Assembly (NCBI GenBank): GCA_030609365.1
Contig: JAUWCJ010000008.1
Span: 1 to 41,228, forward strand
Length of the DNA: 41,228 nucleotides
Direction: 5' to 3'
DNA from: Candidatus Eiseniibacteriota bacterium
GTDB taxonomy: Bacteria > Joyebacterota > Joyebacteria > Joyebacterales > Joyebacteraceae
Part shown: positions 1-41,228 of the stretch, in pieces
Numbering within the stretch: the first letter of the stretch is position 1
Layout of the letters: the number at the start of each line of letters is the position of its first letter
Position numbers and translations under genes: made by a program
The notes under the pieces: model-generated
What the model was told of the DNA's origin: nothing
What the model saw: only the letters and a program-made list of their open reading frames with translations
The model's database searches: none

Positions 1-102
1 AATGAGGGCGGCTCCTAGACGTTCCCCGCACGAATTCCCAGGACTGAGTGCGAGAGGCCCGCAACGACTCGGCTGTGGCGAGGCGCCGGCGGCCAATCGT
101 TC

Positions 103-200
103 CCTAACGAAATCCTAACTTGCCGCTCGCAATGGGCGAACCCTCTCGCATTAGGATTCCACTAGATGCGTGCGGTGCGAATGCTAGCGGAATGTTAGCG
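103..200. promoter_or_regulatory. Putative PhoB/OmpR-type operator array upstream of the porin
   Basis: Tetranucleotides YTAG recur on an 11-bp register: TTAG at 151, CTAG at 162, CTAG at 184 and TTAG at 195, with only the 173 position empty. A separate pair in the opposite orientation (CTAA at 104 and 115) is also 11 bp apart. The flanks agree as well (TTAGGATTYC, CTAGCGGAAT). Eleven-bp head-to-tail half-sites are the known arrangement for PhoB and other OmpR-family winged-helix regulators. The same pattern lies at 11958-11983. No convincing -10 was assigned, and the identity of the regulator is inference. Confidence 0.6.
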
Positions 201-264
201 CGCATCAGTCGCGAGAGGCTAGGGCCCGTCGACCCGACGGGATTCGTAGAGAAGGAGCTGAGCA

Positions 265-1467
265 GTGAGAGTGTTTGCTGTTGTGCTGGCGGTCATCATC
301 CTATGCGCCGCGCAGGCGGCGGTCGCGGGTGTCGACGAGCTTTTGATCGGCGGTCGGTACATGTGGGACGCCACCGTCTGGTCGGGAGCAGAGGAGCAGG
401 TCGATGGTGCGTGGGACGACGTTGACTTCGTCAATGGCACCGAGACGAGGCGAGCGCGCGTCTTCCTGAAGGGGAAGGTCTATGAGCATCTGAAGTTCAA
501 GGTCGTCTACGACTTCGCGGCCGGCGACGAGATCGGACTGAAGGACGCCTATCTGGATCTCGTTGGTGTTCCGGGCGTAGGTAACATCCGCGTTGGGCAG
601 GGCCTCGAGCCCCTTTGCTTCAACGAACTCACCAGCAGCAAGTACATCAGCTTCATCGAGAGAGCGTCTCTGAACGCGTTCGCGCCAAGCCGCAACACGG
701 GAGTCATGGTCCACGACAAAGCGGTCGACGGGAAGCTCAACTACCAGGTCGGCTTCTTCCTCGACACCGGGCCGATGGCGGGGTCGAGGGGCGACGACTA
801 CTCGTTCGCGGCCCGCCTCGCATATCTCGTCGCGGGCGAGGAGAAGAGCGAGAAGGTGGTTCACCTGGGTGGCGCCATCAACTACCTCTTTCCCGAGAAG
901 GGCGTGCGGTTCAGGCAGCGCCCCGAGGTGCATCTGAGCGACCGGCTCGTCGACACGGGTACCATCCTGAACGCGGAGACAGTTCTCAGGTACGGCGGAG
1001 AGGTTGCCGGCGTCTTCGGCCCCTTCTACTTCGCGGGCGAGTACATCGCCACGAGCATCGCGAAGTCTGACGAGGACGCCCCCGAGGGTGACCGTGGTGA
1101 CGAGTGGCTCGACGACGACGGCTCGCTGTCCGGGTTCTACGCGGAGGCCGGCTACTTCCTGACCGGTGAGCACCGCGTCTACAAGGGTGGGCTCTGGGAC
1201 CGGACCAAGCCCGGCTCCAACTTCCTCGAGGACGGGGGTCTCGGCGCGTGGGAGGTCGTGGCCCGCTACTCGAGCTTGGATCTCAACGACGACGGCGCCG
1301 CGATCTACGGTGGGAAGATGGACGACGTGACGATCGGCCTCAATTGGTACCTGCACTCGAACGCGCGCCTGATGTTCAACTACGTCATGTCGTCTGTGAA
1401 GGACCATGACGACGAGGAGCAGGGTGTGGCCAACGCGTTCACGATGAGGGCTCAGGTAGACTTCTAG
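265..1467 (+). CDS. Phosphate-selective porin O/P-like outer-membrane protein
   Basis: 400-residue protein with a Sec signal peptide (hydrophobic residues 3-21, cleavage near Ala-Gly). The body alternates polar and aromatic residues and ends in Phe, as outer-membrane beta-barrels do for BAM recognition. The stretches RRARVFLKGKVYEHLKFK, LKDAYLDL and IRVGQGLEP are typical of the OprP/OprO family (phosphate- and pyrophosphate-selective porins), and the length is normal for it. The GTG start at 265 follows AAGGAG at 252-257 with 7-nt spacing. The pst operon begins 141 bp downstream on the same strand, which supports a phosphate role. Anion selectivity itself cannot be read from the sequence. Confidence 0.85.
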   Translation: MRVFAVVLAVIILCAAQAAVAGVDELLIGGRYMWDATVWSGAEEQVDGAWDDVDFVNGTETRRARVFLKGKVYEHLKFKVVYDFAAGDEIGLKDAYLDLVGVPGVGNIRVGQGLEPLCFNELTSSKYISFIERASLNAFAPSRNTGVMVHDKAVDGKLNYQVGFFLDTGPMAGSRGDDYSFAARLAYLVAGEEKSEKVVHLGGAINYLFPEKGVRFRQRPEVHLSDRLVDTGTILNAETVLRYGGEVAGVFGPFYFAGEYIATSIAKSDEDAPEGDRGDEWLDDDGSLSGFYAEAGYFLTGEHRVYKGGLWDRTKPGSNFLEDGGLGAWEVVARYSSLDLNDDGAAIYGGKMDDVTIGLNWYLHSNARLMFNYVMSSVKDHDDEEQGVANAFTMRAQVDF

Positions 1468-1506
1468 GCCCTCACGACGAGGACCCAGATAGACTTCCAG
1501 GCCCTA
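1441..1506 (+). repeat. 33-bp tandem duplication across the porin stop codon
   Basis: Bases 1441-1473 and 1474-1506 are two 33-bp copies with 6 mismatches. Copy 1 holds the last eight porin codons (ending Q-V-D-F) and the TAG stop. Copy 2 would read Q-I-D-F in the same frame with CAG in place of the stop. It is an in-frame 11-codon duplication lying partly outside the present gene. Confidence 0.85.
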
Positions 1507-1608
1507 GCGATTTCCTTACAGGGTCGTCACCCGGTTCGAACATGCGGCGCCCACAATACCACCCGTGGAGAAGATGTCACTCGTTCCTTAGAAGGAGGGG
1601 AGAAGGAT

Positions 1609-2658
1609 ATGAGGGAAGTCCGCAAGTCAATCCTGGCCCTTGCCGCCGTCGCTGTGGTGGGCGCGCTGGTTCTGCCGGCGATCGCCGCGACCACATTGAA
1701 CGGCGCGGGCGCGACGTTCCCGGAGCCCATCTACTCCGTGTGGATGTACAAGTACAACGAGATCAAGGGTATCAGGGTTAACTACCAGGGCATCGGCTCG
1801 AGCGGTGGCCAGCGGCAGATCAAGGCCAAGACCGTCGACTTCGGTGGCTCGGATGCGCCGATGAAGGGTCCGGACCTTCGTGAGGCCGGACTGATCCAGT
1901 TCCCGATGGTCATCGGTGGAGTCGTTCCCATCGTCAACATCAAGGGCGTGGGTCCCGGTGAGCTCAAGCTGACGAACGAGGCGCTGGCCGCGGTCTTCGC
2001 GGGCGACATCACGTTCTGGGACGATGAGGCCATCAAGGCAACCAATCCCGAACTCGAGCTTCCGAACGAACCCATCACGATCGTGCACCGCGCTGACGGT
2101 TCGGGCACCACGTGGATCTTCACCAACTTCCTCGACAAGGTCTCACCGTCGTGGCACGAGAAGGCGGGGTTCGGCAAGGTCGTGCCGTGGCCGGTCGGCG
2201 TTGGCGCTAAGGGAAACCCGGGCGTCGCTGCCTACGTGCAGCGCGTGAACGGCTCGGTTGGCTACGTTGAGTTCGCGTTTGCCAAGCAGAACAACCTGTC
2301 CCACGTGACCCTCAAGAACAAGTCGGGCAGCTGGGTCCAGCCGACGATCGAGTCCTTCCAGGCAGCGGCGGCCAGTGCCGACTGGGAGAGTGCGGACGGT
2401 TACTACCTGGTCCTCACTGACCAGCCGGGCGAGGGGTCGTGGCCGATCGCCGGTGCGACGTTCGTCCTGATCCATAGGGAGCAGGAGGACGCGGCGAAGG
2501 TCAAGGCCATGTTCAACTTCTTCGACTGGTGCTACGACCACGGTGACGAGATGGCGATCGAGAAGGACTACGTGCCGGTTCCGGAGAACGTCGTGGAGAT
2601 GGTCAGGAACACATGGAGAACCGACGTCGTGTCCGGTGGGAAGGCCTGCTACAAGTAG
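1609..2658 (+). CDS. pstS: Periplasmic phosphate-binding protein PstS
   Basis: 349-residue precursor of the solute-binding subunit of the PstSCAB ABC transporter. It has a Sec signal peptide (about 1-26), then GAGATFPEPIYSVW at the mature N-terminus and a GIGSSGGQRQIKAKTVDFGGSDAPM-like region in which Ser, Gly and Asp contact phosphate. The later HRADGSGTTWIF segment is the second anion-binding loop. All are hallmarks of PstS rather than sulfate or molybdate binders. The ATG at 1609 follows a strong GGAGGGGAG ribosome site. It is first in the pst operon, 55 bp before pstC. Confidence 0.96.
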   Translation: MREVRKSILALAAVAVVGALVLPAIAATTLNGAGATFPEPIYSVWMYKYNEIKGIRVNYQGIGSSGGQRQIKAKTVDFGGSDAPMKGPDLREAGLIQFPMVIGGVVPIVNIKGVGPGELKLTNEALAAVFAGDITFWDDEAIKATNPELELPNEPITIVHRADGSGTTWIFTNFLDKVSPSWHEKAGFGKVVPWPVGVGAKGNPGVAAYVQRVNGSVGYVEFAFAKQNNLSHVTLKNKSGSWVQPTIESFQAAAASADWESADGYYLVLTDQPGEGSWPIAGATFVLIHREQEDAAKVKAMFNFFDWCYDHGDEMAIEKDYVPVPENVVEMVRNTWRTDVVSGGKACYK

Positions 2659-2680
2659 AAGGCCTTGCCTGTGAGAGGCA
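2641..2680 (+). other. Hairpins at the pstS-pstC junction
   Basis: AAGGCC (2641-2646) pairs with GGCCTT (2661-2666), enclosing CTAC/GTAG, so the pstS stop codon lies inside the stem. A second small stem, TGCCT/AGGCA (2666-2680), follows. Such structures often lower expression of the permease genes relative to the binding protein by partial termination or mRNA protection. That role is inferred; there is no U-tract. Confidence 0.45.
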
Positions 2681-2713
2681 GCGCCCATCCGGCGTGCACG
2701 GAGGTAGGAACGT

Positions 2714-3646
2714 ATGAACGAGACGACGAGACAGCGCAGGGTCGACAGGGCCTTCAGGATTCTGACGGCGTCCTGCGCGCTCGTCGTCATCGTGTTGATG
2801 GGAGGCATCCTCTTCGAGCTCCTCAGGAACTCGGGGATGTCGATGAAGGAGTTCGGTTTCGGGTTCCTCACGTCGGACGCCTGGAATCCCGGGGCTGGTG
2901 AGTTCGGCGCAGCAAGCAGCATCTTCGGCACCGTTGTGTCGACAGCAATCGCAATGCTGCTTGCCGTGCCGTTGAGTCTGATCATCGCGATATATCTAGT
3001 AGAGGTGGCCCATCCCCGAGTGAGCAAGATAGTCGGCGGTGGCATCGAGCTTCTCGCCGCCGTCCCGTCCATCATCTACGGTATGTGGGGCCTCTTCGTC
3101 TTCGCCGCCCTCATGCAGGAGCACGTGCAACCGTGGTTGGGCAGATGGTTCGGGTTCCTTCCGCTCTTCCAGGGACCTCCGATGGGCATAGGCATGCTTA
3201 CCGCGGGGCTCATACTGACGCTCATGGTCCTGCCCTTCATCACCGCCGTGACGAGAGACGTTCTTCAGATGGTGCCGCCTGTTCTGAAGGAATCGGCGCA
3301 CGGTGTCGGGGCGACCATGTGGGAGGCGACCAGGCACATCGCGCTCAAGTACGGTCGTCGCGGTATCGTTGGCGCCGTGTTCCTGGGGTTCGGACGCGCG
3401 CTCGGGGAGACGATGGCCGTCACGTTCGTCATAGGCAACAGTCACAGGATCTCGTCCTCGCTCTTCGACGCCGGCAACACCATCGCCTCGAGTCTGGCGA
3501 ACGAGTTCAACGAGGCGTCCGAGCCCATCTACCTGAGTTCGCTCTTCGAACTTGCTCTCGTGCTGTTCGGGCTGACGCTGCTCTTCCAGACGCTGGCCCA
3601 TTTCTGGGTCTCCAGAATGCAGCGGCAGGAGGCGGGCAGCAGGTGA
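2714..3646 (+). CDS. pstC: Phosphate ABC transporter permease PstC
   Basis: 310-residue inner-membrane permease with about six hydrophobic segments, the first at residues 17-38. The cytoplasmic coupling loop ESAHGVGATMWEA and the following GFGRALGETMAVTFVIGN are diagnostic of PstC, whose partners are PstA and two PstB ATPases. The ATG at 2714 is preceded by GGAGGTAGGAACGT. The length is usual for the family. It is the second gene of pstSCAB-phoU. Confidence 0.95.
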   Translation: MNETTRQRRVDRAFRILTASCALVVIVLMGGILFELLRNSGMSMKEFGFGFLTSDAWNPGAGEFGAASSIFGTVVSTAIAMLLAVPLSLIIAIYLVEVAHPRVSKIVGGGIELLAAVPSIIYGMWGLFVFAALMQEHVQPWLGRWFGFLPLFQGPPMGIGMLTAGLILTLMVLPFITAVTRDVLQMVPPVLKESAHGVGATMWEATRHIALKYGRRGIVGAVFLGFGRALGETMAVTFVIGNSHRISSSLFDAGNTIASSLANEFNEASEPIYLSSLFELALVLFGLTLLFQTLAHFWVSRMQRQEAGSR

Positions 3647-3683
3647 GACGCTACGCGGCGAGGACCAGGGGGGAGTCCGCCAG

Positions 3684-4544
3684 TTGAGACTTCGTTCACG
3701 CACTCAACGGAAGGTGGCCGACAGGGCGGCCCGGGTAGTCATGGTCCCGGCGGCTCTGGCTGGCATTGCTGTTCTCGCGTGGATCCTGTGGGAGGTCATC
3801 TCCAGGGGAGCGGGCGCTCTCAACCTGGATTTCTTCACACAGCTTCCCACGCCTCCCGGCATGGAGGGCGGTGGCCTGGCCAACGCGATCCTGGGCACTC
3901 TTCTGATGACGGTGCTGGCGACCGTCATCGGAACGCCGGTAGGTCTCATGGCCGGCATCTACCTCGCGGAGTTCGGCACCACGAGCAGGCTGGCCACGGC
4001 CGTGCGATTCACGACCAACCTGCTCATGGGTACACCGTCCATCATCGTCGGCATCTTCGTCTACGCACTGATAGTCCTTCGGACGGGGCACTTCTCGGGT
4101 TGGGCCGGCGGTGTTGCCCTTGCGATACTGATGCTACCCGTCGTGCTTCGGACCACCGAGGACATGCTCAACCTCGTCCCAGACGAGCTTCGCGAATCTG
4201 CTCTGGCCCTCGGCGCGCCCAGATGGCGGGCAACACTGACCGTGGTATTCCGGGCAGCCAAGACGGGGCTGGTCACGGGCATTCTCCTGGCGGTCGCCAG
4301 GGTGAGCGGCGAAACCGCCCCCTTGCTCTTCACGGCCCTCAACAGCTTCTACTGGCCCGAGACGATAAGCGAACCGACCGCCAATCTGACCGTAACGATA
4401 TTCAACTACGCTATGTCACCGTACGCCGACTGGCAGCAGAAAGCCTGGGGTGCGTCGCTCCTCATCACGGTCGGTATTCTCATCGTGACGGTTCTCTCGA
4501 GGTTCACCCTCAGGGACAGGAAGAGCCGGACGTGGTCAAGGTAA
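3684..4544 (+). CDS. pstA: Phosphate ABC transporter permease PstA
   Basis: 286-residue permease with about six membrane segments. It carries the family loop [19 protein letters not shown] followed by [16 protein letters not shown], the PstA counterpart of the PstC coupling region. The start chosen is TTG at 3684, because GGGGGGAG (3669-3674) stands 8-9 nt upstream and the next in-frame methionine would remove the basic N-terminus preceding the first membrane segment. It lies 37 bp after pstC. The stop precedes pstB by only a few bases, so translational coupling is likely. Confidence 0.93.
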
Positions 4545-4549
4545 TCGAA

Positions 4550-5440
4550 ATGGAAACCCGGGACGCAACAGAACAGGAGCGCTCTTTGCCCAGAGATACG
4601 CCGTCTGGCCCGAGGTCCGCGCTCGTCAAGCCACCCTCAGAGGTCGCGATGAACCGCGCGGGCTCCGCCGAAGAGGCACGCTCGCTGCCGAGCAAGGTGT
4701 CGGTGCGCAACCTGAATTTCTACTACGGCGGACAGCAGGCACTCTTCGACAACAACATCGATATCCCCGAGAAGCGTGTGACGGCGATCATCGGACCATC
4801 CGGGTGCGGCAAATCGACGCACATCCGTGTCTACAACCGTATCTACGAGCTCTACCGGACGCACCGCGCGGAGGGGCAGGTCGTCATAGACGGGAAGAAT
4901 ATCCTGTTGCCCAGCGTGGATCTCATCGATCTTCGCAAGCGCGTGGGGATGATATTCCAGAGACCGACACCGTTCCCTATGACCATCTTCGACAACATCG
5001 CCTACGGGCTCAAGCTGCACTACCGCGTGGGCAGGACCGAGCTGTCGGATCGGGTGGAGGACGCTCTCAAGAGAGGCGCGCTCTGGGACGAGGTGAAGGA
5101 CAAGCTGGGTGAGCCCGCCAACGCTCTGTCGGGAGGCCAGCAGCAGAGGCTGTGCATCGCCCGGGCCATCGCAACAGAGCCGGAGTTGATACTCATGGAC
5201 GAGCCGTGTTCGGCCATAGATCCGGTCGCGACGGCGAAGATAGAGGACCTGATACAGACGCTTCGCGACAACTACACCGTCGTGCTTGTGACCCACAACA
5301 TGCAGCAGGCCGCTCGTGTCTCCGACTTCACCGCCTTCTTCTACAAGGGCTACATCATCGAGTTCGGAGCGACGAAACAGATATTCACGAATCCCGCCGA
5401 GAGGGAAACAGAGGACTACATCACCGGCCGGTTCGGCTAG
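4550..5440 (+). CDS. pstB: Phosphate ABC transporter ATPase PstB
   Basis: ATP-binding subunit driving PstCA. It shows Walker [10 protein letters not shown], a Q-loop ([21 protein letters not shown]), the signature [16 protein letters not shown], Walker [14 protein letters not shown] and the switch His in VLVTHNM. DEPCSA-DP and RPTPFPM are specific to PstB. The ATG at 4550 gives 296 residues with a 35-residue low-complexity N-terminal extension. A GTG at 4532 (overlapping pstA) and an ATG at 4649 (263 residues, nearest the usual PstB length, with AGAGG upstream) are alternatives. The nucleotide-binding domain begins shortly after the 4649 ATG, so the start is the only uncertain point. Confidence 0.93.
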
Positions 5441-5448
5441 GAGCTGAC

Positions 5449-6117
5449 ATGGCAGTATTCCTGCAGCGAGAGATCGACAGACTCAAGAAGATGATTTCCT
5501 CTCTTGGAGCGCACGTGGAGGAGAGCGTTGGCAGGGCCGTGAGGGCCGTGCACGAACGGGACGGCGAGCTGGCGCAGGCCGTCATCGATTCTGATCCCGC
5601 TATCGACCTCATGGAGGTCGATATCGAAGAGGAATGCCTCAAGACGTTGGCGCTCCACCAGCCGGTTGCACACGATCTCAGATTTATCATCGCGGTTCTC
5701 AAGGTTACCAGCGACCTCGAGCGCATCGGGGACCTGGCCGCGGGCATCGCGAAGCAGGCAAGGTTTCTTGCCGACAGCGGCCCCAGCGAGGTTCCGTACG
5801 ATCTCTTGGGGATGGCAGCCAAGGTCCGTCAGATGCTTCGCGAGAGCCTGGACGCTCTCATGGAGAAGGACGCCGCAATCGCTCGGGGGGTGCGTGTGGC
5901 GGACGACGAGGTGGATGCCATGGACCGTCTGATGTACCAGGAGATCCGCGCGGCGATTCGCGAGACCCCCGAGAAGATGGAGGGGCTCATCAGGCTCCAG
6001 CGCGTTTCCCAGAACCTCGAGCGCATCGCCGATCACGCGACAAACATCGCGGAAGACGTCATCTACATGGTGGAGGGGGAGATAGTCAGGCACACGAGTC
6101 CGTCAGACGGTTCGTAG
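5449..6117 (+). CDS. phoU: Phosphate transport system regulator PhoU
   Basis: 222-residue all-helical cytoplasmic protein with two PhoU repeats. Each carries the metal-site signature: SDLERIGDLAAGIA in the first half and QNLERIADHATNIAEDV in the second. PhoU links the Pst transporter to the PhoR kinase and represses the Pho response in phosphate excess. The ATG at 5449 follows GGAG at 5440-5443, 8 bp after the pstB stop. The longer in-frame opening upstream only shadows pstB. No phoB or phoR follows; the operon ends in a hairpin at 6198-6224. Confidence 0.95.
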   Translation: MAVFLQREIDRLKKMISSLGAHVEESVGRAVRAVHERDGELAQAVIDSDPAIDLMEVDIEEECLKTLALHQPVAHDLRFIIAVLKVTSDLERIGDLAAGIAKQARFLADSGPSEVPYDLLGMAAKVRQMLRESLDALMEKDAAIARGVRVADDEVDAMDRLMYQEIRAAIRETPEKMEGLIRLQRVSQNLERIADHATNIAEDVIYMVEGEIVRHTSPSDGS

Positions 6118-6197
6118 AATATCGGTACTGGTTGCGTGAGGCGCCCCTAGACACCCTGCATGGGATAAGAACAAAGGCCAGCGCCCGCACCCGGCGG

Positions 6198-6224
6198 GAA
6201 GCCCGGACTGAACGTCTGGGCTTC
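6198..6224 (+). terminator. Rho-independent-like terminator after phoU
   Basis: Eleven-bp stem GAAGCCCGGAC / GTCTGGGCTTC with one G-U pair and a 5-nt loop, followed by TTTG. It lies 80 bp beyond the phoU stop. Confidence 0.6.
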
Positions 6225-6295
6225 TTTGCGTACGCACGCGACGCGACTCGGAGGATTGTGCCACGTGGCGATGCAGAGCGTGAGACGTACGCACA

Positions 6296-6321
6296 CAGGG
6301 GGCCGGTGAACCGGCCCCCTG
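6296..6321 (-). terminator. Perfect hairpin beyond the sorting-domain protein gene
   Basis: Perfect 11-bp stem CAGGGGGCCGG / CCGGCCCCCTG with a TGAA loop, 65 bp past the minus-strand stop at 6386. No T-run follows on the minus strand, so termination is likely but not certain. It stands between two convergent transcription units. Confidence 0.55.
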
Positions 6322-6385
6322 GTCTACCTCGACACGCAAGGCCCCTTCTGATCTCGCGCGCGGGATGTCCCTCTGCTCTCTCCCT

Positions 6386-8104
6386 CTACTTCATCATGAC
6401 CATCTTGTGGTTCTCGGAACCCTCGAGCGTGTCGATGCTGTAGAAGTAGACGCCGCTGGCGCACCTGTCACCCGCGTCGTCGGTTCCGTCCCACGTCACC
6501 ACGCCGGCAGTCCCGGCATCGAGATCGGTGTCGAGCAGCGTGCGAACGACCCTCCCGGACGCGCTGTGGATCTTGATCGTCACGGGACCGGCCTGACGAA
6601 CGCTGTAGGCGATCTTCGTCACCGGGTTGAAGGGGTTCGGGTAGTTCTGCGAGATGGAACGACCTTCGACGACCGCATCGTCTACGCCAGCCATGTCGGC
6701 GTCGTAGTCGGTCCACTGCGGATCGAAGTTCGTCCACCCGGCCGTCCACTGCTCGCTCATCGGAATCGTGGGAGCGAACGCTCCGCGATACGCGACCGGC
6801 GTGAAGTAGCCGCCCGAGACCTCGGCGTGCGTCCAGTCGGCCGGCGTCGTCACGAGTTCGGACGTCAGCGTCGGACGCGGATCGGGGTTGTTGAAGTCGC
6901 TCATGTCCTCGAGGCCGACCGTGCCCGGCATCCGTATCTGCGAGTGCGCAGCAACCGCTCCGTCCTCGGCATTGAACCAGTCGGTCACGCCGGACCAACG
7001 GGCATCCTCGTGTACCGAAATGGCGTCGGGCATGCTGCTTGCCTGGATGCTGGTGTAGTGGAAGTTAAGCTCGTCGGCGTTGGCAGCGTCGATGCACTCC
7101 TGGTCACGGATGCTCAGGCCCCATGGGAAGCCCATGATGACGGAGTTGAACACGCTGGTCCGCGCCGCGCGCCGGATGACACCGCCGAACTCGAAGGCGT
7201 GCCCCGGTGGGAGGTTGCCAACCATGCCGTCGTTGTACTCCGGGCCTATCATCGTGACGTTCGCGAACGTGGGGTTCGTGAGCGGAGGCGTCAAGCCGGA
7301 TGGCTTGTAGCTGTCGCATTCGAAGCCGTTTGCCTCACCCTCGAGATCGGAGTAGTCCGGATCGCGGAGCGCCAGACAGAACTGGTGCTTGCCGTCGTGC
7401 CCGTAGTCACAGTCGAAGACGTCGTCGAGACCGCCCATGACGACCAGGTAGTCGGAGTCGCAGCAGCCGCCGAACCACTCAAAGCTGTCGTCGTTCGAGT
7501 AGCTGACCTGAACGTGATGGATCTCCGTCTCACTGCCGACACCACCCATCGTCAGTCCGTTGACCTCGTTACCTTCGACGATACGGTGGCCCGGGAACTC
7601 GATGCGGCAGTAGTAGAACTCGCCGGAGTCATCGAGTGGGTCGTTGCCGCCGAAGTAGCCGTCAAGGAGGCCCCCCTCGATGACCGGGTTGACGCGGTTG
7701 ACGGGCGCCTCACCGAGGATGATCACGCCACCCCAGTCCCCGGCGTCACGAAGACCCGGGTCCTTCATGCTGGTGAAGACGATGGGCCGCTCCGCCGTGC
7801 CCTGCGCGTGGATCTCGGCGCCGCGCTTGACCACGAGCGTGGCGGTGCTGTCGCCCATCACGACGGTGCCCGGCTCGATCGTCATGGTGTAGAGCGAATC
7901 AACGTAGTAGAAGCCCGTGAGAATGTAGAGCGTGTCCGCGGACAGCGTGCGGTGCCACGTCTGGTAGTAGGGCTCCTCAGCGTGGGTGGGGCCTGTGCCG
8001 GGGCCGAGAACGACCTCCGGCTTCCAGCCGGCCGACGCCTGGACGCTGAACACCGTGGCTACCACGAGCAGCGCCAGGATGCATGTCTTGATGCCAGATC
8101 TCAT
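6386..8104 (-). CDS. Exported beta-helix-like protein with C-terminal YPNPFNP sorting domain
   Basis: 572 residues with a Sec signal peptide. The body has motifs such as TIEPGTVVMGD, GAEIHAQGTAERPIVFTS, GDWGGVIILG, GLTMGGVGSETEIHHVQVSYS and DSFEWFGG, the pattern of a right-handed parallel beta-helix family known in Bacteroidota-like genomes and often placed next to TonB receptors. The last 85 residues form a FlgD-Ig/T9SS type A-like domain: NYPNPFNPVTKIAYSV, then GRVVRTL, GVYFYSI and KMVMMK. The ATG at 8104 has AGGAGG 8 nt upstream; the longer frame to 8200 lacks this. It is third in a receptor-dockerin-helix group. Substrate and enzymatic activity are unknown. Confidence 0.8.
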   Translation of the reverse strand: MRSGIKTCILALLVVATVFSVQASAGWKPEVVLGPGTGPTHAEEPYYQTWHRTLSADTLYILTGFYYVDSLYTMTIEPGTVVMGDSTATLVVKRGAEIHAQGTAERPIVFTSMKDPGLRDAGDWGGVIILGEAPVNRVNPVIEGGLLDGYFGGNDPLDDSGEFYYCRIEFPGHRIVEGNEVNGLTMGGVGSETEIHHVQVSYSNDDSFEWFGGCCDSDYLVVMGGLDDVFDCDYGHDGKHQFCLALRDPDYSDLEGEANGFECDSYKPSGLTPPLTNPTFANVTMIGPEYNDGMVGNLPPGHAFEFGGVIRRAARTSVFNSVIMGFPWGLSIRDQECIDAANADELNFHYTSIQASSMPDAISVHEDARWSGVTDWFNAEDGAVAAHSQIRMPGTVGLEDMSDFNNPDPRPTLTSELVTTPADWTHAEVSGGYFTPVAYRGAFAPTIPMSEQWTAGWTNFDPQWTDYDADMAGVDDAVVEGRSISQNYPNPFNPVTKIAYSVRQAGPVTIKIHSASGRVVRTLLDTDLDAGTAGVVTWDGTDDAGDRCASGVYFYSIDTLEGSENHKMVMMK

Positions 8105-8139
8105 TGGGATTTCCTCCTGAGTTGCTTTCCGGAAGACTG

Positions 8140-8700
8140 CTAGTGACCGAAGTGACTCGCGAAGCTCACGAAGTCGATCGGATTCACAATGCCGTTCCAA
8201 TCGAAGTCGCTTCTCTCGTTCGTGCCACCAAAGTCGCTGGCGAACCCAACGAAGTCAATCGGGTTCACTGTACCGTTGTCATCGTAGTCGTACGTGTTGC
8301 ACCACAGCAGATCGCTGTCGCTCAGGACGACCGTGTAGATCTGGACGTCGATCGTCAGCGAACCGTACAGGACAGTACCTGTGCCCTGCGCCTCGAACCT
8401 GATATTGCCGTTGACGTCTGTCTCGGCGTCAACAGCGTTGATCGAGACGTTGCCGCTCCCGCTGCCCGTGATCGTGAAGAAGAAGTTGCCCGACGGGATC
8501 CCCTGGATCGGAGTCGTGTCGGTGCGAAGCGCGGTCACAGTGATGTACTGGTACGGATTCGCATCGCCAGCCGGGCAAGTGGTCAGACCCTTGCCACTGT
8601 TGTCGAGCGTGACGTACGAAACATCTGCATCGGGAATACCAGCTCCGGCGACGGTCGCCATGACCAAAACCAACAGAACGCTGATAACTGCTTTCATCAT
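8140..8700 (-). CDS. Small exported protein with two dockerin-like repeats
   Basis: 186 residues. It has a signal peptide (about 1-20) and a beta-rich middle (VTALRTDTTPIQGIPSGNFFFTITG, possibly Ig-like). The C-terminus carries two near-identical calcium-loop repeats, DYDDNGTVNPIDFVGFASDFG and DFDWNGIVNPIDFVSFASHFG, which match type I dockerin repeats (D-x-D-x-N-G-x-V-x-x-x-D). Dockerins bind cohesins in cellulosome-like assemblies, but no cohesin is seen here, so its partner is unknown. The start at 8700 follows GGAGGAGAGGAA; a second Met is next to it. It lies 35 bp before the helix protein and downstream of the TonB receptor, which suggests co-expression. Confidence 0.78.
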   Translation of the reverse strand: MMKAVISVLLVLVMATVAGAGIPDADVSYVTLDNSGKGLTTCPAGDANPYQYITVTALRTDTTPIQGIPSGNFFFTITGSGSGNVSINAVDAETDVNGNIRFEAQGTGTVLYGSLTIDVQIYTVVLSDSDLLWCNTYDYDDNGTVNPIDFVGFASDFGGTNERSDFDWNGIVNPIDFVSFASHFGH

Positions 8701-9037
8701 TTCCTCTCCTCCCTCGAGATGTCGAACACCCACTCTGCTGTCCTTCCGTGGAACTGATGCTGTTCTGGGGAGCGTCAGTGATTTCCCCCCTCCCATTTGT
8801 CACGCGCGCCAGCGACACCCTCCTTTCATGTTCGGAACACGCCACCGCCGTCCACGCAGGTCACCATCTGAACCATCTGACGACGTGGCACATTCTACGA
8901 AACCCGGGTTTGCTCAATGTCGCGGCAGTGTGAGTTTGTCATTTGGTCGGGAGGGGCCCGGCGGGCGCGACGGGACCGACATGCGCCACTCGGGAGAGGC
9001 GAGGTCGCCTCAAGGGCGGGCAGGGTGCCCCGCGGTC
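8701..9037. other. Intergenic region between TonB receptor and dockerin-like gene
   Basis: No credible gene was found. It contains the ribosome site of the dockerin-like gene (8702-8714) and a weak stem GAGGCG/CGCCTC (8996-9011) just beyond the receptor stop that could attenuate read-through. A short opening running in from the dockerin frame to 8796 has no ribosome site. No YTAG array is present, so the downstream genes probably depend on the receptor promoter or an unseen one. Confidence 0.4.
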
Positions 9038-11824
9038 TCACAGCCTCAGCCCGAGTGACAGCGAGAGCGATCTGCCCACCGTCTCACGGGTATCGATGGC
9101 GGCGTGGTCTCCGAGAGTCTTGATCTTCTCGGCCTCCAGGAGGTTCTTGCCCGTCAGCTTGATCTCCAGGATGCGGAGCAGCTCCTGCGTCACGGCGATA
9201 TCCAGGAGGTCTCGCGGCTCCTCCCACAGGCTGTCCTCTCTGTCGAGCGTCACCTTGTCCAGCCGTCTTGCGATCTTGTTGTAGAGCAGCGTGACCGAGG
9301 TCCCGGTGTTGCTGTTCTCGTACTTGAGGCCGAAGTTGACCGTCCAGGGAGCCTGGCCCTGCAGCGGGCGGGTCCGAATCTCCCTGCTCGTGTGCCAGAC
9401 GCCCTCGTCGTCCTGCCAGCGCCATTCGTAGAGGTACTCGACCGAAGAGAACGAGCGCGTGTAGTTGCCCGAGACCGTCACGTCGTCGAACCAGTTGCCG
9501 AGGAAGCCGAGCGACTTCCTCGCCTCTATCTCGAACCCATGGTTGTGACCCCAATCGGAGTTGAACCAGGTGCGGATGTGCCTGTAGTCGGAGGACGGTA
9601 TCAGCTTCTCCTCGATGGCGTTCTCTATCTCCTTGTAGAAGTAGCTGACGGCCAGCACCTCTTCAGAACTCGGGAACGCCTCTACTCGAACGTCGAAGTT
9701 CTTGATGACCGAGCGTTTGAGGTCCGGATTACCCTGAACCGTGTTGTCCTCATTGAAGTCCCTGTACTTGATCGCCGCGATCTCCCTGAGTTCGGGACGG
9801 TTGACTGAGACGTAGTGTCCCAACCTCACGTTGCTCCACTCGGTCGGCATGTAGGTCAGGTTGATAGAGGGGAGAACGTCCGTCTTGTCTATCTCCGATA
9901 CTACGGGCTCCTGGTCGCCCTCACGCTGGATGGCCTCGACGTGCTGCTTCGAGTGCTCGACGCGGGCGCCGCCGGCCAGACGGAAGCGATTCCCCGCGAC
10001 CTCGAACGCGTGGTTGACCATCCCGTAGTACGCCTCGACGTCGTGCGTGCCATCGTACTCACCGGTGAACGCGCTCTTGACCCTGAAGGTGAGCTTGCGC
10101 TGGCCGTAGTTCTCCGGTTCGTGTATCTCGTCCACCGGCAGGACGCGGATCCAGTAGTTGGGGCTGCGGACGGTGGATGTGTCCGTCCAGTACGCGTCCG
10201 TGCGGTACGAGCGCTCCCGTTTCTCGATGAAGGCTCCGACCTTGACTTCGGTCGTTCCGAGCGCTCCGAGAGGAAGAGCGAAGTCCGCCCGCCCGCCGCG
10301 ACCATCCTCGTTGAGGTCCGTCCATGACCTGGTGTTCTCACTGAGACTGTGCGTTCCGTCCGCGCGCCGCGCGTAGTCGGCCTGCTTTCTGTCGGGTTCG
10401 TGCGCCTTCGACTCAGAGCCGAACACCTTCCAGTCGAACTTCGGTCCCCTGAGGCGCCTGCCGAGCTCGTGTGTCCCGCCCAGCTGAGCGCTCATCCGCG
10501 AGCGCTCGTCCCATTCAATGTGATAGCTCTTGCCTCCGGGCCCGGAGTTCTCGCTCAGCCAGCCCTCGGCGTACCCCACCTGGTCCCGCGCATCCTGGAT
10601 GTAGAGTCCCCTGGCGGAGAACTGATGGCCCGGCGTCGGGCTGTACGCGAGGTTCAGGAGACCGGACCAGATGACCTCGTACCGGTCCCTCGTGCCCTCG
10701 TAGTTGATGTTCCCGTATCCGGTCTCGTCCACCGGTGACCGCGAGTAATCCACTCTTTCGTAGGACTGGCTGTACTTCGCGCCCGCGAGGACGCCGAGTA
10801 CGTGGCGCCCATCGCTTTGTCCGAAGTCGTACCTGTCACCGTAGGACAGGCTGTACGAACCGTTGGCCGGCGCCTTCTCGCGGTGCGTGACCCACGAGTT
10901 CGTGAGCTTCTGGGCCAGCGCGTTGTGGTTGTTGCCGGTCGGTCGGTCGTAGTCCGGCACCTCTCTCGAACCGTCGTCCATGCCAAGCGCGTCCGTACCG
11001 CCGCCCGTGCTCCTCAGGATGTTGATGCCCGTCGTTCCGTCGTCGTAGCCCGACGCGATGGAGAGAGAGAGGCCGCGTTCGGCCGGTATGTCGCGCGTGT
11101 TCAGTCTGACGAGGCCGCCCGAGAAATCCCCCGGAAGGTCGGGCGATGCCGATTTGACGACGACCGCACTCGAGAGCAGCGAGGAGGGGAGAATGTCGTA
11201 GGTGAAGCTCCTTCGGTCGACGTCGGTGTCTGTGCTGGTGACCGGCACCCCGTCGAGCCACGTGAGGCTGTAGCGGTCGGTCATGCCCCTGACGTACACG
11301 AATTTACTATCGACGATCTGAAGCCCCGTTACTCGTTTCAGTACATCGCTGCCCGAGCCGTCCGGCGACTTCGAGATGCGTTCTGCGCTGATGGCGTCGC
11401 CGATGGTGATCGACTTCATCCGCTCGGTGATGAGCGCGACTTCCGTGGACATCACCCTGTCCGCGCTGACGACGAGGTCCTCGATCGTGAAACTCGCCGA
11501 GGTGCCTCCGCGCCGCGTGAGCTTGATGTTCAGCTTCGTTGACTTCCCGTCCTCTATCAGCACGTTCGAGAGGACCTTCGAATCGTAGCCCTCGAACGAC
11601 GCTCTGACGTCGTAGGTCCCGGGCGGAATGCCGTCGATCCGGTACTCGCCGTCTAGGTCGGTCGTGGCGCCGATGGTCGTGGCAAGAAGGAGCATGTTGG
11701 CTCCCGACAATCGATTGCCGCCGTCCGCCGACGTGATGGTTCCATGGAGGGAACCGGCGGCGAGCGCGAGAGAGGGAACCGCCAGCAGGATTGCGACAAG
11801 AACGGAAGTCCTGGAGCTTTTCAT
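9038..11824 (-). CDS. TonB-dependent outer-membrane receptor with carboxypeptidase-like N-terminal domain
   Basis: 928-residue precursor. It has a signal peptide (1-22), then a CarboxypepD-regulatory-like beta domain (GSLHGTITSADGGNRLSGAN, GEYRIDGIPPGTYDVRASFEGY). A probable TonB box follows at FTIEDLVVSAD, and then the plug (DVLKRVTGLQIV, YVRGMTDRYSLTWLDGVPV, VVVKSASPDLPGDFSGGLVRL) and a 22-strand-type barrel to the end. It imports a ligand using energy from ExbBD-TonB. The ATG at 11824 has GAGG upstream. It is divergent from the ExbB/ExbD/TonB operon, with an 11-bp-periodic operator between them. The ligand is not readable; the neighbourhood suggests phosphate or phosphorylated compounds. 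Confidence 0.88.
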   Translation of the reverse strand: MKSSRTSVLVAILLAVPSLALAAGSLHGTITSADGGNRLSGANMLLLATTIGATTDLDGEYRIDGIPPGTYDVRASFEGYDSKVLSNVLIEDGKSTKLNIKLTRRGGTSASFTIEDLVVSADRVMSTEVALITERMKSITIGDAISAERISKSPDGSGSDVLKRVTGLQIVDSKFVYVRGMTDRYSLTWLDGVPVTSTDTDVDRRSFTYDILPSSLLSSAVVVKSASPDLPGDFSGGLVRLNTRDIPAERGLSLSIASGYDDGTTGINILRSTGGGTDALGMDDGSREVPDYDRPTGNNHNALAQKLTNSWVTHREKAPANGSYSLSYGDRYDFGQSDGRHVLGVLAGAKYSQSYERVDYSRSPVDETGYGNINYEGTRDRYEVIWSGLLNLAYSPTPGHQFSARGLYIQDARDQVGYAEGWLSENSGPGGKSYHIEWDERSRMSAQLGGTHELGRRLRGPKFDWKVFGSESKAHEPDRKQADYARRADGTHSLSENTRSWTDLNEDGRGGRADFALPLGALGTTEVKVGAFIEKRERSYRTDAYWTDTSTVRSPNYWIRVLPVDEIHEPENYGQRKLTFRVKSAFTGEYDGTHDVEAYYGMVNHAFEVAGNRFRLAGGARVEHSKQHVEAIQREGDQEPVVSEIDKTDVLPSINLTYMPTEWSNVRLGHYVSVNRPELREIAAIKYRDFNEDNTVQGNPDLKRSVIKNFDVRVEAFPSSEEVLAVSYFYKEIENAIEEKLIPSSDYRHIRTWFNSDWGHNHGFEIEARKSLGFLGNWFDDVTVSGNYTRSFSSVEYLYEWRWQDDEGVWHTSREIRTRPLQGQAPWTVNFGLKYENSNTGTSVTLLYNKIARRLDKVTLDREDSLWEEPRDLLDIAVTQELLRILEIKLTGKNLLEAEKIKTLGDHAAIDTRETVGRSLSLSLGLRL

Positions 11825-12165
11825 CTGAGCGACCTCGTCGTTATTGAGTGTGCGCGAATCGATTCGTCCGGAAGCGACCGGGCCGAGCCGGACGCAGCGG
11901 GTCTCGCCGACGTCGGGGAAGGACCGCCTCCGAATGTGGGAGTCTAGTGCCGGTATGTTAGGGAATTCTTAGCGGGAGATTAGAAACTCGGTTCGAGGCG
12001 GAGAACAGTCGCGTGCCCACCCTCTCACTGAAACCTAACTTGAGAGGTCGCCCACCAGGACGTAGGTTCTGAAACTCCGGAAGAATACCCGGCCGGAACT
12101 ATCGGACCTGAGGCGCGAGGGCGCGCGCCCGGCGGCCGGCGGCAACGTACTGGAAGGGAGGGCAC
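11825..12165. promoter_or_regulatory. Divergent control region of receptor and TonB operon
   Basis: 341 bp with no credible gene. It holds both ribosome sites (GGAAGGGAGGG just before 12166; GAGG before 11824) and the YTAG array at 11958-11983. No consensus -35/-10 pair is obvious, as is usual for promoters that need an activator. Confidence 0.5.
11958..11983. promoter_or_regulatory. Three-unit YTAG array between TonB receptor and TonB operon
   Basis: TTAG occurs at 11958, 11969 and 11980, exactly 11 bp apart, within TTAGGGAATTCTTAGCGG and onward. The sequence and spacing match the array upstream of the porin (103-200). It sits 134 bp before the receptor start and 183 bp before the DUF3450 gene, so it could serve both directions. 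A single CCTAAC occurs at 12034. An OmpR/PhoB-type regulator is the natural candidate; this is inference. Confidence 0.6.
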
Positions 12166-12921
12166 ATGAGGAGAACGGCGCTGGTCGCCCTGTTCTTGGC
12201 TCTGGTGGTCGGGCAGCTCCTTGCGCAGTCATCCACGGATGGCGTCAGGGAGACCGTGCAGGGGACGGTCGACATCGACCAGGGAACACAGGAGGAGCGT
12301 GACGCGTGGGCGAGCGAGCAGGCCGGGCTCGAAGCCAGATACCGCACGGCCAAGGCGAACATCGCCTACCTCACCGAGCGCATAGCCGGGGAGCAGAAGG
12401 CCGTCGCGGGACTCACGGAGAGCATAGAGGAGCTCGAGCGCAGGATGTACGAGGCGAAACTCCTCCGGTCGAGTTTGCAGGACACTCTCGACATCGTCAT
12501 GGTCCGGCTTGAGGAGTTCGTCGCGCAGGACCTGCCGTTCCTCACGGAAGAGCGCGGGCGACGACTCGAGGTGCTGCGCAGAGAGCTCGCGCTCCCGGAG
12601 GTCACCGGGGCCGAGAAACTGAGACGCCTGCTCGAGGCGCTGCAGATCGAGACCGAGTACGGCAAGTCGGTGGAAGTGAGCCAGCAGGAGATCGCGCTCG
12701 ACGGCGCGTCCATCTTCGTCGATGTGTTGTGGGTCGGACGCGTCTCGCTCTTCTGGCGGACTCCCGACGGAGACAGGGCAGGGACGTTCGATAGAGAATC
12801 CTGGGAATGGGTTGAACTGCCTCCGAGCTACGGACGCACGATCGGGGACGCGATAGAGATGGCATCGCGCATCCGACCCGTACAGCTCATAAATCTGCCG
12901 CTCGGGAGGGTTCAGCGATGA
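12166..12921 (+). CDS. DUF3450 family periplasmic coiled-coil protein of the TonB operon
   Basis: 251 residues with a signal peptide ending near LLAQ and a long heptad-rich helical region (about 35-165). The C-terminal signature is LWVGRVSLFWRTPDGDRAGTFDRESWEWVELPPSYGRTIGDAI, diagnostic of DUF3450. In Vibrio and Shewanella the same family opens the TonB2-type operon DUF3450-ttpC-exbB-exbD-tonB-TPR, and the order here is identical. It is thought to act in the periplasm with TtpC. Its stop overlaps the next start (ATGA). Confidence 0.85.
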   Translation: MRRTALVALFLALVVGQLLAQSSTDGVRETVQGTVDIDQGTQEERDAWASEQAGLEARYRTAKANIAYLTERIAGEQKAVAGLTESIEELERRMYEAKLLRSSLQDTLDIVMVRLEEFVAQDLPFLTEERGRRLEVLRRELALPEVTGAEKLRRLLEALQIETEYGKSVEVSQQEIALDGASIFVDVLWVGRVSLFWRTPDGDRAGTFDRESWEWVELPPSYGRTIGDAIEMASRIRPVQLINLPLGRVQR

Positions 12922-14441
12922 GGAGACTTACTGGGTCTGCCGCGGCGAAGGTGCTTCCGGCGTTCTTGGTCGCGGCGGTCCTGCTCGTTCTCGTCGTCGC
13001 GCCCGGCGCGCAGGCGCAGGACGTGCGGGATGCGGCTCGCAAAGCTGACGCGGAGAGGCGGGCCGCCCTCGAGCGCGCGCAACAGGCAGAGGACCTCATA
13101 CTGAACGACCGTGAGGCGCTCCTGACTGCTGTGGAGGAGTTCGAGGCGGAGGACGGGGTGCTCGACGCGCGACTCGCCGAGCTCGAGCGTGAGGTCGCGA
13201 ACCTGGAATCCCACAGGGAGCGTCTTGCCGACCGTTGGGCACGACGGGAGCTTGAGTATAGGGAGATATCCGGGAACGTCCGTCTGGCGGCTCGCGATCT
13301 TGCGGCGCTTCTCGAGCAGTCGCCCATGACCGCGCTCAGGCCCGAGCGGCTCGGAAGGGTGCGGAGCATCCTGCGGGAGGGCTACTTCCCCGACATAGAG
13401 GACATTTCCAGCATGGCTGGCGCCCTCTTCGAGGAGATGGAACTGTCGGGCCAGGTCGGCCTGCGCGAGGCGAGCTTCGTGGGGCGGGACGGCAAGGAGC
13501 AGACCGGCCAGGTCATGACCCTCGGCGCCTTCACGGCCGTCTACCGCACGAGCGACGGTGGCGAGGTGGGATTCCTCAGGTACTCGCAGGGAGAGCGCAA
13601 GCTCTTCGCTCTCTCCGCGCTCCCGCCATCGGGCATGGTGCGCACGCTGCGCAGCTACATGGACGGCACGAGTGAATCCGCAACCATCGACATCTCGGGC
13701 GGCGCGGCGCTGCGCCAGATCACACAACAGGTCGGACTCTGGGAGCACCTGCTGCTCGGCGGCCCCATCGTTTATCCGATCCTCGCACTGGGTATCGTCG
13801 CCCTCGTCATAGTCGCCTGCAGGTTCGTCTTCCTGAGACGCGTGCACGGCAACACCGACCGCATCATGGGTCAGGCTTCCGCCCTCGCGTCGAAGGGCGA
13901 CTGGGACGGCTGCGAGGCTATCGTCAGGAAGTACAAGGACAAGAAGATGCCCGTCATCGAGGTCGTGGCCGACGGTCTGTCGGCGCGCCATGAGGACCGC
14001 GCGACTCTCGAGAGCGTCATGCAGGAGGCCATCCTGCGCGAGCTGCCGCGCGTCGAGCGCGGGCTCCCGATGCTCGCGGTCTTCGGGGCCGTTGCGCCGC
14101 TCCTGGGCCTGCTCGGTACCGTCACGGGCATGATCGAGACGTTCCGCGTCATCACGCTCTACGGAACCGGCGACCCCAGGCTCATGTCCAGCGGCATCAG
14201 CGAGGCGCTCGTCACCACAGAGCTGGGCCTGGCCGTCGCCATCCCGATAATGCTCTTCCACACGTTCCTGTCCCGCAGGGCCAACGGCATCATAGGCGAG
14301 ATGGAGGAGAAGGCGGTGCATCTCTCCAACATCATTCTGAAGGAGAAGATCCACGGTCCGAACGGCAGGACGAGGAAGGCGCCGCGCGAGGCGACGGCCG
14401 GAGCGAGCGTGGGCGAGCTTGCCGGGGGGACGGCCGACTGA
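12918..14441 (+). CDS. ttpC: TtpC-like MotA/TolQ/ExbB proton channel family protein with long coiled-coil N-terminus
   Basis: 507 residues: signal or anchor segment 10-34, a charged coiled coil of about 90 residues (36-125), a periplasmic beta-rich part, and a membrane helix near 284-302. The C-terminal MotA/TolQ/ExbB domain has two more helices (AVFGAVAPLLGLLGTVTGMIETF about 390-412, ALVTTELGLAVAIPIMLF about 431-448). This layout, twice ExbB length, is that of TtpC, the extra component of Vibrio-type TonB2 systems. It overlaps the neighbours by 4 and 1 bp. Function by family: energising TonB with the adjacent ExbB/ExbD. Confidence 0.87.
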   Translation: MRRLTGSAAAKVLPAFLVAAVLLVLVVAPGAQAQDVRDAARKADAERRAALERAQQAEDLILNDREALLTAVEEFEAEDGVLDARLAELEREVANLESHRERLADRWARRELEYREISGNVRLAARDLAALLEQSPMTALRPERLGRVRSILREGYFPDIEDISSMAGALFEEMELSGQVGLREASFVGRDGKEQTGQVMTLGAFTAVYRTSDGGEVGFLRYSQGERKLFALSALPPSGMVRTLRSYMDGTSESATIDISGGAALRQITQQVGLWEHLLLGGPIVYPILALGIVALVIVACRFVFLRRVHGNTDRIMGQASALASKGDWDGCEAIVRKYKDKKMPVIEVVADGLSARHEDRATLESVMQEAILRELPRVERGLPMLAVFGAVAPLLGLLGTVTGMIETFRVITLYGTGDPRLMSSGISEALVTTELGLAVAIPIMLFHTFLSRRANGIIGEMEEKAVHLSNIILKEKIHGPNGRTRKAPREATAGASVGELAGGTAD

Positions 14442-15169
14442 TGGAAGCTATCAGCACGACCTTTCATTACCTGAGGCAGGGCGGGTGGATCATGATCCCA
14501 CTGGCCATCGCCTCGATCGTCCTGTGGACACTCATGCTAGAACGCCTGGGTTCCCTCAGGACGCTGAGAAGGCAGGACCTCACGATCGACGACGCGATAC
14601 GAGGGGTCCGTATCGGGGTGGAGCTGGTCGAGGGCGAGGGGCTGCGCGCCCGGCTCGTACGGAGCTTCCTCGCCAGGCGCTCGGGGTTCGCCGCGCTGGA
14701 TGTCGACGTCCTCAGGCAGTGTGCCTTGAGAGAGCAGCCCGGCCTGAGCAGATTCCTTGCCATGATCGGCGTGCTGGTCGCCGTCGCTCCGCTTCTCGGG
14801 CTCCTCGGAACTGTCCTCGGGATGATTGAGACGTTCCAGGTCATTTCCGTCTTCGGAACCGGCAACGCCAGCGCGATGGCGAGCGGGATATCCATAGCTC
14901 TCATCACGACAGAGGCCGGGCTTCTGATCGCGGTGCCCGGACTCCTCTTGAGCGGGGTTCTCATGCAGCAGTCCGCGCGGCTTCGGACGCAGCTTGAGGA
15001 GGACCTCACGATTCTGACGCGCATCGTGCGCCGTTCGAACCACTCGAACCGCGCGGCGCCGGACGAGAGGAAGTACGGCGACGCCTGCAACGGACCGACG
15101 GGGAGCGACGCGGCCGCGACGACGGCATCTGTTCCAGCTATGGCCTGTTCGGAGGGCAGCAGCGGATGA
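14441..15169 (+). CDS. exbB: ExbB-type proton channel subunit
   Basis: 242 residues with three membrane helices (about 15-33, 105-130, 149-170). The MotA/TolQ/ExbB core reads APLLGLLGTVLGMIETFQVISVFG, then GISIALITTEAGLLIAVPGLLL. With ExbD it forms the proton channel that powers TonB. The conserved Thr in the last helix (ITTEAG) is the pore-lining position in this family. The ATG overlaps the preceding TGA (TGATG) and its own stop overlaps exbD (ATGA), so the operon is translationally coupled. The C-terminal 35 residues are an unusual polar tail. Confidence 0.9.
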   Translation: MEAISTTFHYLRQGGWIMIPLAIASIVLWTLMLERLGSLRTLRRQDLTIDDAIRGVRIGVELVEGEGLRARLVRSFLARRSGFAALDVDVLRQCALREQPGLSRFLAMIGVLVAVAPLLGLLGTVLGMIETFQVISVFGTGNASAMASGISIALITTEAGLLIAVPGLLLSGVLMQQSARLRTQLEEDLTILTRIVRRSNHSNRAAPDERKYGDACNGPTGSDAAATTASVPAMACSEGSSG

Positions 15170-15585
15170 TAAGCGTAAGAGGTACGATTCGGGGTGGGGG
15201 AGGCAAGGTGGAAATCCCACTGGGTCCACTCATTGATATGGTCTTCCTGCTGCTCATCTTCTTCGCCGTAACGACGAGCTTCGTGAAGGAAGCGGGGATC
15301 GACGTGCAGCGGGCGACGGCATCGACGGCGGAAGTCAAGGAGCACGCGGGGATCATGATCGGCGTGACGCCGGAGGGCGACGCGTACTTCGAGGGCGCGC
15401 GCATCGACATCAGAAGCGTGCGTGCGCACGTTGAGCGGGCGCTGGCGGAAGACCCCGAGAGCGGCGTCGTCATAGTCGCGGACAAGCGCAGCGAGACGGG
15501 CGCCATCGTGACCGTCATGGATCAGTGCCGGTTGGCGGGCGCCAAGACCGTGAGCCTCGCCGCCAAGCGCGAGGAAGAGCCTTGA
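15166..15585 (+). CDS. exbD: ExbD-type biopolymer transport protein
   Basis: 139 residues with a short cytoplasmic N-terminus, one membrane helix (about 20-40) carrying the essential proton-binding Asp in PLIDMVFLLLIFF, and a periplasmic ExbD domain (VTPEGDAYFEGARIDIRSVR, then VVIVADKRSETG). The length is normal for ExbD/TolR. It overlaps exbB by 4 bp, and its own stop is overlapped by the TTG of tonB. Confidence 0.92.
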   Translation: MISVRGTIRGGGGKVEIPLGPLIDMVFLLLIFFAVTTSFVKEAGIDVQRATASTAEVKEHAGIMIGVTPEGDAYFEGARIDIRSVRAHVERALAEDPESGVVIVADKRSETGAIVTVMDQCRLAGAKTVSLAAKREEEP

Positions 15586-16208
15586 CGAGAACAGCACGCT
15601 TCCCGCTCTGGGTCTTCGCAGTGGCCGTCGGGGTCAACGTCCTGCTGTTCGCATTCGCCGCGCTGCTGCTTCAGGAGCGCCGCGTTCCCCAGGACATGAC
15701 GAATCCCATCGGCGTGAGCCTCGTCAAGCTCGAGGCTCCCTCCATGCCCGAGCAGCAGGAGGTCAGCAAGGCCGAGAAGCCCAAGCCCCGGCAGAAGATG
15801 GACTTCACACCCGATGTGATCCGCCCGCAGCTCGGTGGACCCGGGCAGATGGATCTCGGCGTCGCCATTAATCTGGGTGGAGCGGAGGGCATCAGCGGCA
15901 CACGCGAGTTCGTGTTCGAGGCCTACGAGCTGGACCAGGCGCCCGCCCCCATCGTGCGCGTCCCTCCCGTCTACCCCTACGGTGCGCGGGAGAGAGGTAT
16001 CGAGGGGGCGGTTCAGGTGCGGATGCTGGTCACGATCGAGGGGACCGTCGGCGACGTGGAGATCCTTGATGCCCGCCCCCAGGGCATCTTCGAGGAGGTC
16101 GTGAGAAGAACGGTCCCGCAGTGGAAGTTCTCGCCCGGCAAGATACAGGGCAAGGCCGTCACGGCGTGGGTCACGACGACCATACACTTCAACCTGAGTT
16201 CCGGATGA
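15582..16208 (+). CDS. tonB: TonB energy-transducing protein (TonB2 type)
   Basis: 208 residues. It has an N-terminal membrane anchor (LWVFAVAVGVNVLLFAFAALLL), a short linker with only a brief Lys/Pro stretch (KAEKPKPRQ) instead of the long Pro-rich spacer of classical TonB, and a C-terminal TonB domain (PVYPYGARERGIEGAVQVRMLVTIEGTVGDVEIL, then VPQWKFSPGKIQGKAVTAWV). The start is TTG 15582, overlapping the exbD stop and preceded by AGGAAGAG. An in-frame ATG at 15525 lies inside exbD and would put a charged segment before the anchor. Short TonBs are typical of TtpC-containing systems. Confidence 0.88.
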   Translation: MTRTARFPLWVFAVAVGVNVLLFAFAALLLQERRVPQDMTNPIGVSLVKLEAPSMPEQQEVSKAEKPKPRQKMDFTPDVIRPQLGGPGQMDLGVAINLGGAEGISGTREFVFEAYELDQAPAPIVRVPPVYPYGARERGIEGAVQVRMLVTIEGTVGDVEILDARPQGIFEEVVRRTVPQWKFSPGKIQGKAVTAWVTTTIHFNLSSG

Positions 16209-17419
16209 TGATCACTTCGCCCATCACACGCGCGCTCCTTCTGTCCGCGGGGCTCCTCCTGGCCACGCTTGCCGCGTCCGCCGGGGATGGCGTCATGGTT
16301 GAGCGTCGGATCGACGATATCTCCGACGTGCCCGCCGCCGCTCGCCTCGTTCTCTACACGTCCCAGCAGAACCGTGAGGAGGGCGACCCCGAGTCCGCCG
16401 TCAACGCCCTCCTCGAGTTCCTGGAGAAGCACGCGGAACTCGATCATTTCCTCGTGCGCTTCCATCTGGCCGTCAGCTGGGCACAGCGCGGCGATCTCGA
16501 GGAGGCGCTCAAGGCCTACCAACGCTCCGTGGAGATGGAGCCGCTCTTCGCACAGGGGTGGCTCAACCTTGGCGAGCTTGGGTACAACATGGGTCTCTAC
16601 GACGTGGCGGCGGATGCACTCACCAGGGGCTATGAAGTCAGCGAATGGAAGGAGCCGAGTGTCCTCTTCTTCTCCGCCGCCGCGCTCGTCATGGACGGAC
16701 AGGCGGAAGACGCCGTCCCGATTCTCGAACAGCTGGTCGGCAGCTCAGAGGAAAGGGCGAAGCTCGAATGGCACCGAACGCTCATCATGGCGCACTTGGG
16801 GCTTGAGGATCGGAAGAGCGGGACCGCCGCCGTGGAGCGGATGCTCTCGCAGTACCCGGAGCACCCCGATGCGTGGCGTCTCGGCTTCCGGTACTACGCG
16901 AGTGTGGAGCAGTACGAATGCGCTGCCGTCGCGCTCACGGTGGCCGGGTATCTGCGGGCGCTCACGCGGACCGAAGAGATGACGTTGGGTGACCTGTACC
17001 TCGCGGTCGGGGTGCCCACGCAGGCGGGGGACCACTACGGCGCCGCCGTCGCGGACAGCGGCTCGGTGGCCAGTCTCGAGCGCCTTGCGTCCGCGCACCT
17101 CGCGGCCTACGAATACGAGGAGGCGTTCGATGCGCTCGACCGCGCGCTGCAACTGGAACCTACGGCGCGCCTGCTGTCCCTGCTGGGCGACCTGCACTTC
17201 ATGCAGAAGAACTACCAGGAGGCGTACGACGCGTACTCCAGATGTGCGGAAGCGGACGCCGCATATGAACGGGCCTACCTGATGATGGGCTACTGCGCCA
17301 TGCAGCTGGAGCACACCGGGAACGCCCTCGCGGCTCTTGAGAAGGCAGTTGAGTTCCCAGACCTTGCCTCCAAGGCTCACCAGCTCATGGCTGCGGTCAG
17401 GTACTACGCGGGCCAGTAG
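16205..17419 (+). CDS. Exported TPR protein closing the TonB operon
   Basis: 404 residues with a signal peptide (about 1-25) and then tetratricopeptide repeats over most of the length, for example ALKAYQRSVEMEPLFAQGWLNLGELGYNMGLYDVAADAL and ALDRALQLEPTARLLSLLGDLHFMQKNYQEAYDAY. A TPR protein is the usual last gene of DUF3450/TtpC TonB operons and is presumed periplasmic. The ATG at 16205 overlaps the tonB stop (ATGATGA); an adjacent ATG at 16208 is possible. Confidence 0.88.
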   Translation: MMITSPITRALLLSAGLLLATLAASAGDGVMVERRIDDISDVPAAARLVLYTSQQNREEGDPESAVNALLEFLEKHAELDHFLVRFHLAVSWAQRGDLEEALKAYQRSVEMEPLFAQGWLNLGELGYNMGLYDVAADALTRGYEVSEWKEPSVLFFSAAALVMDGQAEDAVPILEQLVGSSEERAKLEWHRTLIMAHLGLEDRKSGTAAVERMLSQYPEHPDAWRLGFRYYASVEQYECAAVALTVAGYLRALTRTEEMTLGDLYLAVGVPTQAGDHYGAAVADSGSVASLERLASAHLAAYEYEEAFDALDRALQLEPTARLLSLLGDLHFMQKNYQEAYDAYSRCAEADAAYERAYLMMGYCAMQLEHTGNALAALEKAVEFPDLASKAHQLMAAVRYYAGQ

Positions 17420-17459
17420 AGCTCCAGTGTGCCGGCATGTGGTGGATTCCACGTGACGT

Positions 17460-17481
17460 GCCCGGCGCGCGTGCGCCGGGC
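17460..17481 (+). terminator. Hairpin after the TonB operon
   Basis: Perfect 9-bp stem GCCCGGCGC / GCGCCGGGC with a 4-nt loop, 40 bp after the TPR gene and between convergent genes. The T-run is poor; it is probably a bidirectional terminator. Confidence 0.5.
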
Positions 17482-17520
17482 CACGATTGCCCCAGTCGAT
17501 GTCGCACACTTGTCTCGGGA

Positions 17521-19710
17521 CTACGACAGTACCTCGTGAATGGCGGTGCGGAGTCCACGGGCGGAGTAGGGCTTCTTGAGCAGCGGGAATCCGATCTCGG
17601 AAGGCGATTCGTCGTCCCCATCGGAGAAACAGTAGCCGCTTGAGAGCAGGATGCGAGTGTCGGTGTTCCTGGCCGAGATCTCTTCGGCCAGCTGAGTTCC
17701 GCTCCTGCCGGGAAGGACGATATCGCTGAAGATGAGATCGAACCCTGAGGGGTCGCTCTCGAGCGCTACAAGAGCCTCTTCGGCCGACGCCGCCTCGACG
17801 ACGTTGTAGCCCCAATCGGTTAGGGCGCGAGTGGCGAACGCGCGGACGCTGTCCTCGTCCTCCACCAGCAGAACTCTCTCACCTCCGGCAGCCGGAGCCT
17901 CACTTACTGCTTCAGCGTCAGCGCACTGGTCGTCACTGCTCTCCGGCGGTCGCTCGGGCGCCACCGGCAGGCATATGGAGAAACTCGTTCCGCGCCCAGG
18001 CTCGCTCTCGACGTTGACCCAGCCCCCATGCTGTTCCGCTATTCCATCGACGACGGAAAGCCCCAGTCCGGTTCCGACGCCTGGTTTCTTGGTGGTGTAG
18101 AATGGCTCGAAGATCTGAGCCATTGTCTTGCTATCCATGCCCATGCCGGTGTCGGTCACGCGAAAACAGACGTAGCCGCGGTCGCACCCTTCCGGATTCT
18201 CGTCGCGACACACTGCGCTGGTATCGGCCACGGATGTGTTGATCGTGAGCTTCCCACCATGAGGCATGGCATCCCGGGCGTTGACGGCGAGGTTCATCAC
18301 TACCTGCTCTATCTGCGACGTATCAGCCTCTATCTTGCCGAGGTTTTCGTCGAGGTCGGTCACAAGCTCGATGTCCGCTCCGATCAGTCGCTCGAGCATG
18401 TCGGTCATCCCCGAGACGACCTCGTTGAGATCCAGCTCGGCCAGCCAGAGCGGCTGCTTGCGACTGAAGGCCAGAAGCTGGCGCGTCAGGGCCGCGGCTC
18501 GGTCCGCGGCCTTCGAGACGGCGAAGAGCATCTCGGACGCAGAGCCGTTCGGTTCCAGTTCCGCGCGCGCCAGCTCCGTGTAGCCTGAGATGGCGGTCAG
18601 CAGGTTGTTGAAGTCGTGGGCTATGCCGCCTGCGAGCTGTCCGATAGCCTCCATCTTCTGAGACTGCCGCAGCTGCTCATCCTTGCAGGCCAGCGCCCTC
18701 TCTGCTTCCATTCGGTCCGTCACGTCCACGGACAGTGCGATAACGCCCACGACGGCGCCGCTGCTGTCTCTGTACGGCACCCTGTGTGACTGTATCCATC
18801 TTGTTTCCTTCGGAAGCTCCAGGGCCTCCAGCGGGCTGTGCTTGGCCTTGCCGGTAGCCAGTACCTCCTCATCGGCGTAGACGCCGACCTCTTCGCAGGT
18901 CGGCATGATCTCAGCGAACGTCTTGCCGATCCAATCCTGTTGAGGGATGCGGGCAACGTCCGCCAGCGCCTTGTTGACCCGGATGTAGCGCCCTCCACGG
19001 TCCTTGTAGGAGATGTAGGCGGAGACAGAGTCCAGTATGGTCTGGACCTCCTCCCTCTGCTGCCGGAGGTGCTCGGTCACGTTCATCATCGTTACGGAGA
19101 ACGCGATGTCCTCGGCCACCTCGTTCAGCAGGGCACGCTCCTCAGCGTCCCACTCCATTTCCCGGCCGTGCGTCATGATGAGCTCGCCGAGTCTCTCCCC
19201 GCCGCAGATGATGGGGATGGTCACGGGCTCGGAGGCAGGTGTTGCCGGAGCGCCTGTGTCAGTATGCGGCAGCTCAGCGAATCCGCGAGTAACGCCGTCG
19301 AGGCGTGCCTGAACCCTCTCGTAGCCCAGACCGATGACAAGCTCCTCGCACGACCTCTGGCAGAGAGTGGTCCGATCGCGCACCCTCGTGACCAGCTGGT
19401 TGATCGTCCGGACGGAGCGGACACACTGATCCAGACGGCGGGCGCGCAGCTCGCTGGACTTGAGCCGATTGACGGCACGAGAGATGATGATGCCTGTGAG
19501 AAGAAAGGCGGCCGCTATGCTCACGCGGCTGTAGAGCTCGCGGTGTGATATGTCGAGCAGAAGAGCCCCGGGAAGGGTCTTCTCCGAGTAGAAGTAGAAA
19601 TCCAGCGCGGTGCGCATTATCCACGCGAAGAGCCCCGCGGCAAGTGCCAGGAGGATTATGTAGTGTTCGGGCGACGTCTCCGCCGCTTGTTTCAGTCTTC
19701 CAGAACTCAC
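17521..19710 (-). CDS. Membrane hybrid histidine kinase: GAF-like, PAS, HisKA, HATPase, receiver
   Basis: 729 residues from GTG 19710. Two membrane helices (about 18-36 and 63-78) enclose a short periplasmic loop. They are followed by a GAF-like domain (about 100-210), a PAS domain (IQTILDSVSAYISYKDRGGRYIRVNKAL-like, about 220-335), HisKA with phospho-acceptor His365 in GGIAHDFNN, an ATPase domain (NLAVNARDAMP; GTGLGLSVV) and a C-terminal receiver with phospho-Asp663 in FSDIVLPG and Lys in LLKKPYS. The GTG is preferred because GGGG stands 8 nt upstream; TTG 19725 has no ribosome site. There is no DNA-binding output, so it must signal to another protein. Its stimulus is unknown. Confidence 0.88.
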   Translation of the reverse strand: MSSGRLKQAAETSPEHYIILLALAAGLFAWIMRTALDFYFYSEKTLPGALLLDISHRELYSRVSIAAAFLLTGIIISRAVNRLKSSELRARRLDQCVRSVRTINQLVTRVRDRTTLCQRSCEELVIGLGYERVQARLDGVTRGFAELPHTDTGAPATPASEPVTIPIICGGERLGELIMTHGREMEWDAEERALLNEVAEDIAFSVTMMNVTEHLRQQREEVQTILDSVSAYISYKDRGGRYIRVNKALADVARIPQQDWIGKTFAEIMPTCEEVGVYADEEVLATGKAKHSPLEALELPKETRWIQSHRVPYRDSSGAVVGVIALSVDVTDRMEAERALACKDEQLRQSQKMEAIGQLAGGIAHDFNNLLTAISGYTELARAELEPNGSASEMLFAVSKAADRAAALTRQLLAFSRKQPLWLAELDLNEVVSGMTDMLERLIGADIELVTDLDENLGKIEADTSQIEQVVMNLAVNARDAMPHGGKLTINTSVADTSAVCRDENPEGCDRGYVCFRVTDTGMGMDSKTMAQIFEPFYTTKKPGVGTGLGLSVVDGIAEQHGGWVNVESEPGRGTSFSICLPVAPERPPESSDDQCADAEAVSEAPAAGGERVLLVEDEDSVRAFATRALTDWGYNVVEAASAEEALVALESDPSGFDLIFSDIVLPGRSGTQLAEEISARNTDTRILLSSGYCFSDGDDESPSEIGFPLLKKPYSARGLRTAIHEVLS

Positions 19711-20008
19711 CTCAGCGTCCCCCAACGGAACCCGCGGTACCCGGTAGAGTGGCGCAGCAGCACCACGAACATTGCTGATGCCTCGCTCAGTTGTTCATAG
19801 CACGAACATTCTGCACTATATGCATACCATGTGCCAATATTGGACTCTCGTGCGGTTCAGCTAGCGGGCACGCACAGGGCCCCGCGAGCGGTACAGCGGC
19901 ACCTGAGGTAGGCGCCGTTGCGAACTGCGCGACCCGCCTTGCCGGGCGGGGATCCACTGGCTATGGTTGCCGCGTAGCCAGCGGACCCCCACAAGGAGCA
20001 GGTTTCCG
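19711..20008. other. Divergent intergenic region with a 10-bp direct repeat
   Basis: 298 bp between the divergent kinase and PNGase F-like genes. CACGAACATT occurs twice, at 19764-19773 and 19801-19810, 37 bp apart. An AT-richer stretch (19795-19840) is the likely promoter zone. AAGGAG at 19993-19998 serves the plus-strand gene. Confidence 0.4.
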
Positions 20009-22732
20009 ATGAGCCGGCGATTCTCCCTCTGGACAGCTCTCCGTTTCCTCCTCTGTGGACTGATGACGTGCGGGGCCTGCGGCCCGGCTGCGGCAGCGGC
20101 CGGCGACGCGCTGGCCGTCCGCACGTTCACGTTCGACGACATCGAGATGCGCCGCGCCACCTTCGGCTTCCCGGACGACGGCCGCACCTCGGAGCGGATC
20201 CTCATGCGCTACACACTCAAGTGCGACGAGGCGACGGTGGGCGACCCGTATCCCTGCGGCGAGTGGGACGTGACCACGCACGTGACCGCGCACGTCCACA
20301 CGGGCGTGATGGATTCACTGCTCCGGACACACCCGTACTTCATCGTGGAAGGGAAGTCCCCGCCCGAGCTCCGCTACACCGCGAGGCCCACCTTCCACCG
20401 ATTCACTCACTGGGAGGACCCCGACGGACCCCGCCCGGGCGACCACTACATGCGATTCAGTGGCACCGACCGCATAACCGTCCCGCCGTCGGCCGTGGCC
20501 ACCGTGGACTCGAGCCTGACCATCGAGTTCTGGGCGAAGGGCGCAGCCTCTCAGCCAAGGAACGACCACATCGTGGAGGCGGGGGAGACTGGTGGCCGCG
20601 TGATCAACATCCACCTGCCGTGGGGCACTGGTACCGTCTATTGGGACGCGGGCGGCCGGCTCTCGGGCGCCAACAACCGGTTGAGCAAACAAGCCGAGCC
20701 GGGAGAGTACAAGGGCCGGTGGAATCACTGGGCCTTCACCAAGGACACGAGCTCGGGCGAGATGTGCATCTACCTGAACGGCGAGCTCTGGCACGAGGCG
20801 GGGACCATGAAGAAGGATATGCCTGCGATCGACAGCTTCGTCATCGGCGCGAACCTTCACGGGAGCGGCGGTTGGTACGAGGGCGGTCTGGACGACTTTC
20901 GCGTCTGGGACGTCGCCCTGGACGAGGAGACGGTCCGAGCGTGGCGGAGTAGTGCCGTCGGAACGGACCATCCCTTCCTGGAGCACCTGCTTCTGGAGTA
21001 CCGATTCGACAACGAGGACGTCGGCGGTAGCCGTATTCTGGACAGCTCGCCCCGCGGCAACCACGGTGAACGCTTCGGCCAGCCGCAGCGCGTACCCTTC
21101 GGGCTCATTGGGCGAGCCGATATCAGGCCGGGGCCGCGAGCGACACTCCGAACCCACAGCATCCCTGCCCCGCGGCTCAGCGTGCAGATATTCGGGGACG
21201 AGGCAACGCCCGAGAGCGTCACGCAGGTGATGGACGTGTGGTTCGCGCACGACTCGTGGTTCGACGGCGACGGGAACTGGCTCAGGGACACGCCCGTCAA
21301 GGACGCTGTGGTGCTCGAGCAGTACGAGCACAACTGGTACGGCGCGCCCTTCGAGGTTGTGGAGAGATTCGAGCTGGCCCGGTTCATCACGCCGTACGGG
21401 TTGAGACTGGACCTGGGAGAGAACGGGTTCACCTGGGTCTACGATGTCACGGACTACGCGCCGCTCCTGCGTGGGAGCGTGGACCTTCAGGCAGGCAACA
21501 CGTTCGAGCTCCTGGACCTCGAGTTCGTGTTTGTGGAGGGCACGCCACCGCGTGACGTGCTCGACATCCGCAACCTCTGGCCGCTCGCGGACTACGGATA
21601 TCGCGAGCTCGCCGACAACGAAGCGCTTGAGCCGGTCGAGATCACGCTCGGCCCGGACGCCTCGGGCTTCTGCGTGCGCTCCTGCATCTCGGGCCACGGC
21701 CACGCCGGCCCGGACAACTGCTGCGAGTGGGATGCCAAGGAGCACACGCTCTCGATCGACGGGCAGGAGCGATTCCACTGGACGGTCTGGCGCGACTGTG
21801 GCATGAACCCGGTGCACCCGCAGGGGGGGACGTGGCAGTTCGACCGCGCGGGGTGGTGCCCCGGCACGTTCGTGGATGTCTACGAGCACGAGCTGACGCC
21901 GTGGGTTCGTCCAGGCGAGGACGTGGTGCTGGACTACGGCATCGAGCCGCACGACCCGGAGAACGGAGAAGCCGACGGACGCTTCGTCGTGTCGCACCAG
22001 CTCTTCAGCTACGGACCGCCGAGTTTCAAACTGGACGCGGCGCTCGAGGACGTCCTCGCCCCATCCTCGCACGGTGAGCATAAGCGTCTGAACCCCGTTT
22101 CGGGGGAGGTCATCGTGCGCGTCCGGAACATGGGCTCTGTCTCGCTGACCGGGCTCACGATCCACTACGGGCTGGAGGGTGGGCTCGAGAGCAGCTTCGA
22201 CTGGAAGGGTGAGCTCGCCTTCCTCGAGAGCGAGACCGTCACGCTTCCGGCGCCCGACTGGACAGGCATGGGTGGGGGCTCTCGCTTCTTCTCGGAGGTC
22301 GAGCGCCCGAACGGCGGCAGAGACGAGCATGCGTCCAACGATCGTGTCGTCGTCACCGTCGCCGCGCCACACGTTCTCCCGCCCGAGTTCCTGGTTCACA
22401 TCGAGGTTCCCGGTTTCGGGCGAGCAGCGGACAACAGCTACACCGTCACCGACCGCGATGGACGAATCGTCGCCGGGCGCGACAGCTTCGCCGATGAGGC
22501 GACGTACCGTGACAGCATCCAGCTTCCACCCGGCGCGTACACGTTTGAGTTCCTGGACAGCAAAGAAGACGGACTCATACGGCACTGGTGGCTCAGGGCC
22601 TCCGCGCCCGACAGCATCGGAGAGAACGGCGCGCTCAAGATTCTGGACTGCGAGAGCGAGCTCCTGATGGATCTGGGCTACGACTTCGCCGAGAAGAGGA
22701 CACTGCGTTTCTTCGTGGGAGACCCACGGTAA
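20009..22732 (+). CDS. Secreted PNGase F-like peptide-N-glycosidase with inserted LamG domain
   Basis: 907 residues. It has a signal peptide (about 1-31), then an N-terminal PNGase F piece with PYPCGEWDVTTHV, whose Asp87 aligns with catalytic Asp60 of Elizabethkingia PNGase F. A LamG/concanavalin-like domain (about 145-312: SSLTIEFWAKG, WNHWAFTKD, YEGGLDDFRVWDVAL) is inserted. PNGase F then resumes: FELARFITPYG (Glu455, like Glu118), SGHGHAGPDNCCEWD (Glu573, like Glu206) and FDRAGWCPGTFVDVYEH. The remainder has CARDB-like beta domains. PNGase F cleaves the Asn-GlcNAc bond of N-glycans. All three acidic residues are kept, so activity is plausible. The ATG at 20009 follows AAGGAG. Confidence 0.88.
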   Translation: MSRRFSLWTALRFLLCGLMTCGACGPAAAAAGDALAVRTFTFDDIEMRRATFGFPDDGRTSERILMRYTLKCDEATVGDPYPCGEWDVTTHVTAHVHTGVMDSLLRTHPYFIVEGKSPPELRYTARPTFHRFTHWEDPDGPRPGDHYMRFSGTDRITVPPSAVATVDSSLTIEFWAKGAASQPRNDHIVEAGETGGRVINIHLPWGTGTVYWDAGGRLSGANNRLSKQAEPGEYKGRWNHWAFTKDTSSGEMCIYLNGELWHEAGTMKKDMPAIDSFVIGANLHGSGGWYEGGLDDFRVWDVALDEETVRAWRSSAVGTDHPFLEHLLLEYRFDNEDVGGSRILDSSPRGNHGERFGQPQRVPFGLIGRADIRPGPRATLRTHSIPAPRLSVQIFGDEATPESVTQVMDVWFAHDSWFDGDGNWLRDTPVKDAVVLEQYEHNWYGAPFEVVERFELARFITPYGLRLDLGENGFTWVYDVTDYAPLLRGSVDLQAGNTFELLDLEFVFVEGTPPRDVLDIRNLWPLADYGYRELADNEALEPVEITLGPDASGFCVRSCISGHGHAGPDNCCEWDAKEHTLSIDGQERFHWTVWRDCGMNPVHPQGGTWQFDRAGWCPGTFVDVYEHELTPWVRPGEDVVLDYGIEPHDPENGEADGRFVVSHQLFSYGPPSFKLDAALEDVLAPSSHGEHKRLNPVSGEVIVRVRNMGSVSLTGLTIHYGLEGGLESSFDWKGELAFLESETVTLPAPDWTGMGGGSRFFSEVERPNGGRDEHASNDRVVVTVAAPHVLPPEFLVHIEVPGFGRAADNSYTVTDRDGRIVAGRDSFADEATYRDSIQLPPGAYTFEFLDSKEDGLIRHWWLRASAPDSIGENGALKILDCESELLMDLGYDFAEKRTLRFFVGDPR

Positions 22733-22736
22733 GTGC

Positions 22737-22772
22737 GCAGACGGCCCGGGTCAGGAGACCCGGGCCGTCTGC
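22737..22772. terminator. Perfect 16-bp bidirectional terminator hairpin
   Basis: GCAGACGGCCCGGGTC pairs perfectly with GACCCGGGCCGTCTGC around an AGGA loop, starting 5 bp after the PNGase F-like stop and lying between convergent genes. There is no strong T-run, but the stem is exceptionally stable. Confidence 0.75.
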
Positions 22773-22811
22773 GTTGCATCTGTGCTGACGCAACGTGTTC
22801 TTCCACGTGCG

Positions 22812-23294
22812 TCACTCTGCGATCGTGATGGCCTTGGCGCTCTCCCACAGGCCGTGGATGTTGCAGTAGGCCGCGGCGTAGAACACACCAGGAACCCCCG
22901 TCCGGACATCGATGGACACCTTGGGGTCCGTGTAAAGCGTGCTGGTGTCGGTTCCGAGAACCGACTCCCCGTGAGCGCTGAACTCGAAGCTCGCGACCTC
23001 GTAGGGCAGGGTTGAATCGGCTGGAATGAAATAGAGGCGGATCCAGCGGATGTGGTGCGCCGCCGTGTTCGGGTGCTCCGTCTCCTTGCCGATCGTGACG
23101 GTGACGGTCGTCGGCTCACCGGCCTTGAACTCGACCGGGCAGTCGATGACCGGGACGTGCTTCTCGCTGCGCCAGTCCCCGGTCCTGTATAGGGACGCGA
23201 TACCGGCCGACGCGTCCGAGCTACCGATGGGTGCTACGGCCGCAACGATAGCAACCACCATCAGAGCCACGATGTAACGGGAGCTTCTCAGCAT
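22812..23294 (-). CDS. Exported superoxide reductase (1Fe type, neelaredoxin-like)
   Basis: 160 residues. After an N-terminal hydrophobic signal peptide (about 7-30) the protein follows the one-iron superoxide reductases along its whole length: SLYRTGDWRSEKHVPVIDCP, TEHPNTAAHHIRWIRLYFIP, FSAHGES, YCNIHGLWES. The iron ligands are His46, His74, His80, Cys144 and His147, and the catalytic Glu44-Lys45 pair is present. It reduces superoxide to hydrogen peroxide with an external electron donor. There is no rubredoxin-like N-domain. The ATG at 23294 has GGAGGAGG 8 nt upstream. Most family members are cytoplasmic, so the signal peptide is notable; a periplasmic location is inferred. Confidence 0.92.
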   Translation of the reverse strand: MLRSSRYIVALMVVAIVAAVAPIGSSDASAGIASLYRTGDWRSEKHVPVIDCPVEFKAGEPTTVTVTIGKETEHPNTAAHHIRWIRLYFIPADSTLPYEVASFEFSAHGESVLGTDTSTLYTDPKVSIDVRTGVPGVFYAAAYCNIHGLWESAKAITIAE

Positions 23295-23671
23295 TCTCCG
23301 TACCTCCTCCAGATGTGACAGGTTGGCGTCGAGCCGACCTGCTCGCTGTGGTATTCGATTGCTCAGCGTACTGTCTCGTGTCCATGATTCACACGTGATA
23401 CGCTCGAATCTGAACAGCGGGGCTCAACCTGTCAACCATTTTTCCGCGCGTGGACCGGTCTTGACTGATCGGGGTAGTCGGTGGCCCGGGTTCTTCACTG
23501 GGCGTCGCTCCAGGACAGCCCCAATCTCAGTGCTGAACATCGGTTCGCAAATAGGTCTTGACAATGGGACCGCGGTGACGTACGTGAGACATATTCAATT
23601 TGAGGCGCCCCATGGTGGGGTGTGGTTCGTGGTGTTGGTTTCTGGGTTGGCTTGATCCAGAGGAGGGTGCC
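23295..23671. other. Divergent intergenic region, superoxide reductase / exported protein
   Basis: 377 bp less GC-rich than the flanking genes. It holds the ribosome sites of both neighbours (AGAGGAGG at 23659-23666 on the plus strand). A TTGACT at 23461 and TTGACA at 23557 could be -35 elements, but no good -10 is paired with them. No gene or repeat seen. Confidence 0.35.
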
Positions 23672-24475
23672 GTGAGACGACTTGCGATCCTTGGAGTGCT
23701 CATATCGGTCTGTCTGATGTCCTTGAGTCCCTGTCTGCTCTTTGCTGCCGACAGCATAGATGCCTCCGCTGACCACTCGGTCACGCGCGTTACGACCGCC
23801 GACGTTGCCAGATCGGGCAGAACCTACGAGATCCTGTGGGACCTCACGCACGGTCCGTACGGTTCGAACACGCCCACCGGCAACTTCTCGAATATGGTCG
23901 ATACTTTGGCCGTTCACGGACATGCCTCGTCCACAACCGCGGCCGGCGTCCACAATATCGACCTCTCGCCCTACGATGTCCTGGTTGTGGGAGTGCTCCT
24001 CGCCTGGGATTCGGTGTACACCACTGCCGAGGTGACTGCCATAGAGAGCTTCGTCACAGGAGGCGGTGGCCTCTTCCTCATGGGTGAGAACAGCGGTTGC
24101 CCGAACGTGAACGTGAATCCCGTCAGTCAGGCGTTCGGGACCACGTGCGGAGTTGGCGATCCGTACGATCCCTATACCTTCGCTGCTCACGACATCTTCA
24201 ATGGCGTTGCTGCTATGTCCTTTGCATCTGGCGGAGGTCTCACCGTCGTCCCCCCCACAAGCGAGATGACTTGGGATTACTACGACGATACGCTCATCAG
24301 TCTCGTCGGAGACTGTGACGTCATCGTGGTGGGCGACGGCAACTTCTGCACGAACACCTACCTGGCGAACGACGACAATAAGACATTCGTACTCAACGCG
24401 TTCCACTGTTTGTCAGGCGCCGACACCCCTGTGGAGAGCTCGAGCTGGGGTGTCATCAAGACTCTCTATCGATAG
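23672..24475 (+). CDS. Exported protein with glutamine-amidotransferase-fold-like domain, function unknown
   Basis: 267 residues with a signal peptide (hydrophobic 5-26). The middle (YEILWDLTHGPYG, then YDVLVVGVLLAWDSVYTTAEVTAIESFVTGGGGLFLMGENS) resembles the class I glutamine-amidotransferase-like fold (DUF4350/ThuA-like), in which a filament-turning element is followed by GGGLF-type strands. No Cys-His-Glu triad can be assigned. The C-terminus ends ESSSWGVIKTLYR, which looks like a short conserved tail and might be a sorting or anchoring signal (inference). The GTG at 23672 follows AGGAGG; the longer frame to 23600 lacks a ribosome site. Confidence 0.65.
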   Translation: MRRLAILGVLISVCLMSLSPCLLFAADSIDASADHSVTRVTTADVARSGRTYEILWDLTHGPYGSNTPTGNFSNMVDTLAVHGHASSTTAAGVHNIDLSPYDVLVVGVLLAWDSVYTTAEVTAIESFVTGGGGLFLMGENSGCPNVNVNPVSQAFGTTCGVGDPYDPYTFAAHDIFNGVAAMSFASGGGLTVVPPTSEMTWDYYDDTLISLVGDCDVIVVGDGNFCTNTYLANDDNKTFVLNAFHCLSGADTPVESSSWGVIKTLYR

Positions 24476-24494
24476 CGCTCCATTCGCTTTGCAG

Positions 24495-24529
24495 AACGGG
24501 GGCAGGTCTCGACGAGGCCTGCCCCCGTT
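24495..24529 (+). terminator. Terminator after the exported protein
   Basis: 12-bp perfect stem AACGGGGGCAGG / CCTGCCCCCGTT with an 11-nt loop, then TCTGC, 20 bp past the stop. Confidence 0.75.
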
Positions 24530-24669
24530 TCTGCATCCAGTGTGGTTGACGGGGCCACTCGCCAAGGGGCACGCGTCTTGACTCCGCCGCTGAGCGCGTG
24601 CTACTCATAGTGAAGCGTGTGCGACTGACGGTGGAACGCGCGCTACCGATGGCAACGGAGACGCCCTTG

Positions 24670-26709
24670 ATGGCTCACGCGAAGAGCGGGAAGAAGAGGC
24701 ACAAGAAGGCGGAGGCGTCCAGGCAGTCCGCGTCCCACAGGTCCCGGACGTCCCGGGGGAAGCTGAGTCCCCGGACGTCCCGGGGGAAGCTGAGTCCTGG
24801 GATTTCCAGAGATGTGCTCCTGGCCATCCTCTTCATCGTCGCTCTTGCGGTCATCGTCCGCGTCGCCTACATGGCCGAGGTCCACGACCATCCCCTCATG
24901 ACCACGACGACCGGTGACCCCGAGGTCTACGATAACCGGGCGCTCGAGATCGCGCGCGGGCAGTGGCTCGGGGACGAGGTCTTCTTCCACAGCAGCCCCG
25001 TGTACCCGTACATCCTCGGCGTCACATACAAGCTCTTCGGCCACAGTTACGCCGCGGTGCGGGTGATCCAGTCGCTCTTCGGGATCGGCAGCTGCCTCCT
25101 CATCTTCTCCATTGCGCTCAGGCTCTTCGGGAAACGGGAGGGTCTCGTGGCGGGCGTCATCGCCGCCCTCTATGCGCCGTTCGTCTTCTTCGACTTCGAA
25201 ATACTGATGATCACCTACGTCCTCTTCTTCACGCTGCTCGCGATGAGATTGCTCATCGCGTACCGAGACAAGCCGACCGCGTGGCTCGCCCTTGCGTCGG
25301 GCGCCGCCGTCGGCGTGAGCGCCCTGGGGAAGCCGAACATCCTTCTGTTCGTGCCTGCAGCACTCTTCTGGATGTGGTGGGTCTTCCGGGGGACGGAGAG
25401 GGCGAAGCGCGCATGGCAGGGAGTAGTGCTCCTTGTCGCCGGCACGGCAGTCGTTGTGCTCCCGATGACGATAAGCAACTACGTCATCTCCGGCGACTTC
25501 GTTCTTACCTCGAGCAACGGCGGCATCAACTTCTGGATAGGGAACAACGAGCAGGCCGACGGCACGTTCCTGGTCCCGGCCGACATGCGCGCGGACCTCT
25601 ACGGTGGCTCGAAGCTGGCCGCGGAGCAGGCGCTCGGGCACACCCTCAGTCCGTCGGAGGTGTCGTCCTACTGGTTCGACAAGGGACTCGAGTTCGTCAA
25701 GGCGCATCCGGGTCAGGACCTCAAGCTCCTCGGCCGGAAGCTGCTGCTGTTCTGGAACGCATACGAGATTCCCAATCACTACGACCTGAACTACTTCAGG
25801 ACCGTCTCGAAGACGCTGCGCTTCGACCCGTTCATCTTCGGCTGGGTGATACCGTTCGGGTTCTTGGGCATCTACGCGTCCCGCAAGAGCTGGCGGAAGC
25901 ACCTCCTGCTCTACCTGTTCGCCGGCGCGTATCTGGTCTCGCTCCTGCCGTTCTTCGTTACGTCGCGCTATCGGCTGCCCGTCGTGCCGGTGATGATCAT
26001 CTTCTGCGCCAGTGGCGTCCTGTGGCTGTGGGAGCGCGTGAGGGCGCGGGAGTGGGCGGGCACGTTCGTCCCGATGGCGTTGCTCGTCGCGGCGCTGGTC
26101 GTCGTGAACCTGCCCCTCGTAGACTTCTCGTTCGGGCCGCAGTACGCCGTCATCGGAGCCATCTACCGCGACGCCGGCGATTACGGCAGGGCCGTCGAGT
26201 ACTACCGGCTGGCGACCGAAGCCAGCCCTGACTTCGACCTCGCGTACAATAGTCTCGGTTCGTCGCTCAGTAGGATGGGCCGCGACGCCGAGGCGGAGCG
26301 CGCTCTCCTCAGAGCGCTTGAGATCAACCCCGGGCTTGCGCCGGCACAGAGCAACCTCGGCCTCCTGTATCTTCAGATAGGAAGAATGGATGAGGCTCGG
26401 CGCAGACTCACCATCGCCACGCGCGACGAGCCGACGCTCAAGCCCGCGTGGGAGAACCTCGCGCGTCTCGGCATCATGACCCAGGACGCCGCTCTGGCCG
26501 TTTCCGCTCTCGAGCAGGTACTCAGGTTAGATCCAGGTGACGCATACGCGCACTGGAATCTGGCCATTCTCTACGGGGGTGACCCGGCGCGCAGAGATGA
26601 TTGCATCCGCCACGCCAGGCAGGCCGCGGCTCTCGAGCCTTCACTGAGAGCGGAGGCGGCGGAGGTGATCGACGCGCTCACGGCGCCGGGTGGTTCCCCG
26701 GGCCAGTAG
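24670..26709 (+). CDS. GT-C (ArnT/PMT-like) membrane glycosyltransferase with C-terminal TPRs
   Basis: 679 residues from ATG 24670. A Lys/Arg/Ser-rich cytoplasmic tail with a tandem repeat (SRTSRGKLSPRTSRGKLSP) precedes about 10-12 membrane helices. The first periplasmic loop has GDPEVYDNRALEIARG; Asp-Tyr-Asp here is typical of GT-C enzymes using polyprenyl-phosphate sugars. ALGKPNILLFVPAALFW and FFVTSRYRLPVVPVMI follow the PMT_2/DUF2142 pattern. The last 180 residues are about five TPRs (DYGRAVEYYRLATEASPDFDLAYNSLG). The start is uncertain: GTG 24598, GTG 24610 and ATG 24649 are also in frame, but 24670 has GGAG 9 nt upstream. Donor and acceptor are unknown. Confidence 0.8.
   Translation: MAHAKSGKKRHKKAEASRQSASHRSRTSRGKLSPRTSRGKLSPGISRDVLLAILFIVALAVIVRVAYMAEVHDHPLMTTTTGDPEVYDNRALEIARGQWLGDEVFFHSSPVYPYILGVTYKLFGHSYAAVRVIQSLFGIGSCLLIFSIALRLFGKREGLVAGVIAALYAPFVFFDFEILMITYVLFFTLLAMRLLIAYRDKPTAWLALASGAAVGVSALGKPNILLFVPAALFWMWWVFRGTERAKRAWQGVVLLVAGTAVVVLPMTISNYVISGDFVLTSSNGGINFWIGNNEQADGTFLVPADMRADLYGGSKLAAEQALGHTLSPSEVSSYWFDKGLEFVKAHPGQDLKLLGRKLLLFWNAYEIPNHYDLNYFRTVSKTLRFDPFIFGWVIPFGFLGIYASRKSWRKHLLLYLFAGAYLVSLLPFFVTSRYRLPVVPVMIIFCASGVLWLWERVRAREWAGTFVPMALLVAALVVVNLPLVDFSFGPQYAVIGAIYRDAGDYGRAVEYYRLATEASPDFDLAYNSLGSSLSRMGRDAEAERALLRALEINPGLAPAQSNLGLLYLQIGRMDEARRRLTIATRDEPTLKPAWENLARLGIMTQDAALAVSALEQVLRLDPGDAYAHWNLAILYGGDPARRDDCIRHARQAAALEPSLRAEAAEVIDALTAPGGSPGQ
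24744..24797 (+). repeat. Perfect 27-bp tandem duplication inside the glycosyltransferase tail
   Basis: Bases 24744-24770 and 24771-24797 are identical 27-mers encoding two copies of a nine-residue basic unit (R-T-S-R-G-K-L-S-P). Perfect identity implies a recent slippage event. Confidence 0.9.
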
Positions 26710-26710
26710 G

Positions 26711-26790
26711 TGTGGCGCGCTCGCAGCAGACCCCGCGCACTCGCAACAGGTGTGGCGCGTCCGCAGTGTATCCGGCGCGTCCGCGGAAGG
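26711..26790 (+). repeat. Four degenerate 20-bp tandem units filling the gap before the sulfatase-like gene
   Basis: Units start at 26711, 26731, 26751 and 26771 with a shared core [CG]CGCG[CT]-[AT/CC]CGC[AG]. The repeat covers the whole gap between the glycosyltransferase stop and the next ribosome site (GGAAGGAG at 26785-26792), so the last unit contains part of that site. Confidence 0.6.
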
Positions 26791-26798
26791 AGACACGT

Positions 26799-28199
26799 TT
26801 GCTCAAGAAGCTGACAGCGATGATCGGGTACGCACTGGTCTTCCTCACGGTCGTTGCTCTGCTCACGTCCTGCTCCAGCGAGCCGTCGCGCCCGAACATC
26901 GTCATCGTAGTGCTGGACACCGTTCGCCTCGACTACACCGGCCCCGGCGGGGCCACCGAGCAGCTGACTCCGGCTCTCGACGGACTCGCAGAGGAAGGCA
27001 CCGTCTTCTCTCTCGCGTGGTCCAACGCGCCGTGGACCGTGCCGTCGCACGCCTCGATGTTCTCCGGCCTCCTCCCATCGTCTCACAAGTGCACCGGACG
27101 TCACTTCACGTTCCTGTCGCCGACCCCGACCTTCGCCGAGCTGCTCGGTGAGTCCGGCTATCAGACGGTCGCGTTCTTCAGCAATCCATGGTTGAGCGAC
27201 AGACTGACGGGCATGCTGCGCGGGTTCGATGAGCGCCTCGTGGAGTCGGGGAGGGGAACAGAGATCCTGACTACGGTCGATCAGGGTGGCCGCCGAAGCG
27301 TCGCCAACGTCTCCACGTGGTTGAGCGAGCGCCGCGACGAGCGTCCGTTTCTCATGTTCGTCAATCTGCTGGAGCCACACCTTCCGTACCATCCGCCCGC
27401 GGACTATCGCCAGGCGCGGCTGTCGGACATCCCGCGCGACTACGTCGTGACGACGACGATGGCGCACGAGCTGAATGCCGGGCTTCGTGATCCGGAGTCG
27501 TTCGACTTCGAGCGCATGGGCAGGCTCTACGGGGGTGACGTCAACACGGCGGACAGGTATCTCGGCGAACTGCTGCGGCTGCTCAAGGAACACGGTGTCT
27601 ACGAGGACGCGGTGATCGTGGTCACATCGGACCACGGAGAGAACCTGGGCGACCACGGGTACATGGACCATCAGTTCGGCGTGTTCGCCTCACTGATAGA
27701 CGTCCCGCTGGTCGTGCGCGCGCCTGTGCTGCTGCCGCCCGGCACCCGTGACGATCCGGTCATGCTGACCGACATATACGACACCGTGCTCGATGTCGCC
27801 GGCATTGAGACCGGTCCCGACACGCCACACAGTCGCTCGCTCCTGGGCTCGCCCGCGGATGCAGCGCGCCCGCAGATCGCCGAGTACACGGGAGCGAACC
27901 CCGAGCTGGTCAAGCACCTCAACTACCTCAATCCCTCTCATGACACGTCGCGTCAGGAAGTGGCATACGCTAAGGTCCGCGTGGACAGCCTGGAGTTCAC
28001 CGTGGGAACCGACGGGTCGGAAGAGCTTTTCGACCTCAAGAACGATCCTGGACGGGAGCGGAATCTGGCGCCCGCGAACCCCGCGGCCGTCGGCGCGCTC
28101 CTTGAACTTCTGCCGGCCGTGAGGCACGCCGAAGGTGTCGAGGTCGAGATCGACGAAGAGATGCGCGAGTGGCTGAGGTCGCTGGGGTACATCAGGTAG
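26799..28199 (+). CDS. Sulfatase/alkaline phosphatase superfamily lipoprotein with Thr at the nucleophile position
   Basis: 466 residues. The lipobox LLTSC puts the acylated Cys at 25. Metal-site elements are VVLDTVRLDY (Asp40) and VVTSDHGENLGDHG (Asp278, His279). The nucleophile region reads APWTVPSHASMFSG: true sulfatases have Cys/Ser-x-Pro-x-Arg, whereas here Thr80-Val-Pro-Ser-His is found. Without Cys/Ser no formylglycine can form, so a phosphodiesterase, phosphotransferase or other hydrolase role is likelier. The TTG start at 26799 is chosen for GGAAGGAG 6 nt upstream and the complete lipoprotein signal; ATG 26820 would cut into it. Probably co-transcribed with the glycosyltransferase. 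Confidence 0.82.
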   Translation: MLKKLTAMIGYALVFLTVVALLTSCSSEPSRPNIVIVVLDTVRLDYTGPGGATEQLTPALDGLAEEGTVFSLAWSNAPWTVPSHASMFSGLLPSSHKCTGRHFTFLSPTPTFAELLGESGYQTVAFFSNPWLSDRLTGMLRGFDERLVESGRGTEILTTVDQGGRRSVANVSTWLSERRDERPFLMFVNLLEPHLPYHPPADYRQARLSDIPRDYVVTTTMAHELNAGLRDPESFDFERMGRLYGGDVNTADRYLGELLRLLKEHGVYEDAVIVVTSDHGENLGDHGYMDHQFGVFASLIDVPLVVRAPVLLPPGTRDDPVMLTDIYDTVLDVAGIETGPDTPHSRSLLGSPADAARPQIAEYTGANPELVKHLNYLNPSHDTSRQEVAYAKVRVDSLEFTVGTDGSEELFDLKNDPGRERNLAPANPAAVGALLELLPAVRHAEGVEVEIDEEMREWLRSLGYIR

Positions 28200-28251
28200 G
28201 CACTCGGGCGCGAGCTGGACTGGGCGACGAGTGACGAGACGGGGTGAAAGG

Positions 28252-28279
28252 GAGGCCCGGATCCTACGATCCGGGCCTC
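28252..28279. terminator. Bidirectional terminator, copy 1 of a repeated module
   Basis: 12-bp perfect stem GAGGCCCGGATC / GATCCGGGCCTC with a CTAC loop between convergent genes. The stem and its left flank GACGGGGTGAAA are repeated at 30900-30947. Confidence 0.8.
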
Positions 28280-28326
28280 TTGCTGTGTGCTTGCGAGGGC
28301 GCCTATGTTGTCGGCGTCTTCACGGA

Positions 28327-30624
28327 CTACCCGCGCCTGCCGCCGCCCGACGGCCGCGAGCGTGAGGGAGAGGGCGAGCGTGTGGGCGCAGGCTTGGGAG
28401 AAGGTTTGCTCGATTTCGCCTGACTCGTGCGCTGAGTGCCGCGGTCTCTAGACTTCTTGTCGCGGTCCAGACTCTTCGAAGGCTGCTGCTTCGGCGCCGA
28501 CCATCCGCCCTTCTTGTCGCGCTGCTGCCAGTCGTTGCCCTGCTTGCGGTAGACCTTCCCGTCCTTGCCGGCGTACACATCGTTGGGCCTGCTCGCCGGT
28601 ACCGGCTTCTTGGTCCGGGTCGGCCTGTTCCCCTGCACCGGCTTCGTGGCTGGGGTCGACACCGCCGGCCGACTTGCAGGAGACACCGGCCCCGTGGTTG
28701 GGGTCGACACTCCCGGCCGGCTCACAGGAGACGCCGGTCTTGTCGTCGGTGTTCCGGCCATCCGGTCTGCGCCGGTGTGCCTGATGCCCTTGTCGCGGGA
28801 CTTATAGAGGTTCCGTCCTCCGTAGGGTGCCGGTCCGGGTGGCCTGCGTCCTGGTCTGTTGCCCGGTCTGTATCCGGGTCCGTATCCCGGGTGGTAGCCG
28901 TGATAGTACCCGCGGTGATACCCGTGGCGGTACCCGTAGCGGTAGCCCACCGGACCCCACCATCCGCCCCAGTATGGCCTTCCGTAGCTCACATGAAGCC
29001 ACCCGTAGCTGACGCCGACCGAGAATCCCCAGCCGGTGTAGGGGTTCCAGTGCACCCCGTACCCGTAGGTCACGGGTCTGGGATAGTAGTACGTGCCGTA
29101 CCACGGCTGGTACCAGTATCCCGTGCCGTACACCACGCAACCGTGATAGACGTGCCAGCCGCCGTAGCCAGGCAGGTAGCCCACATAGACGACGTCGGGC
29201 GTCGATTCGTAGATGTACACGTACTTGACGTTCTGAACGGGGCAGTCTGCAGGGATGTCCTGTATCGCATCGGGCACCGATGTTGCGACCTCCCACGGTC
29301 CCTCCGGCCAGCGAGAGACGAACCAGATGGCTTCGTCACAGCAGTAGTAGGTGCCATCGACAAGCAGCACCGACTTGCTCGTGTTGATGGCGTAGGCAAC
29401 ATTGTCCGCGCACCTCTCGAACTGAGGGTCACCGTCATACTCGACCGTGACGGTCGCGGTCCTGCGGTCGACCTCCGCCGTCTGCGGGATCGAGGTCCCG
29501 AGCACCGCCTCCCTGGCCTCCTGCGTGCCGGCCACGCTCGCGCGCACGTTGGCGACCTCCGAGCCCGTGGGTATCTGGGCGAAGCTCTCGGGAACCTCGT
29601 CGGGAGGCACGTGCGTCCAGGTACTTCCCGTCATGGCATCGGACGCGTACCAGCGTCCCGCCACGAGCAGGTAGTACTGCTGCGTAACGATGTCCATGAT
29701 GACATCGCTCTCGGTGTTCCGAATGTAGAGGAGGTCCGTTCCCTCGACCGACGCGAACTCCGGCTCGCCATTGATCTGGATGAGCTCGGCCGGCTTCGTT
29801 CGCACCAGTATCTTCGGGGCAGGCTGCTCTCCCTCATCATCCTCCGGAGCCGCCTCCCGGCCCTGCTCCGCCTCCTGTTCCTCCTTCGCTATCTCCCTGG
29901 CGACGTCCGCCACCTTCCCTGGCAGGTTCTCCGCAACTGCCCAGTCAGCCGTCAGGTCCGGAGCGACGTACCAATGGTCGCCGCCCTTAAGAAAGTAACG
30001 CCCCGTCCCCGGGTCCTGAAGGATGTAGAACGGGCTGTTCGCCACGTACTTGAGCCCCTCGTGGTCCAGGTCGGCGAGTATCGGATCGCCGTCTATCATC
30101 ACGAGAACGGTGGGGGAGGTGACCACGATCAGCTCGGGGGCGTCATGGTTGAGGTCACCCTCCTCCCGCCCCACGCCCTCGACGTTTTCCAGCCCCGCCA
30201 GCAGGCGGTCCATCGACACGACCATCTCCCATTTCGGAATCTCTTCCTCGAGGTAATCGGTGAGTGCCTGAACGTCCTCATCTGCGGCTGATGGGAACTG
30301 CGCCGTCGTCACCTTCACGGACTCCAGGGACACCATCCGAGTGTCCATGTCGGTGACCACACGCGCCTCGAGCCACACGGCGCCGAAGACTGGTTCGCTC
30401 TCGCCTTTTGCTGTGACCGACACGGCGGCCCTGGCCTCCAGCTTGTCGCCGGAATAGCTCTCGATCTGCGGCTGGTACATGATTATCTGGCCCCTCTCGC
30501 CATCCAGCTGACGGGGCCACGAGACTGCGTTCTCTTCGTCTTGACCAAGCGAGGCCGCGGGCCAGAGGAGACACATCAGCAGGGCGAGAGTGCTGACAAG
30601 GCGAATTCTGTGCTTGAGTTCCAT
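28327..30624 (-). CDS. Exported protein with repeated WYA-type domains and Gly/Tyr-rich tail
   Basis: 765 residues with a signal peptide ending near ASLG-Q. The middle holds four similar units: AELIQINGEPEFASVEGTDLLYIRNTESDVIMD, then QQYYLLVAGRWYASDAMTGSTWTHVP; and YDGDPQFERCADNVAYAINTSKSVLLVDGTYY, then WFVSRWPEGPWEVATSVP. These match a widespread proteobacterial family often labelled carbohydrate-binding V/XII, whose function is unproven. They are followed by a Gly/Tyr/His-rich stretch (about 520-610) and a basic Pro/Ser/Thr/Arg tail with repeats (STPTTGPVSPASRP). The ATG at 30624 has GGAGG upstream. The 20-bp repeats at 30645-30704 precede it. Confidence 0.72.
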   Translation of the reverse strand: MELKHRIRLVSTLALLMCLLWPAASLGQDEENAVSWPRQLDGERGQIIMYQPQIESYSGDKLEARAAVSVTAKGESEPVFGAVWLEARVVTDMDTRMVSLESVKVTTAQFPSAADEDVQALTDYLEEEIPKWEMVVSMDRLLAGLENVEGVGREEGDLNHDAPELIVVTSPTVLVMIDGDPILADLDHEGLKYVANSPFYILQDPGTGRYFLKGGDHWYVAPDLTADWAVAENLPGKVADVAREIAKEEQEAEQGREAAPEDDEGEQPAPKILVRTKPAELIQINGEPEFASVEGTDLLYIRNTESDVIMDIVTQQYYLLVAGRWYASDAMTGSTWTHVPPDEVPESFAQIPTGSEVANVRASVAGTQEAREAVLGTSIPQTAEVDRRTATVTVEYDGDPQFERCADNVAYAINTSKSVLLVDGTYYCCDEAIWFVSRWPEGPWEVATSVPDAIQDIPADCPVQNVKYVYIYESTPDVVYVGYLPGYGGWHVYHGCVVYGTGYWYQPWYGTYYYPRPVTYGYGVHWNPYTGWGFSVGVSYGWLHVSYGRPYWGGWWGPVGYRYGYRHGYHRGYYHGYHPGYGPGYRPGNRPGRRPPGPAPYGGRNLYKSRDKGIRHTGADRMAGTPTTRPASPVSRPGVSTPTTGPVSPASRPAVSTPATKPVQGNRPTRTKKPVPASRPNDVYAGKDGKVYRKQGNDWQQRDKKGGWSAPKQQPSKSLDRDKKSRDRGTQRTSQAKSSKPSPKPAPTRSPSPSRSRPSGGGRRG

Positions 30625-30911
30625 TTCGTCCTCCGATCGTGCCGGCGTTTGTTCCAATGTACGAGTGCTTGTTCCATTGTATGGGCGTTTGTTCCAACGC
30701 TCGTTTGACGTGTGCCCGACCTGCTCCATTCAGCAACCAGGCCGGATGCGCCCCAGGGCATTCAATAGCACGTTTCAACCCTCGATAATAGGGCCCCTCC
30801 GACGGACGGTCAATTCATACCTGGGCGGTGCGTGGGGCGCGAGACACGGCGACATTCGCCCTGAAGGACTGACGCAAGCTGAGCTGGGGAGCGAATAACG
30901 GGACGGGGTGA
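30625..30911. other. Upstream region of the WYA-repeat protein
   Basis: 287 bp with no credible gene. It contains the ribosome site (30630-30635) and the 20-bp repeat array at 30645-30704. The part from about 30870 belongs to the repeated terminator module. Confidence 0.45.
30645..30704 (-). repeat. Three 20-bp tandem repeats (GTTCCA core) in the promoter region
   Basis: GTTCCA recurs at 30651, 30671 and 30691, exactly 20 bp apart, each preceded by G[CT]G[CT]TT or similar. On the gene strand the unit reads TGGAACAARC. Spacing of two helical turns, 20-80 bp before the start at 30624, suggests operator sites for a regulator. Confidence 0.65.
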
Positions 30912-30947
30912 AAAGGAGGCCCGGATCTTATGATCCGGGCCTCCTTT
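30912..30947 (-). terminator. Strong terminator after the Ig-repeat gene, copy 2 of a repeated module
   Basis: Perfect 16-bp stem AAAGGAGGCCCGGATC / GATCCGGGCCTCCTTT with a TTAT loop. On the minus strand it is followed by T residues, 35 bp past the stop at 30982. It is near-identical to the module at 28240-28279. Confidence 0.88.
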
Positions 30948-30981
30948 CGTCTGTTCACGAGGGTAGCGCGCCCGCGGAATA

Positions 30982-33093
30982 CTACTCCCGCGCCACACGA
31001 ACCGAGGCCAAGCCCGCGTAGAGCCTCCCGTTGTAGAGACCACCCGCGACTACGGCCGTCTTCCGCGAGTGTCCGTCCGGCACGTTCGCGGCGGCAGTGA
31101 AGAGCCCGTCTGCACCCACCGTGCCGAGTACCGGATCCACCACCCGCCACTCGAAGTCCATGTCGACCGGGGTCCCGTCGCCGGTAGTGGCCTCTACCTG
31201 GAACTGAAACGACTCGCCCTCGGAGAGCGTGACCGACCGCGGCGAGACGTGCACGAACACCTGCGGGTCGGGGAGATCGAACACGATCGCGGCTACCCCG
31301 CGGAAGGTCTGCCCGCCGCCGACGCGAACCACGGCGACGATGTACCCTTTCGGTCTCTGCCACGAGTCCGGCTCCATGTGGAGATCAGCCGCCGTGAAGT
31401 CGCCATCGGGAGAGATGTGCCCGAGGTGTTCGGGCCTGACGTCCCAGAAGACCGGCAGGTCGAGCACCTCGCCGTTGGGACCGAGAACCTCGGCCTCGAA
31501 GTGCGTTGTCTGCCCCGGTATCACGATGGCCAGGGCCGGGCGCACCCGGACACTCACCGGATGTCCCGGGAGCCTGATGCGCACGTGCGCGCGGTCCGAG
31601 AGCGTGGACCCGTCCGGCAGGGTCGCCATCGCGCCGACGACACCCTCGTGGGGTCCGAAGTCGTGCGAGGCGGGGTCGCCGAAGGCAGGGTTGGCCGTGA
31701 AGAGCCCGTCGGGAGTGATGATGCCGAGTTCCCTTGGGAAGACGGCCCACTCGGTGGTCCAGTCAATTGGTCCCTCGGCACCTATCACTCTCGACCTGAA
31801 CTGTATCTCCTGGCCGGGGGCCAGGACCGGCCTCTTCGGGCTGATCTGGAGTCTGAGCGCGGGACCCGAGTCTCTCACCACTACGCGCGCCCCATCGCTC
31901 GCCACTCCCGCGTTGGTTTCGACCGACGCGGTCACGGCGCCGATCCATCCGCCGTCGTCCGGGGGTTCCGGCATCTCGTCGGCAGCCGTGAACAGCCCGT
32001 CCGCGCCGATGGAACCGAGCCACATCGGGCGGAGGGACCACTCTATGGGAATGTCCAGCGGCTCGCCGTCCGGTCCGATGGCGATGGCCTCGAACTGCAC
32101 GTCACCGCCCAGCACTACCGCCGCTTCACGGGGCCTGATCCTGACCCTCACTCCCGCTGGCCCGACCCGCCGTATCTCCACGCGCGCGAACCCGCGTGCG
32201 GGCCCGCCGCTCGTCGCCACCGTTGCCACGATCCTCCCGACGCCTTCGTCCGGACCGGCGGTGAAGAGCCCGTCGGGGCCAATGACACCGAGCCGCCGGG
32301 GCATCACCGACCACTCGACGTCGGCGTCGAGCGGGTTCCCCGACTGATCGATCACGACCGCGGTGAACTGGAATTCCTCCCCGGGGCTGACAAGCGCGCT
32401 CACCGGCACGACATTCACCCTGACGCCCGGTCCAGGCGGCGTGCCCACGACCAGCGATGCGTTACCGACACCTTCGCGTTCGCCCGCGATCGCTCGCACG
32501 GCCACGCGCCCCGCGCTCTCGTCGTCTCCGGCGGTGAAGATGCCCGTGTCGTCAATCGAACCGAGTCGTTCGGGTATCACCACCCACCGCAACTCCGCGT
32601 CCACCGGGTCGCCCGTCACCGGGTCCCTGACGGTCGCGGAGAAGTGCTCCTGCCCTCCGGTCTCGACCACTGCGTTCGGAGGCTCCACCGTCACCAGGAG
32701 CTTCGCTGGAGGCTCCGAGCCGACGTCGATCACGGAGTGCCCGGCGCCGGTTGCCTCCCCGCACCTTGCCAGTGCGCGGACGATCGCGCGGCCGGGCGCA
32801 CCAGCGACGAATCGTCCATCGCTTCCCATCGCACCCACCCGGGGCGGGATCACAGACCACATGACATCCGCTACCACCGGTTCGCCGTCACTGTCGTACA
32901 CGTTCGCGACGAACGCGACCTCGCCGCCCGGGAGGGCGTGCGCTCTCGTCGGAGACACGCGGACCGTGAGTTCGTCGGTAGCGAGCGCCCCGGACACGAG
33001 CGCCAGAGTGGCGAGGACCGCCAGCATGGCGATCGCTCCACTCCGCGCGTTGATTGTTCTTCGTGATCTCATTGTCAGTTGTCTTGTGAACAT
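30982..33093 (-). CDS. Exported protein of seven bacterial Ig-like repeats
   Basis: 703 residues with a signal peptide (cleavage near GALA-T). Seven repeats of about 95 residues follow, each with the motif W-x-[VL]-x-P-x-x-[LV]-G-x-[IM]-x-x-x-G-x-F-x-A (for example ELRWVVIPERLGSIDDTGIFTAG and DVEWSVMPRRLGVIGPDGLFTAG) and a preceding V-x-V-x-P strand with a GQ-x-[HQ]-F turn. This resembles Big_2-type Ig domains of surface proteins. There is no anchor or sorting domain. The ATG at 33093 is used because GGAGG stands 8 nt upstream; ATG 33117 and 33099 are poorer. It is last in the ECF-sigma operon, 31 bp after the membrane protein gene. Confidence 0.8.
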   Translation of the reverse strand: MFTRQLTMRSRRTINARSGAIAMLAVLATLALVSGALATDELTVRVSPTRAHALPGGEVAFVANVYDSDGEPVVADVMWSVIPPRVGAMGSDGRFVAGAPGRAIVRALARCGEATGAGHSVIDVGSEPPAKLLVTVEPPNAVVETGGQEHFSATVRDPVTGDPVDAELRWVVIPERLGSIDDTGIFTAGDDESAGRVAVRAIAGEREGVGNASLVVGTPPGPGVRVNVVPVSALVSPGEEFQFTAVVIDQSGNPLDADVEWSVMPRRLGVIGPDGLFTAGPDEGVGRIVATVATSGGPARGFARVEIRRVGPAGVRVRIRPREAAVVLGGDVQFEAIAIGPDGEPLDIPIEWSLRPMWLGSIGADGLFTAADEMPEPPDDGGWIGAVTASVETNAGVASDGARVVVRDSGPALRLQISPKRPVLAPGQEIQFRSRVIGAEGPIDWTTEWAVFPRELGIITPDGLFTANPAFGDPASHDFGPHEGVVGAMATLPDGSTLSDRAHVRIRLPGHPVSVRVRPALAIVIPGQTTHFEAEVLGPNGEVLDLPVFWDVRPEHLGHISPDGDFTAADLHMEPDSWQRPKGYIVAVVRVGGGQTFRGVAAIVFDLPDPQVFVHVSPRSVTLSEGESFQFQVEATTGDGTPVDMDFEWRVVDPVLGTVGADGLFTAAANVPDGHSRKTAVVAGGLYNGRLYAGLASVRVARE

Positions 33094-33124
33094 GTCCATC
33101 ACCTCCGGGAGACACACAGTTCCA

Positions 33125-33742
33125 TTAGACCTGCTCGTCCAGGGATGGCCGCTCTCCGTTCAGGGCGTAGAAGAGCCACGATACGTCCCTGAGCTTTCTG
33201 CCAGAACCGTCCTGTATTTCGATGGTTATGATGTGCTCGCCTTCCTCGAACTTCTCCGCCGGGGAGTACATCACGTAGCTTCCTGTTACCTCCGCCAGTC
33301 CCGTCACGTCCATCTCGTCGACGTAGAGCCGGACGATCCCCTGCTCGACCGGCGGGTATATCGCCGCGACTATCTCGACGTCGTTGGCGCCGACGACCGA
33401 GTTGTCCGCGGGTGTTACCGGGTCGATGTTCGCCTGCGCGATGCTCACACTGGGCGCGACCGGTAGCAGGACAGGCCCGCCACGGTCGATGTTCACGACG
33501 ATGAGTACGAGCGCTACGACGCACGCACCGGCCACTGCCCATGCGAGCCGCGGTGAGCGGAGACGCTCCACCCAGGTGGAGCCGGTGGATGCCGCGCGCG
33601 CCCTCGCCTGCAGTCGCTCGGTGTGGAACGGAGGCAGCTCGACGGGGCGAAGCTCCCGGAGAAGCTGTTCGATCTTCTCCTCGGAGGGTCCGGCCCCGGG
33701 CGGGCGGTTCAACTCGTGCCGGTTCTTCTTGTTATCAGTCAT
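33125..33742 (-). CDS. Single-pass membrane protein, probable sigma-factor regulator, with Ig-like periplasmic domain
   Basis: 205 residues. It has a cytoplasmic N-terminus of about 65 residues (with EEKIEQLLRELRPVELPPFHTERL), one membrane helix (AWAVAGACVVALVLIVVNI) and a periplasmic domain with LYVDEMDVTGLAEVTGSYVMYSP and EGEHIITIEIQDGSG. Its place right after an ECF sigma gene suggests an anti-sigma factor, but the H-x3-C-x2-C zinc motif of common anti-sigmas is absent. The periplasmic domain is similar to residues near 170-260 of the beta-barrel protein in the same operon. The ATG at 33742 has AAGGA 8 nt upstream; the frame to 33823 lies within the sigma gene. Confidence 0.68.
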   Translation of the reverse strand: MTDNKKNRHELNRPPGAGPSEEKIEQLLRELRPVELPPFHTERLQARARAASTGSTWVERLRSPRLAWAVAGACVVALVLIVVNIDRGGPVLLPVAPSVSIAQANIDPVTPADNSVVGANDVEIVAAIYPPVEQGIVRLYVDEMDVTGLAEVTGSYVMYSPAEKFEEGEHIITIEIQDGSGRKLRDVSWLFYALNGERPSLDEQV

Positions 33743-33779
33743 TCGCTGCGTCCTTGCTGTGGCGCTCCGGCGCGCCTGG

Positions 33780-34289
33780 TCAGACCTTGTCCGCGAGCAG
33801 GTCGGCGAGAAGCGCCTTCCCACGCGAGATCCTCGACTTGACCGTGCCTATGGAGCAACCGGCCGCGGTCGAAATCTCCTCGTAGCTCATCTCGTCTATG
33901 TACCGAAGTGTTATCGTCTCACGAAACGCGGGCGGGAGCTGGGCTATCGCCTGACGTACCGCCTGCGCTCGTTCCTGCTCGAGCACCGCATGTTCGGCCG
34001 TGCGGGTCTCGAAGGAGGGCGAGGGGTCCTTCGCCTGGTGCTCCCTCCAGAGCTCCGCTCGCCTCGCGTTCTTCCTGTACCTCTTCTTGAGGACGTTCAG
34101 GGCGATGCGATAGAGCCAGGTGAACGGGTCCGCATCACCGCGGAAGCGCGGGTAGGCCTTCATGGCCCTGATGAACGCCTCCTCGGTCAGATCGAGCGCG
34201 TCGTGATAGTTTCCGGTCAGTCCGTACATGACGTTGAACAACCTCTTGTCGTAACGGGCAACCACCTCTTCGAAGTCCAGCCTTGCCAT
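33780..34289 (-). CDS. ECF-subfamily RNA polymerase sigma factor
   Basis: 169 residues. Region 2 (VVARYDKRLFNVMYGLTGNYHDALDLTEEAFIRAMKAYPRFRGDADPFTWLYRIALN) and region 4 (LPPAFRETITLRYIDEMSYEEISTAAGCSIGTVKSRISRGKALL) have the spacing of RpoE-like ECF factors, and region 3 is absent as expected. It directs RNA polymerase to a small regulon, normally under a membrane anti-sigma factor, here probably the next gene. The ATG at 34289 has GGAGGGGG upstream. Confidence 0.95.
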   Translation of the reverse strand: MARLDFEEVVARYDKRLFNVMYGLTGNYHDALDLTEEAFIRAMKAYPRFRGDADPFTWLYRIALNVLKKRYRKNARRAELWREHQAKDPSPSFETRTAEHAVLEQERAQAVRQAIAQLPPAFRETITLRYIDEMSYEEISTAAGCSIGTVKSRISRGKALLADLLADKV

Positions 34290-34349
34290 CGACCCCCTCC
34301 GATTACCTCACTCAGACATTAGAGGCCCCGCACGCCGCCCGTGTTCCCG

Positions 34350-36569
34350 TCAGAACGTATGTCCGACATCCAGTGCTATTACGTGCTCAGTGTAGGATCC
34401 AGACGGGTTTGCCCGGTCCTGCCAGTCGATCAGCCAGTACTCGACCTCGAGGTCCACAGGCCCGAAATCCCACCGCGTCTCGAACGTGTAGTGTGAACGG
34501 GTGTAGTCCGTCTCGTCCCCCGACCCCGCTGTCCATCTTGCGGCCACCCGCGCGGTCCACCTGTTCTGGATTATCTCATGCTTGATGTCGCCTGACGCCG
34601 ACCAGGTGTCCGTTTCGTCGGGAGAGCGCACGCCCGACCACGATACGTTTCCCAGGATGTGCGTCCGACCGCGCCGCCACGTCCCCCCAAGAGCGCCGTA
34701 GGCGTACGTGTAATCGTATGTGACGCGGGGGCTCCTGTCGTATCGCGCGACCACGTAGGTCCGGGCGCTGCCCTCGTTCACCAGCCACGTGAGCTCGGCG
34801 CGCGAGTAGACCTTCAGTTCGTATTCGTCTTCCGCGAGATATGATCGGGAGTTGAACGAGCGTCCCGTGCGGATCCAGCCCGACGAGCTGAACATCTCGT
34901 TCGGGCGGTATGAGTAGTCGAGTGCGAGCGTGTGTTCGCCGGGCTCGTACTCGTACGTTCCGGCCGAGTAGTAGTCCGGCTCACTGGCAACATACTCCAG
35001 AGAGACGCGGTTCCGCCAGTCACGTTTGAGTTCCAGCTTCGCACGAAACGCGGTGCCTCTGCCCTGAACCTCGCCCACGGCATCGGAGCGCGCCAGCTCG
35101 AGCTCACCCGAGAGATCGCCGTTCGTCGTGCGCACCAGTCCGGCGACGACGTTGTTCCGGAGCGGCTCCGTGATCTGCTGCTCGTCGGTCACCGACTCTC
35201 TGCGGTCGAAAACGGACAGGTAGATCACTGAGGCACTCAGGCGCTCGCCTAAGGAGAAGCTCTGCTTGCCGCCGGCGGCAAAGCGCGAGTAGATCCCGAA
35301 CCCGGCCAGTGTGTCCGCCTCGCTCATCCGCATGCCGACCAGTTCGGTCGTGCTTCTGCCGGCGCGTGCGGACAGCCTGCCGCCCCGTCCGACGGCCCAG
35401 TTAAGAGTAGTCGGTGAGAGGGAAGGAAATACGTCTCCGGCTTCGACCTTCAGCTTCTCCGTGCCGCCGCTCACCAGCCAGTCGAGCTCGTCGCTGTAGA
35501 TGGGGTCGTACCGCGCAGTAATCAGGAGGGTGCGCGCGCCTCTGACGCCGGACACGTAGAAGTCGTAAGACGGGCGGAAGACCTCAGCGTAGGGGAGGAA
35601 AACGTCGACGGAGTCGACCGCGGGAGTTTCTGCGGCGACCTTGACCCAGCCGGCCTCCATCCTGCCGGCGATCTGCCATGTGGTGTCGGATGCCGCCCAG
35701 GCAGCGTCGAGTTCCTTCCAGGTCGGGACGGTTCTCCAGGGACTCCCGACAGGTCCGTCAGCCCGGAGCCAGTCTTCGGAAGGCTCGTCACCCACTGTTC
35801 TCTCGTGCACGAAGAACACCCAGGACGTCTCCACCACTCCGGTCGTGGTCAGCGCCGAGAACGTCAACCTGTGTGGTCCGGTGCCGAGCGGCTCGACGGG
35901 CGCGAAGAGGAAGAGGTCGGAGGTGATCTCCGAGAGTTCCGTGACGTCGACGCCGTCGAGCAGTGCGAGCGCGTCCCACGGCTCGTCGAGCGGCGGGTCG
36001 AAGAGTGCCGCGATCTGCGGCGTGTCCTCCGCTACGACCTCGCCGGGCAACGGACTCAGAATCTCGACGGTTCGTGACGCCCAGCCCGGGTCCGGAACTC
36101 CGGGACCAGGTTCGGATGCCGGACCTGGTTCGGACCCCTGCCCTGGTTCGGATACCAGACCTGGTGCGGAGCCCCGCCCGCCTTCGACCGGCACCACCAG
36201 CAGTCCTCCCTCCGGCGCGCCGGGGGGGACGGTCACGACAATCCCGTCCATGTCGACGACGCGCAGGTAGTACGAGAACGAAGGTAGCGTCACGAGGACA
36301 CCCGGGACCTCGCCGAAGAGCGAGTTGCGCGACGGCGTGAGGGGGATCGAGCGCAGCTCGCCGTCCGGCATCGCAACGACGACGTCGGCCGAAGCGATGC
36401 GCTCGGGAAATACGTCGCCCACGAATACGGCCTCGATACCGAGAGGCTCGCCGGCGACGGCGCGAGGAGGAGGGGAGTGCCTGATGCTGAACGACTGCCC
36501 GCGCGCGGTCGCGACGGGCGCCAGTGCAAGGGCAACACAGATGTAGGGGACCAGTCGTCGGGACTGCAT
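34350..36569 (-). CDS. Outer-membrane beta-barrel protein with periplasmic Ig-like module
   Basis: 739 residues with a signal peptide (to about ARG-Q24). An N-terminal beta domain is followed by a Gly/Pro/Glu linker of SEPG units (about 138-160) and an Ig-like module (QIAALFDPPLDEPWDALALLDGVDVTELSEITSDLFLFAP, then GPHRLTFSALTTTG). A long barrel of alternating strands (about 290-739) ends with ALDVGHTF. The terminal Phe marks it as a BAM substrate. No plug or TonB box is visible, so it is not a TonB receptor. The ATG at 36569 has AAGGAG 8 nt upstream. It leads the operon, 60 bp before the sigma gene. Role unknown; sensing or surface display is plausible. Confidence 0.75.
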   Translation of the reverse strand: MQSRRLVPYICVALALAPVATARGQSFSIRHSPPPRAVAGEPLGIEAVFVGDVFPERIASADVVVAMPDGELRSIPLTPSRNSLFGEVPGVLVTLPSFSYYLRVVDMDGIVVTVPPGAPEGGLLVVPVEGGRGSAPGLVSEPGQGSEPGPASEPGPGVPDPGWASRTVEILSPLPGEVVAEDTPQIAALFDPPLDEPWDALALLDGVDVTELSEITSDLFLFAPVEPLGTGPHRLTFSALTTTGVVETSWVFFVHERTVGDEPSEDWLRADGPVGSPWRTVPTWKELDAAWAASDTTWQIAGRMEAGWVKVAAETPAVDSVDVFLPYAEVFRPSYDFYVSGVRGARTLLITARYDPIYSDELDWLVSGGTEKLKVEAGDVFPSLSPTTLNWAVGRGGRLSARAGRSTTELVGMRMSEADTLAGFGIYSRFAAGGKQSFSLGERLSASVIYLSVFDRRESVTDEQQITEPLRNNVVAGLVRTTNGDLSGELELARSDAVGEVQGRGTAFRAKLELKRDWRNRVSLEYVASEPDYYSAGTYEYEPGEHTLALDYSYRPNEMFSSSGWIRTGRSFNSRSYLAEDEYELKVYSRAELTWLVNEGSARTYVVARYDRSPRVTYDYTYAYGALGGTWRRGRTHILGNVSWSGVRSPDETDTWSASGDIKHEIIQNRWTARVAARWTAGSGDETDYTRSHYTFETRWDFGPVDLEVEYWLIDWQDRANPSGSYTEHVIALDVGHTF

Positions 36570-36742
36570 CCAATCAGCTCCTTGCGGGCTTCGTGTGGCG
36601 CGGTGCCTGGAACCCGGTCAGTCTACTCCAGCCGCGGCGCGGCGTCCATCGGGTCTTCCGGGAACATACCGGCGGCCGACGTCCTCTAAGCAACTGAGAC
36701 GACGGGAAGACGCGTACTACTCAAGGACAGTAGGAGGAAAGA

Positions 36743-37651
36743 ATGCGGAAGAAAATGTCGGTGCCAGTGATCGCCGCGGCGCTTCTGACGCTCGGGCTGT
36801 TCGTGCTCGCCGGTTGCGGGGACGCCATCACCATGACGGACGTGAGTGAACTCAGTGACGAGGAGGCACTCCGCGAGTTTGTTGAGGACCACGGCTTCTT
36901 CGATGAGACCGAGATCTACGGCGCGGATCCCATGGACTCGGACGGGTCCGGCTCGCGTGAGGAGATCGACCCGCTCACCTTCTGGCGGGAGGTGACCGAA
37001 AGACACGTTGTGCGCGACGTCTACATCGATCATGAGGCAGGGATCGCCGAGGTCACGATCTACAAGGAGATTTGGGGCACGCTCAACATCATCGACGAGA
37101 ATATGATCGAATACGAGAAGCCGATGCACCACGAGGGTGTGAGGTACGCCGTCTTCCAGCGCAACGACGACGTGGCGTTGGGGAACAACTACGGGCATCT
37201 TGGAGAGACCGGCAACACGCATCGTCACCGCAGGGGCCGCTGGACTCTGACGGCCATCTCGGGCCTCGTTGCCAACTCGGTCGAGACGCTGACAATGGAC
37301 ATCGAGTGGATTCAGGTGCAGAGCGCGACCGTCGACACCGTCATCACCGATCCGTCGGCTCTCATGGCGGTACCCGATGAGATCATGAGTTTCGAGATGG
37401 GCGAGGAGGTCACCGTGACCGTGTCCGGTCCTCCTGAGGATGCGATCCTCTTCCTGCACACACGCGGCCACCGTTCGCCCCTCCATTACGACGGGGGCGT
37501 GTTCGTCGGAACGTGGACAGTGACACGCGACGGTGTCCACTGTGCAGGCATCCAGGCGCTGGCACACGACTCGATCTACGATTCCGAGTACCCCGATGAC
37601 AGTCTGATATGGGGCATGCCATACGAGGTCGGTGAGGAGCCGGAGGAGTAG
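36743..37651 (+). CDS. Lipoprotein of unknown function
   Basis: 302 residues with lipobox VLAGC (acylated Cys25) and an acidic N-terminal region (SDEEALREFVEDHGFFDE). The beta-rich body includes RDVYIDHEAGIAEVTIYKEIWGTLNII, RHRRGRWTLTAISG and a C-terminal Ig-like part (EEVTVTVSGPPEDAILFLHTRGHRSP, then DDSLIWGMPYEVG). No family recognised. The ATG at 36743 follows GGAGGAAAGA. It is divergent from the barrel-sigma operon, separated by 173 bp that must hold both promoters, and may respond to the same signal. Confidence 0.7.
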   Translation: MRKKMSVPVIAAALLTLGLFVLAGCGDAITMTDVSELSDEEALREFVEDHGFFDETEIYGADPMDSDGSGSREEIDPLTFWREVTERHVVRDVYIDHEAGIAEVTIYKEIWGTLNIIDENMIEYEKPMHHEGVRYAVFQRNDDVALGNNYGHLGETGNTHRHRRGRWTLTAISGLVANSVETLTMDIEWIQVQSATVDTVITDPSALMAVPDEIMSFEMGEEVTVTVSGPPEDAILFLHTRGHRSPLHYDGGVFVGTWTVTRDGVHCAGIQALAHDSIYDSEYPDDSLIWGMPYEVGEEPEE

Positions 37652-37746
37652 GCAGCAGGACCACCTCGGCGGCTGGCGTTGCAGGCCCACTAAGATCCTC
37701 ATCCTTCCGCCAAGCAGCAGCACGGCCGCCGACAACATTGCATCGG

Positions 37747-37775
37747 AGCCCCGGGTCTCTCAAAGACCGGGGGCT
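37747..37775 (+). terminator. Terminator between lipoprotein and pilin-like gene
   Basis: 12-bp stem AGCCCCGGGTCT / AGACCGGGGGCT with one mismatch and a 5-nt loop, followed by a T-containing stretch, 95 bp after the lipoprotein stop. It also argues against the 37738 start of the next frame. Confidence 0.65.
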
Positions 37776-37833
37776 TCGGTTTGTGTGGGGAGGGCGCCCG
37801 GTTTTGGCACGTTGCATGCATCTATCCGGCAGA

Positions 37834-38319
37834 ATGGAACTCTGCCGCCAGAGGGGATTCACATTGGTCGAGGTCATGATCACGATCATGATCATCGGTG
37901 TGCTGGCAGCCGCGGTGCCCCCGATCCTTGCGAACTCCATTGAAAGGGCCAAGATCTCGGAGGCCACGGCGGCATTGGGCTCGATCAGACGCGCCATGCG
38001 GATGTACTACGCCGAGCATGGCAGCTACAAGGATCCCTACTTCACGGCCGGCAGGAAGGTGACGTTCGGCAGGATCCTCATGGTCAGCGACACCGACCTT
38101 GAGGGACGCTACTTCAGCAGTGATTGCTACACGTTCGAGAGAGTGAAGAGACGCACGTTCCGGATTAAGTGCAGCGGGGAGGCAAGTACTGCTCCGGCCG
38201 CCCGCGGCGTATCGTATGTTACTCTCTACATCAATCAACTAGGCGACATCTGGCGCGGCGGCGCGCCGGACGACAGCCCCCTCCGGTATCTAGCAGTGCC
38301 TCTTGTCGGTAGGGACTAG
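37834..38319 (+). CDS. Type IV pilin-like / type II secretion pseudopilin
   Basis: 161 residues. The prepilin signature CRQRGFTLVEVMITIMIIGVL has cleavage expected after Gly8, N-methylated Phe and Glu at +5. It is followed by an alpha1 helix (PPILANSIERAKISEATAALGSIRRAMRMYYAEHGSY) and a small globular part with two Cys (SDCYTF, IKCSG) that may form a disulfide. It would be processed by a prepilin peptidase and assembled in a pilus or pseudopilus. The gene stands alone, with no assembly genes nearby. The ATG at 37834 is the family-typical start but has a weak ribosome site; ATG 37816 and TTG 37804 (behind GGGAGGG) are alternatives. Confidence 0.85.
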   Translation: MELCRQRGFTLVEVMITIMIIGVLAAAVPPILANSIERAKISEATAALGSIRRAMRMYYAEHGSYKDPYFTAGRKVTFGRILMVSDTDLEGRYFSSDCYTFERVKRRTFRIKCSGEASTAPAARGVSYVTLYINQLGDIWRGGAPDDSPLRYLAVPLVGRD

Positions 38320-38433
38320 TCGCTGACAGCCACCTGATAATCTGTCCATCCCGGTTCCCCGTACCCAGCTTCTTCACCCTGCTGGGGGGGTCACGATGTA
38401 CCCATGCGTTACCTCACCTGGCCGCACCAGACA

Positions 38434-38463
38434 TTGACACCCCCACACAGACTGTGCTATAAT
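38434..38463 (+). promoter_or_regulatory. Consensus sigma-70 promoter of the second TonB receptor
   Basis: TTGACA (38434-38439), an 18-bp spacer, then TATAAT (38458-38463), preceded by TGC, an extended -10. Both hexamers are perfect. The start codon is about 120 bp downstream, leaving a long leader. Confidence 0.85.
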
Positions 38464-38587
38464 ACAACAAGTTCAATAACACGGTGCCCTATTGCCGCCG
38501 CTCGAGCTGGCGCTCGCGGCGACCCGTGTATCTATGGGCTGCGTGTGTCGACACAGAATCCCGAGAGGTGGGGCAGGAGACTGGATT

Positions 38588-40852
38588 GTGAAGAGGGTAG
38601 GAGTGGCGCTGCTACTTGTCGTGCTCGCATCCGCGGTGCTTGCCGCGGCGCCGGCGCGTGGCGTCGGCGCCATCGAAGGAGCGGTCACAGACAAGTACAC
38701 GCACCAGCCCCTCTTCGCCGCCGATGTCGTAGTCGTCGGCACGACGCTCGGTGGGATCACAGATCGGGACGGCAGGTTCGCGATCGGCGACGTGCCGGCC
38801 GGGAGCTACCGGGTCACGGTCTCGATGATGGGATACGAGGTTACGGCCGTGGACGACGTCGAGGTTCAGGACGGTCCCGCCACGACAATGCAGCTCGAAC
38901 TCTGCCCACGGGTCCTGGACATTGGCCTGGATGTGCTCGTCGAGGCGAGTCACTTCCGCCGGGACAGTGAGAAACCGACGAGCTTCAGGACTCTGACCCC
39001 CCAGGAGATGCGCTACTCTCCGGGCGCGATGGAAGACGTCTTCCGCGTGCTTCAGTCCATGCCGGGCGTCAGTCCCGCGGATATGACGAACTCTAATCTG
39101 ATAGTCCGCGGCGGTGACCCCAGCGAGAACCGCACGCTGTTCGAGAACATCGAGATACCTCGGGCGCTGCACTTCGGCCGTCCCGGGGGAACGATAGGCG
39201 GGATCAGCATCGTCAGTCCGAGCCTGCTCGAGAGGGTCGACTTCCTTACCGGCGGGTTCCCGGCGAGGTACGGCGACAAGGTGTCCTCGGTCTTCGAGAT
39301 GAAGCTGCGGGACGGCAGCAGCACGGACTACAGCACCAACATCAACTTCAACATGGGTGGATTCAGCCTCGCGGCGGACGGTCCCATGCCCGGAGGCGGG
39401 ACGATGCTCCTCTCAGCGCGAAGAGGGGTCTTCGACCTGCTGACATCGACGATGGGCGTCCCCGCGCTCCCCTCGTACTGGGACGTAGTGGGTAAGGTGA
39501 CGTACGACCTCGGCAGCTCGAACAGGCTCTCCCTCGTCGGCTTCTACTTCCCCGATGACCTTGAGATCGCGGCTGACCCCGAAGAGGAGAACAGGCATGG
39601 GATGTGGCCCGGTCTCGATCTGGAGCGCAGGGACCACGGCAGGGCCGTGGGTCTGAACTGGCGCTGTCTCCAGGGCGAACGCGGCTACGTCCTGACGACG
39701 GCCTCGCACGTGAGCAACAGCTGGACGACAAGCCGCGGTACGGAGCAGGAGCCCGGTCTCGTCGGTGACGCGATCCGGGAGGAGGAGTTCCAGCTGAAGA
39801 GCGAGCTGAACCGCAAGCTCTCGGATCGAGTGAACGTGAGATTCGGGGTCTTCGCCCGGCAGATCCACTCGGAGCAGAACACGTGGAGCGTCTCGGACAC
39901 GATGGCCTCAGGCGAGGTCATTCCGAGCTACCGGGTGACGTACAACCCTGACCCGACCTACAAGGCCGGCTCCTACCTGCAGGCCACGGTCAGGCCCTTC
40001 AGTCGCGTTTCACTGACATCCGGGCTGCGCTACGACTACTATGACTTCACCGGCGAGTCGAAGCTGAGTCCCAGGCTTGGTGTGGCCCTGTCGCTGACCG
40101 ACCGGACCACTCTCAACGCGGCGTACGGGCACTACTACCAGACAGCGGCCCCGTGGCAGGTCGCTTCGCACCCGTCCAATACGACACTTCGCAGCAGCGG
40201 CTCGGTTCACTACGTCGCCGGCCTGAAGCATCTGCTGTCCGGGAACACGCAGGTCAGCGTAGAGGCGTATCACAAGGAACTGAGCGACGTGTTCGTTCAC
40301 AGCTACACCTCGAGGATCACGACGAACGAGGGAAGTGGCTATGCCCGAGGCGTGGAGTTGTGCGTCCAGCGCAAGATGAGCAAAGGACTGGTCGGAAGCG
40401 TGGCTTACACCTACTCGGTCTCCGTGAGGAGAGACGGAGCGTCCCTGCCGGAGTACTACTCGGAGTTCGACCGCCCCCACAATCTCACTCTCGTAGGAAG
40501 CTTCGCGCCGACCGACAAGTGGCGCGTGGGGGCGAAGTTCCTCTACGCGACCGGGAGCCCGTACACGCCGATCATAGGCTCCGAGCAGGTGGACGGTGAG
40601 TGGTACGCCGTGAGCGGTCCGAAGAACTCCGCGCGCTATCCCGACTACCACATGCTCGACGTTCGCATCGACCGCTCCTTCCAGTTCGCGAACTGGAAGC
40701 TGATGGCGTATCTGGATCTGTGGAATATCTACGGCTACCAGAACGTGACGCTGTACAACTACTCGATCGATGAGAACGGCACGGTCACCCGGACGGTTCC
40801 CGATGAGGCGCCTCGCATGCTCCCGATCCTGGGGCTGGAGGCGAGGTTCTAG
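38588..40852 (+). CDS. TonB-dependent receptor with carboxypeptidase-like N-terminal domain
   Basis: 754 residues with a signal peptide and a CarboxypepD-regulatory-like domain (GAIEGAVTDKYTHQPLFAADV, then GRFAIGDVPAGSYRVTVSMMGYE). The plug has EDVFRVLQSMPGVSP, NLIVRGGDPSENRTLFENIEIPRALHF and ERVDFLTGGFPARYGDKVSSVFEMKLRDG. A beta-barrel closes with LGLEARF, the terminal Phe being the BAM signal. The GTG at 38588 follows AGGAG with 8-nt spacing; the frame opening at 38492 overlaps the leader. No obvious partner genes, so the ligand is unknown. It shares domain order with the receptor at 9038-11824 but is shorter and only distantly similar. Confidence 0.88.
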   Translation: MKRVGVALLLVVLASAVLAAAPARGVGAIEGAVTDKYTHQPLFAADVVVVGTTLGGITDRDGRFAIGDVPAGSYRVTVSMMGYEVTAVDDVEVQDGPATTMQLELCPRVLDIGLDVLVEASHFRRDSEKPTSFRTLTPQEMRYSPGAMEDVFRVLQSMPGVSPADMTNSNLIVRGGDPSENRTLFENIEIPRALHFGRPGGTIGGISIVSPSLLERVDFLTGGFPARYGDKVSSVFEMKLRDGSSTDYSTNINFNMGGFSLAADGPMPGGGTMLLSARRGVFDLLTSTMGVPALPSYWDVVGKVTYDLGSSNRLSLVGFYFPDDLEIAADPEEENRHGMWPGLDLERRDHGRAVGLNWRCLQGERGYVLTTASHVSNSWTTSRGTEQEPGLVGDAIREEEFQLKSELNRKLSDRVNVRFGVFARQIHSEQNTWSVSDTMASGEVIPSYRVTYNPDPTYKAGSYLQATVRPFSRVSLTSGLRYDYYDFTGESKLSPRLGVALSLTDRTTLNAAYGHYYQTAAPWQVASHPSNTTLRSSGSVHYVAGLKHLLSGNTQVSVEAYHKELSDVFVHSYTSRITTNEGSGYARGVELCVQRKMSKGLVGSVAYTYSVSVRRDGASLPEYYSEFDRPHNLTLVGSFAPTDKWRVGAKFLYATGSPYTPIIGSEQVDGEWYAVSGPKNSARYPDYHMLDVRIDRSFQFANWKLMAYLDLWNIYGYQNVTLYNYSIDENGTVTRTVPDEAPRMLPILGLEARF

Positions 40853-40886
40853 CTCGGGGTGCGTGATAGGGGGTGGGTCAGGAGCA

Positions 40887-40912
40887 AGGCCGCCGGCATC
40901 TGCCGGCGGCCT
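40887..40912 (+). terminator. Terminator after the second TonB receptor
   Basis: Self-complementary AGGCCGCCGGCA / TGCCGGCGGCCT (12 bp each side of TC) followed by CTTCATT. A second perfect stem TTGGTGCC / GGCACCAA follows at 40918-40938. Confidence 0.75.
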
Positions 40913-40983
40913 CTTCATTGGTGCCTCCAGGGCACCAACGTCGCGCCGCCTGCCCAGGACCAGCTCCCAGCGGCAATTCGTGC

Positions 40984-41020
40984 TTGACATGGTCAAACGA
41001 ACGATTTAAATTGGTGTTTG
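40984..41020 (+). promoter_or_regulatory. Promoter with palindromes before the TetR-family gene
   Basis: TTGACA (40984-40989) with a 17-bp spacer to TAAATT (41007-41012) is a plausible promoter. TTGAC-ATG-GTCAA (40984-40996) is an inverted repeat over the -35, and CAAAC/GTTTG (40994-41020) flank ATTTAAAT around the -10. Autorepression by the following TetR-type protein is likely by analogy. Confidence 0.6.
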
Positions 41021-41036
41021 AAACGGGAGGTTGAAT

Positions 41037-41228
41037 ATGAAGGCTGCCATGAGACACTCGAGTGATACGAAGCAGAAGGTACTGGAAGCCGCCTGCAAGG
41101 TGTTCAGCGAGGTCGGCTATCACGAGGGAACCGTCGCCAGGATCTGCGAGGAAGCCGGGGCGAACAGGGCTGCGGTCAACTACTACTTCGGCGACAAGCA
41201 GAACCTCTATCGCGAGGTCTGGAATTAC
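41037..41228 (+). CDS. TetR/AcrR-family regulator, N-terminal part (cut by window end)
   Basis: 64 residues visible. They form the helix-turn-helix of TetR regulators: TKQKVLEAACKVFSEVGYHEGTVARICEEAGANRAAVNYYFGDKQNLYREVW, close to the CerR/CecR (DUF1956) type in its AGANRAAVNYYFGDK recognition segment. The ligand domain is outside the window. The ATG at 41037 follows GGGAGG with 7-nt spacing. Confidence 0.9.
   Translation, partial: MKAAMRHSSDTKQKVLEAACKVFSEVGYHEGTVARICEEAGANRAAVNYYFGDKQNLYREVWNY

What the first reader, a model, noticed from the sequence alone, without database searches (positions are those of the whole stretch)
20009..22732. PNGase F homologue split by a LamG domain, all catalytic acids retained
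A LamG-like domain of about 170 residues sits between the segment with the Asp60 equivalent (Asp87) and the segment with the Glu118 and Glu206 equivalents (Glu455, Glu573). Bacterial N-glycan amidases are few. An insertion that could bind glycan beside the active site, plus C-terminal beta domains, would be a new architecture for removing N-glycans from eukaryotic or archaeal glycoproteins.
Basis: partly seen in the sequence, partly recalled or inferred. Interest (0 to 1): 0.68.

Follow-up and report, generated by a model that had tools for sequence, protein, structure and literature searches.

The report
PNGase F relative with nested LamG
This bacterial gene encodes a probably secreted enzyme of the family that cuts sugar chains (N-glycans) off proteins; a LamG (lectin-type) domain is spliced into a hairpin of the catalytic fold, a layout shared by many related bacteria but not described in the papers I could search.

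Summary
The ORF at 20009-22732 (+, 907 aa) is real and is a PNGase F-superfamily protein. A family profile matches PNGase F at E 4.5e-33. A natural relative without the insert, 49% identical over the main block, folds onto the whole of PNGase F (TM 0.72). Compared with that relative, the window protein carries residues 100-448 as an insertion at the tip of one beta-hairpin; it contains a LamG domain (Pfam 1.2e-16). Two catalytic acids are invariant among relatives: Asp87 (=Asp60) and Glu573 (=Glu206). The Glu118 position is Thr498 and varies; an invariant Glu500 two residues on is the better candidate. His563 replaces Trp191, as in most other studied PNGases. The architecture is not unique: about 70 of 78 aligned sequences carry the LamG, most with a further module, and 8 lack it. 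The insertion hairpin lies at the far end of the Asp87 strand, so "beside the active site" is unsupported. Most likely a secreted PNGase with a nested accessory lectin-like module: a new variant of a known kind. Activity and ligand are untested.

The parts
19993..19998 (+). AAGGAG ribosome-binding site, 10 nt before the ATG
   Evidence: sequence read; supports ATG 20009 over the longer TTG 19967 frame start
20009..20101 (+). signal-peptide-like N terminus (residues 1-31: RR, hydrophobic stretch, AAAAA-G)
   Evidence: sequence; pLDDT below 50 for residues 1-27; inference, no signal-peptide predictor was run
20102..20305 (+). PNGase core, first segment (residues 32-99)
   Evidence: BLASTP 57% to insert-less relative L041; CGEWD aligns with CDEWD of PNGase F
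20267..20269 (+). Asp87 = PNGase F Asp60
   Evidence: D in 73/73
20306..21352 (+). insertion, residues 100-448 (349 aa), at a beta-hairpin tip
   Evidence: absent from L041, where residues 74 and 75 are contiguous; strands 89-102 and 448-460 flank it
20441..21124 (+). LamG / pentraxin-like domain within the insertion (residues about 145-372; Pfam match 151-309)
   Evidence: Laminin_G_3 E 1.2e-16; pentraxin folds in the PDB search, TM up to 0.72 by target length
21353..22009 (+). PNGase core, second segment (residues 449-667)
   Evidence: N-glycanase_C 532-665 E 8.3e-15; profile E 4.5e-33 to PNGase F
21371..21373 (+).
   Evidence: E 64, Q 14
21506..21508 (+). Glu500, invariant acid in the hairpin that carries Glu118/Trp120 in PNGase F; candidate functional substitute
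   Evidence: E in 78/78; exact structural equivalence not measured
21695..21697 (+). His563 at the PNGase F Trp191 position
   Evidence: H in 78/78
21725..21727 (+). Glu573 = PNGase F Glu206
   Evidence: E in 78/78
22010..22378 (+). C-terminal beta domain 1 (residues 668-790)
   Evidence: strands at pLDDT over 90 in the model; no Pfam match
22379..22729 (+). C-terminal beta domain 2 (residues 791-907)
   Evidence: model; shared by insert-less relatives

Best explanation
A secreted PNGase of the PNGase F superfamily that hydrolyses the bond between Asn and the first GlcNAc of N-glycoproteins or glycopeptides, with Asp87 and Glu573 as the essential acids and His563, Arg613 and Trp616 conserved around them. 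A LamG-bearing module is inserted into the hairpin after the Asp87 strand; it and the two C-terminal beta domains probably hold or orient the substrate, or tether the enzyme, without taking part in catalysis. Shown here: homology, fold (through the insert-less relative and the model), conservation of the two acids, insertion boundaries and distribution. Inferred: activity, substrate, Glu500 as stand-in for Glu118, LamG ligand binding and secretion.
For: Profile E 4.5e-33 to PNGase F and 1e-10 to the zebrafish acid PNGase Ngly2. Insert-less relative L041: model matches 1pnf at E 1.9e-19, TM 0.72-0.73 by target length, with the other PNGases of known structure next. Asp60, Glu206, Trp59, Arg248 and Trp251 equivalents are invariant. 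Mutating the Asp60 and Glu206 equivalents abolishes Ngly2 activity (PMC12753239). An aromatic-Asp motif and a His+Glu pair are common to characterised PNGases (PMC12381499), and both are here. The LamG residues W175, R197, N200, H202, P204, G215 and H240 are invariant in 69 sequences. L041, without the insert, is 49% identical in the main block, so the insert is a discrete addition or loss.
Against: No activity data. The Glu118 column is not acidic. The third position of the aromatic-Asp-aromatic/positive motif is Val88 in the window clade (Tyr in 62 of 73). The genome has no GH92, GH20 or GH130 hit and only a short GH38 match, so it lacks an obvious route to use released glycans. No glycan-degradation cluster around the gene.
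Confidence: 0.68

Rival explanations
1. A PNGase-fold protein that has lost amidase activity and serves as a glycan- or protein-binding surface or adhesion protein, with LamG and beta domains as the working parts.
For: Glu118 column variable, Val88 at the Arg61 position; several binding-type domains; no N-glycan pathway found in the genome.
Against: Asp60, Glu206, Arg248, Trp251 and Trp59 equivalents are invariant in relatives across several phyla; a binding-only role would not be expected to keep them. Characterised PNGases lacking Glu118 are active (PMC9522356).
Confidence: 0.15
2. An active amidase whose natural target is not the common eukaryotic N-glycan but another Asn-linked sugar, such as one on archaeal or bacterial surface glycoproteins.
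For: No GH92/GH20/GH130 in the genome; active-site differences from PNGase F at Arg61, Glu118 and Trp191.
Against: Own genome has no STT3-type oligosaccharyltransferase match, so it is not likely to trim its own N-glycans; His at the Trp191 position is the common state in PNGases that act on eukaryotic glycans (PMC12381499).
Confidence: 0.12
3. The LamG insertion is an assembly or prediction artefact joining two genes.
For: None.
Against: Same insertion at the same point in about 70 sequences from independent assemblies, one open frame, no stops.
Confidence: 0.01

Closest known systems
PNGase F (Elizabethkingia meningoseptica; 1pgs, 1pnf, 3pms)
   Same: Double jelly-roll core; Trp59, Asp60, Glu206, Arg248, Trp251 and Cys51/56, 231/252 equivalents
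   Different: No insertion (16 residues between Asp60 and Glu77 against 367); Glu118 and Trp191 present there, not here; 314 aa without accessory domains
Zebrafish Ngly2 acid PNGase (9lwg; PMC12753239)
   Same: Asp421/Glu555 equivalents, His in the GHG motif at the Trp191 position; profile E 1e-10
   Different: Accessory PA and thioredoxin-like domains N-terminal to, not inside, the catalytic domain
PNGaseF-II and Bacteroides group 2 PNGase (4r4z, 7zgn; PMC9522356)
   Same: Fold; Glu118 position not acidic (Gly there)
   Different: N-terminal bowl-like domain, no LamG; another Glu (Glu418 in PNGaseF-II) suggested as the substitute
PNGaseDo and PNGaseL (PMC12381499)
   Same: Bacteroidota PNGaseF-superfamily enzymes with accessory beta modules, shown active
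   Different: Accessory modules described as N- or C-terminal to the catalytic module, none as inserted in it; T9SS tails there, none in the window protein
Laminin_G_3 / pentraxin domains (PF13385; 4dqa, 3flp, PTX3)
   Same: Sequence and fold match of the insert
   Different: Here nested in an enzyme's beta-hairpin; ligand unknown

Membership tests
PNGase F superfamily (PF09112 + PF09113) | N-glycanase_C match above curated cut-off | tested here: met
   55.2 bits against 25
PNGase F superfamily (PF09112 + PF09113) | N-glycanase_N match above curated cut-off | tested here: inconclusive
   12.2 of 22.4 bits, residues 451-491 only; the domain is split by the insert, and the N-terminal segment aligns with PNGase F in the profile search at only 11.7 bits
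PNGase F superfamily (PF09112 + PF09113) | Double jelly-roll fold over the whole length | tested here: met
   Insert-less relative L041: 322 columns on 1pnf, TM 0.72; window model itself aligns over 240-248 columns, consistent with the part after the insert
PNGase F superfamily (PF09112 + PF09113) | Asp60 and Glu206 | tested here: met
   D87 73/73, E573 78/78
PNGase F superfamily (PF09112 + PF09113) | Glu118 (type I PNGase F only) | tested here: not met
   Thr498, variable; invariant Glu500 nearby. Not present in type II enzymes, which are active (PMC9522356)
PNGase F superfamily (PF09112 + PF09113) | Release of N-glycans | not testable with these tools
   needs an enzyme assay
LamG (PF13385) | Profile match and ConA-like fold | tested here: met
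   61.6 bits against 27.6; pentraxin/LamG fold hits
LamG (PF13385) | Carbohydrate or Ca2+ binding | not testable with these tools
   strongly conserved motif residues only
T9SS-secreted protein | C-terminal sorting tail | tested here: not met
   No tail in the window protein, although its genome has 45 Por_Secre_tail matches and the four Bacteroidota/Ignavibacteriota relatives scanned have one

The most novel reading that the evidence does not exclude
The nested LamG is a working part of the catalytic cycle: it folds over the cleft and selects or feeds glycoproteins, in a PNGase subfamily that has replaced Glu118 by Glu500 and so attacks N-glycans (for instance core-fucosylated, algal or archaeal ones) that PNGase F cannot.
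Probability: 0.15. Interest if true: 0.6.

Novelty: new variant of a known kind. Interest (0 to 1): 0.4.

Why it matters
PNGases are standard tools for N-glycan analysis, and characterised subfamilies differ in their tolerance for core fucose and folded protein. This uncharacterised subfamily spans several FCB phyla and comes in three natural forms (no insert, LamG, extra module plus LamG) with otherwise similar cores. That gives a ready-made comparison to learn what a domain nested in a PNGase does.

Tried and rejected
Glu455 as Glu118: rejected by alignment and by Gln in 14 relatives. Fusion or assembly artefact: rejected. Glycan-utilisation locus: neighbours are a histidine kinase, a TonB/ExbB set, a desulfoferrodoxin-like protein, a PMT_2/TPR protein and a sulfatase, and no neighbour is shared with distant relatives. 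Own N-glycosylation: no STT3. Reading the residue that replaces Glu118 from PNGaseF-II: phmmer alignments start after that hairpin. Measuring the cleft: model coordinates are not released. Rooting the architecture tree on PNGase F: branch too long (4.98) to say whether the insert was gained or lost. Literature searches found no paper on the LamG-inserted form, but the library holds open-licence papers only. Whether PNGaseDo of PMC12381499 belongs to the insert-less branch (two of its members come from the same family, Prolixibacteraceae, by recalled taxonomy of Draconibacterium) could not be checked, as its sequence was not at hand.

Full report
What is there. The window lies in a 2.78 Mb draft genome whose closest named public relatives are labelled Candidatus Eisenbacteria (90% identical protein, L002) and Candidatus Krumholzibacteriia (64%, L005). 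ORF 20009-22732 (+) encodes 907 aa behind a good ribosome-binding site. Pfam gives Laminin_G_3 and N-glycanase_C above cut-off; N-glycanase_N is below it.

Is it PNGase F-like? A single-sequence search finds PNGase F at E 2e-14; a profile of 60 relatives finds it at 4.5e-33 and zebrafish acid PNGase at 1e-10. The AlphaFold2 model of the window protein is confident locally (pLDDT 88.6, pTM 0.66) and its best PDB match is PNGase F, over 240 columns, consistent with the part after the insert. To test the whole core without editing the protein I used a natural relative that lacks the insert, L041 (Cloacimonadota, 528 aa). Its model (pLDDT 90.4, pTM 0.89) aligns over 322 columns with the 314-residue PNGase F, TM 0.72-0.73 by target length, and the other PNGase structures follow.

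The insertion. BLASTP of L041 against the window protein gives two blocks, 12-74 to 37-99 (57%) and 75-527 to 449-903 (49%). Residues 100-448 of the window are therefore one 349-residue insertion between residues that are neighbours in L041. In both models this point is the tip of the hairpin between the strand following the catalytic Asp (89-102 here, 64-73 in L041) and the next strand (448-460, 76-86). Spacing from Asp87 to Glu455 is 367 residues here, 18 in the short relatives and 16 in PNGase F. The insertion holds the LamG (about 145-372) and flanking beta stretches that evolve faster (for example 31% and 36% identity against 55% for LamG and 63-65% for the core in L006).

Active site. 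Across the 78 aligned sequences (window included; fragments left out where they have no residue), the Trp59, Asp60, Glu206, Arg248 and Trp251 equivalents are invariant. Arg61 is Tyr (62), Val (9, the window clade) or Thr (2). Trp191 is His in all. The Glu118 column holds Trp, Gln, Thr, Gly, Phe, Asn or Asp. Glu500, two columns on, is invariant. Glu455 aligns with Glu77 and is Gln in 14. The local alignment around Glu500 is ambiguous because this hairpin is five residues shorter than in PNGase F: MAFFT puts Glu500 on Trp120, HMMER near Arg125. Published work fits loss of Glu118 without loss of activity: type II enzymes have Gly there, with Glu418 proposed as substitute (PMC9522356); six further PNGases share an aromatic-Asp-positive/aromatic motif and a His+Glu pair, PNGase F being the exception with Trp for His (PMC12381499). 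Ngly2 loses all activity when the Asp60 or Glu206 equivalents are changed (PMC12753239).

Distribution. One scan gave 299 relatives, of which 78 loci were kept. Among 65 rows used for a tree besides PNGase F: 13 with LamG, 44 with LamG plus about 150 further residues, 8 without; three changes of form suffice on the tree, but the direction is unknown because the outgroup branch is very long. LamG forms occur in Eiseniibacteriota, Krumholzibacteriota, Delongbacteria, Calditrichota, Gemmatimonadota and a few Bacteroidota; the longer form in Bacteroidota, Chlorobiota and Ignavibacteriota, with a T9SS-type tail in the four scanned. In the window's own phylum 10 of 20 genomes have a match, some of them fragments.

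Position of the LamG (inference). Asp60 sits at the start of its strand and the insertion hairpin at its other end; the strand after Asp87 runs to residue 102 in the model. By topology the LamG leaves the core away from the Asp87 end. This argues against 'beside the active site' but does not exclude that so large a module folds back; I could not measure it.

Context. One PNGase gene in the genome; no GH92, GH20 or GH130, a short GH38 match, no STT3. The gene stands alone, as most of the PNGase genes studied in PMC12381499 do. The most likely role is removal of N-glycans from detrital or neighbouring-cell glycoproteins outside the cytoplasm, perhaps to expose protein rather than to eat the sugar; that is inference.

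Verdict. It is a new variant of a known kind, widespread rather than singular, interest 0.4.

Noticed in passing
L016:4098-6677: A Bacteroidales relative without LamG carries an Exo_endo_phos (endonuclease/exonuclease/phosphatase) domain at its N terminus in the same frame.
   Followed up: partly
L023, L018, L045, L048: Bacteroidota/Ignavibacteriota relatives carry about 150 further residues between the Asp87 strand and the LamG, with no Pfam match; identity unknown.
   Followed up: no
L081, L082: Genomes of the same family as the window's also encode a small PNGase F-like protein resembling the Bacteroides group 1 type (SGHCTDGRDDDEF), matching PF09113 at E 3e-32 and 1.5e-27.
   Followed up: partly
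window 12166-16208: DUF3450, two MotA/ExbB proteins (one fused to DUF3450) and a TonB protein in a row: an energy-transducing set, with TonB-dependent receptor genes at 9038-11824 and 38492-40852.
   Followed up: no
window 22812-23294 (-): Desulfoferrodoxin-domain protein (E 5.8e-29) with a signal-peptide-like N terminus, just downstream on the other strand.
   Followed up: no
window 28327-30729 (-): 800-aa ORF with no Pfam match.
   Followed up: no

Follow-up and report, generated by a model that had tools for sequence, protein, structure and literature searches.

The locus described here lies on the minus strand of the window, by which we mean the whole stretch of 41,228 nucleotides that was analysed, taken from a genome of 2.78 Mb in 206 contigs. 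Four genes follow one another in the direction of reading: an outer-membrane barrel protein (36569-34350), an ECF sigma factor (34289-33780), a membrane protein (33742-33125) and a protein with Big_2 repeats (33117-30982). An earlier note on this DNA had proposed just such a set of barrel, ECF sigma factor, Ig-bearing membrane protein and Ig-repeat protein, and it is indeed present at that place and in that order; the two peptides which that note had quoted were likewise found in the sequences of the barrel and of the membrane protein. The promoters and a divergent gene for a probable lipoprotein are additions of the present analysis. The features are given below with window coordinates, strand and, in brackets, the evidence.

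30982-33117, minus: secreted-type protein with seven Big_2 repeats (Pfam Big_2, E=1.7e-16; seven repeat motifs; kept in 15 of 15 loci)
33125-33742, minus: predicted membrane anti-sigma factor, 205 residues, with a zinc-free cytoplasmic tail, one transmembrane helix and an Ig module (sequence, model, orthologues)
33149-33433, minus: shared Ig module on the anti-sigma factor (BLASTP, profile comparison, model, profile search)
33482-33553, minus: transmembrane helix of the anti-sigma factor, residues 64-87 (sequence; helix in the model)
33584-33685, minus: conserved segment of the anti-sigma factor, residues 20-53 (hhalign E=1.2e-8 against the C-terminal half of the zinc domain of the second phylum, introduced below)
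33780-34289, minus: ECF sigma factor, 169 residues, regions 2 and 4 (Pfam Sigma70_r2, E=5.4e-17; Sigma70_r4_2, E=1.6e-16)
34319-34348, minus: ECF-type promoter motif GGGAAC-N18-CTCTAA (just past the stop codon of the barrel gene, 30 nt 5' of the sigma start)
34350-36569, minus: outer-membrane barrel protein, 739 residues (sequence, model, alignment of 13 full-length orthologues)
35802-36074, minus: shared Ig module on the barrel, residues 166-256 (BLASTP, profile comparison, profile search)
36660-36689, plus: second copy of the promoter motif, divergent from the barrel (motif search)
36743-37651, plus: probable lipoprotein (LAGC box found by eye; orthologues beside the barrel in six other contigs)

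The start of the membrane protein is most likely the ATG at 33742 and not the GTG at 33823, the longer frame overlapping the sigma gene, and the Ig-repeat protein has an alternative start at the ATG at 33099. On the 3' side of the operon, an 800-residue protein with a Tyr/Gly-rich stretch and a basic Pro-rich tail is encoded at 28327-30729 (minus strand) and matches no Pfam family; its gene was considered as a fifth operon member and rejected, as it was not found in the other 15 stretches examined from the phylum, some of which are short. Beyond the lipoprotein gene, the plus strand encodes a type IV pilin-like protein (37738-38319; N_methyl, E=7e-10) followed, at 38492-40852, by a genuine TonB-dependent receptor whose N-terminal domain is carboxypeptidase-regulatory-like.

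The operon is conserved well beyond the window. The gene for the membrane protein is present in 15 of 20 genomes of the window's phylum and the barrel gene in the same 15, all of which keep the order barrel, sigma factor, membrane protein, Ig-repeat protein (among these loci one barrel is split over two contigs, one sigma gene is interrupted by a stop codon, and some genes are cut at contig ends). The remaining five genomes are without the system, which is thus not essential in this phylum. When 386 genomes were searched with a profile, and 20 stretches from among the places listed were examined, two full-length relatives came to light in another lineage, which we call the second phylum. There, the membrane protein is encoded in 10 of 10 genomes, each time with the genes for the sigma factor, anti-sigma factor and Ig-repeat protein in the same order; the barrel gene stands upstream in nine, and in the tenth the contig ends first. 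The survey of operon conservation suggested by the earlier note has therefore found the order kept in two phyla (15/15 and 10/10 genomes). Neither a relative of the whole operon nor a further full-length relative of the membrane protein was found outside these phyla among the other genomes of two largely overlapping 386-genome samples, in which matches to the Ig module within open frames of several hundred residues are common. Titles of the orthologue records read Candidatus Eisenbacteria or just bacterium, with a single Candidatus Effluviviaceae (NCBI phylum Candidatus Effluviviacota). For Candidatus Effluviviacota, an excerpt of a paper of 2024 in mBio gives a Gram-negative cell wall as predicted for two genera, and the main text of that paper does not contain the words "sigma" or "outer membrane" (PMC11323493).

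The barrel protein consists of a signal peptide, two N-terminal Ig-like domains, a Gly/Pro-rich linker and about 24 predicted strands ending in a C-terminal Phe; the earlier note is to be corrected in that there are two such domains, the shared module being the second only. It matches no Pfam family at E<=1, Plug (PF07715) and TonB barrel (PF00593) included, while the window's own TonB receptor at 38492-40852, used as a positive control, matches both; the idea that the barrel itself is a TonB receptor was thus ruled out. A search against sequences of solved structures found nothing useful, and the AlphaFold2 model is of low confidence (pLDDT 64.8), with pilus ushers among its weak Foldseek matches (rmsd above 9).

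The sigma factor is composed of regions 2 and 4 only and reaches 103.7 bits against TIGR02937, for which the cut-off is 42.9. In 25 of 25 loci the gap between barrel and sigma genes (or, at loci with no barrel, the stretch between the flanking genes) contains the motif GGAAC-N18-CTCTAA; for the window's phylum, where we searched for GGAAC without the usual preceding G, this holds for GGAAC-N18/19-CTCTAA in 15/15 loci. In 14 of these 15 the distance from the end of the motif to the sigma start is 27-31 nt; in the last, which has the interrupted or truncated sigma gene, 71 nt separate the motif from the remaining frame. The 214,611 bases from the window's phylum contain 21 matches, the only others being six copies divergent from the barrel, which in the window precede the gene of the probable lipoprotein (36743-37651). 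In 159,370 bases from the second phylum, 16 of the 18 matches lie upstream of the sigma gene within the operon (two that abut the sigma frame are counted here), with at least one in each of the 10 loci; part of them precede the gene for a FecR-domain protein, and two lie elsewhere. The reversed pattern gave no match in either phylum, and 200 letter-shuffled patterns gave means of 0.28 and 0.21 and a maximum of 4, against the 21 and 18 real matches. Because the pattern was read off the first-phylum loci, the count there is no independent test, but that in the second phylum largely is.

The FecR-domain protein is encoded between barrel and sigma factor in 5/10 operons of the second phylum (L081, L113, L114, L116 and L119); the one scanned matches PF04773 with E=2.5e-20, and the others were assigned by homology. 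Some of these genes have their own copy of the ECF-type motif.

As the motif stands in the barrel-sigma gap of all 25 loci, the sigma factor probably controls itself, the anti-sigma factor and the Ig-repeat protein, with the barrel under another promoter. No copy of the motif was found directly before a barrel and reading towards it. Upstream of all eight second-phylum barrels examined (L080, L081, L114-L119) there is instead a strongly conserved sigma-70-like sequence, TTGACT-N17-NANNAT, with the ATG about 7-8 nt past it, so that the messages of these barrels are probably leaderless. Among 13 barrels examined in the window's phylum a similar sequence precedes four (by a relaxed pattern), and a simple scan of the window for sigma-70 promoters gave no hit ahead of the barrel. 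Taken together, the lack of the ECF motif before barrels and the presence of sigma-70-like sequences suggest that the barrel is expressed separately, as the sensing part. The divergent probable lipoprotein (36743-37651), which matches no Pfam family, is a likely sigma target in part of the phylum. A whole-genome search for GGGAAC-N17-19-CTCTAA gave three sites for the window's genome; over 20 genomes there were 29, compared with 11 when the pattern was reversed, and the genome-wide target set is predicted to be small. A third copy (L175:5165-5193, G000:C110), present also in one relative (L176:4996, G008:C305), lies about 290 nt before the gene for a membrane protein with PMT_2 and TPR matches, a possible further target.

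The earlier note had observed that the membrane protein lacks the zinc anti-sigma motif, and in fact HX3CX2C occurs in none of the 15 orthologues of the window's phylum. It is present, however, in 10/10 membrane proteins of the second phylum, so that its absence, rather than marking a new kind of regulator, is a loss within one anti-sigma family. The tail of the window's protein aligns with the C-terminal half of the second-phylum zinc domain (hhalign probability 95.6, E=1.2e-8, 39% identity over 36 columns). A match to an NCBIfam anti-sigma family is weak (E=0.00093, far below the cut-off). In four other loci, picked for a match to the anti-sigma profile mainly in the segment of residues 20-53, the gene of the matching, anti-sigma-like protein is directly adjacent to an ECF sigma gene in all four. 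AlphaFold2 places helices at residues 20-30 and 38-53 with low confidence.

According to an excerpt of PMC7406223, class I anti-sigma factors contact sigma region 2 by helix 4 and region 4 by helix 1, and zinc and non-zinc members are mixed within groups. Only the C-terminal half of the zinc domain is recognisable in the window's version, and no segment matching helix 1 is found in its tail. The protein is thus best read, from its sequence, as a class I anti-sigma factor reduced to a C-terminal segment, which by its position would be helix 4; perhaps the reduced tail acts as a two-helix clamp. Homology of the tail to the C-terminal part of class I domains argues against a tail that does not bind the sigma factor. 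The resemblance to the class II factor CnrY, whose two helices make the same two sigma contacts (PMC7406223, excerpt), covers a short zinc-free cytoplasmic part, two predicted helices and one transmembrane helix; unlike CnrY, the present protein has a segment homologous to the C-terminal half of a zinc domain, which points to a reduced class I domain. A FecR-like identity was rejected, as neither STN/FecR nor any other Pfam family is matched and the protein's own genome has no FecR domain. No RsgI family occurs among its Pfam and NCBIfam matches, and a search against sequences of solved structures found nothing useful.

The likeness between the module of the barrel and that of the membrane protein, which was the central claim of the earlier note, is well supported. 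BLASTP of the full proteins aligns them with E=2e-9 (27% identity over 113 columns), and the profile-profile comparison proposed in that note gave E=1.5e-13 for the window's phylum and 1.9e-18 for both phyla (hhalign, using the 22 of 26 barrel frames that have the module); a chance likeness is ruled out by these values. The AlphaFold2 models agree as well, with seven strands in the same order and at similar spacing, confidence being high for the anti-sigma copy only and low for the barrel copy (block means of about 50-60 pLDDT). Foldseek places the module model among Ig-type sandwiches, nearest to CopC, fn3 and adhesin domains, and its profile finds only weak matches (SiiE, UpaB, CopC) among sequences of solved structures. 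Neither the barrel nor the anti-sigma factor reaches the gathering score of Big_13, as homologous archaeal modules do. Nor does the shared module belong to the Big_2 type seen in the Ig-repeat protein, in which its profile finds no match.

Of the 30 genomes that represent the two phyla, 18 were searched with a profile built from the two copies (E<=0.01). It detected exactly two modules, one per protein, in all 15 operon genomes tested (10 of the first phylum and five of the second), and none in three of three first-phylum genomes without the operon. Each module is also the best conserved part of its own protein. Mean identity between genera (the barrel fragments of G005 and G004 were left out) is 64% for the anti-sigma module, the same as for the sigma factor, and 56% for the anti-sigma helices; it is 48% for the barrel module, 41.5% for the barrel proper and 39% for its other Ig domain. 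An anti-sigma module as conserved as the sigma factor favours a fixed protein partner.

On the other hand, the fold itself is common, occurring in archaeal, Chloroflexi and other proteins, and at least 12 modules from elsewhere, chosen for resembling the anti-sigma profile, lie at a shorter distance from the window's anti-sigma module than the barrel module does (2.64 changes per column for the nearest, 3.39 for the barrel module). By this measure the anti-sigma module appears closer to outside Ig modules than to its supposed partner, which counts against a private pairing. One clade uniting all the anti-sigma modules with all the barrel modules is not established, but neither is it rejected (AU p=0.217). 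In the module tree, from which five short matches were left out, one group (98/96) holds the anti-sigma modules of the two phyla and another, weakly supported (96/26), their barrel modules. Grouping by protein across phyla means that each copy is old, and a recent duplication inside the operon was ruled out on this ground; the layout seems to predate the divergence of the two lineages, unless it was passed whole between them.

Related Ig modules were also seen in several large proteins per genome at L082-L086 (G275) and other loci; these proteins are partly barrel-like beyond the module and have no such sigma gene nearby. In a Chloroflexi record (JACQEA010000045.1; L056:6492-8372), one 626-residue frame combines matches to sigma region 2 (Pfam E=1.2e-4) and SdrD_B with what looks like a transmembrane helix and a Big_13-like Ig module related to the shared one.

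The reading that we favour, with somewhat more belief than doubt, is that the locus encodes an autoregulated trans-envelope ECF sigma switch, in which the barrel signals through Ig modules to the anti-sigma factor. At rest, the anti-sigma factor would hold the sigma factor at the inner membrane by its helix-4-like segment. The barrel, expressed from a promoter of its own, would respond to a surface ligand or to the condition of the outer membrane and report this by way of its Ig module, presumably periplasmic; the signal would reach the Ig module of the anti-sigma factor directly or through the Ig-repeat protein. The resulting change would expose the anti-sigma factor to proteolysis by RseP-type peptidases, and Peptidase_M50 genes of this type are present. 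The freed sigma factor would then transcribe its own gene and those of the anti-sigma factor and the Ig-repeat protein, further targets being the divergent lipoprotein here and the FecR-domain protein in part of the second phylum. The parts, their conservation, the homologies and the motif are seen in the sequences themselves; we infer that the sigma factor uses the motif, that the tail binds the sigma factor, and that contact of the modules, the signal and proteolytic release act as outlined. The earlier note had read the shared modules as competing for or exchanging one ligand, perhaps the Ig-repeat protein; of its reading there stand a real, conserved sigma/anti-sigma operon, homologous modules and only two copies per genome tested, but the two modules are not each other's nearest relatives. 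As to the Ig-repeat protein, its gene lies behind an apparently sigma-dependent promoter, which fits an output of the switch at least as well as an input, and its exchange as a ligand is one option among several.

Three other explanations need to be weighed. The best of them, though in our judgement unlikely, is shared-ligand sensing in the manner proposed for Clostridium SigI/RsgI: the anti-sigma module would be a copy of a binding domain, both modules would bind the same glycan, protein or ion, and the proteins need not touch. A module of a common binding-type Ig fold, with CopC, fn3 and adhesin domains as its nearest matches, would suit such a role, and the RsgI-like anti-sigma factors of cellulosome producers do have carbohydrate-binding modules, with SigI autoregulated (PMC4711584, excerpt). 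The anti-sigma module would, however, lie inside the outer membrane, so that an outer ligand would have to enter, and conservation equal to that of the sigma factor is more readily expected of a module with a fixed protein partner than of one that binds a varied ligand from outside. The likeness to SigI-RsgI of cellulosome-forming clostridia lies in an anti-sigma outer module used also in other proteins of the system and in an autoregulated sigma factor; the present system differs in its ECF sigma factor (the best 25 of its 96 NCBIfam matches are to ECF families), Gram-negative envelope, Ig instead of carbohydrate-binding module, and a barrel in the operon.

Less probable again is a check on export or assembly, in which the barrel serves to export or anchor the Ig-repeat protein; when either of them is stuck in the periplasm, the anti-sigma module would notice it and the sigma factor would adjust supply. 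ZirT/ZirS is a two-partner intimin-like secretion system that pairs a barrel with an Ig-repeat protein. In the present loci, too, barrel and Ig-repeat protein are always encoded together, the Ig-repeat gene lies behind the sigma promoter motif, and one second-phylum Ig-repeat protein gives weak matches, below cut-off, to Invasin_D3 (E=8.3e-4) and ZirS_C (E=0.0036). These matches, however, amount to generic Ig likeness, the usher matches of the barrel come with a high rmsd from a low-confidence model, and no passenger or secretion signature was found; the two systems have no common sequence family above cut-off, and here a sigma and an anti-sigma gene stand between the two. Least probable is that the modules are not linked at all, a common Ig domain having been recruited twice by an ordinary envelope-stress sigma pair and a barrel that is a mere neighbour: the widespread Ig superfamily, two copies that are not nearest relatives and a barrel outside the sigma promoter motif would allow it, but in the genomes tested there are two copies per genome, always in these two genes and none where the operon is missing, and gene order is kept in two phyla.

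The trans-envelope switch that we favour also has a precedent in principle. Excerpts of published work describe homologous STN domains on receptor and anti-sigma factor that take part in direct contact in PupB/PupR and FoxA/FoxR (PMC7186176, PMC11637429): the signalling domain of PupB and the C-terminal STN domain of PupR share a fold and form one complex (PMC7186176), and the FoxA domain was reported to shield FoxR from proteolysis in the absence of a signal (PMC11637429). The claim of the earlier note that no system with this layout had been described therefore holds for the layout, for which we found no description, but not for the principle, which these excerpts already document. Systems of the FecA-FecR-FecI type likewise combine a barrel, a single-pass anti-sigma factor and an ECF sigma factor in one locus, with homologous periplasmic domains. 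The differences are that plug, TonB barrel, STN and FecR domains are lacking here and Ig modules stand in their place, that there is an additional Ig-repeat protein, and that the motif precedes the sigma gene and not the barrel. Though it lacks the receptor, STN and FecR domains of the FecIRA type, the system may yet work in a FecA/FecR-like way. Literature on Ig-bearing anti-sigma factors, on cell-surface signalling and on the lineage gave no description of it, within a scope that left most subscription papers outside.

What we describe is thus a variant form of trans-envelope ECF sigma signalling that is conserved and of which no description was found. Going further, we would tentatively propose, doubting it more than we believe it, that it represents a second class of outer-membrane-to-sigma signalling without TonB receptors or STN domains, in which barrel and anti-sigma factor communicate by matched Ig modules, the Ig-repeat protein, itself under sigma control, serves as a bridge or feedback ligand, and one lineage has cut the zinc domain down to a two-helix clamp but retained the Ig sensor. 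If true, the use of homologous paired domains to signal to an ECF sigma factor from the outer membrane would have arisen with an unrelated fold and an unrelated barrel, and the logic of FecA/FecR would be a general solution, reaching beyond TonB receptors. Two poorly known phyla would gain a regulatory circuit open to testing, its promoter predicted and its targets few, and the zinc and zinc-free anti-sigma domains behind the same sensor would offer a natural comparison.
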